From IMG/VR virus record IMGVR_UViG_3300045741_000574, positions 1 through 43,845 of that record: DNA of 43,845 nt. One strand, written 5' to 3'. The stretch is from a virus. Position 1 is the first letter of the stretch, and each line of letters opens with the position of its first letter. Position numbers and translations under genes: made by a program. The notes below the pieces were generated by a model. The model ran no database searches. It was not told the DNA's origin and saw nothing but the letters and a program-made list of their open reading frames with translations. Shown piece by piece: positions 1 through 43,845 of this stretch.

Positions 1-126
1 CCGCCCCCACGGCGCCGCACGGGCCCACCAGCCGAGGGCCCACCAGCCGAGGGCCCACCAGCCGAGGGCCCGCCCGAACGGCACGAACGAGGGCCCACCA
101 GGGCCCGCACGGCGCCCACCAGGGCC
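1..126. repeat. Terminal direct repeat, left copy
   Basis: The first 126 bases match 43710-43835 base for base; the copies then diverge (c at 127, g at 43836). The last ten bases of the window look like another register of the same 15-base repeat. This fits a circular or circularly permuted genome whose assembly ended inside a tandem repeat; true fixed terminal repeats cannot be excluded. Confidence 0.85.
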
Positions 127-249
127 CACCAGCCGAGGGCCCGCAAACCCGCATGAATGCAGGGATCGCGCCGTTTTTTTGGCCGAGCCGGCCCCGGAAT
201 CCCCGAAGTCCCCGATCTCGGACGGATTCTCGGGAAGTGGTCCGCCGGT
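1..249. repeat. GGGCCC-rich non-coding island (left end)
   Basis: No plausible gene was found here. Positions 21-150 hold eight GGGCCC palindromes. Three are in tandem 15-base units of the form GGGCCCACCAGCCGA (21-65), then looser copies follow. With 43660-43845 this forms one island on a circular map, lying between the leftward HTH gene (456-250) and the leftward operon starting at 43591. Its role is unknown; packaging, partition, protein binding or an origin are all possible. Confidence 0.7.
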
Positions 250-456
250 CTACGGGGTGCTGTTCCGCTCGAGGTAGCCCTCGAGGTCTTCGGGGCGGAA
301 GCGAAGCCGGCGCCCGACTCGTACCGCCGTGAGCTCTCCCGCGCGGAGGAGGCGATAGACCGTCGATCGGTCTACGACGAGGAGCTCGGCCGTCTCGTCG
401 AGCGTCAACAGCCGACGAGGCAGGCTGCCGGATGATGTGGTGCTGTGGTTCGTCAT
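250..456 (-). CDS. Excisionase-like helix-turn-helix DNA-binding protein
   Basis: A 68-residue protein. Residues about 15-62 match the short HTH of the excisionase/AlpA (HTH_17) family: LTLDETAELLVVDRSTVYRL, then a basic wing-like segment with VGRRLRF, and RPEDLEGYLE at the end. Such proteins bind DNA as excisionases or as small transcription regulators. It is transcribed away from the late region, and its start is only about 55 bases from the first late motif (512), so it may act on that divergent control region. No integrase was found, so regulator is more likely than excisionase. The family call is fairly sure; the role is inferred. Confidence 0.75.
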   Translation of the reverse strand: MTNHSTTSSGSLPRRLLTLDETAELLVVDRSTVYRLLRAGELTAVRVGRRLRFRPEDLEGYLERNSTP

Positions 457-511
457 GGCCTCAATCGTCGGTCACGCCAACGCGCCCGAACTGGGACATA
501 AGCCCTGGGCC

Positions 512-525
512 CCGATAGACGAGGG
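512..525 (+). promoter_or_regulatory. Late-block start motif, site 1
   Basis: CCGATAGACGAGGG lies 15 bases (first base to start codon) before the GTG at 527. It is the first of eight copies and sits in the divergent gap between the HTH gene and the late genes. Confidence 0.75.
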
Positions 526-526
526 T

Positions 527-652
527 GTGGCCTTGACGCGTGAGGAGATGGTGGCCGCGTACCGGGTCGGGATCCGTCGGCTCGAGACGAGTCGAGATCG
601 TGGTGCGGAGCACAGCTACGGGTTCGAGCCCCGCCCCCGCACTTGCCGATAG
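527..652 (+). CDS. Small basic protein of unknown function
   Basis: A 41-residue ORF beginning at the GTG directly behind the first late motif, the same arrangement as at 661 and 992, which is why this start was chosen over one further upstream. It is helical and acidic at first (LTREEMVAAYRVGIRRLE) and arginine-rich at its end. Its TAG stop lies inside the next copy of the motif (646-659), so the two genes are tightly packed. No family was recognised. It may be a true gene or a translated leader. Confidence 0.45.
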   Translation: MALTREEMVAAYRVGIRRLETSRDRGAEHSYGFEPRPRTCR

Positions 653-659
653 ACGAGGG
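646..659 (+). promoter_or_regulatory. Late-block start motif, site 2
   Basis: CCGATAGACGAGGG, 15 bases before the ATG at 661. The stop codon of the preceding small gene is the TAG within the motif. Confidence 0.8.
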
Positions 660-660
660 T

Positions 661-894
661 ATGGCACTCGAGCGAAGGTTCATGGCGGGTTCGAAGCAGA
701 CGGCGCCGTCGGAGGATGACTCCCCGGGAATCGTGCTGAAGGACGACGGGTCGGTCGCGATCGTGGATGCGAACGGCGACGAGGCCCTGGTCGTCGGCGC
801 CGGCACCGTGACGCTGGTACTTCCGACGGTGGACCCGGAGGTCGCCGGCCAGCTGTGGTCCGACGGTGGCGTCGTGACCGTCAGCGCCGGCTAG
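661..894 (+). CDS. Hypothetical protein upstream of terminase
   Basis: A 77-residue protein starting at the ATG one base after the late motif; a TTG 18 bases upstream in frame is less likely. The N-terminus is polar and charged. Residues about 25-77 alternate hydrophobic and polar residues (IVLKDDGSVAIVDANGDEAL and onward), suggesting a small beta domain. No cysteines or membrane segment are visible. The gene stands alone: it is followed by about 80 bases of base-paired, non-coding sequence and then the terminase block. No family was recognised; a virion-associated or packaging-related role is only suggested by position. Confidence 0.65.
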   Translation: MALERRFMAGSKQTAPSEDDSPGIVLKDDGSVAIVDANGDEALVVGAGTVTLVLPTVDPEVAGQLWSDGGVVTVSAG

Positions 895-896
895 TT

Positions 897-970
897 CGGA
901 CCGTCGGCATGGTGCCCGGGGAGATCCCGGGACGGGGCCTCCTTGTCCCCGATGAAACACCGGCGGTCCG
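897..970 (+). other. Structured element before the terminase genes
   Basis: An 11-bp outer stem can form between 897-907 and 960-970 (one U-G pair, otherwise perfect). Inside it are CCCGGG-gagat-CCCGGG (915-931) and a GGGG/CCCC pair (934-937 with 947-950). GGGAC (929-933) could instead pair with GTCCC (945-949), which excludes the inner hairpin. It ends six bases before the third late motif. It could be a terminator, a packaging or cos-related site, or a regulatory RNA; nothing in the sequence decides. Confidence 0.4.
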
Positions 971-976
971 TTCCGA

Positions 977-990
977 CCGATAGACGAGGG
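977..990 (+). promoter_or_regulatory. Late-block start motif, site 3 (terminase block)
   Basis: CCGATAGACGAGGG, 15 bases before the ATG of the terminase small subunit at 992. Confidence 0.8.
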
Positions 991-991
991 T

Positions 992-1309
992 ATGACGAAC
1001 GACACCCTCATCCCTCAGCAGCAGGCCCGCTACGACGCCGCGCTTGACCGTGAGGTCGCGTTGCGGAAGGAGTGGAAGCGCCAGGGTGGCCCGATGGTCA
1101 CGCTCGGCGGGTCGACCGGCATGGTCGAAGTGATCCATCCGCTTCTCGCGGAGATGCGTCAGGCCGAGGCGCATGCGTCTCGGATGGCGAAGGCGTTGCA
1201 CGAGCTCCGGTCGGTGAAGCGGGCGCCTGGTCGTCCTCCTGGTGCGGCGTCGGCGCCGGACCGGCAGGGCGCTGACGCGCGGCCCGGCATCCTTCGCGCG
1301 GTCAAGTGA
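992..1309 (+). CDS. terS: Terminase small subunit (probable)
   Basis: A 105-residue, strongly helical, basic protein directly upstream of and overlapping the terminase large subunit by four bases. Small terminase subunits recognise phage DNA and present it to the large subunit. The helical stretch (residues 8-70, with ALDREVALRKEWKRQGG and LLAEMRQAEAHASRMAKAL) and a flexible, Pro/Arg-rich tail fit the short P27-like actinophage type. The call rests on position, size and helical content rather than on a clear HTH motif. The start follows the late motif directly. Confidence 0.65.
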   Translation: MTNDTLIPQQQARYDAALDREVALRKEWKRQGGPMVTLGGSTGMVEVIHPLLAEMRQAEAHASRMAKALHELRSVKRAPGRPPGAASAPDRQGADARPGILRAVK

Positions 1310-2877
1310 GCGTCGCCGTCGAGGACGGCATCTTCATCCCGGGGTACGCCGCCGGCACTCGTGGCGCGGACTTCTCGTGGTGGTGCCGCACGCATCTGAA
1401 GCAGTCGGTCGATCAGTGGGCCGGGCAGCCGCTCGACCTCGAGGCGTGGCAGAACCGGTTCTTCTGCGAGGCGCTCGCGATGAACGAGGACGGCACTCCG
1501 TACTGGAAGATCGCCGGCCTCGTCGTCAGCCGGAAGAACGGGAAGACCGCGATGATCGCGGCGTGGTGCCTGTACCAGTTGATCGAGCAGGGGGACCTCA
1601 GCCCCGAGATCCTGATGGCTGCGTCGTCGGACAAGCAGGCGGGCCGGCTGTTCGACTCGACGGGCGCGTACCTGAGGCAGTCGCCGGAACTGACCGAGCT
1701 CGTGCATCGCCGCGACTACATCGGGGAGATCATCCGCAGGGACGGCAACGGGAAGATCAACCGGATGGCGTCGGACCCGGACCGCGCGCACGGGTACAAC
1801 CCGTCCGGCGTCGCGGTCGACGAGCTCCACGCGTTCACGAAGCCGTCGCTGCGGCGCGCGTGGGGCGCGTTCGTGTCCGGTGGCGGCGCACGCAAGGCGA
1901 CCCAGGTGTTCTTCATCTCGACGGCCGGCGACGCAGCGGAGCGGGAGGAGTCGATCCTCGGCGCGATGCTCGACGCGAACGAGGCGCGCGGCGAGATCGA
2001 GGTCGAGCCCGGCCTGACGATCTCGAGGAACCACGCGGCCCGCACGTTGATCTTCAACTACTCGGCGCCGACGACCGACCGGCACGACGTGAAGGCGCTG
2101 AAGCTCGCGAACCCGGCGTCGTGGATCACCGAGGAGTACCTGCTCGAGCAGGCCGAGTCGCCGGCGCTGTCGGACGCCGAAGTGCTTCAGCTTCACGGGT
2201 GCGTGTGGGCCGCCGGCGAGGAGCGGTTCATCAGCCCGGAGAAGCTCGCGCCGTGCCTCACCGACGACGAGATCCCGGCCGGGTCCGTCGTGTTCGTCGG
2301 CGCCGACATGTCGCTGTCGGAGGACTGCGCTGCGGTCGGGTGGGCGTGGAAGCGCGGGCCCGGCGACATCGTCGCGGACGCCAGGATCTGGTCGGCCCGC
2401 CCTGACGTGGACGCCGACGTGTACGTGAAGGGCGGCGAGATCGACCCGCGCGAGATAGAGCGGTTCATCATGGATGACCTGCGGTTCCGGTATCGCGTCG
2501 CGGAGGTCTGCTACGACCCGGCGGTGTTCTCGAGGACCGCGTTCGAGCTTCGCGAGGCCGGGTTCGACGTGGCGCCGGTCGCGCAGCAGTCCGCGCTGAT
2601 GGCTGAGGCGTGGAAGAGCATCTACTCGGCGGTCAACACTGCGACGGTGAGCATCTCGAAGCGTGCGAAGGCGCTGAGGGCGCACTGCACGAACGCGGTC
2701 GCGGAGATGACCGACCGCGGGTGGCGGGTGAGGAAGAGCAAGAACCACCGGAAGATCGACGGTCTGGTCGCCGTCACGATCGCTCACTGGCGTGCCGAGG
2801 TCAGCGACGCCGGCCCGTCCGTGTACGAGGAGCGAGGGATCCTCTGGTTCGGCAACGAAGAAGAGCCCGAGCTCTGA
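1306..2877 (+). CDS. terL: Terminase large subunit
   Basis: A 523-residue packaging motor that translocates DNA into the prohead and cuts it. The ATPase domain has a Walker A-like SRKNGKT near residue 75 and a Walker B, GVAVDELHAF, near 167-176, with the usual adjacent Asp-Glu. The nuclease domain begins around residue 330 with GADMSLSED, supplying a metal-binding Asp; later acidic residues and a basic C-terminal stretch (RKSKNHRKIDGL) match the HK97-like/Terminase_1 group. GTG start, overlapping the small subunit stop. Length is normal for the family. Confidence 0.93.
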   Translation: MSVAVEDGIFIPGYAAGTRGADFSWWCRTHLKQSVDQWAGQPLDLEAWQNRFFCEALAMNEDGTPYWKIAGLVVSRKNGKTAMIAAWCLYQLIEQGDLSPEILMAASSDKQAGRLFDSTGAYLRQSPELTELVHRRDYIGEIIRRDGNGKINRMASDPDRAHGYNPSGVAVDELHAFTKPSLRRAWGAFVSGGGARKATQVFFISTAGDAAEREESILGAMLDANEARGEIEVEPGLTISRNHAARTLIFNYSAPTTDRHDVKALKLANPASWITEEYLLEQAESPALSDAEVLQLHGCVWAAGEERFISPEKLAPCLTDDEIPAGSVVFVGADMSLSEDCAAVGWAWKRGPGDIVADARIWSARPDVDADVYVKGGEIDPREIERFIMDDLRFRYRVAEVCYDPAVFSRTAFELREAGFDVAPVAQQSALMAEAWKSIYSAVNTATVSISKRAKALRAHCTNAVAEMTDRGWRVRKSKNHRKIDGLVAVTIAHWRAEVSDAGPSVYEERGILWFGNEEEPEL

Positions 2878-2880
2878 AAG

Positions 2881-2894
2881 CCGATAGACGAAGG
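2881..2894 (+). promoter_or_regulatory. Late-block start motif, site 4 (portal block)
   Basis: CCGATAGACGAAGG directly after the terminase stop, 16 bases before the ATG at 2897. A GTG at 2894 overlaps the motif and would be an alternative start. Confidence 0.8.
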
Positions 2895-2896
2895 TG

Positions 2897-3088
2897 ATGC
2901 CCCGCCTTCAGGATGCCCTCACGACCGCAGCGTTCTTCGGCGGCCTGGCTCTCGTCGGGCTGGGCGCCTGGATGGTCGCGCCGGCCGCAGGCATCATCGT
3001 CGCCGGCGTCGAGCTCGTCCTCGTTGGCGTCGGGTACGCCAAGGGCGAGCGGCCCCCCGCCCCTGAGCCCCTGGAGCCGTCCTCATGA
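2897..3088 (+). CDS. Small two-helix membrane protein
   Basis: A 63-residue protein with two hydrophobic segments (about residues 8-28, TTAAFFGGLALVGLGAWMVA, and 30-48, AGIIVAGVELVLVGVGYA) and a proline-rich tail. Its stop overlaps the portal ATG (ATGA), so the two are translated together. Small membrane proteins between terminase and portal are common in actinophages and have no established role. No enzyme motif is visible. Confidence 0.75.
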   Translation: MPRLQDALTTAAFFGGLALVGLGAWMVAPAAGIIVAGVELVLVGVGYAKGERPPAPEPLEPSS

Positions 3089-4683
3089 GCATCGTGAACC
3101 GCGTGATGTCCGGGTTCTCGGCGAGGTCAGCGACCCTGTCGCAGCCGCCGACGTGGCTGACGGAGGCGCTCGGCGGCGGCTCCACCACGTACTCCGGGAA
3201 GAAGGTGACCGGCCAGGCGGCGCTCGAGCTCGTGCCGGTCATGAGTGCCTCGAGCCTCGTCGCGTCCGCCGTCGGCGGCGTCCCGCTGAAGGTGTACCGG
3301 TCCAGCGACCGGTCGGAGGCGCGCAACACGCGGCAGTGGCGGATGCTGCACGACAGCCCGAACGAGGAGCAGGCCGCCGACGAGGTGTGGGAGTGGGCCG
3401 TCCACTGCCTGATCACCTGGGGCAACGCGTTCTTCGCGATGGAGCGCGACGGCTTCGACGTGGTCCAGCAGCTGTGGCCGATCGCGCCGTCACGGATGGA
3501 GGTCGGTCGCGAGCCGGTCGGGAACAACCGGGCCCGCCGGTACTTCAAGGTCGACGGTGGGGACCGCCGCTACTACGAGGACTCGATCCTCCACATCCGC
3601 GGCCTCGGCGCCGACGGGCTGATCGGCTACTCCGTGATCCAGATGGCCCGGCAGCAGTTGGGCAACATGCTGGCGCAGGACGAGTTCTCCGGACGGTTCT
3701 GGGGCAACGGCACCTTCATGGGCGCTGCGCTCCTCCACCCCGGCCAGATGAGCGACCCGGCGCAGAAGCGGCTGAAGAAGCAGATCCGCGAGAAGACCGG
3801 TCTGCGCGAGGTCAACGGGATCTGGGTGTTCGAGGAGGACATGAAGTACCAGCAGCTGGGGATGCCGCTTCGGGACGCCCAGTGGTTCGAGCAGGCGAAG
3901 CTCTCGAGGCTCGCGGTCGCGGAGATGTTCGGGCTCGTGCCGCCGCACCGGTGGGGCGGCGAGTCCGGCCAGATGACGTACGCGAACACCGAGGTCGCCG
4001 GCACCGAGTTCGTCAGGTGGACGGGGCGCCGGTGGTGGAAGCGGATCGAGGGATCGATGTCCAGGACACCGGCGATCTTCCCGTTCCGCAGCGAGCTCTA
4101 CCCGGAGTTCGTCACGTCGGACCTGATGCGCGGCGACACGAAGACGCGGTTCGAGACGTACCAGATCGGCATCGCCGGCCGGTTCCTCACCGTCAACGAA
4201 GCCCGGGCCGCGGAGAACCTCCCGCCCGTCGAGGGCGGCGACGTGATCCCCGACCCGACGCCGCCGCCGGCCGCCGCGCCGCCGGCGGACCAGACACCGC
4301 CTCAGAGGAGCCTGCTGTCCGTGCCCCACATCGACGTGCATCTCGAGCAGGACATGAGCCCGGTCGCGGACGAGATCGGCCGGCTCGGCCAGGTCCTCGT
4401 CGCCGGCAACGAGCAGAGGTCCGAGGACGACCGCCGCACGATCGAGTCGCTCGTCGAGGTCGCGATCACCGCGCACACAGGGTCCGTGGAAGCGATCCGG
4501 TCGCTCGCGGACCAGCCGCCCCCGACCGTCGTCGTGAACGTGCCGCCGGCCGAGGTCACCGTCAACGTGCCGACGCAACCGGCACCCGTCGTTCACGTTC
4601 AGCCCGCCCCCAGCCGCCGCGAGGTCACGTTCCACCGCGACCGCACCGGCAGCATCACCGACGCAGTCATCGACGAAGCCTGA
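3085..4683 (+). CDS. Portal protein with long C-terminal extension
   Basis: A 532-residue portal of the HK97/phage_portal type. It forms the ring at the capsid vertex through which DNA enters and leaves. Residues about 20-390 have the family features: EWAVHCLITWGNAFF, an ILHIRGLGADGLIGYSVIQM core segment, MFGLVPPHRWG and FLTVNEARAAENLPPVEGGD. Beyond about residue 395 is an extra, Ala/Pro-rich linker and a repetitive tail with VVVNVPPAEVTVNVP, then FHRDRTGSITDAVIDEA. Such tails occur on some phage structural proteins; here it leads into a fibre cassette, so it could be an attachment point. Family call is firm; tail role is inference. Confidence 0.9.
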   Translation: MSIVNRVMSGFSARSATLSQPPTWLTEALGGGSTTYSGKKVTGQAALELVPVMSASSLVASAVGGVPLKVYRSSDRSEARNTRQWRMLHDSPNEEQAADEVWEWAVHCLITWGNAFFAMERDGFDVVQQLWPIAPSRMEVGREPVGNNRARRYFKVDGGDRRYYEDSILHIRGLGADGLIGYSVIQMARQQLGNMLAQDEFSGRFWGNGTFMGAALLHPGQMSDPAQKRLKKQIREKTGLREVNGIWVFEEDMKYQQLGMPLRDAQWFEQAKLSRLAVAEMFGLVPPHRWGGESGQMTYANTEVAGTEFVRWTGRRWWKRIEGSMSRTPAIFPFRSELYPEFVTSDLMRGDTKTRFETYQIGIAGRFLTVNEARAAENLPPVEGGDVIPDPTPPPAAAPPADQTPPQRSLLSVPHIDVHLEQDMSPVADEIGRLGQVLVAGNEQRSEDDRRTIESLVEVAITAHTGSVEAIRSLADQPPPTVVVNVPPAEVTVNVPTQPAPVVHVQPAPSRREVTFHRDRTGSITDAVIDEA

Positions 4684-4696
4684 AGGAGGCACCACC

Positions 4697-5089
4697 ATGA
4701 CCGTAGGACTCGCAGCAGCGTTCGCGAACAGCGTCCTCGACGCACTCGGGAACGCCACCAACCTGACCGCCCCGACCGGCTTCTACGTGAAGCTCCACAC
4801 CGGCGACCCCGGCTCGGCCGGCACCGCGAACGCCGCCGCGAACACGACGCGGCAGTCGGCGTCGATGGCGGCCGCGTCCGGTGGCGCGATCACGAACGAC
4901 GCCGACATCACCTGGACGAACGTCCCCAACTCGGAGACGTACTCGCACATCTCTTTCTGGTCGGCGGCCGCGGCAGGCACGTTCCTCGGGTCCGATGACC
5001 TCGCGAGCTCGCGCGCGGTCGTCGCCGGCGACAACTTCACGATCGCGACGGGGGACCTCGACATCGCGCTCACCCCGATCGCCGCATAG
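4697..5089 (+). CDS. Virion-associated fibre/decoration protein
   Basis: A 130-residue protein of a type common in phage structural modules, recognised by AFANSVLDALGNA near the start and the LHTGDPG segment around residue 33. It has no Cys residues and is mostly beta, rich in Ala, Thr and Ser. The ribosome site is strong (AAGGAGG). Homologues are usually labelled tail fibre or minor structural protein. Because it sits between portal and protease, a capsid fibre is equally possible. It opens a five-gene cassette of repeat-rich proteins. Confidence 0.75.
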   Translation: MTVGLAAAFANSVLDALGNATNLTAPTGFYVKLHTGDPGSAGTANAAANTTRQSASMAAASGGAITNDADITWTNVPNSETYSHISFWSAAAAGTFLGSDDLASSRAVVAGDNFTIATGDLDIALTPIAA

Positions 5090-5098
5090 GCAGCCGAG

Positions 5099-5434
5099 AT
5101 GGCCGTCGCTTACAAGGTGCTCGGGCAGCGCGATCCCGCTGCCACGACTCTGGAGGACGCCTACACCGTTCCCGGTGGGGGCGTCCTCTCCGCGATCGTG
5201 TCGAGCATCACGGTCTGCAACCGGGACGCGGCGGCGACCTCCTACCGGATCGCCGTCCGTCCCGCCGGCGCGGCGATCGCGACGAAGCACTACATCGCGT
5301 ACGACGCCGAGATCCTCGGGAACGAGTTCTACGTGATCACGCTCGGGCTCACGATCGCGACGACCGACGTGGTGTCGGTGTACGCCTCGCTCGCGACGCT
5401 GTCGTTCAACGTCTTCGGGCAGGAGAACAGCTAG
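5099..5434 (+). CDS. Small beta-rich structural protein
   Basis: A 111-residue protein predicted as a compact beta sandwich: alternating strands such as SITVCNRDAAATSYRIAV and EFYVITLGLTIATTDVVSVY. Proteins of this look are frequent among phage head decoration and fibre-tip genes, but no name is assigned. It is co-transcribed with its neighbours; its TAG stop abuts the ATG of the glycine-rich gene. A role in the virion surface is inferred from context only. Confidence 0.7.
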   Translation: MAVAYKVLGQRDPAATTLEDAYTVPGGGVLSAIVSSITVCNRDAAATSYRIAVRPAGAAIATKHYIAYDAEILGNEFYVITLGLTIATTDVVSVYASLATLSFNVFGQENS

Positions 5435-7045
5435 ATGTCGATGTCCCGCAACCGCGGGCCGACCGTTCGCCCGACCGTCCCGACCGTCGTCGGCATCAGC
5501 GCGTTCTCCTCGAGCACGGCCGCGCCGGTGCTCAACCTGCCGGCGAACGTCGCGAACGACATCATCATCCTCGTCATCGAAACGTCGAACGAGAACATCG
5601 CGACGCCGACGGGCTACTCGCAGATCGGGCCGCAGAACGGCATCGGCGCGTCCGCGACCGGGGGCTCCGTTCGAGGAGCTGTCTTCTGGAAGCGATCGAA
5701 CGGAGCCGAGAGCGACCCGACGATCGCTGACTCGGGCGACCACACCGCCTCCTACGCCCTCATCGTTCGTGGCTGCCCCACTAGCGGCGACCCGTTCCGG
5801 TTCCTCGGCAACGTGTGGAAGTTCACGGCGTCGACAACAGGGACGAGCCCGACGGGGACGACGCACATCGACAACTGCCTCATCATGGACGTGTTCTTTC
5901 AGGCGATCGACGCTGGAGGGGCTCACGCGAGCGGGCACACGAACGCGTCGCTCACGAACCTCACCGAGCAGGTTGACGCGGGGACGGCGGCGGCGGCCGG
6001 TGGCGGCATCTGCATCGTCACGGGCACGAAGGCGACGGCGGGGACGGTCAACGCAACGACGCTGACGTGGGATCAGAGCACCGTGGATATCTGCACGAGG
6101 ATCGCGTTCGTCGGTGCCGACACCGTCCAGGTGTGCAGCGCCCCCCGCCCGTCCGAGGTGTACCGCTACATCGGATCGGCCCCCGACCTCGATGATGCGT
6201 TCGTCATCCCGTCCGGGGCGAAGATGATCTTCGCGCAGGTCCTCGACGGCGGCGGCGGCGGCAGCGGTGGCCGTTCGTCCGCGACAGCCGAGGGCGGCGG
6301 CGGCGGCGGTGGCGGCGGCTATGACGAGGCGTGGTACTTCGCCCCTGACCTCGGGGTCGCCGGGACGGTCATCACGGTGCACGCGGGCAAGGGCGGCGCG
6401 GGCGGCAACGTCGACGGGGCCGGGAACGCCGGTGTCCTCAGCGAGTTCGACAAGGGCGGCTCAGGCCCCCTCACGTCCCTGCGACGTGTCGCCGGGACAG
6501 CCGCGACGGCCGCGATCACGGCTGACGGCGGCAACGGCGGATGCGGCTCCGGACGCGGCACCGCGTCCCCGGCCGTCTCGACCACCCGGCGCACGCTCAC
6601 GTCCCAGAACGCCGCTGCGGCGTTCGGCGCGATCGGCGCGGCCGGGGGCTCGGGCACGACATCCCCGGTCGGCGGCTCAGAGGGCGATTGGGGTGGCGGC
6701 GGCGGCGAGTCGGGAGCAGACACCGACGCTGGCACGACCCCGGCGAACAACGGCTCCTCGATGCGTGGCGCTGGCGGCGGCGGCGGCGGACGCACCAACA
6801 CGAACGTCGGCCAGGGCGGCAACGGCGGCGGCGCCGCGAACGCTTCCGCGACACAGGGAGCCGCGGGCACCACGTCAACCCGGTTCCCGTACGGCGGCTC
6901 GGGCGGCAACGGCGGCGGGTCGTCCGTCGCGGCGGGCGGCGCAGGCGGCTTCCCGGGCGGCGGTGGTGGCGGTGGTGGCGGTGTCGCGTCCGGAACCGGC
7001 GGCGCTGGGGCCGCGGGAGCCGTGCAGGTCACGGTGGTGTTCTGA
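5435..7045 (+). CDS. Glycine-rich virion fibre protein
   Basis: A 536-residue protein. Residues about 1-260 form a mixed beta domain with no recognised family. From about residue 270 to the end it is dominated by glycine runs (DGGGGGSGG, GGGGGGGGGY, GGSGGNGGGS) broken by short Ala/Thr/Asn segments. Such sequences can form bundles of polyglycine-II helices, as in the T-even gp38 adhesin, and are common in receptor-binding or fibre proteins. The next ATG overlaps its stop. Long minus-strand Pro-rich frames over it are mirror images of the Gly runs. Role as fibre is a good inference; location on head or tail is open. Confidence 0.75.
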   Translation: MSMSRNRGPTVRPTVPTVVGISAFSSSTAAPVLNLPANVANDIIILVIETSNENIATPTGYSQIGPQNGIGASATGGSVRGAVFWKRSNGAESDPTIADSGDHTASYALIVRGCPTSGDPFRFLGNVWKFTASTTGTSPTGTTHIDNCLIMDVFFQAIDAGGAHASGHTNASLTNLTEQVDAGTAAAAGGGICIVTGTKATAGTVNATTLTWDQSTVDICTRIAFVGADTVQVCSAPRPSEVYRYIGSAPDLDDAFVIPSGAKMIFAQVLDGGGGGSGGRSSATAEGGGGGGGGGYDEAWYFAPDLGVAGTVITVHAGKGGAGGNVDGAGNAGVLSEFDKGGSGPLTSLRRVAGTAATAAITADGGNGGCGSGRGTASPAVSTTRRTLTSQNAAAAFGAIGAAGGSGTTSPVGGSEGDWGGGGGESGADTDAGTTPANNGSSMRGAGGGGGGRTNTNVGQGGNGGGAANASATQGAAGTTSTRFPYGGSGGNGGGSSVAAGGAGGFPGGGGGGGGGVASGTGGAGAAGAVQVTVVF

Positions 7046-7593
7046 TGCCGACCCTTCGGAGCAGACAGCCGAACGTCCCGGCGAATCCATCCGGCTGGTA
7101 CGTGATCGAGGAGCAGGCGTTCTCGGGATCCTCATACCCTGACTTCCAATCGATCTCAGGTGCGTACCGGGCGCTGCAAGTTCTGTTCTTCGGCGCTTCC
7201 GCGACCGTGGTCGACGCCGACCCCCTCTACCTTCGCTTCAACAACGACAGCGGCAACAACTACGTGTACCAGCGGCTCGGCGGCACGAACGCCTCCGCGT
7301 TCGCTGACGCGCAGTTGACCCAGAGCGCGATGTTCCTCGGCTACCTGCCGGGGACGAACGCTCCGGCCAATTCGTGCGGGGTCGGCGAGATCATGCTCCC
7401 GGGCTATGCCAACACGACGTTCCACAAGCAGATGATCTCGGCCGAAGGGTTTCGGTACGGGGCGGGGGTTGGGCAGCAGCAGACGGAGCGGAACACCGGG
7501 ACGTGGCTGTCGACCGCTGCGATCACGCGCATTCAGCTGGTGGGCGGGAACTGGGTCACGGGCTCGAAGGCCGTCCTCCTCGGCTTGACGTGA
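7045..7593 (+). CDS. Phage fibre-type beta domain protein
   Basis: A 182-residue protein starting at the ATG that overlaps the previous stop. Its central LYLRFNNDSGNNYVYQRLGG and its ending, with TGTWLSTAAITRIQLVGG followed by a Gly-Ser and Leu-Gly-Leu strand, are typical of a widespread phage fibre domain. It probably packs with the glycine-rich protein or the repeat protein encoded next. A longer frame upstream in the same register is an artefact of the Gly-coding region. Confidence 0.75.
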   Translation: MPTLRSRQPNVPANPSGWYVIEEQAFSGSSYPDFQSISGAYRALQVLFFGASATVVDADPLYLRFNNDSGNNYVYQRLGGTNASAFADAQLTQSAMFLGYLPGTNAPANSCGVGEIMLPGYANTTFHKQMISAEGFRYGAGVGQQQTERNTGTWLSTAAITRIQLVGGNWVTGSKAVLLGLT

Positions 7594-7606
7594 GAGGGAG
7601 CCAGCG

Positions 7607-9088
7607 ATGGCTGACACCGGTCGTCTAGGGATCTTCTCGGATCCGCTGTACCTCCTCCTCGGCGCCGACATCGAGGAGTGGGTGTGGTTCACCGAAGGCC
7701 AGGTGACCGTATACGGCGCGTCTGCGTCGACGTACACGTTCGGCTCCACCACCGTCGGGAAGCGCGACGCGCACGCCGCGTCGGTCACGACGATCACGTT
7801 CTCGTCGACGACGGTCGGGAAGCTCACCGCTCGCGCAGCGTCGACGGTCACGATCACGTTCTCGTCGACGACGGTCGGGACCCGCATCCGGTTCGGCGTC
7901 TCGGCCGCCACGATCACGTTCTCGTCGACGACGGTCGGGAAGCTCGACGCGCACGCCGCGTCGGCCACGACGATCACGTTCGGCGCCTCCACCGTCGGTG
8001 AGGAGGAGGAGAAGGGAAGCTCGGCCACCACCGTCACGTTCGGTGCGACGACGGTCGGGACCCGCACCCGGTTCGGCGCCGCCGACATGCCGATCACGTT
8101 CGGCTCGACGACCGTGGGGAGGCTCTCGAAGTTCGGGGCGTCCTCGAGCTCGTACTCGTTCGACGCGACCACGAACGGGGTCAGGGAGAGGACCGGGCAG
8201 TCGGCGTCGACGATCACGTTCGACGCGACGACCGCCGGCGCGAGGATCGCTCGAGGGGAAGCGTCGCTCCTCGTGTCCGCTTCCGTCGCTTCCGTCGCTT
8301 CCGTCGCCGCGTACGCGCAGTCGTCGGTCGCGATCACGTTCACGGCCACCACCGTCGGTGTTCGCACCCGGCTCGGCGCGTCGGCCACCACGATCACGTT
8401 CTCGGCCGTCACGTCCGCGTCGCGCTCGACGAGCTCCGCTGCGTCGGCGTCGATCACGTTCGACGCGACGACCGCCGGTGAGAAGACGGCGAAGGCATCG
8501 GCCGCCGCGACCTTCACCACCGACGTGTACTCGCGTGGCTACGTCGGGGAGGACGGCGTCTCGACCATCGACCTGGCGTTCACCGCGGTCACATCCGGGT
8601 ACGCGACGGTGAAGGCGTCGTCGAGCTCTTCGTGGTCCGCGACGATCACGACGGTCGGGACCCGAACCCGGTTCGGCGCTTCGAACGCGCCGATCGCGTT
8701 CACGTCGACGACCGTCGGGACCCGGGTCGCGCTCGCCGCGTCGGCGGTCGCGATCACGTTCTCCGCGACGACCGTCGGGCGGGAAGCGCACGCCGGCGTC
8801 GCCGCGCAGGAGTTTCGTCTCGAGATCACGTCGGCCGGCACCCGCGTCATCCGCGGCACCTCGACGACCTCGATCGCGTTCACGTCGACGACCGCCGCGA
8901 CCCGGGTCGTGCGCGGCCACTCGACGATGACGGTGGTGTTCGGCTCGACGACGGCCGGGACCGGTGGCGAGGAGCCCGCCGGCGGCGGCTCGTCGATGAT
9001 CGCGCCGCAGGCGCCCCGCACGCCGGCCGCAGCGGTGTTCGACGCCGACGAAGAGGCAGCCGTCGGGCTCGTCCTCGCGCTCGTCTAG
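7607..9088 (+). CDS. Tandem 20-residue repeat fibre protein
   Basis: A 493-residue protein. A short head (about 35 residues) is followed by some twenty copies of a 20-residue repeat with the core TITFSSTTVG, then a Gly/Pro-rich tail and a short acidic end. Each unit gives two short strands and a turn, suggesting a beta-solenoid or a long fibrous shaft, with Ser/Thr faces and conserved Val/Ile/Phe core positions. No enzymatic motif or cysteine is visible. The copies vary at the second half (KRDAHAAS, TRTRFGAS and similar), which may be surface-exposed. Ribosome site GAGGGAG precedes the ATG. The repeat architecture is seen directly; fibre function is inferred. Confidence 0.8.
   Translation: MADTGRLGIFSDPLYLLLGADIEEWVWFTEGQVTVYGASASTYTFGSTTVGKRDAHAASVTTITFSSTTVGKLTARAASTVTITFSSTTVGTRIRFGVSAATITFSSTTVGKLDAHAASATTITFGASTVGEEEEKGSSATTVTFGATTVGTRTRFGAADMPITFGSTTVGRLSKFGASSSSYSFDATTNGVRERTGQSASTITFDATTAGARIARGEASLLVSASVASVASVAAYAQSSVAITFTATTVGVRTRLGASATTITFSAVTSASRSTSSAASASITFDATTAGEKTAKASAAATFTTDVYSRGYVGEDGVSTIDLAFTAVTSGYATVKASSSSSWSATITTVGTRTRFGASNAPIAFTSTTVGTRVALAASAVAITFSATTVGREAHAGVAAQEFRLEITSAGTRVIRGTSTTSIAFTSTTAATRVVRGHSTMTVVFGSTTAGTGGEEPAGGGSSMIAPQAPRTPAAAVFDADEEAAVGLVLALV
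7717..8960 (+). repeat. 60-bp tandem coding repeat, about 20 copies
   Basis: The DNA repeats with a period of exactly 60 bases; the most constant block is CGATCACGTTCTCGTCGACG and variants. Copies around 7780-7980 are nearly identical, while those near 8500-8640 have diverged. A 9-base run of TTCCGTCGC (about 8280-8310) is nested inside. The pattern suggests expansion by recombination or slippage and later drift. Confidence 0.9.
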
Positions 9089-9286
9089 AGTGCGACCCAA
9101 CGAGTGAGCGGGTTGATGCCCCAGGCGCCTTCCTCGTGGGCGTTCGGGTTGGGACCCTGACAAGTACCTCCACACGCGGCTGTCGTCGCCGCGGCTGGGG
9201 CGTCCCCGCTTCTCGTGCAGAGCTCGGGACGAGCTCCGAGGGCCCGCTCCCCATCGACCCTGGGGGCGGGTCATCGGTGGCACCCG
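9089..9286. other. Non-coding gap between fibre cassette and protease block
   Basis: About 200 bases without a convincing gene; the best ATG (9111-9120 region) reads only 14 codons. It contains a GAGCTC-gggac-GAGCTC dyad near 9220 and a GC-rich CCCGCTCCCC/GGGGGCGGG hairpin (about 9244-9270), plausibly a terminator for the fibre cassette, just before the next late motif. Confidence 0.5.
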
Positions 9287-9300
9287 CCGATAGACGAAGG
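9287..9300 (+). promoter_or_regulatory. Late-block start motif, site 5 (protease/capsid block)
   Basis: CCGATAGACGAAGG, 18 bases before the ATG of the prohead protease at 9305. Confidence 0.8.
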
Positions 9301-9304
9301 TGAG

Positions 9305-10192
9305 ATGAGCACATCCGCCTTCACCCCGCCCGCGCTGCCCGCTCTCGAGCGGCGCTTCGCCACCCTCGACGGCTTCGAGATCCGCTCAGGACGCGGAGGC
9401 CGCATGGAGTTCGAGGGCCACGCAGCCGTCTTCGAGAAGCGCAGCAAGCCGCTCGGCGGCGACACGTTCACCGAGGACATTCGCCGCGGCGCGTTCCGCA
9501 AGGCGATCCCCTCCTCGGACGTGCGGTTCCTCCTCAACCACGACGAGAACCAGCCGCTCGCGCGCTCCAGCGTCCGCAGCGGCCCCGGGTCGCTTCGCCT
9601 GAGCGAGGACACGAAGGGCCTCGCCGTCGACGCGGAGTGGCCGAACACGACGCTCGCACGCGACCTCGCGGAGCTCGTCGACAGCGGCGTCGTGAACGAG
9701 ATGTCGTTCGCGTGGCCGCGCGGCGCCGTCGTCGACCAGTGGGCCCCGGCCCGCGACGGCGAGAGGCACGCGCGCCGCAGCATCGTCGAGTTCAAGGCTC
9801 TCCGCGACGTGAGCCTTGTCACGTTCCCCGCCTACCCCGACGCGAACGACGCAGCGATGCGGTCGCTCACCGTCGCCGGCGTGGAGATCATCACCGAAGG
9901 CGACGAGGTCCTCGAGGACGCCCTCAGGTCCGTTGCCGAAAGCATCCACTCGGGCGAGCGTCACGCGACCCCGGAGGAACGCTTCGCGATCGACGAAGCG
10001 TACGCACGACTGAACCTGCTCTCCCCCTGGATCGAGGAGCGCGCCCGCCGGGCATTCGGCAACGCAGCAGCGGGCGACGGCCACCAGGGAGCCGAAGGAG
10101 ACGAAGGGGACGAGCCGGGCGCCGTGGGAGACGAGCGGAAGCTCGTGTCAGCGCGGGCGAGGCAGCACAAGTACCGCTCCCTCCTCCTCTGA
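9305..10192 (+). CDS. HK97-type prohead protease
   Basis: A 295-residue serine protease (U35-like) that matures the capsid by removing scaffold segments. The conserved catalytic His lies in LLNHDENQPLARSS (about residue 79) and the Ser in VVNEMSFAWPRGA (about 134); FKALRDVSLVTFPAYPDANDA follows, as in the family. The N-terminal FEGHAAVFEKRSKPLGG is also typical. The charged C-terminal tail (from about 235) may be a scaffold-like segment. The chosen ATG follows the late motif; an in-frame GTG upstream would translate the non-coding gap. Confidence 0.92.
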   Translation: MSTSAFTPPALPALERRFATLDGFEIRSGRGGRMEFEGHAAVFEKRSKPLGGDTFTEDIRRGAFRKAIPSSDVRFLLNHDENQPLARSSVRSGPGSLRLSEDTKGLAVDAEWPNTTLARDLAELVDSGVVNEMSFAWPRGAVVDQWAPARDGERHARRSIVEFKALRDVSLVTFPAYPDANDAAMRSLTVAGVEIITEGDEVLEDALRSVAESIHSGERHATPEERFAIDEAYARLNLLSPWIEERARRAFGNAAAGDGHQGAEGDEGDEPGAVGDERKLVSARARQHKYRSLLL

Positions 10193-10203
10193 AAGGACCC
10201 ACG

Positions 10204-11442
10204 ATGAGCAACGTCGTGAAGATCGAGCAGCTTCGCGAGAAGCGCGCGAAGCTCCACACCGAGATGGGCGAAATCCTCGAGCGCGCCGACAGCGAGGGCA
10301 TGCTGAAGGCCGAGGACGCCGCCGAGTACGACAAGCGCGAGGCCGAGTTCGACGTGGTCACCCTCCAGGTCGGCCGCCTCGAGAAGTACGACGGCATCGA
10401 CGCCATCAGCCAGCGCAAGGCCACCGGCGGCGACGCCGACGGCGACGAGCGTCGCGGCGACGGCGGCGACCAGGGCGACACCGGCGGGTTCCGTCGGAAG
10501 AAGCCCGACAACCCGTTCGAGAAGCGCGAGTACGCCGAGGCGTTCGACGCGTACCTCCACGGCGAGATCGTCGACCCCGAGGTCCGGGCAGCGATGCAGG
10601 TCGGGACCGCGTCCGAGGGCGGCTACACCGTCGCGGACGAGTGGTACCGCCGCCTCATCGAGTCCGAGCGCGAGTTCGGGATCATGCTCCAGAAGGCGAC
10701 GATCATCCGCACGGCCGACAGCGGCCAGCTGAAGATCCCGAAGGTCGCGACCTCCGGGACCGCCGCGCTGACCGCGGAGGAGGCCGCGTACACCGAGAGC
10801 GAGGACACGTTCGGCCAGGCCGTCATGGACTCGTACAAGATCGGCACGCTGATCAAGATCTCGGACGAGCTCCTCCACGACTCGATGTTCGACCTCGGCG
10901 CGTTCATCGCGCGTCGGGCCGGGCAGGCGATCGGGATCAAGGCGAACACGTACATGGTCACCGGGACCGGGTCGGCGCAGCCGAACGGGATCACGGTCGC
11001 CGCGACCGTCGGGAAGACCGCGGCCGCGACCGGCGCGATCACCTCGGACGAGCTCATCGACCTGTTCCACTCGCTCCTCAGCCCCTACCGCAACCGCGCG
11101 GACTTCATGCTGAAGGACTCGACGGCAGCGGCGATCCGGAAGCTGAAGGACGGGAACAGCCAGTACCTCTGGCAGCCGGGCCTCCAGGCCGGCCAGCCCG
11201 ACGTGCTGCTCGGCCGTCCCGTCTACACCGACCCGGACATGCCGGCCCTCGGCGCGTCCGCGATCACGGTCGTGTTCGGCGTCCTCGAGGAGTACTGGGT
11301 CCGCGAGGTCGGGACCGCGACGGTGAAGGTGCTCAACGAGCTCTACGCCGTCAACGGCCAGGTCGGCTACCGCGTCGATCGTCGCCTCGACGGCGAGCTC
11401 ATCGACACGGCAGCCGTGCGGACGCTGCAGCAGGCCGCGTAG
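10204..11442 (+). CDS. HK97-type major capsid protein
   Basis: A 412-residue capsid protein. Residues 1-110 form the coiled, charged delta domain (EQLREKRAKLHTEMGEILER, then an Asp/Gly-rich linker) expected to be cut off by the neighbouring protease. The mature fold follows, with VGTASEGGYTVADEWYRRLI, the DSYKIGTLIKISDELLHDS segment, FIARRAGQAIGIKANTYMV and the closing VGYRVDRRLDGELID. A ribosome site (GAAAGGA) precedes the ATG. A perfect 15-bp hairpin follows the stop. Confidence 0.95.
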   Translation: MSNVVKIEQLREKRAKLHTEMGEILERADSEGMLKAEDAAEYDKREAEFDVVTLQVGRLEKYDGIDAISQRKATGGDADGDERRGDGGDQGDTGGFRRKKPDNPFEKREYAEAFDAYLHGEIVDPEVRAAMQVGTASEGGYTVADEWYRRLIESEREFGIMLQKATIIRTADSGQLKIPKVATSGTAALTAEEAAYTESEDTFGQAVMDSYKIGTLIKISDELLHDSMFDLGAFIARRAGQAIGIKANTYMVTGTGSAQPNGITVAATVGKTAAATGAITSDELIDLFHSLLSPYRNRADFMLKDSTAAAIRKLKDGNSQYLWQPGLQAGQPDVLLGRPVYTDPDMPALGASAITVVFGVLEEYWVREVGTATVKVLNELYAVNGQVGYRVDRRLDGELIDTAAVRTLQQAA

Positions 11443-11449
11443 CCCACTC

Positions 11450-11487
11450 GTTCTCGGGGGGCGTCCGAGGGTACGCCCCCCGAGAAC
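11450..11487 (+). terminator. 15-bp hairpin after the capsid gene
   Basis: GTTCTCGGGGGGCGT (11450-11464) pairs perfectly with 11473-11487 across an 8-base loop. No T-run follows, as is common for actinobacterial terminators. It probably trims transcription after the capsid gene or stabilises its mRNA. Confidence 0.75.
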
Positions 11488-11512
11488 CATCTCGACCCTC
11501 GGAGGTGACGAA

Positions 11513-11866
11513 GTGCAGGTACTGATGAACACGTCGCTGGCCGGGATCGGCTGGTCGGCGCACGCCGGCGACATCCTCGAGGTCGACGCCGCGCACGCCG
11601 CCCGCTTCCTCGAGGCCGGGATCGTCAGCGAGATCCGCCCGGGCGTCGACCGGCTCGAGGACCGCGCCGTCGTCGTCTACCCGGGCGAGGACATCCCTGA
11701 CCCGCACCCGCGGGCCGAGAGCCCCTCACGCGAGGCGACCGTCGGTGACGACGCGATCGTCGAGGGTGAGGAGCCCGCCGAGGAGGTCGCGCTCGACGAC
11801 GCCGAGGAGGCCACCGACGGCGAGGCCGTCGAGAGCCCGGAGTCGAAGCGGCCGCGGAAGAGGTAG
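11513..11866 (+). CDS. Head-associated small protein (DUF7302-like)
   Basis: A 117-residue protein whose first 45 residues match a family usually found just after the capsid gene: MQVLMNTSLAGIGWSAHAGD, then VDAAHAARFLEAGIVSEI. The rest is an acidic, disordered tail ending in a basic KRPRKR. GTG start behind a strong GGAGGTGACGAA site. The function of the family is not known to me; head completion or a small capsid component is likely from position. Confidence 0.7.
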   Translation: MQVLMNTSLAGIGWSAHAGDILEVDAAHAARFLEAGIVSEIRPGVDRLEDRAVVVYPGEDIPDPHPRAESPSREATVGDDAIVEGEEPAEEVALDDAEEATDGEAVESPESKRPRKR

Positions 11867-11869
11867 GCC

Positions 11870-12481
11870 ATGAGCCGTGAGATCTGCACCCTGGCCGACG
11901 TGAAGAAGCTCGTGCCCGGGTACGGGGACGACTCCGACGACGTGCTGAACGCGCTGATCCCCGCTGAGTCGGTGACCGCGCATCGCGACACGGGCCGGGA
12001 GTTCGTCACGATCGCAGGCCTCACGACCCGCCTGTTCGACATCACCGACCGGCACGTCGCCAAGCGCGTCGTGCCGGTCGGTGACATGACGACCGTCACC
12101 ACGGTGACGCTGAAGGACCTGAACGGCACGTCGCTCGGGACGACCACGTCGTTCGTGCGGCTCGGCGCCGACGGGAACCGCAACCGGCAGGAGTGGGAGC
12201 CGGTCACCCACCTGTGGTTCCCGGAGGGGATGGACTCGCCGGCGGCGCTCGCGAAGGACACGGTGCTCGAGGTCGTCGGCGTCTGGGGGTTCCCCGACCT
12301 TCCCGAGGACCTCGTGATGGCCGTCGCGAAGATGGTGCTCGTCCGCTACCTCTCCGACGCCGCGTCCGCCGGCTCGTCGCTCGCTGACGCGCTCAACGAG
12401 CAGGGGTTCAACGCCGGCACCGCGTTCGCGTCCGCGCAGGACACGTTCGACTCGTACCGGCTCACCGAGTTCGCGTCGTGA
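11870..12481 (+). CDS. Head-tail adaptor (HK97 gp6-like)
   Basis: A 203-residue protein beginning with a helical CTLADVKKLVPGYGDDSDDV and containing WGFPDLPEDLVMAVAKMVLV, both typical of the gp6-like adaptor that binds beneath the portal. The middle is beta (VTTVTLKDLNGTSLGTTTSF). Its stop overlaps the GTG of the next gene, as elsewhere in this connector cluster. Function as the first connector ring is inferred from family and order. Confidence 0.75.
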   Translation: MSREICTLADVKKLVPGYGDDSDDVLNALIPAESVTAHRDTGREFVTIAGLTTRLFDITDRHVAKRVVPVGDMTTVTTVTLKDLNGTSLGTTTSFVRLGADGNRNRQEWEPVTHLWFPEGMDSPAALAKDTVLEVVGVWGFPDLPEDLVMAVAKMVLVRYLSDAASAGSSLADALNEQGFNAGTAFASAQDTFDSYRLTEFAS

Positions 12482-12903
12482 TCATCGGGGACTTCCTCGA
12501 CGCGCTGAAGGCCGACCTCGTCACGCAGTACCCGGACGCCGAGGTGCTGCGCGGCGAACGGACGGGGAAGGCGACCGCCCGCGCCGTCGTGTGCGTGTTC
12601 TGGTCCGGCAACCGTGAGGTCGGCAACATCGTGCAGGTCGCGGAGGCCCAGGTGACGGTGCGCTACTGGCCCGTCAGCCCGAAGGTGCGCGACGACGCGC
12701 CGAGCGGTGTGCGCGACACGACCCCGCTCGAGGAGGCCGGCGTCGCGCTCCAGGCATTCCTCCAGACGAAGCAGGTTGCGTACCGCTCGACCGGCGTGTG
12801 GTTCCTGCGATGCACGTCGGTGGTGCCGTCGTACGACCCGGAGGAGTGGGGCGTCGAGGCGACGATCACCTGCCAGTTCAAGAACCCGGCGACGCTGCCG
12901 TGA
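12478..12903 (+). CDS. Head-closure or tail-terminator protein
   Basis: A 141-residue protein with an N-terminal helix (FLDALKADLVTQYPDAEVLR), a beta core (AQVTVRYWPVSPKVRDD) and a final WGVEATITCQF strand. This layout and its place between the adaptor and the gp10-like neck protein fit a tail terminator or head-closure ring. GTG start, four-base overlap with the adaptor. Which of the two connector roles applies cannot be told from sequence alone. Confidence 0.65.
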   Translation: MIIGDFLDALKADLVTQYPDAEVLRGERTGKATARAVVCVFWSGNREVGNIVQVAEAQVTVRYWPVSPKVRDDAPSGVRDTTPLEEAGVALQAFLQTKQVAYRSTGVWFLRCTSVVPSYDPEEWGVEATITCQFKNPATLP

Positions 12904-13355
12904 TCAAGGTCGACGTGATCTCCCGCATCGGGTGGGATCGCGAGATGAACGAGGACCTCGACGCGCTCGTGAAGGAAGCGGTGCGGCTCGCGACGCTCGA
13001 CATGGCGATCGCCGCCGTCGAGCTCGCCCGCCCTCGGGCGCGCGGCGGCCACCACCGCCACATGCGCGAGATCACCGAGATGGTCGTGTTCCCGTTCGCG
13101 GAGGGATGGAGCTCCGGGTTCGAGGGCGGGATCGTGTCCCCGACGTGGTACGCGTGGTTCCAGTCGAGCGGCACGCTCGGGGCCCGCGTGAAGCCGGTGA
13201 AGCAGGCAACGCTCGACCGGCGCTCGAGCCCGTCGGGCCGCGCGCGGTTCGCGAAGGTCGCCGGCCGCCGCGGCATCACGCCGCTGCTGTTCTTCGAGGA
13301 GGCCTCGAAGGCCGGCCGCACGTCCCTGAAGTCTCGCGTCGACGCGCTCACCTGA
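12900..13355 (+). CDS. Neck protein, HK97 gp10-like
   Basis: A 151-residue protein from a GTG overlapping the previous stop (a longer in-frame version would read through the preceding gene). It has a long N-terminal helix (NEDLDALVKEAVRLATLDMA), HMREITEMVVFPF, the YAWFQSSGT segment typical of gp10-like proteins (usually YA.fvE.GT) and a C-terminal GITPLLFFEEASKAG helix. These proteins join head and tail. The family call is moderate. Confidence 0.65.
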   Translation: MIKVDVISRIGWDREMNEDLDALVKEAVRLATLDMAIAAVELARPRARGGHHRHMREITEMVVFPFAEGWSSGFEGGIVSPTWYAWFQSSGTLGARVKPVKQATLDRRSSPSGRARFAKVAGRRGITPLLFFEEASKAGRTSLKSRVDALT

Positions 13356-13364
13356 GCCGACCCG

Positions 13365-13378
13365 CCGATAGACGAAGG
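13365..13378 (+). promoter_or_regulatory. Late-block start motif, site 6 (tail tube block)
   Basis: CCGATAGACGAAGG, 16 bases before the ATG at 13381. Confidence 0.8.
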
Positions 13379-13380
13379 TG

Positions 13381-13617
13381 ATGAGCGAGACGGAGGGAGC
13401 ACCGATGGTTAGGTTCGTGCCGGCCGACAACGCGGTCGTGAGCACGACCGGCGCTGACGGCGTCACCTTCGTCGTGTCGAAGGAAGGCTTCTCGACAGAC
13501 GACCCGTCGGTGATCGCGGTCCTCGACCGCACGCGGGGCGTGAAGCGCGCCGCACCCGAGAAGAAGAAGCCGTCCGCACCCGAAACCCAGTCCCGCACTG
13601 TCGGGGAGGAGGAGTAG
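13381..13617 (+). CDS. Small protein before the tail tube gene
   Basis: A 78-residue protein. Residues 9-55 have a short beta domain (MVRFVPADNAVVSTTGADGV, then FVVSKEGFSTDDPSVIAVLD) ending in TRGVKRA; the tail is Lys/Pro/Glu-rich. It resembles in plan the small protein after the capsid gene. The ATG was chosen over an adjacent upstream GTG that overlaps the motif. A head-tail joining or decoration role is suggested by position only. Confidence 0.65.
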   Translation: MSETEGAPMVRFVPADNAVVSTTGADGVTFVVSKEGFSTDDPSVIAVLDRTRGVKRAAPEKKKPSAPETQSRTVGEEE

Positions 13618-13620
13618 CCG

Positions 13621-14583
13621 ATGTCCGGGCATACCGGCCAGTTCTTCACCCTGGCGGCGGGGATCCAGTCCGCCAAGGGCACGCCGCAGGCCACACCGAA
13701 GGTGAAGCTGCGGATCACCGGGGGCGCCGTGCTCCCGGACCCCACCATCATCGACCTGCCCGAGACGGACAGCAGCTTCCAGCGGTCGAAGTCCGCGAAG
13801 GTCGGCCAGTCGATCGGCGGCGCGATCGAGGGGTTCTGGCGCACCGACGAGATCGCGTTCCTCGCGTACGCGCACCTCGGCGCTCTCGCCACCAGCGGCG
13901 CCGGCCCGTACGACCACCTCGCGACCGCGGCGGCGCAGACGAAGTACCTGACCCTGTTCCCCGCGTACGACGCGACCGCGCAGGTCGACAGGTACTCGGA
14001 CTGCAAGATCACCGAGCTCACGCTGCGCGGCTCCGGGCAGCAGGCGCTCAGCTACTCGGCCGGGTTCATGGGCCTCGTCGCCCTCATGGGCTCCACCGAC
14101 CCCGTGCTGACGCCGTCGGACCTCGACCCGCTTGTCTACCCGCACGTCACCGTCACCCTCGGCGGCTCCACCACCGACATCGTCGAGGCGTTCGAGCTCA
14201 CCTCGAGCCGGAACATGGAGGTCATCTACGGCGACACCGGGATGGCCGGGTCCGACGTGACCGGCGGCCGCTGGGGCGTCACGGGCCAGCTGACGATCCT
14301 GTTCGAGTCGGACGCGAAGCACCGCGCCTGGCTCACGAACGCGACCAACGGCACCGCGTCGAGCCCGATCATCTACACGGAGGCGCTGTCGATCCTCGCG
14401 AGCGCCGCCGCCGACGACCAGGTCACCGTCGACATGACGGCCGTCGAGCTTCGCCGCGTCGGGATGGAGCCGGACCCGTCGGGCAACGCGCTGCGGTTCA
14501 CGTACGAGTTCTCGGCGCAGCCGCAGCCGGACGCCGCCGACACGTTCTCGATCGCGGTCAGCAACAACGTCGTCAGCTACTAG
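13621..14583 (+). CDS. Major tail tube protein
   Basis: A 320-residue protein with the start (GQFFTLAAGIQSAKGTPQAT) and middle (IEGFWRTDEIAFLAYAHLGA) of the siphophage tail tube subunit family, which stacks into the hollow tail. Most of it is beta; GVTGQLTILFESDAKHRAWL and the closing AADTFSIAVSNNVVSY are consistent with that fold. It is followed by the assembly chaperones and the tape measure, the canonical order. Confidence 0.8.
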   Translation: MSGHTGQFFTLAAGIQSAKGTPQATPKVKLRITGGAVLPDPTIIDLPETDSSFQRSKSAKVGQSIGGAIEGFWRTDEIAFLAYAHLGALATSGAGPYDHLATAAAQTKYLTLFPAYDATAQVDRYSDCKITELTLRGSGQQALSYSAGFMGLVALMGSTDPVLTPSDLDPLVYPHVTVTLGGSTTDIVEAFELTSSRNMEVIYGDTGMAGSDVTGGRWGVTGQLTILFESDAKHRAWLTNATNGTASSPIIYTEALSILASAAADDQVTVDMTAVELRRVGMEPDPSGNALRFTYEFSAQPQPDAADTFSIAVSNNVVSY

Positions 14584-14589
14584 ACCGAG

Positions 14590-14766
14590 GTGAGCGGGCT
14601 GACCCCCGAGCAGGCTCGAGTCCTTCAGGCGCTGCGCCTGAAGGTGAAGGCCGCGAAGGGGCTGGTCCGCGACCTCAGCCAGGCGCTCGCTGAAGCCGAG
14701 CGTGTCCTCAACGTCGCAGAGCCCCAGGAGGCAGAGCGAGATGACCACCAGCAGCAAGCAGCATGA
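14590..14766 (+). CDS. Small helical protein between tail tube and chaperones
   Basis: A 58-residue reading frame with a GTG start eight bases after the tube stop. It reads GLTPEQARVLQALRLKVKAA then a second amphipathic helix (VRDLSQALAEAERVLNV) and a polar tail, and overlaps the next gene by 26 bases. Composition looks coding and the helices are regular, so translation is likely. No family was recognised. Confidence 0.5.
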   Translation: MSGLTPEQARVLQALRLKVKAAKGLVRDLSQALAEAERVLNVAEPQEAERDDHQQQAA

Positions 14767-15310
14767 CGCCGACGTTATCCGCGCGTGGCAGGACCGCGGC
14801 ACCCACGCCGTCACCTGTCCGTCTGGCGTCCGCCTGAAGATCGTGCTTCTCGGGCTCGCGACGCTCCTCCAGCGCGGCGAGATCCCCGACGCGCTCGTCA
14901 CGATCGCGATGGCCGAGTTCTCGCACGAGCTCGGCCAGACCGGCGTCGTGAAGGACATGATCGCGGAGGGGAAGCCGCAGAGCGAGGTGATCGAGGCGCT
15001 CACCGGCCTCGTCGAGTTCCAGCGGTGGCTGGCGTGCAAGTCGATCGTCGCGATCGAGCACGACGGCGCCTGGCACCCGATCGTCCTCGAGCCGGCGGAC
15101 TCCCTCGCGATCCCGGAGGACGACCTCGGGATGGTCGCGGAGATCGTGCAGCGTGAGCGCAACCGTGATGCTCGGGGGGTCACGATCGGCGTCGAGCCGT
15201 TGCAGCGGTGGGCCACCTTTCGTGAAGAGCACGGCTGCTCTGAGGATGGCTGCGAAGCATGCACGCGTGTCGTCGCAGCCTTTTCCAGCGTTGACGTGGG
15301 CGAGGTGTGA
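14741..15310 (+). CDS. Tail assembly chaperone, first part (G-like)
   Basis: A 189-residue protein upstream of the tape measure, the position of the G/GT chaperones that hold the tape measure during tail assembly. It has helices around LKIVLLGLATLLQRGEIPDA and MAEFSHELGQTGVVKDMIAE, and a C-terminal Cys-containing segment (HGCSEDGCEACTRVV). The ATG follows an AGGAGG site; a longer in-frame GTG is less likely. A second frame continues past its stop and probably forms a G-T fusion by a +1 shift at TTT-T (15281-15284). Confidence 0.75.
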   Translation: MTTSSKQHDADVIRAWQDRGTHAVTCPSGVRLKIVLLGLATLLQRGEIPDALVTIAMAEFSHELGQTGVVKDMIAEGKPQSEVIEALTGLVEFQRWLACKSIVAIEHDGAWHPIVLEPADSLAIPEDDLGMVAEIVQRERNRDARGVTIGVEPLQRWATFREEHGCSEDGCEACTRVVAAFSSVDVGEV

Positions 15311-15524
15311 CTGCGGATGCGGCTGGTCCGGGGAGGACGAGGTCACCCAGTTCCTGATCGAGGAAGCCGTCACGCTGCGGTGGCAGGCAACCGAGCAGCG
15401 GGCGCAGATGGAGGCGCTCGAGGAGTCACGGCAGCCGACCCCGGAGGAAGAGGCCGAGGCCAGGCACCAGAGGCTCGTCGAGATCGCGCAACGACAGATC
15501 GAGAAGACGCGTAGGAGACGCTGA
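15285..15524 (+). CDS. Tail assembly chaperone, T extension (frameshifted)
   Basis: This frame is +1 relative to the upstream chaperone and overlaps its last 26 bases. It encodes a Cys-rich start (TWARCDCGCGWSGEDEVTQF) and a long helical tail to RRRR, and its stop overlaps the tape measure ATG. It has no good ribosome site or ATG (only a TTG at 15291), which favours production by frameshifting. At 15281-15284 the in-frame codon TTT is followed by T, so a tRNA-Phe could re-pair perfectly one base downstream. An independent TTG start is the alternative. Confidence 0.6.
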   Translation, partial: PALTWARCDCGCGWSGEDEVTQFLIEEAVTLRWQATEQRAQMEALEESRQPTPEEEAEARHQRLVEIAQRQIEKTRRRR

Positions 15525-18500
15525 TGCCGTTCGGGTCAGGAGTGAGGGGTGAGCGGCTCGCGTCGGTCCTGAAGATCAGGGCCGACACCGGGCAGGCGAA
15601 GCAGGAGATCACCGAGCTCGGCCAGCAGGTCGAGCACGTCATGCAGGGCATGACCGCGGAGCAGCTTCGCCTCGACCGCGCCACCAAGCACTTCCAGCAG
15701 ACGCTCGAGCGGTTCGGCCCGACGCACGAGCGCACGAAGACGGCTGCTCTTCGCCTCGACGCCGCCCAGAAGGCGCTGGCACGGTCAACCGACCAGGCCG
15801 GCCGCTCCGTCCGTCGCGCCACCCACGACTACGACAACGCGAACCGGTCGCTCGGGACGCTGACGCGCGGCGCGCTCGCCGGCTCCGGGCTGTTCCGCAG
15901 CCTCGGCCGGCAGATCGCGTTCGCGTCCGGCGGCTTCATCGGAGCCACCGGGTTCGTCGCCGCCGTCAAGGCCGCCGTCGGCGCCAGCAGCGACCTCAAC
16001 GAACAGGTGTCGCAGTCGAGGTACGTGTTCGGCCGCCTCTCCCCCGAGGTCGAGAAGTTCGCGCGGCAGAGCCTCGGCCTCACCACGACGGAGGCGCTCA
16101 GGTCCGCCGGCGCGTTCGGCTCGCTCCTCCAGAACATGGGGCTGACGCGCCGCGAAGCAGCGACGCAGTCGGAGTACCTCACCCAGTTGGCCGTCGACCT
16201 CGCGTCGTTCAAGAACACCTCGGTCGAGGACTCGTTGCAGGCGATCACGTCCGGGCTCGTCGGCCAGGTCGAGCCGCTGCGCCGCTACGCGATCGAGGTG
16301 AGCGCCGCCCGCGTGCAGCAGGTCGCGCTCGCGATGACCGGCAAGGCGACCGCAACGGAGCTCACCCGGCAGGAGAAGGCCGTCGCGCGGCTCGCGATCA
16401 TCTACGGCGACTCCCGGATCGCGCAGGGCGACTTCGCGCGCACCGGCGGCCAGTTGGCGAACCAGCAGCGCGAGCTTCGCCGCAACGTCATCAACGAGGC
16501 CGCCGCGATCGGGGACGAGCTCCTCCCCGCCGTCCTCGACGCCACGAAGCGCCTCAACCACTGGCTCGAGAACACCGAGAACCAGAAGAAGCTCCAGCAC
16601 GACGTGAACAAGATCGTCGAGTACGGCGGCAAGGCGTTCGACATCATCTCCGGGGCGATGCGGGGCGCGAACGCGATCCTCGGTCCGCTCGTCGATCTCC
16701 TCGGCGGCTTCGAGAACGCCGCCACCCTCGCGTTCGGCGCCACGATGCTCGGGAAGATCCGCCGGTTCGCCGGCAGCTTCTCGTGGATCGGCGCGTCCGC
16801 GAAGACGGCGGCGACCACCGTCACGACGCAGGCCGCCGTGATCGAAGCGGAGCTCGACGCCGCGACCCGCCCGCGGAACATCGTCGTCACGACCGTCGTC
16901 GACGGCGTCCCGATGGGCCGTGGCCGCCGGTTCCTCGGGAAGCTCGGGCGTGGCGCTGCCGCCGGCGCCGGCGCCTACATCCTCTACCAGGGGTTCAACG
17001 CGTTCGACAGCAGCGGCGACCAGGGGCAACCGCAGCAGCCGTCCGTCGGGACGAACGCGAAGAACGCAGGCCTCGGGGTCGGCGGCGGCGCCGTCGCCGG
17101 GTTCACGGTCGCCGGTCCGCCCGGCGCGATCGTCGGCGCCACAGCCGGCCTGTTCATGGCGGGCAACGACCCGGGCGCCTCAAGGCCCGGGTGGCCCGAG
17201 CGGGCCCGCGAGTTCCTCAACAAGCTCGAGGCGAACACGAAGGACCTCGACCGTCGCCGCGAGGCGTTCAAGAAGCACTGGGACGACATCTTCAGGTACC
17301 TCGACCCGGCCGGGCAGGAGCACGCCGTCCGCGACGTGCTCGGGTACAAGAAGGCGACCGGGCTCAGCGCCGCCGGCGAGGTGCTGTACGGGTCCATCCC
17401 GGGGATGGGCGCGTCGACCGCGACCGCTGCGGGCCGGCCGTGGGAGGCACCGAACCCCGCCGAGTTCATCCTGCCGGGCGGGAAGAAGCTCAGCGACTTC
17501 GTCAGGGAGACGGATGGCACCGCGCCGAACGCGCCCGGCCAGACGACCGACTTCCCGAAGGCACCGGGGGCGAGCAAGGCCGCGAAGGCAGCGAAGGAGC
17601 GGCGCGCGATGGTGAAGAAGCTCCAGGAGCGCGAGAAGGAGCTGGAGCTCAAGGCGATCCACGCGCAGGCCGACGACACCCTGAAGAACGACATCGAGAT
17701 CGCGAAGGAACGCGTCAAGGTCCTCGCCGCGATCAAGGAGCTCCAGAAGAACGACTTCGAGAGCCGGAAGGACTACGAGAACGCTCTCCTCGACGTGTGG
17801 CAGTTGGAGGACCAGCAGCGATCGAAGGTCGCGTCCGACAAGGCCGAGAAGAAGGCCGCGGCCCGGGAAGCGCACCGCGTCGCCGCCGAGGGGTACGCCG
17901 CCGCCCGCATCGAGATCCAGGCGCAGATCGACCAGGCCACGAACCTGAACGAACTTCGCGTCGCGCAGAAGCGCATGAACGACCTGCTCTCGAAGGCGTC
18001 GCACGACATGATCCTCACCGCGCGCGAGCGGGCCCGGTACGCCGCCGCGATCGGGAAGGGCAACGCCGCGATCGTGAAGGCGACCCGCAAGGTGCGCGAG
18101 AGCCTCCTCCTCCGCGACGTGGCCGCCGCCGCCGACACCGAGCACACCCTGCGCGACGACATCGCCGCCGAGCAGGCGCTGCTGCGGACGTACAAGCAGT
18201 GGGCCGCCGCGAAGGACCAGTCGCTCGCGCAGCAGCAGGCGTGGCAGGCGAAGGCCGACGCGACCGAGAAGAAGATCCGGCGGCTCCGCGGGCAGCGCAC
18301 CACCCGGGTCCATGCCGGGTTCCAGTCAGGGCTCGGGAAGCGCGAAGCCGACCTCCTCGACAGCGAGGTTCAGGCCGAGGGCGCCGGCAACCTCTCGAAG
18401 GCGATCAAGATCCAGAAGCAGGTCGTCCGCACCTACCGCGAGTTCGCGCACCTCGCTGAGGAAACCGCGTCGGAGAAGCTGCTGTGGCGCCGCCGCGAGC

Positions 18501-19078
18501 GTGAGGCGCAGAGGAAGCTGTCGCGGCTCGAGCACGAGCGCGAGGACCGCGCGTTCGAGCTCACCGAGCTCACCTTGCAGAACAAGGTGCAGGCCGCCGC
18601 TCTTCGCGGCGACGAGTCCGCCGAGATCAAGTTCGAGCGGGCCCTCGTGGCCCGCTACAAGAAGATGGCGGCCAGGAAGAAGAACACGAAGCTCGAGACG
18701 CAGCAGTGGCTCCAGCGGGCCCTTCAGGAGGAGGCGGCGTTGCAGACGCTGCTGAAGAAGGACGCGGACCCGAAGCGCCGCAGCCTCGGCTGGGACTTCC
18801 TCGACAAGCAGGCCGGGTTCTTCTCGAGCTTCGCCCCGAACACGCTGACGAACCTCGCCGGCGGACGGCGCGCGCCCGGCTCGAGCGCGAACCCGCTGTC
18901 GCAGCCGCAGGCACCGTCGTCGCCGGCGACACCGGGGAGCTCGCCGCACGCGTCGAACGGGCCGACTGACCGCGCGCCGACGAACGTGACCGTCAACCAG
19001 ATCTTCAACTCGCTGCCCGCGAACACCAGGAGGCAGGCCACCATGGCGAAGCACGGATTCGTGGCGGCGTTCGGCTGA
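15524..19078 (+). CDS. Tape measure protein
   Basis: At 1184 residues the longest protein of the window, and the determinant of tail length. The first 100 residues are a coiled coil (IRADTGQAKQEITELGQQ); residues about 110-330 carry the usual early globular part; hydrophobic segments lie near 478-495 (AAAGAGAYILYQGF) and 515-547 (GGAVAGFTVAGPPGAIVGAT), suitable for membrane insertion during DNA entry. From about 690 to 1090 there are long charged coiled coils. No lysozyme or peptidase motif was seen. With about 1.5 angstrom per residue, a tail near 170-180 nm would be expected. Confidence 0.93.
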   Translation: MPFGSGVRGERLASVLKIRADTGQAKQEITELGQQVEHVMQGMTAEQLRLDRATKHFQQTLERFGPTHERTKTAALRLDAAQKALARSTDQAGRSVRRATHDYDNANRSLGTLTRGALAGSGLFRSLGRQIAFASGGFIGATGFVAAVKAAVGASSDLNEQVSQSRYVFGRLSPEVEKFARQSLGLTTTEALRSAGAFGSLLQNMGLTRREAATQSEYLTQLAVDLASFKNTSVEDSLQAITSGLVGQVEPLRRYAIEVSAARVQQVALAMTGKATATELTRQEKAVARLAIIYGDSRIAQGDFARTGGQLANQQRELRRNVINEAAAIGDELLPAVLDATKRLNHWLENTENQKKLQHDVNKIVEYGGKAFDIISGAMRGANAILGPLVDLLGGFENAATLAFGATMLGKIRRFAGSFSWIGASAKTAATTVTTQAAVIEAELDAATRPRNIVVTTVVDGVPMGRGRRFLGKLGRGAAAGAGAYILYQGFNAFDSSGDQGQPQQPSVGTNAKNAGLGVGGGAVAGFTVAGPPGAIVGATAGLFMAGNDPGASRPGWPERAREFLNKLEANTKDLDRRREAFKKHWDDIFRYLDPAGQEHAVRDVLGYKKATGLSAAGEVLYGSIPGMGASTATAAGRPWEAPNPAEFILPGGKKLSDFVRETDGTAPNAPGQTTDFPKAPGASKAAKAAKERRAMVKKLQEREKELELKAIHAQADDTLKNDIEIAKERVKVLAAIKELQKNDFESRKDYENALLDVWQLEDQQRSKVASDKAEKKAAAREAHRVAAEGYAAARIEIQAQIDQATNLNELRVAQKRMNDLLSKASHDMILTARERARYAAAIGKGNAAIVKATRKVRESLLLRDVAAAADTEHTLRDDIAAEQALLRTYKQWAAAKDQSLAQQQAWQAKADATEKKIRRLRGQRTTRVHAGFQSGLGKREADLLDSEVQAEGAGNLSKAIKIQKQVVRTYREFAHLAEETASEKLLWRRREREAQRKLSRLEHEREDRAFELTELTLQNKVQAAALRGDESAEIKFERALVARYKKMAARKKNTKLETQQWLQRALQEEAALQTLLKKDADPKRRSLGWDFLDKQAGFFSSFAPNTLTNLAGGRRAPGSSANPLSQPQAPSSPATPGSSPHASNGPTDRAPTNVTVNQIFNSLPANTRRQATMAKHGFVAAFG

Positions 19079-19545
19079 TGGAGTGGTCGATCCCCATCAC
19101 GATCGAGTCGCCGGCCGGAACGCTGGTCCTGAACCAGGCGGCCAGCAACGTGTACCGGCTCACCCCGGAGGACTGCTCCGGGCTCGACGGCGCCCCGCTG
19201 CGCGTCACCCAGAACAACGTGCCGCAGGGAGACGGCGGCCTCATCCACACCACGTTCCGCGCCGCCCGCGAGATCACCCTCGCCGGCATCCTCTCGCTCG
19301 AGGACCCGTCCCTCACGACCGACAGCGCGTACGTGCAGGCGCGCAGCGCGATGGAGGAAGGGCTGATCGAGGTGTGCGAGTCGCTCGAGAACGCCGACGG
19401 CGTCCTCTACTTCACGAAGACCGGCAGCGGCGTGCAGCGAAACTACATCGTTCGCTGCGACCATCCGGTCGACATCAGCGGGTCGTGGCAGAAGCGATTC
19501 GTGTTCGGCCTCGTCGCCGCCAACCCCAACGCCACCCTCTCGTGA
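19078..19545 (+). CDS. Distal tail protein (Dit-like)
   Basis: A 155-residue, beta-rich protein immediately after the tape measure (ATG overlaps its stop), where siphophages encode the distal tail ring. It has FRAAREITLAGILSLEDPSL in the middle and ends with SWQKRFVFGLVAANPNATLS, a pattern resembling the Dit strand-turn plan. The family assignment is from position and general layout; no single motif is decisive. Confidence 0.65.
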   Translation: MEWSIPITIESPAGTLVLNQAASNVYRLTPEDCSGLDGAPLRVTQNNVPQGDGGLIHTTFRAAREITLAGILSLEDPSLTTDSAYVQARSAMEEGLIEVCESLENADGVLYFTKTGSGVQRNYIVRCDHPVDISGSWQKRFVFGLVAANPNATLS

Positions 19546-19555
19546 GGAGCCTCCA

Positions 19556-19747
19556 ATGCTGACCGCCGGCACGATCCCGATGACCCCCAGCGAGTACGCC
19601 GCCGTCGTGACGATCGCCGGCGCCGTGTCCGTCACCCGCGAGCTTCCCGGCAACCAGGGCCGGGTCCTCGTCGAGCTCGCAGACGGCACCGTCGTCGCCG
19701 TCGACACCGACGGCACCACCAGCCCGCTCACCGGAGGTGACGCGTGA
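19556..19747 (+). CDS. Small tail-tip protein of unknown function
   Basis: A 63-residue protein reading as two or three beta hairpins (YAAVVTIAGAVSVTRELPG, then RVLVELADGTVVAVDTDG). It has a good GGAGCC site and overlaps the next GTG by four bases. The second hairpin looks like short repeat units of adhesin or tail-tip proteins. No family was recognised. Confidence 0.6.
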   Translation: MLTAGTIPMTPSEYAAVVTIAGAVSVTRELPGNQGRVLVELADGTVVAVDTDGTTSPLTGGDA

Positions 19748-20136
19748 ACCAGCTGTACCCCACCGGGAAGGCGCACCTCCTCGGCCTCGCCACGAAGATC
19801 GACCTTGTCGCGGACACGATGAAGCTGCTGCTCGTCGACACCGCAGACATCACGTACTCGTCCGGCAACGAGTTCGTCGCCGCGCTCACCGGCGCCGGCA
19901 TCGTCGCCCGCTCCGGGGCCCTCTCCGGGAAGACGGTGACGGCCGGCGTGTTCGACGCGAACGACATCACCGTCACCTCCGTCAGCGGCGACGGGATCCG
20001 CGCCGTCATCCTCTACAAGGACACCGGTGCCGACGCCACCTCCCCGCTGCTGGCGTGGTGGGACGTGCCGCTCTACACGCCCGACGGCGGCGACATCCTC
20101 GTCCCGTTCAACGCCGCCGGCCTGTTCGCGATCTGA
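19744..20136 (+). CDS. Phage fibre/tip beta protein
   Basis: A 130-residue protein of a family found widely in phage structural regions: a helix (YPTGKAHLLGLATKIDLVAD), the strand MKLLLVDTADITYSS, then ALSGKTVTAGVFDANDITVT and VILYKDTGADATSPLLAWWD. These domains often form trimeric tips or decorations. GTG start within a GTGA overlap. It has the same general plan as the product of 4697-5089 but is not clearly paralogous. Confidence 0.7.
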   Translation: MNQLYPTGKAHLLGLATKIDLVADTMKLLLVDTADITYSSGNEFVAALTGAGIVARSGALSGKTVTAGVFDANDITVTSVSGDGIRAVILYKDTGADATSPLLAWWDVPLYTPDGGDILVPFNAAGLFAI

Positions 20137-20140
20137 CCGT

Positions 20141-20156
20141 CCGATAGACGAAGAGG
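20141..20156 (+). promoter_or_regulatory. Late-block start motif, site 7 (variant spacing)
   Basis: CCGATAGACGA followed by AGAGGAGAAC. This copy is 23 bases before a TTG start (20164) and is the only one in which a separate, normally spaced AGGAG ribosome site follows the motif. Confidence 0.75.
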
Positions 20157-20163
20157 AGAACCC

Positions 20164-20502
20164 TTGGACTGGATGATCATCAACACCGGCAGCGCCTCCG
20201 TCGCAGACCTGAAGACGAGCGACATCTCGTCGTTCGAGGTGTGCAAGGCCGCCGCCGACCGTCCCACCCAGGCTGAGCTCGAGCCCGTCTACCAGCGGCT
20301 CACGCGCGGCCAGGCCGCGAACCTGTACATGCTGTCGCTCGGCGCCGCCGTCGAGCTCGGCAAGGTCGAGCAGGTCAGCGTGTTCCGCGTCACCCCGGTC
20401 GAGCCGCCCGCCGACCCGGCGGTCGCCGCCGCGCTCGAGCGCGACACGCAGACGGACGCAGAGAAGCGCGCCAAGAGCGGACCGGGAGGTGGTGGACGGT
20501 GA
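20164..20502 (+). CDS. Hypothetical tail-region protein
   Basis: A 112-residue protein with a TTG start, chosen because AGGAG lies seven bases ahead; the ATG nine bases downstream would be badly spaced. It is mostly helical (RPTQAELEPVYQRLTRGQAA) with a short beta part (EQVSVFRVTPVEPP) and a polar C-terminus (ERDTQTDAEKRAKSGPGGGG). It begins the minor tail block after a late motif and overlaps the next gene. No family was recognised. Confidence 0.6.
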   Translation: MDWMIINTGSASVADLKTSDISSFEVCKAAADRPTQAELEPVYQRLTRGQAANLYMLSLGAAVELGKVEQVSVFRVTPVEPPADPAVAAALERDTQTDAEKRAKSGPGGGGR

Positions 20503-21104
20503 CGGCTCTCGACGACCTCTGCGCCTTCCACTTCGAGGCGTCCTCGTCGTACATGTACGGCCGCTACCAGTGGGGCTTCTTCGAGCTGTCCTTCGCGCAG
20601 GACGTTCGCTACGTCGTCGAGTTCGACGAGATCGAGATCGAGATCCGGCCGCTCTGGGGTGGAGCGGCCATGCCCACCTCGAAGGTTCCGGTTGCGCTGC
20701 GCCAGATCTATGGCGCCACAGTCTCGCTCGGCAACGGCCCTGGCTACGACTACGGGACCACCTACTTCGATCCGCCCTACCCCTATAGCGGCGTGTTCCA
20801 GGCCGGCTGGAATCTCAACGTCTTCACGCATGGCGACTACAGCGTCGCAAGCGGCGACGGCGGGTCTGATTACTGGACGGGCGAGGTGAACCTGCCGGGC
20901 AAGACGATCCTCCGGCCCGAGGGGGTCACGATCCCCGTGTCCCCCGACTACACCGACCAGCAGGTCGTCACGCTCGTCACGCAGCAGGCCAGGTCGATCC
21001 CGGAGATCCCGGGCCCGAGCGGGTCGACCAGCAGTAATTACTTCGCTAGCGTGAAGACGCGCGGCCGCTGGGTCGAGCTTCGACCCGGGGACGTGGCAGG
21101 ATGA
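20499..21104 (+). CDS. Minor tail/virion protein
   Basis: A 201-residue, aromatic-rich beta protein (SSYMYGRYQWGFFELSF, YDYGTTYFDPPYPYSGVFQA). GTG start in a GTGA overlap. Aromatic and Gly-rich strands suggest a receptor-binding or tip protein. Its first residues (TALDDL) resemble those of the next gene (TFLDDL), and both products are about 200 residues, so they may be old paralogues. No family name is claimed. Confidence 0.65.
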   Translation: MTALDDLCAFHFEASSSYMYGRYQWGFFELSFAQDVRYVVEFDEIEIEIRPLWGGAAMPTSKVPVALRQIYGATVSLGNGPGYDYGTTYFDPPYPYSGVFQAGWNLNVFTHGDYSVASGDGGSDYWTGEVNLPGKTILRPEGVTIPVSPDYTDQQVVTLVTQQARSIPEIPGPSGSTSSNYFASVKTRGRWVELRPGDVAG

Positions 21105-21712
21105 CCTTCCTCGACGACCTCTGGTGGTCGAAGGTCACGTTCGACGTGACCGTGCAGTCGACCGACGGCGACTTCGACCTCGTCGAGATCTCGAACCTCG
21201 GCAACAGCGCCGACGTTGGCCCCCCGTACCGCGGCGCGCTGGTCGAGTTCGGCGCGCTCGAGCTGCACGTCGCGGACGAGACGACGCTGACCGCGAACGA
21301 GCACCTCGGCATGTCGATCCGCAAGCTGTGGGACACCGATCCCGACCACGTCAACCACGGCGACCAGTCCGGCCTCAACGACATCCAGGTCGAGCAGGGC
21401 ATCCCCCGCGAGTGGCTCGGCTACTACGCGACGAACCACGGGAACAACGTCAACATCTACGCCGGCTCAGGAACGGTCGCGGTCGGCAACACGACGCCCG
21501 TGAACCGCGCCGTCTGGCATGGCGGCTTCAACGTGCAGACCGGCTTCGAGAAGATCTGGCTGCCGAAGGACAGGCCGATCGTCAACCTCGGAATGCCGAA
21601 CGGGTACACGTACCGGCAGGCAGCCGTGTGGCGGCTCGACCAGGCCCCGTCGTCGGATCTGCGGTTGAAGGGGTACCTGACCTTCCGCACCGTCTCGATC
21701 AGCTTCGACTAG
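21101..21712 (+). CDS. Minor tail/virion protein
   Basis: A 203-residue beta-rich protein with an ATG overlapping the previous stop. It contains KVTFDVTVQSTDGDFDLVEI near the start, NHGNNVNIYAGSGTVAVGN in the middle and ends DLRLKGYLTFRTVSISFD. The layout suggests a jelly-roll-like virion domain. It lies between two other tip genes and is probably part of the baseplate or fibres. It may be distantly paralogous to its upstream neighbour. Confidence 0.65.
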   Translation: MTFLDDLWWSKVTFDVTVQSTDGDFDLVEISNLGNSADVGPPYRGALVEFGALELHVADETTLTANEHLGMSIRKLWDTDPDHVNHGDQSGLNDIQVEQGIPREWLGYYATNHGNNVNIYAGSGTVAVGNTTPVNRAVWHGGFNVQTGFEKIWLPKDRPIVNLGMPNGYTYRQAAVWRLDQAPSSDLRLKGYLTFRTVSISFD

Positions 21713-21724
21713 GCGGCCGCGAGG

Positions 21725-22285
21725 ATGCTCGCGTACGACGCCGCAACCCTCGAAGAGCTCGACGAGGCCACAGGAGCCGTTCTCCCGCTCGAGGAGCCCG
21801 AGACGGACGAGTGGCCGCACGGGTGGCTCGAAGACGCAGAGGAGCTCGTACCGCCGCGCCGGCGACGCGACCCGGAGGATGAGCCGGACTGGCTGTACGA
21901 GCGGCGCCTCGTCGGTGTCGGCGCCACGTTCGCGACGCTCGAGTTCATCGCGCCGACGACGACGCTGTACGCCGTCAAGCTCTGGCGGGTCCTGCCGCTC
22001 ATCCAGGCCAGCACCCTCGTCGTCGCGCCGAGGCTCCAGAGCGGCAACGTCACGTCGATCGTGCCGCCGTCGGTCAGCGGCGACACCTACGCCGGCGGCG
22101 TGCTGCGCGCGTGGCCGGGGATGTGGTCGGGGATCCCGCCGTTCACGTTCGCGTACCAGTGGCAGCGGGAGACGGCTCCGAGCAGCGGCGTCTTCGTCGA
22201 CATTCCCGGCGCGACCGGCTCGTCGTACATCTGCCGTGACGACGACGTGGACCTCGAGATCCGCGTGCAGGTCGAGGTGGTCTGA
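21725..22285 (+). CDS. Tail protein with Ig-like domain
   Basis: A 186-residue protein. The N-terminal 75 residues are acidic and Arg-rich with no family. The C-terminal 90 residues match a bacterial Ig-like domain often seen on actinobacterial surface and phage proteins: PPSVSGDTYAGGVLRAWPG, PFTFAYQWQRE, VDIPGATGSSYICRDDDVDL and a closing IRVQVEV strand. Such domains decorate tails and are thought to make weak contacts with carbohydrate on the cell surface. It abuts the GTG of the next gene. Confidence 0.75.
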   Translation: MLAYDAATLEELDEATGAVLPLEEPETDEWPHGWLEDAEELVPPRRRRDPEDEPDWLYERRLVGVGATFATLEFIAPTTTLYAVKLWRVLPLIQASTLVVAPRLQSGNVTSIVPPSVSGDTYAGGVLRAWPGMWSGIPPFTFAYQWQRETAPSSGVFVDIPGATGSSYICRDDDVDLEIRVQVEVV

Positions 22286-23638
22286 GTGGCGACCTCGTCT
22301 CCGTCCGTCGGCCCCGTCTTCGCTGGCCCCGGCGGACCGTGGGGTCCGCCGCCCGCCGACCGCCAGCTGTACCAGTTCATCGTCTGCGACCGCGGCCTCG
22401 CGAGCTCGGGCATCGCGGAGATCGCGGACATCAGCCAGATCACGCTCGACAAGTCGTGGTCGCGCATGCTGTCCAGGCCGGCGAGCGCGAGTTGCCGCAT
22501 GCCGAGCGACCACGGGCTCGTGAACACGCTGTGGGACGACGGACTTCCGATCGTGTGCGAGGGCATCCGCACCCTGAAGATCCGGCATCGCCGCACCCTC
22601 GACTCGCCGTGGGTGCTCGTCTTCCACGGCATCATCTGGTTCGTCGAGGACGACGGCGAAGAGGAAGCGTCGTACACCACCATCAACGCGTTCGACCCGA
22701 TGGCGATGTTCCGCTACCGCATGGCGCGCGACCAGACCGGCAACTACGCGCGGCCGAACTGGCCCGGGCTCGGGCTCGACCCGACCCGCATCTCGGGCCC
22801 CGACATCATCCGGCAGATGGTCTGGAACAGCGTCTACAACGGCGGCAGCCCGTTCGACTACGAGGGCCAGATCTTCCTTGACACGTACGGGTCGTTCGAC
22901 ATCGATTCGCCGCCGGCGCCGGACCTGTCGGTCCACTGGCTCGACTTCCCGATGACGATCGCGGACGTGACGACGATCCTCACCGACACCGGCGTCTGCG
23001 ACGTGTGGGTCGACCCGCTCGAGGGAGACGGCGACGTGGTCATCGGCCGCCTCAACGCTGTCACCCAGGCCGGCAACCCCGCCAGCACCGTTCACTTCGA
23101 CTACGGGCTCGGGGACTTCTCGATCGCGAAGATCAACCGCACGAAGGACCTCGAGACGCTCACGAACAAGCTCCGCTACCTCCTCGGGGAACGGACCGGC
23201 AACCGGTGGGAGGGCTCGATCGAGGCAACGAACAGCGACCTCCTGACAGACCCGCAGTATTCGTCGGCGCAGGCAGCGATCAACACGCTGATCGCCAACT
23301 CGCGCGCGAAGTACGGGGTGTTCCAGTCGATCCAGGTTCACGACGACACCGACTACAAGCGCGAGGACCCCGGTGGGCAGCAGCGTCCCATGTACTACCG
23401 GCTCTGGCAGGGCGAGCAGCTTTTCCGCGTCGAGCCGCGCGAGCTCCTCACGTTCACGCCGAGGCCGGACGCGCCGTTCTCCGCGGTCGACATTCGCCTC
23501 GGGGACATCATCACCGTGAACGCGACCGACGTGATCCGCCAGGGGTTCGTCGCGCAGCAGCGCATCTACGGGTACACCACCGAGATCGACGAGAACGCCG
23601 TGTCGTCCCTCACCCAGATCGTGAGCAGCGCCGAATGA
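22286..23638 (+). CDS. Tail hub/minor tail protein (Gp37-like)
   Basis: A 450-residue protein after the Dit-like and tip genes. It has a Pro/Gly-rich start, then YQFIVCDRGLASSGIAEIAD and a hub-like segment (WVLVFHGIIWFVEDDGEEEA). The C-terminal half holds FDYGLGDFSIAKINRTKDLE and RLGDIITVNATDVIRQGFVA, which fit the siphophage hub type labelled ReqiPepy6 Gp37-like. The hub plugs the tail tip and organises fibres. GTG start right at the stop of the previous gene. Confidence 0.75.
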   Translation: MATSSPSVGPVFAGPGGPWGPPPADRQLYQFIVCDRGLASSGIAEIADISQITLDKSWSRMLSRPASASCRMPSDHGLVNTLWDDGLPIVCEGIRTLKIRHRRTLDSPWVLVFHGIIWFVEDDGEEEASYTTINAFDPMAMFRYRMARDQTGNYARPNWPGLGLDPTRISGPDIIRQMVWNSVYNGGSPFDYEGQIFLDTYGSFDIDSPPAPDLSVHWLDFPMTIADVTTILTDTGVCDVWVDPLEGDGDVVIGRLNAVTQAGNPASTVHFDYGLGDFSIAKINRTKDLETLTNKLRYLLGERTGNRWEGSIEATNSDLLTDPQYSSAQAAINTLIANSRAKYGVFQSIQVHDDTDYKREDPGGQQRPMYYRLWQGEQLFRVEPRELLTFTPRPDAPFSAVDIRLGDIITVNATDVIRQGFVAQQRIYGYTTEIDENAVSSLTQIVSSAE

Positions 23639-24105
23639 GCCAGGGCTACCCGTACGGTCCTCCGCGCCTGGTCACCGACCAGATGCTGATCGCGCAGTTG
23701 CGCGGCGAGATCGAGCGGCTGAAGCGCCGGCCGCCGCGTCCTTCCCCGCACGAGATCAAGGTGTTCGGTGACCTCCAGTTGGTCGCCGCCGGCGACGGCG
23801 CCTTCGAGTTCGAGGTCGAGGACGGCCTCGACCAGCATCGCTTCTGGACGGTCGCCGCGTACGTCACGACCGTCGGGTCCGGCGACACCGTCGTCCAGTT
23901 GCACAACATCGACACCGCCGTCGACGTGCTGTCGACGCCGATCACGATCGAGGCCGGCGACAAGAAGAGCCGCTCGGCCGCAGCCCAGCCGGTCGTGCTC
24001 GAGGCAGCGGCGCTCGTCACCGCCGGCGACCACATCCGTGTCGACGTGGACTCGGCCGGCTCCGGGTCGAAGGGACTCGGGCTCATCATCCGCTGGCGGC
24101 TCTGA
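23635..24105 (+). CDS. Short tail fibre-like protein
   Basis: A 156-residue protein starting at the ATG overlapping the hub stop; the much longer upstream reading frame is a shadow. An N-terminal helix (DQMLIAQLRGEIERLKRR) probably trimerises. It is followed by a beta-sandwich of fibre type: IKVFGDLQLVAAGDGAFEFE, TVVQLHNIDTAVDVLS, and a closing GLGLIIRWRL. The coiled coil plus beta-head plan is typical of short fibres or chaperone-like tip proteins. Confidence 0.7.
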   Translation: MSQGYPYGPPRLVTDQMLIAQLRGEIERLKRRPPRPSPHEIKVFGDLQLVAAGDGAFEFEVEDGLDQHRFWTVAAYVTTVGSGDTVVQLHNIDTAVDVLSTPITIEAGDKKSRSAAAQPVVLEAAALVTAGDHIRVDVDSAGSGSKGLGLIIRWRL

Positions 24106-24108
24106 CCC

Positions 24109-25344
24109 GTGTGGGCTCGCACCGCATTCGAGTCGATCGGCTCCAGCCCGACCGCTGACGGCAACTACGACGACAACGGAGTGACGTTCGTCGCCCCGGT
24201 CGAGTACCCGAGCTTGCAGCTCGGCGGCGCGAACATCGAGCGGCGCTTCGGCGTCCTCAATGGTCTACCGATTGGCGACAACCCCGTCGCCGGGCTCGGC
24301 TTCCTCGGCAACGGGAAGCCCGACGTGATCTTCTTCTCGACCGCTGTCGATTACGGGTACGGCGACAACGGGGTGACGAACAACGCGCTGCACGCATTCG
24401 GCGTCGCCGGCAAGGACTCGAGCGGGAACCTCAGCCAGTGGGGCTGGAGCATGAACAAGGGCTGGTACTACGTGCCCAACAACACGGCCTGGTCGGAGGA
24501 CTGCGTGCTGCCGTGGTTCGGGTCTGGCGCCGAGGTGCTGTCGCTCGACTCGGACGGGTTCACGCTTCGCTCCGACATGGTCTGGCCTGGCCTCATCGGC
24601 TGGGTCGCGTTGAAGCTCCACGGCGGCGGCAACAGGGTGGAGGTCGGCGCGTACTCCCGATCGCTCTCGACGGGCTGGCAGAACATCTCGCTCGGCCTTG
24701 ACCCGTCGGCGGTCTGGATCGTGACCGGCGAGCGCACGACCCACGCACGCACGAACGCGGAACCGCACGCGCTCGGGACGGGCTACGCGGACGTGCTCGG
24801 AAACCGCGGCTGGTCACACGGGATGACCGTCGCCGGCGACCAGCGGTCAACGGGCCAGAACCTAAGCAAGGGCCCGATGCCGCAGCGGGTCGACAGCGGC
24901 GGCAACTGGGACTACGGCTTCACCTACCCGGGCAGCTCCATGATCCAGACCTACTGGTACACGGCCGCACCCGCAGCCTGGCGTCATGGCTACGTCGCGT
25001 TCCAGGCCGACGAGTCGTGGGACGGCTCGCCGCCGATGTTCAGCCACATGACGCGATGCGCCCACGACGCCGTGACGATTCCGAACCCGTATACGAGCTA
25101 CGGCTATTGGAACGGCACGGGCCACACCGCGAACACCGGGCTCGCGATCTCCCCCTCCGAGAAGTTCGTCGCCGGCTGCTTCTACGGCGGCAACGACTCG
25201 ATCGTGACGACCTCGGTGCATGACGCCGCGATCCAGTTCGCCGGCGAGACGTTCCCGGGTCACAACGCGACGCTGATCCGAACGCCGCCCGCGGAGATCA
25301 TCACCGACACGTTCGTGCCCGGCATCATCCGTCGTCCTTCGTGA
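24109..25344 (+). CDS. Receptor-binding/tail tip protein
   Basis: A 411-residue protein, last structural gene before lysis. It is rich in Trp, Tyr, Gly and Asn (MNKGWYYVPNNTAWSEDCV, TYWYTAAPAAWRHGYVAF), as in carbohydrate-binding fibre tips, with repeated beta strands and few long helices. GTG start three bases after the previous stop. Receptor binding is inferred from composition and from being last in the tail cluster. Confidence 0.65.
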   Translation: MWARTAFESIGSSPTADGNYDDNGVTFVAPVEYPSLQLGGANIERRFGVLNGLPIGDNPVAGLGFLGNGKPDVIFFSTAVDYGYGDNGVTNNALHAFGVAGKDSSGNLSQWGWSMNKGWYYVPNNTAWSEDCVLPWFGSGAEVLSLDSDGFTLRSDMVWPGLIGWVALKLHGGGNRVEVGAYSRSLSTGWQNISLGLDPSAVWIVTGERTTHARTNAEPHALGTGYADVLGNRGWSHGMTVAGDQRSTGQNLSKGPMPQRVDSGGNWDYGFTYPGSSMIQTYWYTAAPAAWRHGYVAFQADESWDGSPPMFSHMTRCAHDAVTIPNPYTSYGYWNGTGHTANTGLAISPSEKFVAGCFYGGNDSIVTTSVHDAAIQFAGETFPGHNATLIRTPPAEIITDTFVPGIIRRPS

Positions 25345-25351
25345 CCCGGTT

Positions 25352-25365
25352 CCGATAGACGAGGG
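25352..25365 (+). promoter_or_regulatory. Late-block start motif, site 8 (lysis block)
   Basis: CCGATAGACGAGGG, 15 bases before the ATG at 25367, first gene of the lysis block. The last copy in the window. Confidence 0.8.
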
Positions 25366-25366
25366 C

Positions 25367-25546
25367 ATGGACATCTTCACGCCTGCCCCCGATGACGCCG
25401 AGGTGATCGACTCGATCCTCGACTTCCCGGTGCATGCGATGGACGACGGCGAGGACGGCGACGACTCGGCCGCCCCGAGCGTCCACCTCTATCCCGGCCC
25501 GATCAGGAAGCTGCTCGCGCTCGTCGCGCCGAGGGTCGGCCGGTGA
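25367..25546 (+). CDS. Small acidic protein before endolysin
   Basis: A 59-residue protein at the ATG directly behind the late motif; four-base overlap with the endolysin GTG. The first 38 residues are acidic (PAPDDAEVIDSILDF, MDDGEDGDD) and the end is basic (GPIRKLLALVAPRVGR), possibly membrane-associating. No family was recognised. It may tune endolysin or be an unrelated tail protein. Confidence 0.6.
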   Translation: MDIFTPAPDDAEVIDSILDFPVHAMDDGEDGDDSAAPSVHLYPGPIRKLLALVAPRVGR

Positions 25547-26316
25547 GCAAGCCGATCGTTCGTCCGTACATCGCGAGCTCGTTCGGTGACAGCACCGTCG
25601 GGCAGCGCATCGTCGGTCGCGCGCTCGCTCGAGCCGGCTTCGGGAAGCTGGCGTACGCCACCCGCGTCCGCAGGAAGTGGGACCAGTCGCTCAGCGCCAG
25701 GCTGAACGAGTGGCGCGCGTCCGTCGGGATCACGAACCGTGACCCCGAGTACACGCGCGAGGATCACGCGAAGCTCGCGCGCTGGTGGGACAAGCGGAAC
25801 ATCGTCGACGCGCACGTCGAGCTCGCCCGTCGCGCCGAGAACACCCGGGAGGCCGCCTACCGCGCCCGCGTCGTCGCGCAGTGCGCGTTCCTGCTGTCCC
25901 ACGCGCCCGAGATGCCGTACTCGCAGGACCGGCCCTACTCGAGGAAGCGGCCGCCGACGAAGAGCGACTGCTCCGGGTCCAGCGCCTGGGTCGAGGAGTA
26001 CGCCGGCGGCGAACGCTGGGGGCTGCCGTGGGGGTGGGGCAACACCTGGACGCAGACCGCGTGGTTCAAGGCTCGAAACCGGCTCCTCGTCGCCGGCCGC
26101 GCCGCGTTCGTCGGGATCGCGAAGGCGGGCGACCGCATCTTCTACGGGAAGAGCCAGAACAACCCTTCCCACACTGCCGTCTACCTCGGCGTCGGCTCAG
26201 ATGGCCGCCCGCGGTCGTTCCAGTTCGGCCGCTACCCGTGCCGTGTTGCCGAAGTCGACTATCGACCCGATCGCGTTGCGATCTACTCGGCATGGAACAC
26301 GGAACCGAACGTCTGA
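25543..26316 (+). CDS. Endolysin, NlpC/P60-like cysteine peptidase
   Basis: A 257-residue protein probably cutting peptidoglycan peptides. The catalytic Cys is in KSDCSGSSAWVEEYAGG (about residue 143) and the His in NNPSHTAVYLGVGSDG (about 209), preceded by IAKAGDRIFYG, all in NlpC/P60-like order. Residues 1-130 are basic and helical (TREDHAKLARWWDKRNIVDA) and may bind the wall. No signal peptide is seen, so it needs the nearby membrane proteins for release. GTG start overlapping the gene before. Confidence 0.8.
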   Translation: MSKPIVRPYIASSFGDSTVGQRIVGRALARAGFGKLAYATRVRRKWDQSLSARLNEWRASVGITNRDPEYTREDHAKLARWWDKRNIVDAHVELARRAENTREAAYRARVVAQCAFLLSHAPEMPYSQDRPYSRKRPPTKSDCSGSSAWVEEYAGGERWGLPWGWGNTWTQTAWFKARNRLLVAGRAAFVGIAKAGDRIFYGKSQNNPSHTAVYLGVGSDGRPRSFQFGRYPCRVAEVDYRPDRVAIYSAWNTEPNV

Positions 26317-26325
26317 GGTCGGGGC

Positions 26326-26550
26326 GTGGGCCCGTCGAACCTCGAGGTGGCCTCCGCTTGGTGGAGCCAGTTGTTGCAGAGCGTCGTGGCGTTCGCGCTG
26401 GGGGGCGGCATCCTGGTCTGGGAGACGGTCGTGGAGGAGCATCCTTCAGAAGTCCTCGTCGGCGTTGGAGCCGCCCTCGTCGGGTGGCCTATCGCTGGCT
26501 TCGCGCAACGCTCGGCACGCCGATCAGCAGAGGAGGAGGAGGCTTCGTGA
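26326..26550 (+). CDS. Holin-like membrane protein
   Basis: A 74-residue protein nine bases after the endolysin stop with two hydrophobic segments (SQLLQSVVAFALGGGILVWE and VLVGVGAALVGWPIAGFA) and a charged tail (RSARRSAEEEEAS). Size, two membrane passes and place suggest a holin or antiholin. GTG start; the stop overlaps the next GTG. Confidence 0.7.
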   Translation: MGPSNLEVASAWWSQLLQSVVAFALGGGILVWETVVEEHPSEVLVGVGAALVGWPIAGFAQRSARRSAEEEEAS

Positions 26551-26639
26551 ACAGGGTCTTGCAGCACGCCGTCGCCCTCTACGTCACCGCGTGTGCCGCC
26601 GCGCTCTCCGTGCTCGCGCTCGTCGAGGTCATCCGCTGA
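26547..26639 (+). CDS. Tiny single-pass membrane protein
   Basis: Only 30 residues from a GTG preceded by GGAGGAGG, spanning a single hydrophobic segment (ALYVTACAAALSVLALVEV). It overlaps genes on both sides by a few bases, so it is probably translated. Small lysis-region membrane peptides can modulate holins; this is only a contextual suggestion. Confidence 0.6.
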   Translation: MNRVLQHAVALYVTACAAALSVLALVEVIR

Positions 26640-27007
26640 TGTCCGACGAGGCGAAGCGCGCCGCGGCGGACGCCCGGGTCGCAGCGAACGACGCGAAGAG
26701 GATCGCCCGTCGGCTCGCCGGCACCCAGGGCATCGTCTTCGCGGTCCTCGCGCTGTTCCCGTCGCTCATCGCCGTCGGCCTGCTCGACCGTCGAACCCAG
26801 TCCGACCTCAGGTGCGAACGCTCCGTCATCCGCATCGTCGCGGAGAGCCAGCTGACCGACATGCGGATCGCGAGCGAGAAGGCCGCGACCGCCGAGCTTC
26901 GCGGCGCGTTCACCAGCGAGTACCAGAGGCTGCGAGGTCTGCTCGAGTCCGGCCGGGTCCGGGAGATCCTCGCCGCCAACGACTGCTCACAGAAGGAGGA
27001 GGAATGA
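26639..27007 (+). CDS. Membrane-anchored coiled-coil protein of lysis cassette
   Basis: A 122-residue protein: a charged helix (MSDEAKRAAADARVAANDAK), a membrane segment around residues 30-50 (GIVFAVLALFPSLIAVGLLD), then a longer helical domain (TAELRGAFTSEYQRLRGLLE) ending in acidic residues. The topology could match a spanin-like or holin-regulating protein. A far longer frame in the same register is a shadow of the endolysin region. ATG overlaps the previous stop. Confidence 0.65.
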   Translation: MSDEAKRAAADARVAANDAKRIARRLAGTQGIVFAVLALFPSLIAVGLLDRRTQSDLRCERSVIRIVAESQLTDMRIASEKAATAELRGAFTSEYQRLRGLLESGRVREILAANDCSQKEEE

Positions 27008-27231
27008 TCAAGGCCCTGAAGGCGCTGCTGCTGATGGAGCAGCCGTACATCCGTCTCGCCGTCCGCGCCGTCGTCGTCGGCGTCGGCGTCGCCGTCGCGA
27101 CCGTCCAGGAATCCAGCGACCCGCTCGACAAGGGCGTCTGGATGGGAGCGATCGCCGCCGGCGGATTCGCGGCCCTCGAGATCTTCACGCCGCTGAACCG
27201 GCTCGTCGGCTGGTTCAAGAAGACCCAGTAG
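27004..27231 (+). CDS. Holin candidate
   Basis: A 75-residue protein with two hydrophobic segments (LAVRAVVVGVGVAVATVQ and GVWMGAIAAGGFAALEIFTP), a short loop between them and a basic end (RLVGWFKKTQ). This is the plan of small class II holins, which let the endolysin through the membrane. Ribosome site AGGAGGA overlaps the preceding stop. It is the last gene of the late region; a strong hairpin follows. Confidence 0.75.
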   Translation: MIKALKALLLMEQPYIRLAVRAVVVGVGVAVATVQESSDPLDKGVWMGAIAAGGFAALEIFTPLNRLVGWFKKTQ

Positions 27232-27245
27232 CCGTTCGTGCAGCA

Positions 27246-27273
27246 GGGCGGCGTCCGGACCGGGACGCCGCCC
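27246..27273 (+). terminator. Late-region terminator
   Basis: GGGCGGCGTCC (27246-27256) pairs perfectly with 27263-27273 across a six-base loop; GTGC/GCAC just outside can extend it. It follows the last lysis gene and precedes the early promoter. No T-run. Confidence 0.75.
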
Positions 27274-27282
27274 GCACGAACC

Positions 27283-27312
27283 TTGTGTCCGTCCGATCGG
27301 GTGGTGTAGTCT
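27283..27312 (+). promoter_or_regulatory. Early rightward promoter, SigA-like
   Basis: A -35 TTGTGT (27283-27288), an 18-base spacer and a -10 TAGTCT (27307-27312). About nine bases after the -10 stands GTCAGGGT, also found just after the leftward promoters at 40880 and 43630. It would drive the recombination/replication genes from 27356. Confidence 0.7.
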
Positions 27313-27355
27313 CCCGAACCAGTCAGGGTTCGCACCGATCAGGAAGGACACAGCA

Positions 27356-27607
27356 ATGTCAGAACCGGAGTTTCACTCCACTCTCGTTCGGGCCGCCGCA
27401 CACTGCGCCCTCAACGGTGACATCAGCCTCGCCCGGGATGTCATCGTGCTCGCCGGGCTGCTGCGCGCGCTCGTCATCTTCTCCCCCGGCGACCAGGGCG
27501 CCACTCCCCCCGGCTCATCCCCCGAGCCGACGGCGTCGCCCACCGGTCCTCCCCCTTCCGGTGGGACGCCGGGGGAGAAGCACCTCACCCTCGCGAAGGA
27601 GCAGTGA
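27356..27607 (+). CDS. Early hypothetical protein
   Basis: An 83-residue protein, first gene after the early promoter, with an AGGAAGGAC ribosome site. A helical N-terminal half (FHSTLVRAAAHCALNGD, then ARDVIVLAGLLRALVIFS) is followed by a Pro/Ser/Gly-rich, probably disordered tail. Its stop overlaps the ATG of the RecT gene. No family was recognised. Confidence 0.65.
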   Translation: MSEPEFHSTLVRAAAHCALNGDISLARDVIVLAGLLRALVIFSPGDQGATPPGSSPEPTASPTGPPPSGGTPGEKHLTLAKEQ

Positions 27608-28425
27608 TGTCAGAAGTCGCAACGATCCCGCGTGACCCGAACGTCGAGACGCTCGTTCGGCAGATCTCGTCGTCCGCGTACCTCGAGCGGCTCCAGCAGG
27701 CGCTCGCGCATCCCGGCGAAGCCGCCCGGTACGTGCGGATCGCGATCACCGCGGTCCGGAAGAACCCGGACCTCGCGCTCCTCGAGGACCGCGACTCCGT
27801 GTTCCTCGCGATCCAGCAGTGCGCCACCGACGGCCTCCTCCCCGACGGGCGCGAGGCCGCGATGGTGATCCGCCGTCCGCGCGGCGTCACCGACAAGCGG
27901 AAGGGGAAGGCGCACTACCAGCCGATGATCGGCGGGTTCCGCAAGATCTGCGCCGAGCACGGGTTCCGGCTGGAGGCGTACGTCGTCTACGCGAACGACC
28001 ACTTCCTCGAAGAGATCGCTCCGGCCCACCGGGTCGAGCATCGTCCGCCGCCGCTCGGGAAGCCGCGCGGCGAAGCGATCGGCGCGTGGGCTGTCGCCCG
28101 GCACGCATCGTGGGGCGAGTTCATCGAGGTGATGGACAAGCCCGAGATCGAGCACGTCCGGAAGTCGTCGTCTGCCGGCGCCGGCCCGTGGTCGGAGCAC
28201 TGGGGCGAGATGGCCCGCAAGACGGTGGGCCGCCGCCTCTACAAGACGCTGCCGCTCGGAGCGGTCAGCGAACAGGCCGCCAGAATCATCGCCGCCGACG
28301 ACGAAGCGTACGACGACGACGACGAGGCCGCGGTCGAGGCGACACCGGCGCCGTTGACGCGCGAGGACGCGGAGGAGGTGGCCGACAGCATCATCGAAGC
28401 CGAGGTCGTCCGCGACGACGACTGA
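27607..28425 (+). CDS. recT: RecT-family single-strand annealing protein
   Basis: A 272-residue recombinase that pairs single-stranded DNA. Family hallmarks: SVFLAIQQCATDGLLPDGRE, YQPMIGGFRKICAEHGFRL, AIGAWAVARHASWGEFIEVM, and EHWGEMARKTVGRRLYKTLP. The C-terminus is acidic (DDEAYDDDDEA), as in many single-strand annealing proteins. The ATG at 27607 overlaps the previous stop; a GTG three bases upstream is also possible. A nuclease partner is encoded at 29676. Confidence 0.9.
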   Translation: MSEVATIPRDPNVETLVRQISSSAYLERLQQALAHPGEAARYVRIAITAVRKNPDLALLEDRDSVFLAIQQCATDGLLPDGREAAMVIRRPRGVTDKRKGKAHYQPMIGGFRKICAEHGFRLEAYVVYANDHFLEEIAPAHRVEHRPPPLGKPRGEAIGAWAVARHASWGEFIEVMDKPEIEHVRKSSSAGAGPWSEHWGEMARKTVGRRLYKTLPLGAVSEQAARIIAADDEAYDDDDEAAVEATPAPLTREDAEEVADSIIEAEVVRDDD

Positions 28426-28450
28426 CCCATACCAAGAAGGAGGTATCGCA

Positions 28451-28840
28451 GTGACCACCCCGACCGCCGAGAGCACCGTCGAGTCAGGAACGTGGCGCCG
28501 GCCGTTCGCGGCGCTGCTTCAGGAGCACCGCACCGGCGCGCTCCATCAGGAGCTCTCCGAGGCGCTCGCTGACCTCGTCGGCACCTGCATCACCCTCGAC
28601 AAGCCCGGAACCCTCACCCTCAAGTTGAACGTGATCCCGACGAAGGACGGCCTCACCGTCGTCCTCACGGACACGGTGACGGTGAAGGCCCCGGAGGCGA
28701 AGCGCGGCGGCGCCGTCTACTTCGCTGACCCGCGCGGCAACCTGTCGCGCCGCAACCCGCAGCAGCCGACGCTGCCGCTCCGCGAGCTCCAGACCGACGA
28801 CGAGCCCGCGGCCCTCATCGACCTGGAGGCCACGTCATGA
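28451..28840 (+). CDS. Conserved actinophage protein of unknown function
   Basis: A 129-residue protein with a strong AAGAAGGAGGT site and a GTG start. Helices (RPFAALLQEHRTGALHQELS) lead into a beta core (GTLTLKLNVIPTKDGLTVVL, VTVKAPEAKRGGAVYFADPR) and NLSRRNPQQPTLPLREL. This protein type often stands next to the DUF2303 gene in actinophage recombination clusters. It may support the recombination proteins; no biochemical role is known to me. Confidence 0.7.
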   Translation: MTTPTAESTVESGTWRRPFAALLQEHRTGALHQELSEALADLVGTCITLDKPGTLTLKLNVIPTKDGLTVVLTDTVTVKAPEAKRGGAVYFADPRGNLSRRNPQQPTLPLRELQTDDEPAALIDLEATS

Positions 28841-29673
28841 CCACCGAAGCACTCACCGCGCACGCCGACGGCGACCTCGAAGCGGTGATCCGCACCGCGT
28901 ACGCCGCCGCGACCGGCGCCAAGGTCGACCCGCACGACGTACACACCTACCTCGTGCCCGAAGGCTGGATCCTCGAGACGCCCGACCTGTCGCAGTTCCT
29001 TCCGAAGCCGACGAGGGTGAGGGCCACCTACCGCTTCTCGACGCTCGCGTCGTTCAACCAGTACCTCGAGCGGTTCAGCACCGAGGACACCACGGTGTGG
29101 GTGCCGTCGACGGCGAACGCCATCGTGGCGGTGATCGACGACTCTTCGCCGGGCGACCCGCAGTGGGGCGACCACATCGCCACGCTGACGCTCGAGACGC
29201 CGCCCGAGTGGAAGTACTGGCTCAACGAGAACGGCAAGATGCTGAGGCAGCAGGAGTTCGCGGAGATCATCGAGCAGGGACTCCCCGAGATCCTCGAGCC
29301 GGAAGCCGCGAAGATGCTGGAGATCGCGCAGACGTTCCACGCGCACACCTCGACTACGTTCCGCAGCGCGATCCGGCTCGAGAACGGCGAGCAGCGGATC
29401 CAGTACGACACCACCATCAACGCCGGCGCCGGCCGCAGCAGCGAGCTAAACGTGCCGACCGAGATGACCCTCGCGCTCAGCCCGTTCGTCGGGGAGGACG
29501 CGTACAAGGTGAAGGCGCGGATCGGCTACCGCGTCGGAGAGGGGAAGCTCAGCCTCGGCTACTTCCTCGACCGGCCCGAGCGTGTCGTGCGTGACGCGCT
29601 CGACCGGATCCACACCCGGCTGGCCAATGTGTACCCCGGCCAGGTGTACGTCGGGTCGCCGCCCATCTCCTGA
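28837..29673 (+). CDS. DUF2303 family protein
   Basis: A 278-residue protein with the marks of the DUF2303 (YfdQ) family: RATYRFSTLASFNQYLERF near residue 65, WVPSTANAIVAVIDDSSPG, HIATLTLETPPEWKYWL and LRQQEFAEIIEQGLPEI. It overlaps the previous gene (ATGA). The family is common near recombination genes of phages and prophages; its function is not established. Confidence 0.85.
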   Translation: MTTEALTAHADGDLEAVIRTAYAAATGAKVDPHDVHTYLVPEGWILETPDLSQFLPKPTRVRATYRFSTLASFNQYLERFSTEDTTVWVPSTANAIVAVIDDSSPGDPQWGDHIATLTLETPPEWKYWLNENGKMLRQQEFAEIIEQGLPEILEPEAAKMLEIAQTFHAHTSTTFRSAIRLENGEQRIQYDTTINAGAGRSSELNVPTEMTLALSPFVGEDAYKVKARIGYRVGEGKLSLGYFLDRPERVVRDALDRIHTRLANVYPGQVYVGSPPIS

Positions 29674-29675
29674 GC

Positions 29676-30614
29676 ATGGGCCTGTACCCGATCAAGGAGG
29701 TGCGCCTCTCGGAGGTCGCGCGCGGCTGCGACCGGATGAGCGTGCTTCGGGCGCTCGGGGCCGAGGCGGCAACGCCCGGCCCCGAGGCCGAGGAGTACTT
29801 CGCGCGCGGCATCATCTTCGAGGCGTACATCCTCCGCGGCATCATCCTCGAGCACGGCCGCGAGAACGTCGAGCGGCAGGTCACGATCACCCATCCGCTC
29901 GGGGAAGGCCACGCCGACGCGTACGTGCGAACCACACAGACGCTCGTCGAGGTGAAGAGCTCGACCGGCAACGACGTGGTTGAGGTCGGCGTCGCCCAGC
30001 TGAAGCTGTACATCCGCTACCACCCCGAGGCGACCCGCGGGCTCCTCATCGTCGTGAACCCCTCGACGTTGCAGCCGGCCGAACGGATCCTCGTCGGCCT
30101 CACCGACGCCGAGGCCCTCGAGATCGACCGGCAGATCAACGAGATCGGCCGGCACATCGAGGTCGCGTCGCTCCCGGACCGCGTGTGCCGGATCCCGAGC
30201 GAAGCGCGGAAGCGGTTCTGCCGGTTCGCCGCCCAGTGCTTCATGGGGTGGGAGCCGCCGGACCCGTTCGAGATCGAGGACCCCGAAGACCGTGCCGCGG
30301 CCGCCGACGCGATCCAGTCGATCGTCGGGCTCGCGCTCGAGGAGAAGACCACGAAGGCGTACCTCGAGCGGCTCCAGGCCACACGCCGCGAGCAGCAGGA
30401 GATCCTCTCGGCGCTGGTGCCGGTCGGGGAAGCCGTGATCAACGGGCACTTCGTCCGACGAACGGAGGTGAAGGGACGCAGGTCGTTCGACTTCAAGGCG
30501 TACGAGGCGGCAGGAGCACATAGCTCTGTCGTCGAAGAGTTCACGAAGCACGGGGACCCTCACGACCGGTGGACGGTCAGGCCCCTCGACGACGACACCT
30601 ACGACGACGACTAG
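29676..30614 (+). CDS. Cas4/RecB-like exonuclease with Fe-S cysteines
   Basis: A 312-residue PD-(D/E)XK nuclease, the probable DNA-end-processing partner of RecT. Catalytic residues are visible in EGHADAYVRTTQTLVEVKSS: Asp81, Glu92, Lys94. One Cys near the start (GCDRM, 18) and three later ones (171, 182, 188; RVCRIP, RFCRFAAQCF) give the 1+3 pattern of Cas4-type 4Fe-4S nucleases. The C-terminal 100 residues are helical and then acidic, with KGRRSFDFKAYE. Two bases separate it from the DUF2303 gene, so it belongs to the same operon. Confidence 0.8.
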   Translation: MGLYPIKEVRLSEVARGCDRMSVLRALGAEAATPGPEAEEYFARGIIFEAYILRGIILEHGRENVERQVTITHPLGEGHADAYVRTTQTLVEVKSSTGNDVVEVGVAQLKLYIRYHPEATRGLLIVVNPSTLQPAERILVGLTDAEALEIDRQINEIGRHIEVASLPDRVCRIPSEARKRFCRFAAQCFMGWEPPDPFEIEDPEDRAAAADAIQSIVGLALEEKTTKAYLERLQATRREQQEILSALVPVGEAVINGHFVRRTEVKGRRSFDFKAYEAAGAHSSVVEEFTKHGDPHDRWTVRPLDDDTYDDD

Positions 30615-30623
30615 GAGGTGGCG

Positions 30624-30920
30624 ATGCCTCGCCAACCGTTCGACACCGCGGCCCTACGTCAGTGGGCCGCCTACCAGCCGCGGATCACGACGACCGTGAT
30701 CGCGTCGGACCAGACGACGTTCAACGTCGAAACCGTCGAGATCGACCGGGCCCGGTGGAACCAGATGGTCGCTGACCTCACCGCCGCCGCCGACGAGATC
30801 GACGAGCTCGTCAACGCCACCGAGCAGGCGCTGCTTCTGTGCGAGCGGCCCGCCGTCCAGACGGCCGCCCCCGAGGCGAAGGTGCTCGCCGCCGTCCTCA
30901 AGGGAGCGTTGCGGCGATGA
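30624..30920 (+). CDS. Hypothetical protein after nuclease
   Basis: A 98-residue protein from the ATG five bases after GGAGG. A beta-like start (RITTTVIASDQTTFNVETVE) leads to a long helix (LTAAADEIDELVNATEQALL) and a basic end. Its stop overlaps the next ATG. No family was recognised; the location suggests DNA metabolism. Confidence 0.65.
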   Translation: MPRQPFDTAALRQWAAYQPRITTTVIASDQTTFNVETVEIDRARWNQMVADLTAAADEIDELVNATEQALLLCERPAVQTAAPEAKVLAAVLKGALRR

Positions 30921-31276
30921 TCGTCAGGTCGATCGTCGTGGTCCTCGCCGCGGCCGCGCTCACCGGCTCGGCCGCCGCCGCCCCCACCGGGTACTTCGGG
31001 CCGCCGACCCCGGGCGCGGAGCGGGTCATCTGCGAGATCTTCGGCCCGTACTGCCGGCAGGCCCTCGCGGTCGTCCGGTGCGAGTCGCGGTTCTCGACCT
31101 CGAGCGCGAACGGCCAGTACATCGGCCTGTTCCAGATGGGATCGTGGGAGCGCCGCAAGTACGGGCACGCCTACGGCGCCACGATCGCCGCGGTGTACGG
31201 CCAGGTGCGGGCCGCATATCGCTACTTCGTCGCCAGCGGGAAGGACTGGTCGCCGTGGGAATGCAAGCCATGGTGA
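30917..31276 (+). CDS. Secreted lytic transglycosylase-like protein
   Basis: A 119-residue protein with a clear signal peptide (residues 1-23: hydrophobic core VVVLAAAALTGSAAAA, cut after Ala) and a compact lysozyme-like domain. The putative catalytic Glu is in VVRCESRFSTSSANGQYIGL, followed by FQMGSWERRKYG, and YRYFVASGKDWSPWECKPW at the end, as in the transglycosylase/Rpf-like fold; four Cys could form disulphides. It is in the early operon, far from the lysis genes, so it may modify the wall early, help exclude other phages, or be a second lytic enzyme. Confidence 0.75.
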   Translation: MIVRSIVVVLAAAALTGSAAAAPTGYFGPPTPGAERVICEIFGPYCRQALAVVRCESRFSTSSANGQYIGLFQMGSWERRKYGHAYGATIAAVYGQVRAAYRYFVASGKDWSPWECKPW

Positions 31277-31332
31277 GGGCCGGTGTGGTGCTTCCCGCCG
31301 GGTCCGCGTGGCCGCCCGGCGGCGGCAACGAC

Positions 31333-31698
31333 GTGAACGAGAAGGAGTTCCAGCGCGATCAGGTCATCCCGATGGCCGAGCGGCTCGGGTACCGCTACTA
31401 CCACACGAACCGATCGGTCAGGTCGCCGGCCGGGTTCCCTGATCTCGTGCTCGTCGGCCGCCGCACCGTGTTCGTGGAACTGAAGCGCGAGGACGGGAAG
31501 CCGACCGACCTCCAGATCATGTGGCTGAAGGAGCTCGTGAAGGCCGGGAGCGAGGTGTACGTGGTGCGCCCGACGCTGCTTCAGGACCTCGCGATCATCC
31601 TCGCGACGACGAGGCCGATGTCGATGCTCCAGGCCCACCAGCAGATGGCGCGGCTCAGGCTTCTCAGCGAGCTCGAGCGGTGGGGGATCACGGCATGA
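31333..31698 (+). CDS. VRR-NUC-type nuclease
   Basis: A 121-residue protein from the GTG that gives the usual family start (NEKEFQRDQVIPMAERLG). The nuclease core follows: RSPAGFPDLVLVGRRTVFVE then LKREDGKPTDLQIMWL, containing the Asp and the E-x-K pair of the PD-(D/E)XK/VRR-NUC fold. Similar phage enzymes are thought to resolve branched DNA. An in-frame ATG at 31270 overlapping the previous gene is an alternative start. The stop overlaps the next ATG. Confidence 0.8.
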   Translation: MNEKEFQRDQVIPMAERLGYRYYHTNRSVRSPAGFPDLVLVGRRTVFVELKREDGKPTDLQIMWLKELVKAGSEVYVVRPTLLQDLAIILATTRPMSMLQAHQQMARLRLLSELERWGITA

Positions 31699-31985
31699 GC
31701 GGCCACGACATCGCCAACGTGTCGATCCACCGGCTTCCGCTGATCGGGCTGCCCGGGATGGAGTGCGGGTTGCCGATCGACAAGGACGGCCGCTGCGTCG
31801 ACGAGAACGACGAGCCGCTCCCGCTCGAGGGACGGTCACCGTGCGGAGCCGACGGAGCATGGACGGTCGGCCAGATGACGCTGTGCGACGCCCACTTCCG
31901 GGTGTTCTGCCGGCTCACCGAGATCGACTACGACGGCATCCTCGCTGAGTGGAAGGGCCGCGTCATGGGGACGTGGGACGAATGA
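31695..31985 (+). CDS. Cys-rich hypothetical protein
   Basis: A 96-residue protein overlapping its neighbours on both sides. Cysteines in ECGLP, GRCVDE, SPCGAD, TLCDAHFRVFC and a His suggest a zinc-binding domain. The rest has no recognisable fold. Surrounded by nuclease and replication genes; a DNA-metabolism role is possible but unproven. Confidence 0.65.
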   Translation: MSGHDIANVSIHRLPLIGLPGMECGLPIDKDGRCVDENDEPLPLEGRSPCGADGAWTVGQMTLCDAHFRVFCRLTEIDYDGILAEWKGRVMGTWDE

Positions 31986-32275
31986 CCGCCGTCGACTACG
32001 ACATCGACCTGGACGAGCTCCTCGAGGAGGTGTTCGGGCCCGCCGACCTCACCCCGGAGGAAGCCGCGCTCGTCGCGGCGCAGGAGCGTGAGGAGATCGA
32101 GCGGGAGTTCCAGGAGCGCCGCCGCGTCGAGGAGCAGCAGCGGATCGCGGCGCTCGAAGCGAAGCTCCACGAGGCCGAGGAGAAGCACGCCGAAGACCTG
32201 CGCCAGTGGTGGCTGGACCGGTACACGATGGAAGAGGTCTGCGCGCTCGCGGCCGGCCTGGAGCAGTGGTTGTAG
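31982..32275 (+). CDS. Acidic coiled-coil protein
   Basis: A 97-residue protein: acidic start (VDYDIDLDELLEEVFGPADL), then a long charged coiled coil (EREEIEREFQERRRVEEQQR, ALEAKLHEAEEKHAEDLRQW) and a short hydrophobic end. ATG overlaps the previous stop; it abuts the replication-initiator gene. Such proteins may be adaptors or DNA mimics. No family was recognised. Confidence 0.65.
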   Translation: MTAVDYDIDLDELLEEVFGPADLTPEEAALVAAQEREEIEREFQERRRVEEQQRIAALEAKLHEAEEKHAEDLRQWWLDRYTMEEVCALAAGLEQWL

Positions 32276-32851
32276 GTGGCGTGGATCGACGACCGCATCT
32301 GGTGCCACCCGAAGTTCACCGACCTCTCGAAGGGCGCGTTCGCCGGCTACTGCAAGTCGCTCGCGTACTCGTCCGGGATGGGCACCGGAGGCCTGATCAC
32401 GCAGGGACAGATGGCGCTCTTCATGGTCACCCGCGCCGAGATGCTGGAGCTCGTCGAGGCCGGCCTGTGGGACAACGAGAACGACGGCACCGGGTCCGTC
32501 CGCATCCACGACTGGAACGAGCACAACGGCAAGCGCGACGCTCGCCGCGCCTCGGACAGGGAGCGGAAGCGCAAGAGCCGGGCCGCCAACCCGGGCGGCT
32601 GGGAGTCGGGCTCCAAGGCGGTGCAGGAGGCACGCAGAGAGGTGTTCGAGCGCGACGGCGGCGCGTGTATCGACTGCGGCGAAGTGACCGACTCCTGGCA
32701 CGCCGATCACGTCCCCGACCGCAAGGAGTTGGCCAAGCGCGGGCTCTCGCCGTTCGACATCGCGTTCATCGTCACGCGTTGCCACCCGTGCCACTCGAGC
32801 AAGACCATGCGTGACCACCACGCATCCAGAAGGGAGGCAGGAAACTCGTGA
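32276..32851 (+). CDS. Replication-initiator-like domain fused to HNH endonuclease
   Basis: A 191-residue protein. Residues 1-90 resemble the first domain of phage replication initiators of the DnaD-like group: IDDRIWCHPKFTDLSKGAFA, GGLITQGQMALFMV, and MLELVEAGLWDNENDGTGSV with IHDWNEHN. Instead of a second DnaD domain the C-terminus is an HNH nuclease: FERDGGACIDCGEVTDSWHA, DHVPDRKEL, IVTRCHPCHSSKTM, giving Cys pairs and the metal-binding His. It is directly upstream of a palindrome cluster, so it could bind and nick or open an origin. The fusion is seen; the role is inferred. Confidence 0.75.
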   Translation: MAWIDDRIWCHPKFTDLSKGAFAGYCKSLAYSSGMGTGGLITQGQMALFMVTRAEMLELVEAGLWDNENDGTGSVRIHDWNEHNGKRDARRASDRERKRKSRAANPGGWESGSKAVQEARREVFERDGGACIDCGEVTDSWHADHVPDRKELAKRGLSPFDIAFIVTRCHPCHSSKTMRDHHASRREAGNS

Positions 32852-32982
32852 CGGGTCACTTCGATAGTCACTGTGACCGACGGGCGACGGCTGGTGTGAC
32901 GGTCACGCCGGACGCTTATGGTCAGGCGCACGTTGACGGTATTGAAGGGAGTGAAGGAAGTGAAGGTTCCTTCCTTCCTTCC
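32848..32982. promoter_or_regulatory. Palindrome/iteron cluster, origin or operator candidate
   Basis: Three dyads of GTGAC half-sites: GTGACGGGTCAC (32848-32859), GTCACTGTGAC (32867-32877), GTGACGGTCAC (32896-32906). They are followed by TGAAGGRAG direct repeats (32943-32966) running into TTCC repeats (32967-32982) that can fold back on them. About 150 non-coding bases between the initiator-like gene and a cassette of different codon use. An origin is the favoured reading; a repressor operator for the next operon is the alternative. Confidence 0.5.
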
Positions 32983-33002
32983 TGCGCCGGGTTCTGGCGG
33001 GG

Positions 33003-33464
33003 GTGGTGAAGATCTCTTCGGCTGAGGAGTGGGCTGCGTTTCGGGCGCAGACGGTGGTGTTGTTCGGTGGTGAGCGTCCTGGGGTGAAGCTCGAGGACGA
33101 CCTTGCGTTCTGGTTCGGGGAGGATCCGGTGTTGGTCGCTCAGATCGCTGGTGCTGTGGGTGAGCGTCGGCGGTTGGGGAAGGTGGGGTCGGGGTGGGCG
33201 GTGTTGCACACGGAGGTGGACAGGGAGCGTCGTCGTCCGGGTCCGCCGCCGCAGGAGCTTGTGGATCGTCCGGTGCGTGAGGAGGCGGTTGCTCGGGCGC
33301 GTCAGTGGTTGCTGTCGGCGGGGGTGTTCTTCCCGTCGCGGTTCGAGGTGGAGGATGAGTTGTTCGGGGCGCGGGGCCGGTTGCGGGCGTACGCTGGCGA
33401 TCAGGCGTTGCGCGAGTCGTTGTTGTCGGAGTGGGAGTCGTCGAGGGTGGAGGAGGTGTCGTGA
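33003..33464 (+). CDS. Hypothetical protein with foreign codon use
   Basis: A 153-residue protein: KISSAEEWAAFRAQTVVLFG, then a helical middle and an Arg/Pro-rich linker (ERRRPGPPPQELVDRPV) and a final helical part (ARARQWLLSAGVFFPSRFEV). Two adjacent GTG codons could serve as start. Codons prefer TTG, GTG, GGT and CGT, unlike the C-ending choices of most genes here, which points to a different origin. No family was recognised. Confidence 0.65.
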   Translation: MVKISSAEEWAAFRAQTVVLFGGERPGVKLEDDLAFWFGEDPVLVAQIAGAVGERRRLGKVGSGWAVLHTEVDRERRRPGPPPQELVDRPVREEAVARARQWLLSAGVFFPSRFEVEDELFGARGRLRAYAGDQALRESLLSEWESSRVEEVS

Positions 33465-33799
33465 TCACGAGTGAGGAGTTCTTGGCGGCGTGGATGCGGA
33501 ACGTGCGGGATGGGGCTCCGACGGACACTTGTCGGCGGCTCGAGATGGAGCTTCCGCCGGCAGGGGTGGCGGTGCGTGCGCTTGAGCCGGCGGGTGATCT
33601 GACGGTGGAGCAGAAGATCGCGGTGGCGTTCTCGATGGGGGTGTGTGTGGGGGTGGAGGCTGAGCGGTATCGGGTTGCGGGGGAGGCTCGGGCTCGGCGT
33701 GCGATGCAGCACGCTGCGGAGGAGGGGATCGCTCTGCCCGTGGAGGGGGTCTTGCTGAACCGGAGTCAGCGTCGTCGTCGTCAGAGGAGGAAGCGTTGA
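33461..33799 (+). CDS. Hypothetical protein with foreign codon use
   Basis: A 112-residue helical protein (SEEFLAAWMRNVRDGAPTDT, then EQKIAVAFSMGVCVGVEAER) ending in a strongly basic LNRSQRRRRQRRKR, which suggests nucleic-acid binding. GTG start in a GTGA overlap. Same G/T-ending codon preference as the gene before it. No family was recognised. Confidence 0.65.
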   Translation: MITSEEFLAAWMRNVRDGAPTDTCRRLEMELPPAGVAVRALEPAGDLTVEQKIAVAFSMGVCVGVEAERYRVAGEARARRAMQHAAEEGIALPVEGVLLNRSQRRRRQRRKR

Positions 33800-34029
33800 T
33801 CAAGATCCTGTTGGAGGAGGTCGGGTTCGGTTTGGCGATCGCGCCGGGTGGTGTGCCGGTCATCGCGTTCCAGGATCCGAAGACGGGGATCGAAGTGCGG
33901 ATCCCGTTGCCGGGCGAGTCGAGGCAGAAGCTGATCGACATGCTTGTGGTGGCGGGGTCACCGGTGTCACCGGTGGTGGTGGCGCCGGCTGGGTCGTTGC
34001 CGCCGGTGCCTGCTGGGTTCAAGGGGTGA
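33796..34029 (+). CDS. Small hypothetical protein with foreign codon use
   Basis: A 77-residue protein from a TTG start overlapping the previous stop, behind a GAGGAGG site. A beta-rich first half (GFGLAIAPGGVPVIAFQDPK, TGIEVRIPLPG) is followed by a helix (RQKLIDMLVVAG) and a Pro/Val tail. Resembles short phage proteins of unknown function. Overlaps the sigma-like gene by four bases. Confidence 0.6.
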   Translation: MIKILLEEVGFGLAIAPGGVPVIAFQDPKTGIEVRIPLPGESRQKLIDMLVVAGSPVSPVVVAPAGSLPPVPAGFKG

Positions 34030-34649
34030 CGTGCGTCGTGGATGACCACCTCGATGCTCGCCGGCGGGTCGCTGGTTCGTACGACGTGCGGGCCGGCAGC
34101 GTTGAGCTTGCGCTGCGTCGGCTGTTGCCGCCGCAGAGGGGGAAGTCGTCGACGGAGCGGCTGATGGGGATCGCGGGGAAGGCGTTGGATGACGGGTCGC
34201 GTGCGTTGAAGCCTCCGTTGTCGCCGCAGGAACGGGAGGACGCTCACCAGCATCTCCTCGAGGTGGGGGTGAAGTCGATCGACCGGTACGACCCGTCCAG
34301 GGACCGCGGCCACCTGACTGTGCCGCTGGACGAGCGGTTCGGCGGGTACGCGTACTTCCGGATGCGGTTCGGGCTCGTCGACTGGTTGCGCGCGAACCGT
34401 GGTGACCGCCGGCGCGTGACGCAGATGTCGGTGGAGCCGTCGTCGCATCTCGAGGGGCTCGGTGGGGACGAGCAGTCGCCGTGGTCGGCCCTGGTGGAGG
34501 AGGACTTCTCGGGGAGGGTCGCGTCGCACCTGAAGGTCGAGCGGTACAAGGCGGTCGCGGACGCTTCGGGCATGTCGCTCGGGGAGTGGGCTATCGCGCG
34601 GTTGGACGTGGTGATGGAGTTCGAGGAGGACTGGTGGGGGATCCGGTGA
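34026..34649 (+). CDS. Sigma-factor-like DNA-binding protein
   Basis: A 207-residue protein. Residues about 70-135 look like sigma-70 region 2: REDAHQHLLEVGVKSIDRYD, then PSRDRG, RFGGYAYFRMRFGLVDWLR and ANRGDRRR, close to the pattern FDP.RG..F..YA..RIR..i.dwlR of sigma-28/B-type factors. I see no region 4; instead residues 170-195 (ERYKAVADASGMSLGEWAIA) resemble a ribbon-helix-helix. A factor recognising only a -10-like element is conceivable and would suit the late motif. GTG start; the first part of the gene shares the foreign codon use. Region-2 likeness is moderate; function is inference. Confidence 0.6.
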   Translation: MTCVVDDHLDARRRVAGSYDVRAGSVELALRRLLPPQRGKSSTERLMGIAGKALDDGSRALKPPLSPQEREDAHQHLLEVGVKSIDRYDPSRDRGHLTVPLDERFGGYAYFRMRFGLVDWLRANRGDRRRVTQMSVEPSSHLEGLGGDEQSPWSALVEEDFSGRVASHLKVERYKAVADASGMSLGEWAIARLDVVMEFEEDWWGIR

Positions 34650-35125
34650 CCGGCTCTGCGTTCCTCGGCGGCCCGGCGGACGGCAAGCCGGTGAGCAGAA
34701 TGGACAACATCGTCCACGTCGACCTGATGACGGCGTTGCACGATTCCCTGTGCATCACCTGGGGCACCGTCGGTCGAGGCGGCGGCGAACGATCTGGTCG
34801 AAGCATTGCAACCCTCAAGGAGGACCTGATGGCTGACGAGAGCACGAGGACCGCGACCGAGTTCGTGGTGCTCTACAACTACGACGACGCCGTCATCGAA
34901 GGCGAAGATGACATGAGCTTGCGATGGGTGGTGCTGCCGGTGCGTGTGTTCGGCACGAACGGCGCGAAGTACGCGCTCGACGCCGCGCTCGCGGAAGGCG
35001 GCGAGATCGCGAACCTCATGACGCTGCGGGACGGCATGATGTTCCGGCTCGTCCCGAAGCGGTTCTGGGCTGACGAGCCGTTCATGGTGCGGATCGCGAC
35101 GCAGACCGTGCTGACGGTGACGTAG
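34646..35125 (+). CDS. Hypothetical protein, two possible starts
   Basis: From the GTG overlapping the sigma-like gene the product has 159 residues. It begins SAFLGGPADGKPV, a short motif of many small phage proteins, which suggests this part is translated. A second start, ATG at 34829, has a stronger AAGGAGG site and would give 98 residues (FVVLYNYDDAVIEGEDDMSL, then GAKYALDAALAEGGEIANLM). Possibly both products are made. No function is known. Confidence 0.6.
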   Translation: MTGSAFLGGPADGKPVSRMDNIVHVDLMTALHDSLCITWGTVGRGGGERSGRSIATLKEDLMADESTRTATEFVVLYNYDDAVIEGEDDMSLRWVVLPVRVFGTNGAKYALDAALAEGGEIANLMTLRDGMMFRLVPKRFWADEPFMVRIATQTVLTVT

Positions 35126-35127
35126 CC

Positions 35128-35637
35128 ATGTTCGACGACGACAACGCGATCGTCGCTGGCGCCGAGGCGTTGCGACGCATGATGATCCGCGGGGAAGGAG
35201 GGAAGGCCGAGTGGGCTGAGGCGTTCCGTCGCGCGTACGCGCTCGAGTTGCGCGCACGGCCGGCGCATCCGTCGCAGATGACCCTGGAGGCTTCCACGCT
35301 TGGCGACGCGAGCGCGATCGTGTCGGCCTCGGCGCCGAGCACGAGCCAGGCTGCCGCGAGGAGCGTCGCTGCGCTCACCGGTGAGGTGCGCCTCAGGGTG
35401 CTGCGAGCGATCGAGGCGCACGGCGGGCTCACCGACGACGAGGGCTGCGAGGTGCTCGCGATGAACCCGAGCACCTACCGGCCGCGCCGGCACGAGCTCG
35501 TGCGCGGCTACAAGCGAATCGAGGGTGGCTGGGTGCAGGAGTCGGGTCGCCGCCGGCCGACCGCGAGCGGGCTGCCCGCGATCGTGTGGGTCGCGACCGA
35601 CAAGGGCATCGCGGAGCTCAGGAGCCGAGGTCGGTGA
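35128..35637 (+). CDS. Winged-helix DNA-binding protein
   Basis: A 169-residue protein. An unstructured Ala/Ser-rich middle separates an N-terminal helical part (EWAEAFRRAYALELRARPAH) from a C-terminal wHTH: RLRVLRAIEAHGGLTDDEGC, EVLAMNPSTYRPRRHELVRG, then a wing with GGWVQESGRRRPTASGLPA and IVWVATDKG. This type is frequent in actinophage early regions and probably controls transcription or replication. The ATG follows the previous stop by two bases. Confidence 0.75.
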   Translation: MFDDDNAIVAGAEALRRMMIRGEGGKAEWAEAFRRAYALELRARPAHPSQMTLEASTLGDASAIVSASAPSTSQAAARSVAALTGEVRLRVLRAIEAHGGLTDDEGCEVLAMNPSTYRPRRHELVRGYKRIEGGWVQESGRRRPTASGLPAIVWVATDKGIAELRSRGR

Positions 35638-35801
35638 TCGTCGGGTCGCAGTACCTCGAGCGCGGCCGCGTCGTGCTGGTGCTGTGCCGGTGGAACGGTT
35701 CTGGTCCTCGCAACGTGCTCGTCCAGCGTGAGTCGGGCGAGCTCGTTGTTCGCCCGTTTCGCGGGTTGCGAAAAAAGCATCCGGAACAGGCCAGGGGATG
35801 A
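35634..35801 (+). CDS. Small conserved phage protein
   Basis: A 55-residue protein from a GTG overlapping the wHTH stop. Beta hairpins with RGRVVLVLCRWNGSGPRNVL and GELVVRPFRGLRKK match a small protein common next to HNH genes of actinophages. Function unknown. Its stop overlaps the ATG of the HNH gene. Confidence 0.65.
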   Translation: MIVGSQYLERGRVVLVLCRWNGSGPRNVLVQRESGELVVRPFRGLRKKHPEQARG

Positions 35802-36091
35802 GAACCCGGCAGATCTGCTCGAGGTGCTTCCGGCTGAAGCCGTGCTCGTGTCCGACGGACCCGGGACGGCTCAACCGGAACCAGAAGCGGTCGAAGGCGA
35901 AGGGGTACAAGACGGCCGCGTGGCTTCGAACGAGAGCGAAGCGGCTGAAGCTCGACGGGTACCGGTGCGTCCGGTGCGGATCAACCGAGGACCTCACCGT
36001 GGACGTGGTCGGAGGAGGCGACCACCGGACCGCCACGGTGCAGCAGTGCCGAACGCTGTGCCGACGCTGCCACGGCAGCGTCGACGGATGA
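35798..36091 (+). CDS. HNH-like endonuclease
   Basis: A 97-residue protein with a Cys-rich N-terminus (QICSRCFRLKPCSCP), a basic linker (RNQKRSKAKGYKTAAWLRTR) and the HNH core: GYRCVRCGSTEDLTVDVVGG, then GDHRTATVQQCRTLCRRCHG. The first His of the classical motif is replaced (VDVVGG), as in some phage HNH proteins. Such enzymes may nick DNA during packaging, though this copy is far from the terminase genes. Confidence 0.75.
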   Translation: MRTRQICSRCFRLKPCSCPTDPGRLNRNQKRSKAKGYKTAAWLRTRAKRLKLDGYRCVRCGSTEDLTVDVVGGGDHRTATVQQCRTLCRRCHGSVDG

Positions 36092-36107
36092 CGACGAAAG
36101 GGTCGAG

Positions 36108-36308
36108 ATGAAAGCGGAAGTGCGCCAGCTGGTGAAGCAACTCGTGAGGGACAACCCCGGCGTCGAGATCGACATGACCGGGAAGCACGTCAAGGTCAGG
36201 TCCGCCGACGGGCACGTCATCGCGACGCTGCCGGCGTCGCCCGGTGATTTGAGGTGGCGGCTGAACAGCCGTGCGTCGCTCAGGCAGGCAGGCCTCCATG
36301 TTCGATAA
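36108..36308 (+). CDS. HicA-like small protein
   Basis: A 66-residue protein with a dsRBD-like plan: helix (AEVRQLVKQLVRDNPGVEID), then GKHVKVRSADGHVIATLPAS, and a C-terminal helix (RWRLNSRASLRQAGLHVR). It resembles HicA toxins but no HicB gene is adjacent and the usual catalytic His context is weak (KHVKV). Ribosome site AAAGGG. Overlaps the next gene by 11 bases. Confidence 0.6.
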   Translation: MKAEVRQLVKQLVRDNPGVEIDMTGKHVKVRSADGHVIATLPASPGDLRWRLNSRASLRQAGLHVR

Positions 36309-36690
36309 CCCCGTCCCGAGCCAGGGTCCGCCGGCGCCGGACGGCCCGGGCATGGCGCACTGGGCGTACGCGGTCGCGCTCGGCACAGCCCTCCAGATCG
36401 TGATCGGGCCGCCCGGCTGGCACGGCGTCTTCTGGTCGGTGTCGTGGCCGCTGAACGCGCCGATCATGAACGCGCCGCCCGGAACGATCGCGACGCGCAT
36501 GAGCGTCGACGCGGCGAAGTGCGAGAACCCCGAGTGCGACGGGTGCGGCCTCGAGGTCACGATCTCGATCGAGATCCAGCGTCCCGGCCAGGAGGACGAG
36601 GAGGACCTCACGTTCACGCTCGAGCAGGCCATCCGGATGCTCGACACGATCCGACGGTTCACCGAGCAGGCGCGAGCGTCGATGAACTGA
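36298..36690 (+). CDS. Hypothetical protein with CxxC motifs
   Basis: A 130-residue protein beginning in the end of the HicA-like gene. A moderately hydrophobic stretch (MAHWAYAVALGTALQIVIGP) is followed by CENPECDGCGLEVTISIEI, a possible zinc knuckle, and an amphipathic helix (TLEQAIRMLDTIRRFTEQA). No family was recognised. Confidence 0.6.
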   Translation: MFDNPVPSQGPPAPDGPGMAHWAYAVALGTALQIVIGPPGWHGVFWSVSWPLNAPIMNAPPGTIATRMSVDAAKCENPECDGCGLEVTISIEIQRPGQEDEEDLTFTLEQAIRMLDTIRRFTEQARASMN

Positions 36691-36700
36691 CGTTCGTCGC

Positions 36701-36706
36701 TACGAT
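36701..36706 (+). promoter_or_regulatory. Possible -10 box before collagen-like gene
   Basis: TACGAT followed, after six bases, by GTCAG, the same spacing as in the leftward promoters (TAYGCT, six bases, GTCAGGGTC). No clear -35 is visible. It would start about 45 bases before the ATG at 36752. Confidence 0.4.
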
Positions 36707-36751
36707 CGCGCGGTCAGACCCAATCCCACGAACCCTCGGAAGGAGGGGAGC

Positions 36752-37345
36752 ATGTCAGCAGGTACGAAGGTCAGGGTGCAGAGGCTGCTCGCACTCGCCA
36801 CGGTGGTCGCAGCCCTCGCGGTCGCGTTCCACGTCTCGCGGACGCCGGCGGCGGTGAGCAGGCCGGCCGCGCCGGCGGCGCTCGAGAAGCGTCCGAAGGT
36901 GCAGGAGCACGGCGCCAGGTTCGGCCCGTGGTGCATCAGCGAGAAGACCGGTGCGATGCGCGCGCTGCTCACCGGGAAGGTGTGCGACGCGAACGAGATC
37001 AAGGTGACCCACAACTTCCTGCTCGGGGCGCTCCAGGGGGCGCAGGGTCCTCCTGGCCCCGCAGGCCCGGCGGGCGCTTCGGTGCAGGGTCCTCCTGGCC
37101 CCGCAGGCCCGGCAGGCGCTTCGGTGCAGGGTCCTCCTGGCCCCGCGGGCCCGGCAGGCGCTTCGTTCGACGGGTTCGCGCAGTGCGAGAAGCAGGACAA
37201 GAAGGGCCACGTCTGCGTGATCGTTCCGATCAAGGGCCTCGGCCAGGTGCCGCTCTACTACGACTGCGGTCCGCAGTCGCCGGCGCCGTGCCCGGCCGAG
37301 AAGCCGAAGGACGACGAGAAGAGCTCCGACTCCAACGACTCCTGA
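36752..37345 (+). CDS. Collagen-like membrane or secreted protein
   Basis: A 197-residue protein. Residues 10-28 form a hydrophobic segment (LLALATVVAALAVAFHV), either an anchor or a signal peptide. A region with GPWCISEKTGAMRALLTGKV follows, then three 14-residue collagen-type units (QGPPGPAGPAGAS plus V or F, residues 98-139), then a Cys-containing part (AQCEKQDKKGHVCVIVPIKG) and an acidic end. Strong site AAGGAGGGG. Collagen-like phage proteins are normally virion fibres; this one is outside the structural region and membrane-targeted, so it may act on the cell surface. Confidence 0.75.
   Translation: MSAGTKVRVQRLLALATVVAALAVAFHVSRTPAAVSRPAAPAALEKRPKVQEHGARFGPWCISEKTGAMRALLTGKVCDANEIKVTHNFLLGALQGAQGPPGPAGPAGASVQGPPGPAGPAGASVQGPPGPAGPAGASFDGFAQCEKQDKKGHVCVIVPIKGLGQVPLYYDCGPQSPAPCPAEKPKDDEKSSDSNDS
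37043..37168 (+). repeat. 42-bp collagen-coding repeat, three copies
   Basis: Units at 37043-37084, 37085-37126 and 37127-37168 are almost identical at DNA level, so they are recent duplications and may vary in number between isolates. Confidence 0.85.
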
Positions 37346-37367
37346 ACAGGTGCCGCCGCGAGGGATG

Positions 37368-37394
37368 GAGGGGCCCCCAGATCGGGGGCCCCTC
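37368..37394. terminator. Hairpin between convergent operons
   Basis: GAGGGGCCCCC (37368-37378) pairs perfectly with 37384-37394 across AGATC. It lies between the end of the rightward early operon and the end of the leftward operon and can serve both. Confidence 0.8.
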
Positions 37395-37407
37395 GTCGTT
37401 CACGGGG

Positions 37408-37548
37408 TCAGCGCGACCGCGCCCACAGGCGGGCGGCGCCGATCCCGACGCAGGCGGCGAGCAGCCACGGCGCCGGGTGCCACGCCCACACAAGGAGAGC
37501 CGCCGCGACCCCGAGCAGCAGCGCCTTCACGTCTCCCCGCCGGATCAT
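37408..37548 (-). CDS. Small two-helix membrane protein
   Basis: A 46-residue protein, last gene of the leftward operon: MIRRGDVKALLLGVAAALLV, then HPAPWLLAACVGIGAARLW and a basic end. Two hydrophobic segments with a short Trp/His/Pro loop. The ATG overlaps the stop of the gene upstream. No family was recognised. Confidence 0.6.
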   Translation of the reverse strand: MIRRGDVKALLLGVAAALLVWAWHPAPWLLAACVGIGAARLWARSR

Positions 37549-37775
37549 CGGACCTTGCCGATCCTGCTCATGCGGGACTGGGCGTGCTCGACGATCGCCT
37601 TGCCGGCCTCCTCGAGGAACACCGGGTGGGTGAGCTCCAGGTCGAGCACCAAGCAGCCGTTCGAGACGCCGGCGACACCGGACGCGTAGAGCGCCTGCCC
37701 GACGGCTTCGCGAGCCCCTGCGCGGAACTGCTCCTCCTCGATCGCGTCGAGGCGCCGGAACCTGATCGTGGTCAT
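37545..37775 (-). CDS. Hypothetical protein
   Basis: A 76-residue protein: TTIRFRRLDAIEEEQFRAGA, AREAVGQALYASGVAGV, NGCLVLDLELTHPVFLEEAG and a basic helical end. It reads like a small alpha/beta domain. It overlaps both neighbours by a few bases, consistent with coupled translation. No family was recognised. Confidence 0.65.
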   Translation of the reverse strand: MTTIRFRRLDAIEEEQFRAGAREAVGQALYASGVAGVSNGCLVLDLELTHPVFLEEAGKAIVEHAQSRMSRIGKVR

Positions 37776-38191
37776 CAGAACCACGCGAGCAGGCTCAGGT
37801 CGACAACCGGCGGCTCCCACGCGGGACACGCAGGCGGGTCGGGAGCCACCCACGGCGCGATCCACGAGAACGGCGACGCCTCCGCAGGCGGATCCGTCTC
37901 CTCCTCGGGCGGCACCGGCCACGTCCCGCCCCACGGGATGTAGTCGGGGTTGGGCACGAGGCCGGTGCCATCGCAGTTCCAGCACTCGATGATGTCCTCC
38001 GGGCCGATCAGCCACCCGTACGGCTGGCCGTAGAGTGCGGCGCAGGCCGGGCAGGGGACGGCCGGGTAGTCGATCGGGTTGCTGCCGCTCTCGGGCGGCC
38101 ACGGCGGCGGGTTGACCGCCGACCCGACGGACGCCGCCGCCAGCACGACGACGGTGAGCGCGGCCACGATCGCGGCTAAACGCTTGAGCAT
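37775..38191 (-). CDS. Secreted or anchored zinc-ribbon protein
   Basis: A 138-residue protein. The start (MLKRLAAIVAALTVVVLAAA) is a signal peptide or anchor. A DnaJ-like zinc ribbon follows: VPCPACAALYGQPYG with IIECWNCDGTGLV. The rest is Pro/Trp/Glu-rich (WGGTWPVPPEEETDPPAEAS). The ATG has a GGAGGAAGC site. A zinc domain outside or at the membrane is unusual; no role is known. Confidence 0.65.
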   Translation of the reverse strand: MLKRLAAIVAALTVVVLAAASVGSAVNPPPWPPESGSNPIDYPAVPCPACAALYGQPYGWLIGPEDIIECWNCDGTGLVPNPDYIPWGGTWPVPPEEETDPPAEASPFSWIAPWVAPDPPACPAWEPPVVDLSLLAWF

Positions 38192-38229
38192 GCTTCCTCC
38201 TTCGTTCGATTGGAGCGGATGCTCCGAGC

Positions 38230-38249
38230 GGCGGGCCTCGCGGCCCGCC
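38230..38249 (-). terminator. Hairpin between leftward genes
   Basis: GGCGGGCC-TCGC-GGCCCGCC, 8-bp perfect stem, after the stop of the gene at 38274-38660 and before the leader of the gene at 38191. It may end or attenuate transcription within the operon. Confidence 0.6.
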
Positions 38250-38273
38250 ACCCGCATCACCCGGTCGCCTCGC

Positions 38274-38660
38274 TCATCGCGGCCCGTACCCGTGCAGGTC
38301 GGGCAGCACGAGGAAGAACACGACCAGGATCGCGACGACCGCGACGGCCAACAGCACGTCGGACGGTCGCATCCCGAACCACCTCACCGGCCTCTTCCTG
38401 CTCGGTCCCTTCTCCGTGATCAGCGTCGCCGGCGGCGGCGGGCCCACCGAGCCCTTCTTCACGACGAAACTCGGCACCGGACCGAACATCGGCACCACCG
38501 GCGCGGCGATCACCGGCTTCTTCACGGTGCCGGTCGCCGGGCAGCGCGAGCACTCGTACAGCCGCTCGTCCCCGATCTCGAGCACGAGCCGCATCCGGTG
38601 GCCGCGGCCGTCGACGCAGCCCCAGCCGAGTTCGTCGTTCACGGGCGGCAGCGTCGTCAC
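38274..38660 (-). CDS. Tail-anchored CxxC membrane protein
   Basis: A 128-residue protein. It has a zinc-ribbon-like YECSRCPATGTVKK (preceded by a Cys in GWGCVDGRGH), a Pro/Val-rich middle (APVVPMFGPVPSFVVKKG) and a membrane segment near the end (VLLAVAVVAILVVFFLVL). It may be an inside-facing membrane protein. Both this and the next product downstream pair a membrane anchor with CxxC motifs. Confidence 0.65.
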   Translation of the reverse strand: MTTLPPVNDELGWGCVDGRGHRMRLVLEIGDERLYECSRCPATGTVKKPVIAAPVVPMFGPVPSFVVKKGSVGPPPPATLITEKGPSRKRPVRWFGMRPSDVLLAVAVVAILVVFFLVLPDLHGYGPR

Positions 38661-38887
38661 GACGGCCTCCTCTCGTCGTTGAGGTACCGCTGCGCCTGGT
38701 ACGCAACGGTCTGGAACGCCATCGACTCGTCGATCGAGAAGTCGATGAGGGGCTCCTCGTCGAGGAGCGAGAAGATCATGCGGTTGACCGCCGCCTGCGC
38801 TTCCTTCGGGCCTGCCGCCTGGAACGCGACCTTCGCGACGTAGTGGCGCGGCACGAGCTCCACGTCGTCGTCAGCGATTTCACTCAC
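38657..38887 (-). CDS. Hypothetical acidic protein
   Basis: A 76-residue protein from a GTG behind GGAG. It reads DDVELVPRHYVAKVAFQAAG, EAQAAVNRMIFSLLDEEP, DESMAFQTVAYQAQRYLN, a small alpha/beta fold. The four-base overlap with the gene after it is typical of this operon. No family was recognised. Confidence 0.65.
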   Translation of the reverse strand: MSEIADDDVELVPRHYVAKVAFQAAGPKEAQAAVNRMIFSLLDEEPLIDFSIDESMAFQTVAYQAQRYLNDERRPS

Positions 38888-39101
38888 GGGAATCTCCGAT
38901 CCTCGATTCGATTTCGCCCTTCCCCAGGGCAGATTTCACTCCCCCATAGAGGGCCTCGGCCTCAGCTGCCGTGCCTCCCACCGCGTTCGGGTGTCGGGGG
39001 CACGGCCCGGACCTCCCGACGTGCCACAGGCACCCGCGGGCCCGGCAGTACAGGTGCGGATGCCGATCCTTCTGCAACCGCTCGGCCTGCGCGACGTTCA
39101 T
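38880..39101 (-). CDS. Small Cys/His protein, zinc-finger-like
   Basis: A 73-residue protein from the internal ATG (the longer frame is a shadow). It contains HPHLYCRARGCLWHVGRSGP and CPRHPNAVGG, giving two Cys and several His that could bind zinc, then a helix (TAAEAEALYGGVKSAL). No family was recognised. Confidence 0.6.
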   Translation of the reverse strand: MNVAQAERLQKDRHPHLYCRARGCLWHVGRSGPCPRHPNAVGGTAAEAEALYGGVKSALGKGEIESRIGDSRE

Positions 39102-39322
39102 GGCTGCGTCCTCGGCTTCGGCGGAAGCACGTAGGGCCGCAGGAAGTCGAGGTCGACATCCTCCAGACCCCGCCACATGACCGCCCACCGCCCGTTCGGC
39201 GCCCGCGTAACCCACGTCCGCACGCCGAGCCGAAGCTCGACGAGCGCCTGCACGCCCGGCGGGTCCGAGACGACGACACGATGCACTCCGAGGAACACGC
39301 CCGGGTCCTCCTGTTCGCTCAC
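39098..39322 (-). CDS. Hypothetical protein
   Basis: A 74-residue beta-rich protein: VFLGVHRVVVSDPPGVQALV, ELRLGVRTWVTRAPNGRWAV, then DVDLDFLRPYVLPPKP. GTG start overlapping the upstream stop. The fold may be a small barrel. No family was recognised. Confidence 0.6.
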   Translation of the reverse strand: MSEQEDPGVFLGVHRVVVSDPPGVQALVELRLGVRTWVTRAPNGRWAVMWRGLEDVDLDFLRPYVLPPKPRTQP

Positions 39323-39540
39323 GCCGTCCGTCCTTCCAGATGGTCGGCGCGTCGCAACCCGTAGCCGAACACCTCGGCCACGGGCCGCAGCCGCTCAGGC
39401 TCAGGCACCGACACGTACACGGTCGCCTGCCGCCGGTACCGGCAGTCCCGCAGCAGCGTCTGCGCCGCTGCGAGCGCCGCGTCCAGCGTGTCGGCCTCGG
39501 CGCGGTCACCGACGCTGCTGATGATCACGTACCCGGCCAT
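39319..39540 (-). CDS. Hypothetical protein
   Basis: A 73-residue alpha/beta protein: GYVIISSVGDRAEADTLDAA, LAAAQTLLRDCRYRRQATVY, VSVPEPERLRPVAEVFGYGL. The ATG is chosen because the longer frame reads through the next membrane gene. Overlaps the neighbours slightly. No family was recognised. Confidence 0.6.
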   Translation of the reverse strand: MAGYVIISSVGDRAEADTLDAALAAAQTLLRDCRYRRQATVYVSVPEPERLRPVAEVFGYGLRRADHLEGRTA

Positions 39541-39695
39541 CAGATGCCGACCGCGTAGTGGACGGCAACCGCGAAGAACACGACGAACCCGATCGCGACG
39601 ACGAGCGTCCACAGCCCCTGCTTGAGTCCCGCGAAGCCGCGCACGACGACGAGCAGGAACGCCGCCGGAACGATGAGGAACCACCAGCCGCTCAC
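39540..39695 (-). CDS. Small two-helix membrane protein
   Basis: A 51-residue protein with GTG start: SGWWFLIVPAAFLLVVVRGF, then LWTLVVAIGFVVFFAVAVHY. Two membrane segments, short loop. Start and stop overlap both neighbours (GTGA, ATGA-like), so it is probably translated. No family was recognised. Confidence 0.6.
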   Translation of the reverse strand: MSGWWFLIVPAAFLLVVVRGFAGLKQGLWTLVVAIGFVVFFAVAVHYAVGI

Positions 39696-39913
39696 GACCG
39701 GGCCGCCTGCGTCACGATCTGGGACACGTACTGGTGGGTGATGCCGAGCACCTCGGAGATCTCAACGAGCCTGAGCCCGGCCGCGCGAGCCGCCAGCGCC
39801 GCGTCGCGTGTCTGCCGGTCGACCTCCATGCGCTTCGCTTCCAGACGCTCACGCGCCCGCGCAGCGCGCCGCAGCGACCGCACGGCGGCCGCCCTCTCAT
39901 CGTCAACGGACAT
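39692..39913 (-). CDS. Helix-turn-helix DNA-binding protein
   Basis: A 73-residue protein: a basic helix (RAAARARERLEAKRMEVDRQ) precedes an HTH of sigma-70 region 4/TrfB-like type (AGLRLVEISEVLGITHQYVS, then QIVTQAAR). Probably a transcription regulator of the early leftward genes. Confidence 0.7.
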   Translation of the reverse strand: MSVDDERAAAVRSLRRAARARERLEAKRMEVDRQTRDAALAARAAGLRLVEISEVLGITHQYVSQIVTQAARS

Positions 39914-39960
39914 GAGCCTTTCCCCTTCCCTCGTGATTGTCGGAGCCGGTCGCTCCGGGC

Positions 39961-39980
39961 CGGGCCGCTCGCGCGGCCCG
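39961..39980 (-). terminator. Hairpin pair between leftward genes
   Basis: CGGGCCGC-TCGC-GCGGCCCG, 8-bp perfect stem, with a second CGGAGC/GCTCCG hairpin at about 39941-39957. Located between the gene ending at 39998 and the HTH gene start at 39913. Its TCGC loop is the same as that of the 38230 hairpin. Confidence 0.55.
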
Positions 39981-39997
39981 TCCCCGCAGCCGACCGC

Positions 39998-40378
39998 CTA
40001 CCCGATCGGGTACCGGTTCGCCTGAGCCCACGCCTGCACGCCTCCGTCGTGCGAGTCGATCTCGTCGTCGCCCCAGTGGGCCCGAACGAACGCGGCGACA
40101 TCGCTCAGCCGTCCCGACACGACCCCGGCCGGGTACGCGCGCGCGGCGCTCGGCAGCGGCCACCAGCGCACCGAGTTCGTCGGCTGCACCGGCAGCGCCT
40201 CAGGCGCGTACATCGGAAGCTCGACCGTCACGCTCTCGTCCTTCTCGCGGGCGATCTCGGCCTTCGTGGCTTCGGCCTCGTCGCCGTACTCGATGCGGTC
40301 GTTGCAGCAATCGCTGTAGCCCTGGTTCGACGCGTTGCTGTCGGCATCCCGTCCGCAGGTTCCGCACGTTCCGATCAT
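39998..40378 (-). CDS. Hypothetical protein with zinc-finger-like start
   Basis: A 126-residue protein. The N-terminus (MIGTCGTCGRDADSNASNQG, then SDCCNDRIEYG) has CxxC and CC motifs that could bind zinc. The rest: DESVTVELPMYAPEALP, NSVRWWPLPSAARAYPAG, and VSGRLSDVAAFVRAHWGDDE. Ribosome site GAAGGAGGA. No family was recognised. Confidence 0.65.
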   Translation of the reverse strand: MIGTCGTCGRDADSNASNQGYSDCCNDRIEYGDEAEATKAEIAREKDESVTVELPMYAPEALPVQPTNSVRWWPLPSAARAYPAGVVSGRLSDVAAFVRAHWGDDEIDSHDGGVQAWAQANRYPIG

Positions 40379-40395
40379 CGTTTTCCTCCTTCCCC

Positions 40396-40839
40396 TCAGT
40401 AGACGTGGATCTGGTCGACACGACACGACTCCACGCGGCCCGACGGCTCGATCTCGCCGTCGGTCACGCACCGAACGAACTGCACCTCGTCGCCCCACTC
40501 GCTGCCGCTGGGCGCCGCCCCAGCCAGCCACGCGTCGAACGGGGCGCCGCCGTCGCTCGGCGTGATCTGCACCATGTAGCGGACGCTGCTGCGCCGACCC
40601 ATGCTCGTCACCATCTCGTCCACGACCGCCTGGAACGTCTCGTGAGCGTCGCCGGCGAACGACAGCCGCATCCCGCCCGGCTCACCGAGCGGCACCAGCC
40701 ACGCGGGAATCTGCTGCGGCGCCGACCACATGTCCGCGCGATCCTCCCGCGTCCGAATCCACACCCCGTGAGCGTCGACCTCGATACCGAGGCGCCCGTC
40801 CTCCGAAACCCACTGCGTGACCTGCTGCTTCGTGCTCAT
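40396..40839 (-). CDS. Hypothetical protein, first gene of second leftward operon
   Basis: A 147-residue protein with a GAGGAGG site and a well-defined promoter. It reads QVTQWVSEDGRLGIEVDAHG, ADMWSAPQQIPAWLVPL, HETFQAVVDEMVTSMGR, YMVQITPSDGGAPFDAWLAG, likely an alpha/beta domain. Being first from its promoter, it is probably made early and strongly. No family was recognised. Confidence 0.7.
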   Translation of the reverse strand: MSTKQQVTQWVSEDGRLGIEVDAHGVWIRTREDRADMWSAPQQIPAWLVPLGEPGGMRLSFAGDAHETFQAVVDEMVTSMGRRSSVRYMVQITPSDGGAPFDAWLAGAAPSGSEWGDEVQFVRCVTDGEIEPSGRVESCRVDQIHVY

Positions 40840-40879
40840 CGTGCTGCCTCCTCGTTCGTTCGTGGACCCTGACCCTGCA

Positions 40880-40909
40880 AGCATACCTGCAAGCTCACGC
40901 GCTCTGCAA
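40880..40909 (-). promoter_or_regulatory. Leftward promoter for 40839 operon
   Basis: On the minus strand: -35 TTGCAG (40909-40904), 18-base spacer, -10 TATGCT (40885-40880). CTTGCAG occurs three times here in direct orientation. Downstream GTCAGGGTC and CGAACGAACG match the 43591 leader. Confidence 0.7.
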
Positions 40910-41022
40910 GTCGGATTTCAAACGTGGCCGAAACCGAAAGCCCGATTCGATTTCCAGCCGACGATCGGCAAATTTCATTGTCATATAAGAAGACGAGCAG
41001 AGGCGAAATCGAGGCCTCCACC

Positions 41023-41069
41023 CGAACGCATGTTCGCCCGGAACGCACGTTCGGGGGAACGCACGTTCG
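41023..41069. promoter_or_regulatory. Three tandem SOS-box-like dyads
   Basis: CGAACGCATGTTCG (41023-41036), GAACGCACGTTCG (41041-41053) and again (41057-41069). All share the GAAC-N4-GTTC core of LexA boxes in Bacillus and actinobacteria, spaced 16-17 bases, so they lie nearly on one face at 1.5 turns. An AT-rich CATATAAG lies about 35 bases to the left. The regulated transcript is not clear. Confidence 0.65.
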
Positions 41070-41381
41070 ATCGGGGGCCCGAAGGTTCACCATGGCTAAC
41101 CATCGGCCCTCGGACCATCGGGCCCCCGAACGAGGGCCCGCCAGCCGCGCGGCAGGGCCGCCCGGCAGCCGCGCGGCAGGGCCGCCCGCCAGCCGATCCC
41201 GGCCGGTTGTAAAGATTCCGTATGGACAGGTCGGGACGGGCCCCGCACGGGCGCCAGCGGGATCGCACGGGCCCGCCAGCGCATGCCGCGGCCCAGGGCC
41301 CGCACGGGCGGGCTCGCACGGGCCCGCGCGGCCGCCTACGGGCGGCCCGTCGACTGTTCGGCTATCGACCATCCCGGCATA
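41070..41381. repeat. GGGCCC-rich non-coding stretch (internal)
   Basis: About 310 bases without a convincing gene. At least seven GGGCCC palindromes, a duplicated GCCGCGCGGCAGGGCC-like segment (about 41142-41185), and a small AT-rich patch (GTTGTAAAGATTCCGTAT, 41208-41225). It resembles the terminal island in composition. A plus-strand RNA from the SOS boxes to the following hairpin is possible but unsupported. Confidence 0.55.
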
Positions 41382-41417
41382 GGGACGGAGGGCCGCTAAC
41401 GCGCGGCCCTCCGTCCC
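41382..41417. terminator. 15-bp terminator hairpin
   Basis: GGGACGGAGGGCCGC pairs perfectly with 41403-41417 across TAACGC. It follows the last gene of the 43591-41433 leftward operon. No T-run on either side. Confidence 0.8.
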
Positions 41418-41432
41418 CCACCGGCAGGGCCG

Positions 41433-41561
41433 CTAGCGCGCGGCCGCGCGGCGCCTGCCGCACCGAATGCCGTACCAGCCAGCCAACACGGCGCCCACCG
41501 CGATTGCTCCCCACACGACTAGCAGCGGGGCCCAGTAGTTGAACGAGCCGTAGGCGCCCAC
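41433..41561 (-). CDS. Small single-pass membrane protein
   Basis: A 42-residue protein from a GTG just after the stop of the gene upstream: GAYGSFNYWAPLLVVWGAIA then VGAVLAGWYGIRCGRRR. One membrane segment and a basic tail. An in-frame ATG at 41630 inside the upstream gene would add 23 residues. No clear ribosome site, so confidence is modest. Confidence 0.45.
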   Translation of the reverse strand: MGAYGSFNYWAPLLVVWGAIAVGAVLAGWYGIRCGRRRAAAR

Positions 41562-41562
41562 G

Positions 41563-42306
41563 TCAATGCAACCGGTAGTCAACGTGGGAGACAGCCGGTG
41601 TCCAACACGCGCGACAGTCGCGGCATTCATTCCCCTGGTGCGGTGCCGGACACTGGTGGGCGCCCGGCATGCCGTCCCTGCTAACGGTCGATACGATCAC
41701 ACCAGCGGCCCGTAGCCGCGGGAACGTAGGGACGAACCCACCGACCATATGCGCTGACAACCGAACGGCCAGATTCCCGGGGAACGAGCCGCCCGCGTCC
41801 ACAAACGCTTGGACGATTCGGTACTCACGAGTCGGCAACCAATGCCGAACGGTGGGGGACAGATCGGCCACTCGAACGATCGCGCGCAAGTGGTCGACCG
41901 ACTGCAAATCCCCCGAGTCATGCCACCGGAACACGTCATGACCCGGCCGGCCCGCACGCCGATTCAAGACTTCCGCAATCACTTCCGACCACCAGGGCCG
42001 CCCGAGCGAATCGGCCCGACGACGGTATGCCGCTTGGACGTTCGTCCAAGCGTAGGCGCCGCGTTCGAACGCGTAGCAACTAGCGCACGTTGACCCTTCC
42101 ACCGCGCGCAACCGGCCGCCTACCTTGCAATCGGCCGCCGGGATGCCGTACGCGCGGCCCGGCATCTTCGAAGGGTTCGAGAATCCCCCCACGTAGGCTT
42201 CCAGGTCGGACGTGCGGGCGGCCCGGATCATTTCCCGGGCCGCCCGTTCGTCCGAATCCTCGAGGGCCGCCAGCGGCCCGACCGTGGGCGCCACGGGCGC
42301 CGTCAT
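41563..42306 (-). CDS. GP88/Gp37-68-like cysteine protein
   Basis: A 247-residue protein. SNPSKMPGRAYGIPAADCKV, then STCASCYAFERGAY, recalls the Cys-rich start of GP88 and Gp37/Gp68-like phage proteins, which often have a CxxCYA element. The middle (VFRWHDSGDLQSVDHLRAIV, HWLPTREYRIVQAFVDAG) and the Cys-rich end (HQCPAPHQGNECRDCRACW) fit that group. Metal or Fe-S binding is likely; the reaction is unknown. By far the largest leftward protein. Confidence 0.7.
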   Translation of the reverse strand: MTAPVAPTVGPLAALEDSDERAAREMIRAARTSDLEAYVGGFSNPSKMPGRAYGIPAADCKVGGRLRAVEGSTCASCYAFERGAYAWTNVQAAYRRRADSLGRPWWSEVIAEVLNRRAGRPGHDVFRWHDSGDLQSVDHLRAIVRVADLSPTVRHWLPTREYRIVQAFVDAGGSFPGNLAVRLSAHMVGGFVPTFPRLRAAGVIVSTVSRDGMPGAHQCPAPHQGNECRDCRACWTPAVSHVDYRLH

Positions 42307-42542
42307 GCCGCACCCCCGACCTTATCGCGGAACTTGCTCGCAGACTTCACGACGCAATAGCGGCCCGTCGACAGGTTGACGACACGGAACCGCCGCTTCC
42401 GTCCGACCGTCCGGTAGGCGCCCGCCCGATACTGCCGGATCGGCTCGTTCGTGAACCCGACCACTTCCACGGTCGTGAACGAGCCGTCATGCCACCGGAC
42501 CCGGTAGCGGTCCCCCACTTGAACATCGGCCACCGTTGCCAT
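42303..42542 (-). CDS. Small beta-barrel-like protein
   Basis: A 79-residue protein: ATVADVQVGDRYRVRWHDGS, FTTVEVVGFTNEPIRQYR, then RRFRVVNLSTGRYCVVKSAS. Basic and beta-rich, of SH3/translation-protein-like look. Overlaps both neighbours. No family was recognised. Confidence 0.65.
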   Translation of the reverse strand: MATVADVQVGDRYRVRWHDGSFTTVEVVGFTNEPIRQYRAGAYRTVGRKRRFRVVNLSTGRYCVVKSASKFRDKVGGAA

Positions 42543-42814
42543 TACCTGCCTCCCTCGTTAGAAGTGACCCGCACGTAGCCCGTCGTCCAAGCGTCGCGGG
42601 AATACCAGCCGTCCGCCATCCGACCTTCCACCAGCGCGATAGCCGCGCCGTCGCCACCGTGAACGTGGAACGTTCCACCGGCGCCCGGAGCGTGAACCGA
42701 GTACCAACCGGAAGCAGACATGGCGAACAGGTGAACCACCGAACCACCGCGGTGGGCCCACTTAGCAACCATCGTCCCGCTCGTGGGGTAATAGCCCTCC
42801 CGCGTACGGGTCAT
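42542..42814 (-). CDS. Hypothetical beta-rich protein
   Basis: A 90-residue protein from the ATG (the longer frame is a shadow): YPTSGTMVAKWAHRGGSVVH, LFAMSASGWYSVHAPGAGGT, MADGWYSRDAWTTGYVRVTS. Rich in Trp, Tyr, Gly and His. The start has a GAGGG site nearby. No family was recognised. Confidence 0.6.
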   Translation of the reverse strand: MTRTREGYYPTSGTMVAKWAHRGGSVVHLFAMSASGWYSVHAPGAGGTFHVHGGDGAAIALVEGRMADGWYSRDAWTTGYVRVTSNEGGR

Positions 42815-43032
42815 GACCTGCCCCCGATCGCGCGGAACGGGCGGCCCTTCCGCACGTTCTCGGCTTCCGCATCGGTCAACGTGACCGCGTAGACATCCGT
42901 GATGTCGGCGCCGGGCCACTCGGCCGCCAGCACGCGCGCGGCATCGGCCACCGCGGATTCCGGGTCACGAGCGAACCGGAACCATTCGTAGACAATGCCG
43001 TCAAGCACGTAGGTGACTCGGTGCAGGGTCAC
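42811..43032 (-). CDS. Hypothetical small protein
   Basis: A 73-residue protein with GTG start overlapping the upstream stop. TLHRVTYVLDGIVYEWFRFA, then PESAVADAARVLAAEWPG and ITDVYAVTLTDAEAENVRKG: a beta-beta-alpha-beta plan. GGGAGAA precedes the start. No family was recognised. Confidence 0.6.
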   Translation of the reverse strand: MTLHRVTYVLDGIVYEWFRFARDPESAVADAARVLAAEWPGADITDVYAVTLTDAEAENVRKGRPFRAIGGRS

Positions 43033-43262
43033 GGCCGGTTCTCCCGCAGGTTGTCGGTCGCGCGCAGGAACCCAATCCATCCGCCCGCGTAGTTCCGCTC
43101 CATGCTGTCGACGATGAACAGTGACCCTGCGAGCCGCAGTGTCCTCGCCTCGTTCGTCATGTCACCCGCGTAGTCGACCAACCACGCGCGCGCCGTGGCC
43201 ACGGCTTCCCTCTGCCGGGCGGCCGCGTAGTACAGGTCGGACGTTTCCTGGTAGGCGCCCAT
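43029..43262 (-). CDS. Hypothetical helical protein
   Basis: A 77-residue protein: YQETSDLYYAAARQREAVAT, ARAWLVDYAGDMTNEART, LAGSLFIVDSMERNYAGGWI. Mostly helical. GGGGATAAC-type leader. Second gene of the operon. No family was recognised. Confidence 0.65.
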   Translation of the reverse strand: MGAYQETSDLYYAAARQREAVATARAWLVDYAGDMTNEARTLRLAGSLFIVDSMERNYAGGWIGFLRATDNLRENRP

Positions 43263-43264
43263 CG

Positions 43265-43591
43265 TTATCCCCTCCGTCCGTCTCGCGTGGTGTCCGTCGG
43301 CTCATCCGCCAGCGGCCCGGGGAAAGCAAGCCTCGTCCCCCCGTCCCGCAGGATCTGGGCCGCCTGCATTCCCCGCAGGTACCGGTAACACTCGGCTGCC
43401 GTCCCAATGCAGAGTGTGTCCAACAGGGCCGCGTACTGCCCGGGCCGCGGCTGGTACAGGTCGACCGCGACCGAACCATTCCGCCTGCCGATACAGACCA
43501 TCCGGCCGTTCACCCGCTCGGTCGACCCTTCCAAGCCGTCCGAGACGGCGCCTGCCAATGCCTCTAGTTCGTGCCTGCCGATACGCGGCAT
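43265..43591 (-). CDS. Hypothetical protein, first gene of leftward operon
   Basis: A 108-residue protein from the ATG behind GGAGGG: RHELEALAGAVSDGLEGSTE, RMVCIGRRNGSVAVDLYQP, YRYLRGMQAAQILRDGG. Alpha/beta layout, no family recognised. Immediately after a promoter and leader shared with the 40839 operon, so both operons are probably controlled alike. Confidence 0.65.
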   Translation of the reverse strand: MPRIGRHELEALAGAVSDGLEGSTERVNGRMVCIGRRNGSVAVDLYQPRPGQYAALLDTLCIGTAAECYRYLRGMQAAQILRDGGTRLAFPGPLADEPTDTTRDGRRG

Positions 43592-43629
43592 GCCGTCCCT
43601 CCGTTCGTTCGATTGACCCTGACACTGCA

Positions 43630-43659
43630 AGCGTAGTGGCAGAAGCAAGCGGCCGCTAG
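43630..43659 (-). promoter_or_regulatory. Leftward promoter for 43591 operon
   Basis: -10 TACGCT (43635-43630) followed by TGCAGTGTCAGGGTCAAT and CGAACGAACG, nearly the same as downstream of the 40880 promoter. The -35 (CTAGCG or TAGCGG) is weak, so an activator may be needed. Confidence 0.55.
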
Positions 43660-43845
43660 CGTTCACGGCGCCCACGGGCCCGAAAGAGCCCGCCAGCTGA
43701 GCCGAATAGCCGCCCCCACGGCGCCGCACGGGCCCACCAGCCGAGGGCCCACCAGCCGAGGGCCCACCAGCCGAGGGCCCGCCCGAACGGCACGAACGAG
43801 GGCCCACCAGGGCCCGCACGGCGCCCACCAGGGCCGAGGGCCCAC
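43660..43845. repeat. GGGCCC-rich island and terminal repeat, right copy
   Basis: Non-coding. Positions 43710-43835 repeat the first 126 bases. It contains the 15-base GGGCCCACCAGCCGA tandem units and further GGGCCC palindromes, the last ending the contig. On a circular map it joins the left island to give a gene-free stretch of about 300 bases (43592 to 249, with the duplicated part counted once). Confidence 0.8.

Follow-up and report, generated by a model that had tools for sequence, protein, structure and literature searches.

A sigma region 2-like phage protein as a possible reader of a late motif adjoining start codons

Introduction

The T4 protein gp55 has no region 4. A homologue of sigma region 2, it directs the host polymerase to late promoters made up of a –10 element alone, with no conserved –35 (PMC7892883). 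Promoters of the flagellar/WhiG type combine the –10 element GCCGATAA with a TAAA –35 element (PMC8325347), and in the SigO–RsoA system of Bacillus subtilis sigma region 2 resides on a separate polypeptide (PMC8103513). Short repeats beside start codons are likewise known from phages: the cluster K SAS, GGGATAGGAGCCC, are separated from start codons, usually ATG, by 3–7 bp, with nearly all pointing in the same direction (PMC3203893), and are presumed to be translational (PMC11373665). In mycobacteria, a 5′ ATG or GTG is enough for leaderless translation, while TTG fails (PMC4633059). Little is established about late promoters, or about the factors that read them, in actinobacterial phages (for mycobacteriophages, see PMC11373665).

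Here we describe a virus record of 43,845 bp (69% G+C; hereafter the window, meaning this whole stretch), which has a 126-bp direct repeat at both ends and in which a late motif recurs ahead of late genes. A preliminary description had suggested that a sigma-like protein encoded in the same record, P0001 (207 aa; 34026–34649, + strand), may read this motif, and we put the probability of that explanation at about one in three. In function, T4 gp55 is the nearest known parallel, and the locus has in common with it the likeness to region 2 and a –10-like element that lacks a –35. Unlike in the T4 system, which includes gp33 and the clamp gp45, neither partner was identified here and P0001 has no PHROG match; the motif also differs in sequence from the T4 late promoter and adjoins start codons, and the phage is small and high in GC.

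Gene order of the virus record

Rightward genes for terminase, portal, head protease, major head protein and tail proteins fill ~1–27 kb, and genes for RecT, a DUF2303-type protein, a Cas4-like exonuclease and a VRR nuclease lie 3′ of this late module. The terminase is ~27% identical to that of the best known phages and 35% identical to that of the best viral contig, which marks the virus as one without a near relative. Directly past the last late genes, positions 27232–27282 form a very strong inverted repeat (GTTCGTGC...GGGCGGCGTCC / GGACGCCGCCC...GCACGAAC), likely a terminator ending the late unit, and downstream of it a housekeeping-like promoter (TTGTGT-18-TAGTCT) precedes the RecT operon. 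Scans with terminator and sigma-70 promoter consensus sequences remained at chance level.

The late motif and its distance to start codons

The late motif, CCGATAGACGA, is present in eight copies, all on the + strand and all ahead of late genes. Written out, it reads CCGATAGACGARGG, with eleven bases invariant in 8/8 copies, and its 10-base core, CCGATAGACG, has eight exact occurrences on the + strand and none on the – strand (0.03–0.07 expected per strand). A matrix scan separated the eight copies (26.0–31.5 bits) from the next best sites, which scored 12.8 bits on the + strand and 8.6 bits on the – strand. The motif is almost certainly a functional element.

Three copies stand near the left end: copy 1 (512–526; CCGATAGACGAGGGT) is followed by GTG 527 of a 41-aa ORF, copy 2 (646–660) by ATG 661 of a 77-aa ORF, and copy 3 (977–991) by ATG 992 of the likely terminase small subunit (PHROG E 0.0066). 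Copy 4 (2881–2896; CCGATAGACGAAGGTG) precedes ATG 2897 of a 63-aa protein that overlaps the start of the portal gene, and copy 5 (9287–9304) precedes ATG 9305 of the head maturation protease, with the major head protein next. Copy 6 (13365–13380) leads into the tail module at ATG 13381, the gene also having an alternative in-frame ATG at 13405 with GGAGGGAG ahead of it. Copy 7 (20141–20163; CCGATAGACGAAGAGGAGAACCC) is followed by TTG 20164, and copy 8 (25352–25366) by ATG 25367 of a 59-aa ORF overlapping the next gene. Directly 5′ of copy 2, positions 615–645 resemble the 3′ end of a tRNA (GGTTCGAGCCCCGCCCCCGCA); this sequence has no Rfam match and is possibly a tRNA remnant or attachment-like. 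Outside the window, 70 viral stretches containing CCGATAGACGARGGT had one copy each, mostly without an adjacent start, and were dismissed as chance occurrences, while the L082 repeat located 3′ of its terminase turned out to be a terminator-like hairpin, unlike the late motif.

All eight copies contain CCGATA. The preliminary description had likened this hexamer to the sigma-28 –10 box, and it does fit the flagellar/WhiG element GCCGATAA (PMC8325347). Upstream of the motif no column was conserved above the null level, from which it follows, in agreement with the earlier account, that there is no –35; TAAA was found within 35 nt upstream of 0/8 copies.

For seven of the eight copies, a frame of at least 41 codons begins with ATG or GTG 15–18 nt on, an arrangement seen at 6.8% of random late positions; a start codon had been anticipated at this distance, where transcription would be expected to start. 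In these seven genes, the best anti-Shine–Dalgarno pairing is merely 0–2 nt from the start codon. A Shine–Dalgarno sequence of workable strength and spacing (4–12 nt) is present in 1/8 motif genes vs. 37/46 other genes, a contrast inflated by the picking of gene starts with a Shine–Dalgarno bonus. The one exception is copy 7, which has a TTG start at 23 nt and alone possesses a real, properly placed Shine–Dalgarno sequence (GAGGAG). By the mycobacterial leaderless rule, this division—ATG or GTG without a Shine–Dalgarno sequence, TTG with one—is the one predicted for transcripts that begin roughly where the motif ends. Later in-frame starts with some Shine–Dalgarno complementarity follow copies 1, 2 and 6, and short leaders are therefore possible on some motif-gene mRNAs.

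Resemblance of P0001 to sigma-70 region 2

The ORF of P0001 begins with a GTG that overlaps the upstream TGA stop (GTGA), and its G+C content at codon positions 1/2/3 (0.70/0.47/0.89) identifies it as a real coding gene, about which there is hardly any doubt. Its place in the rightward non-structural block is a sensible location for a late regulator. P0001 is the last gene of an overlapping operon of four that makes up an islet of foreign base composition (32860–34650, + strand; G 44%, C 23%), where G is strongly enriched at the third position of codons. None of the other three ORFs has a family match, and the two that were searched for homologues are both orphans. Ahead of the islet, at ~32852–32905, lie GTGACnGTCAC-like palindromes; islet and palindromes together look like an acquired cassette carrying its own operator.

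The profile search that had been proposed as a check on P0001 returned the expected family, Sigma70_r2, as the only Pfam match up to E = 10 (residues 67–125, E = 0.067), with a score of 13.4 bits that falls below the curated cut-off of 24. NCBIfam TIGR02937 aligned with residues 68–134 at E = 0.2, ranking fourth of four weak matches, and no PHROGs family matched up to E = 1. When the Sigma70_r2 model was run against all six frames of the window, an HNH-like frame came out near-equal by chance (11.6 vs. 11.1 bits). As the Pfam score is weak on its own and this chance match is close, comparisons against shuffled sequences and against the rest of the window were made.

A narrow profile built from five region 2 sequences of FliA/WhiG/SigF/SigB placed P0001 first among 564 stop-to-stop frames of the window, and 0/3000 shuffles equalled it; a broader profile that also included RpoD/SigA and RpoE was weaker, with 9/3000 shuffles above P0001. 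In a gapless count over 19 positions at which two FliA sequences and one WhiG sequence are identical, P0001 has 9/19 of the residues, the top value among 60,807 windows and one reached by 6/20,000 shuffles. The alignment by hhalign gave P = 0.0038 (0/200 shuffles), its own probability being merely 8.8%. The likeness to region 2 of sigma-28/B-like factors, first noticed from the sequence alone, thus held in the narrow profile, the residue count and hhalign, all of which beat their controls.

The likeness is confined to two blocks. The first, resembling regions 2.1–2.2 (residues 71–92, EDAHQHLLEVGVKSIDRYDPSR; 34236–34301, + strand), is in gapless register with FliA, its D72, Q75 and the D/R-Y-D of DRYDP aligning directly; the string YDPSRDRG spans residues 88–95. 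The second resembles regions 2.3–2.4 (residues 105–131, FGGYAYFRMRFGLVDWLRANRGDRRRV; 34338–34418, + strand) and includes FGGYAYFRMRFGLVDWLR at residues 105–122; here F105, Y108, A109, R112, R114, D119, R122, R129 and V131 correspond to FliA F67, Y70, A71, R74, R76, D81, R84, R91 and V93. In FliA, R74, D81, R84 and R91 have a role in reading –10 DNA. Between the blocks, a spacer of 12 residues (DRGHLTVPLDER; 34302–34337, + strand) is ~9 residues longer than in FliA/WhiG, and apart from this loop P0001 keeps gapless register with both FliA and WhiG. The region 2.2–2.4 pattern of D..Q, (F/Y)D, F..YA..R.R and D..R is present in register and exceeds what shuffles and the other frames of the window offer. 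Residues ~71–131 are probably a remote homologue of sigma-70 region 2.

Neither P0001 (by Pfam) nor the adjoining frames contain a region 4, including as a downstream frameshifted region 4, and the earlier statement to this effect holds. Single-sequence AlphaFold models of P0001 were poor (pLDDT 40 and 62) and gave no significant fold match; PDB matches proved to be designed repeat proteins picked up through the YDPSRD string and were discarded.

Searches for homologues of P0001 by tblastn found no match among phages, and the sole plasmid matches (E = 7) were ascribed to chance. Searches of viral contigs and genome contigs yielded no homologue either, including one with the FliA/WhiG alignment, and degenerate region 2.3–2.4 patterns retrieved nothing from the collections, although they match this window. 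None of the 50 records of terminase-based phage relatives encodes P0001. A WhiG region 2 query found sigma factors from Bacillus, Vibrio, Klebsiella and faecal phages; the matches listed included no actinophage.

FliA/WhiG offer the best profile match to P0001 and have nine residues in common with it, and the CCGATA of GCCGATAA recurs in the motif. Unlike FliA/WhiG, P0001 has no region 4 that could be found and ~9 extra residues between the blocks, and the motif is without a TAAA –35.

Possible reading of the late motif by P0001

Taken together, these features suggest that P0001 may be a strongly diverged sigma-70 family protein of the flagellar/WhiG type that has kept region 2 alone. It would bind the host core RNA polymerase and recognise the –10-like CCGATAGACGA at the eight late genes without contacting a –35, as T4 gp55 does. 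Transcription would then start ~7–8 nt past GATAGA, on or beside the ATG/GTG at 7/8 copies, and produce leaderless late mRNAs. The absence of a –35 agrees with the absence of region 4. The step from P0001 to the motif is one that we infer and consider plausible; were both the homology to region 2 and the promoter function of the motif granted, we would incline towards P0001 as the reader. On the other side, an islet of foreign composition is an odd home for a protein dedicated to reading eight native sites, and the lack of homologues, the family scores below their cut-offs, the hhalign probability of 8.8% and the poor AlphaFold models leave the proposal partly supported.

The resemblance of the protein might itself be convergence or chance on a different fold, which we regard as unlikely. 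In its favour, all library scores are below cut-off, another frame of the window comes close by chance, and P0001 is without homologues in the searched collections and without a fold match. Against it, three calibrated tests (FliA-type profile, residue count and hhalign) reach p of roughly 3e-4 to 4e-3 and point to identical residues in one register. It is more improbable still that P0001 is sigma-like to another end, be it as a mimic or decoy bound to an anti-sigma factor or to core polymerase, or as a sigma factor for other promoters. Its retention of the equivalents of FliA R74, D81, R84 and R91 suggests DNA reading and speaks against a mimic. Its place among orphan genes in a small cassette of foreign composition would suit a mimic or a sigma factor for other promoters, and sigma-like domains have been recruited as mimics, e.g. 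in PhyR (PMC8103513).

The motif, for its part, could be a start-associated translation element that recruits ribosomes, in which case P0001 would be unrelated to it. We hold this to be rather unlikely and favour a promoter with fair confidence. Like the late motif, cluster K SAS are short, exact and asymmetric, contain GATAG and lie near start codons (PMC3203893); here 8/8 copies are on the + strand, 7/8 adjoin ATG/GTG, and eleven bases invariant in every copy are stricter than most promoters. Unlike the late motif, CCGATAGACGARGG, which has eight copies, is restricted to late genes and has a usable Shine–Dalgarno sequence in 1/8 cases, SAS have a different sequence, number 11–19, belong to the non-structural half and carry AGGAG in the ribosome-binding position. 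Moreover, at copy 7 the motif stands 23 nt ahead of a TTG already equipped with a Shine–Dalgarno sequence, where an element acting at a fixed distance would be needless. Alternatively, a host sigma factor (of WhiG/FliA type or other), or the host holoenzyme together with another phage activator, could read the motif as a late promoter, with P0001 acting elsewhere. The fit of CCGATA to the WhiG/flagellar –10 (PMC8325347), the presence of a second phage DNA-binding protein (HTH, 39692–39913) and the foreign composition of the P0001 islet are all compatible with this, whereas the TAAA –35 of the flagellar consensus is absent at all copies; it, too, appears unlikely.

That second protein, P0006 (73 aa; 39692–39913, – strand), matches Sigma70_r4 at E 8.9e-4, below the cut-off, and also a PHROG HicB-like antitoxin (E 1.4e-7) and generic HTH families. 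It is more likely a generic HTH protein, and a role as the region 4 partner of P0001 is speculative. Herein the locus is unlike SigO–RsoA, in which RsoA partners the region 4-bearing SigO: the sole region 4-like candidate here is this generic HTH on the opposite strand. A full gp55-like late switch in a small actinobacterial-type phage—a region-2-only sigma factor, eight –10-only promoters starting at the start codon and leaderless late mRNAs, possibly completed by the HTH protein—is a doubtful prospect. If P0001 does read the late motif, it would provide a minimal case of region 2 alone working with a bacterial core polymerase and a phage transcription switch tied to leaderless translation; with P0006 as partner, it would extend the split sigma beyond T4-like phages and Bacillus.

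Other sequence features

Two further genes contain internal repeats. One, at 7607–9088, has a 60-bp periodicity, and a tRNA-Arg called by ARAGORN within it (8648–8717, – strand) is probably false. In the other, the ORF at 36752–37345 (Pfam Collagen, E 0.0049), three near-identical 42-bp tandem units at 37039–37164 encode collagen-like repeats.
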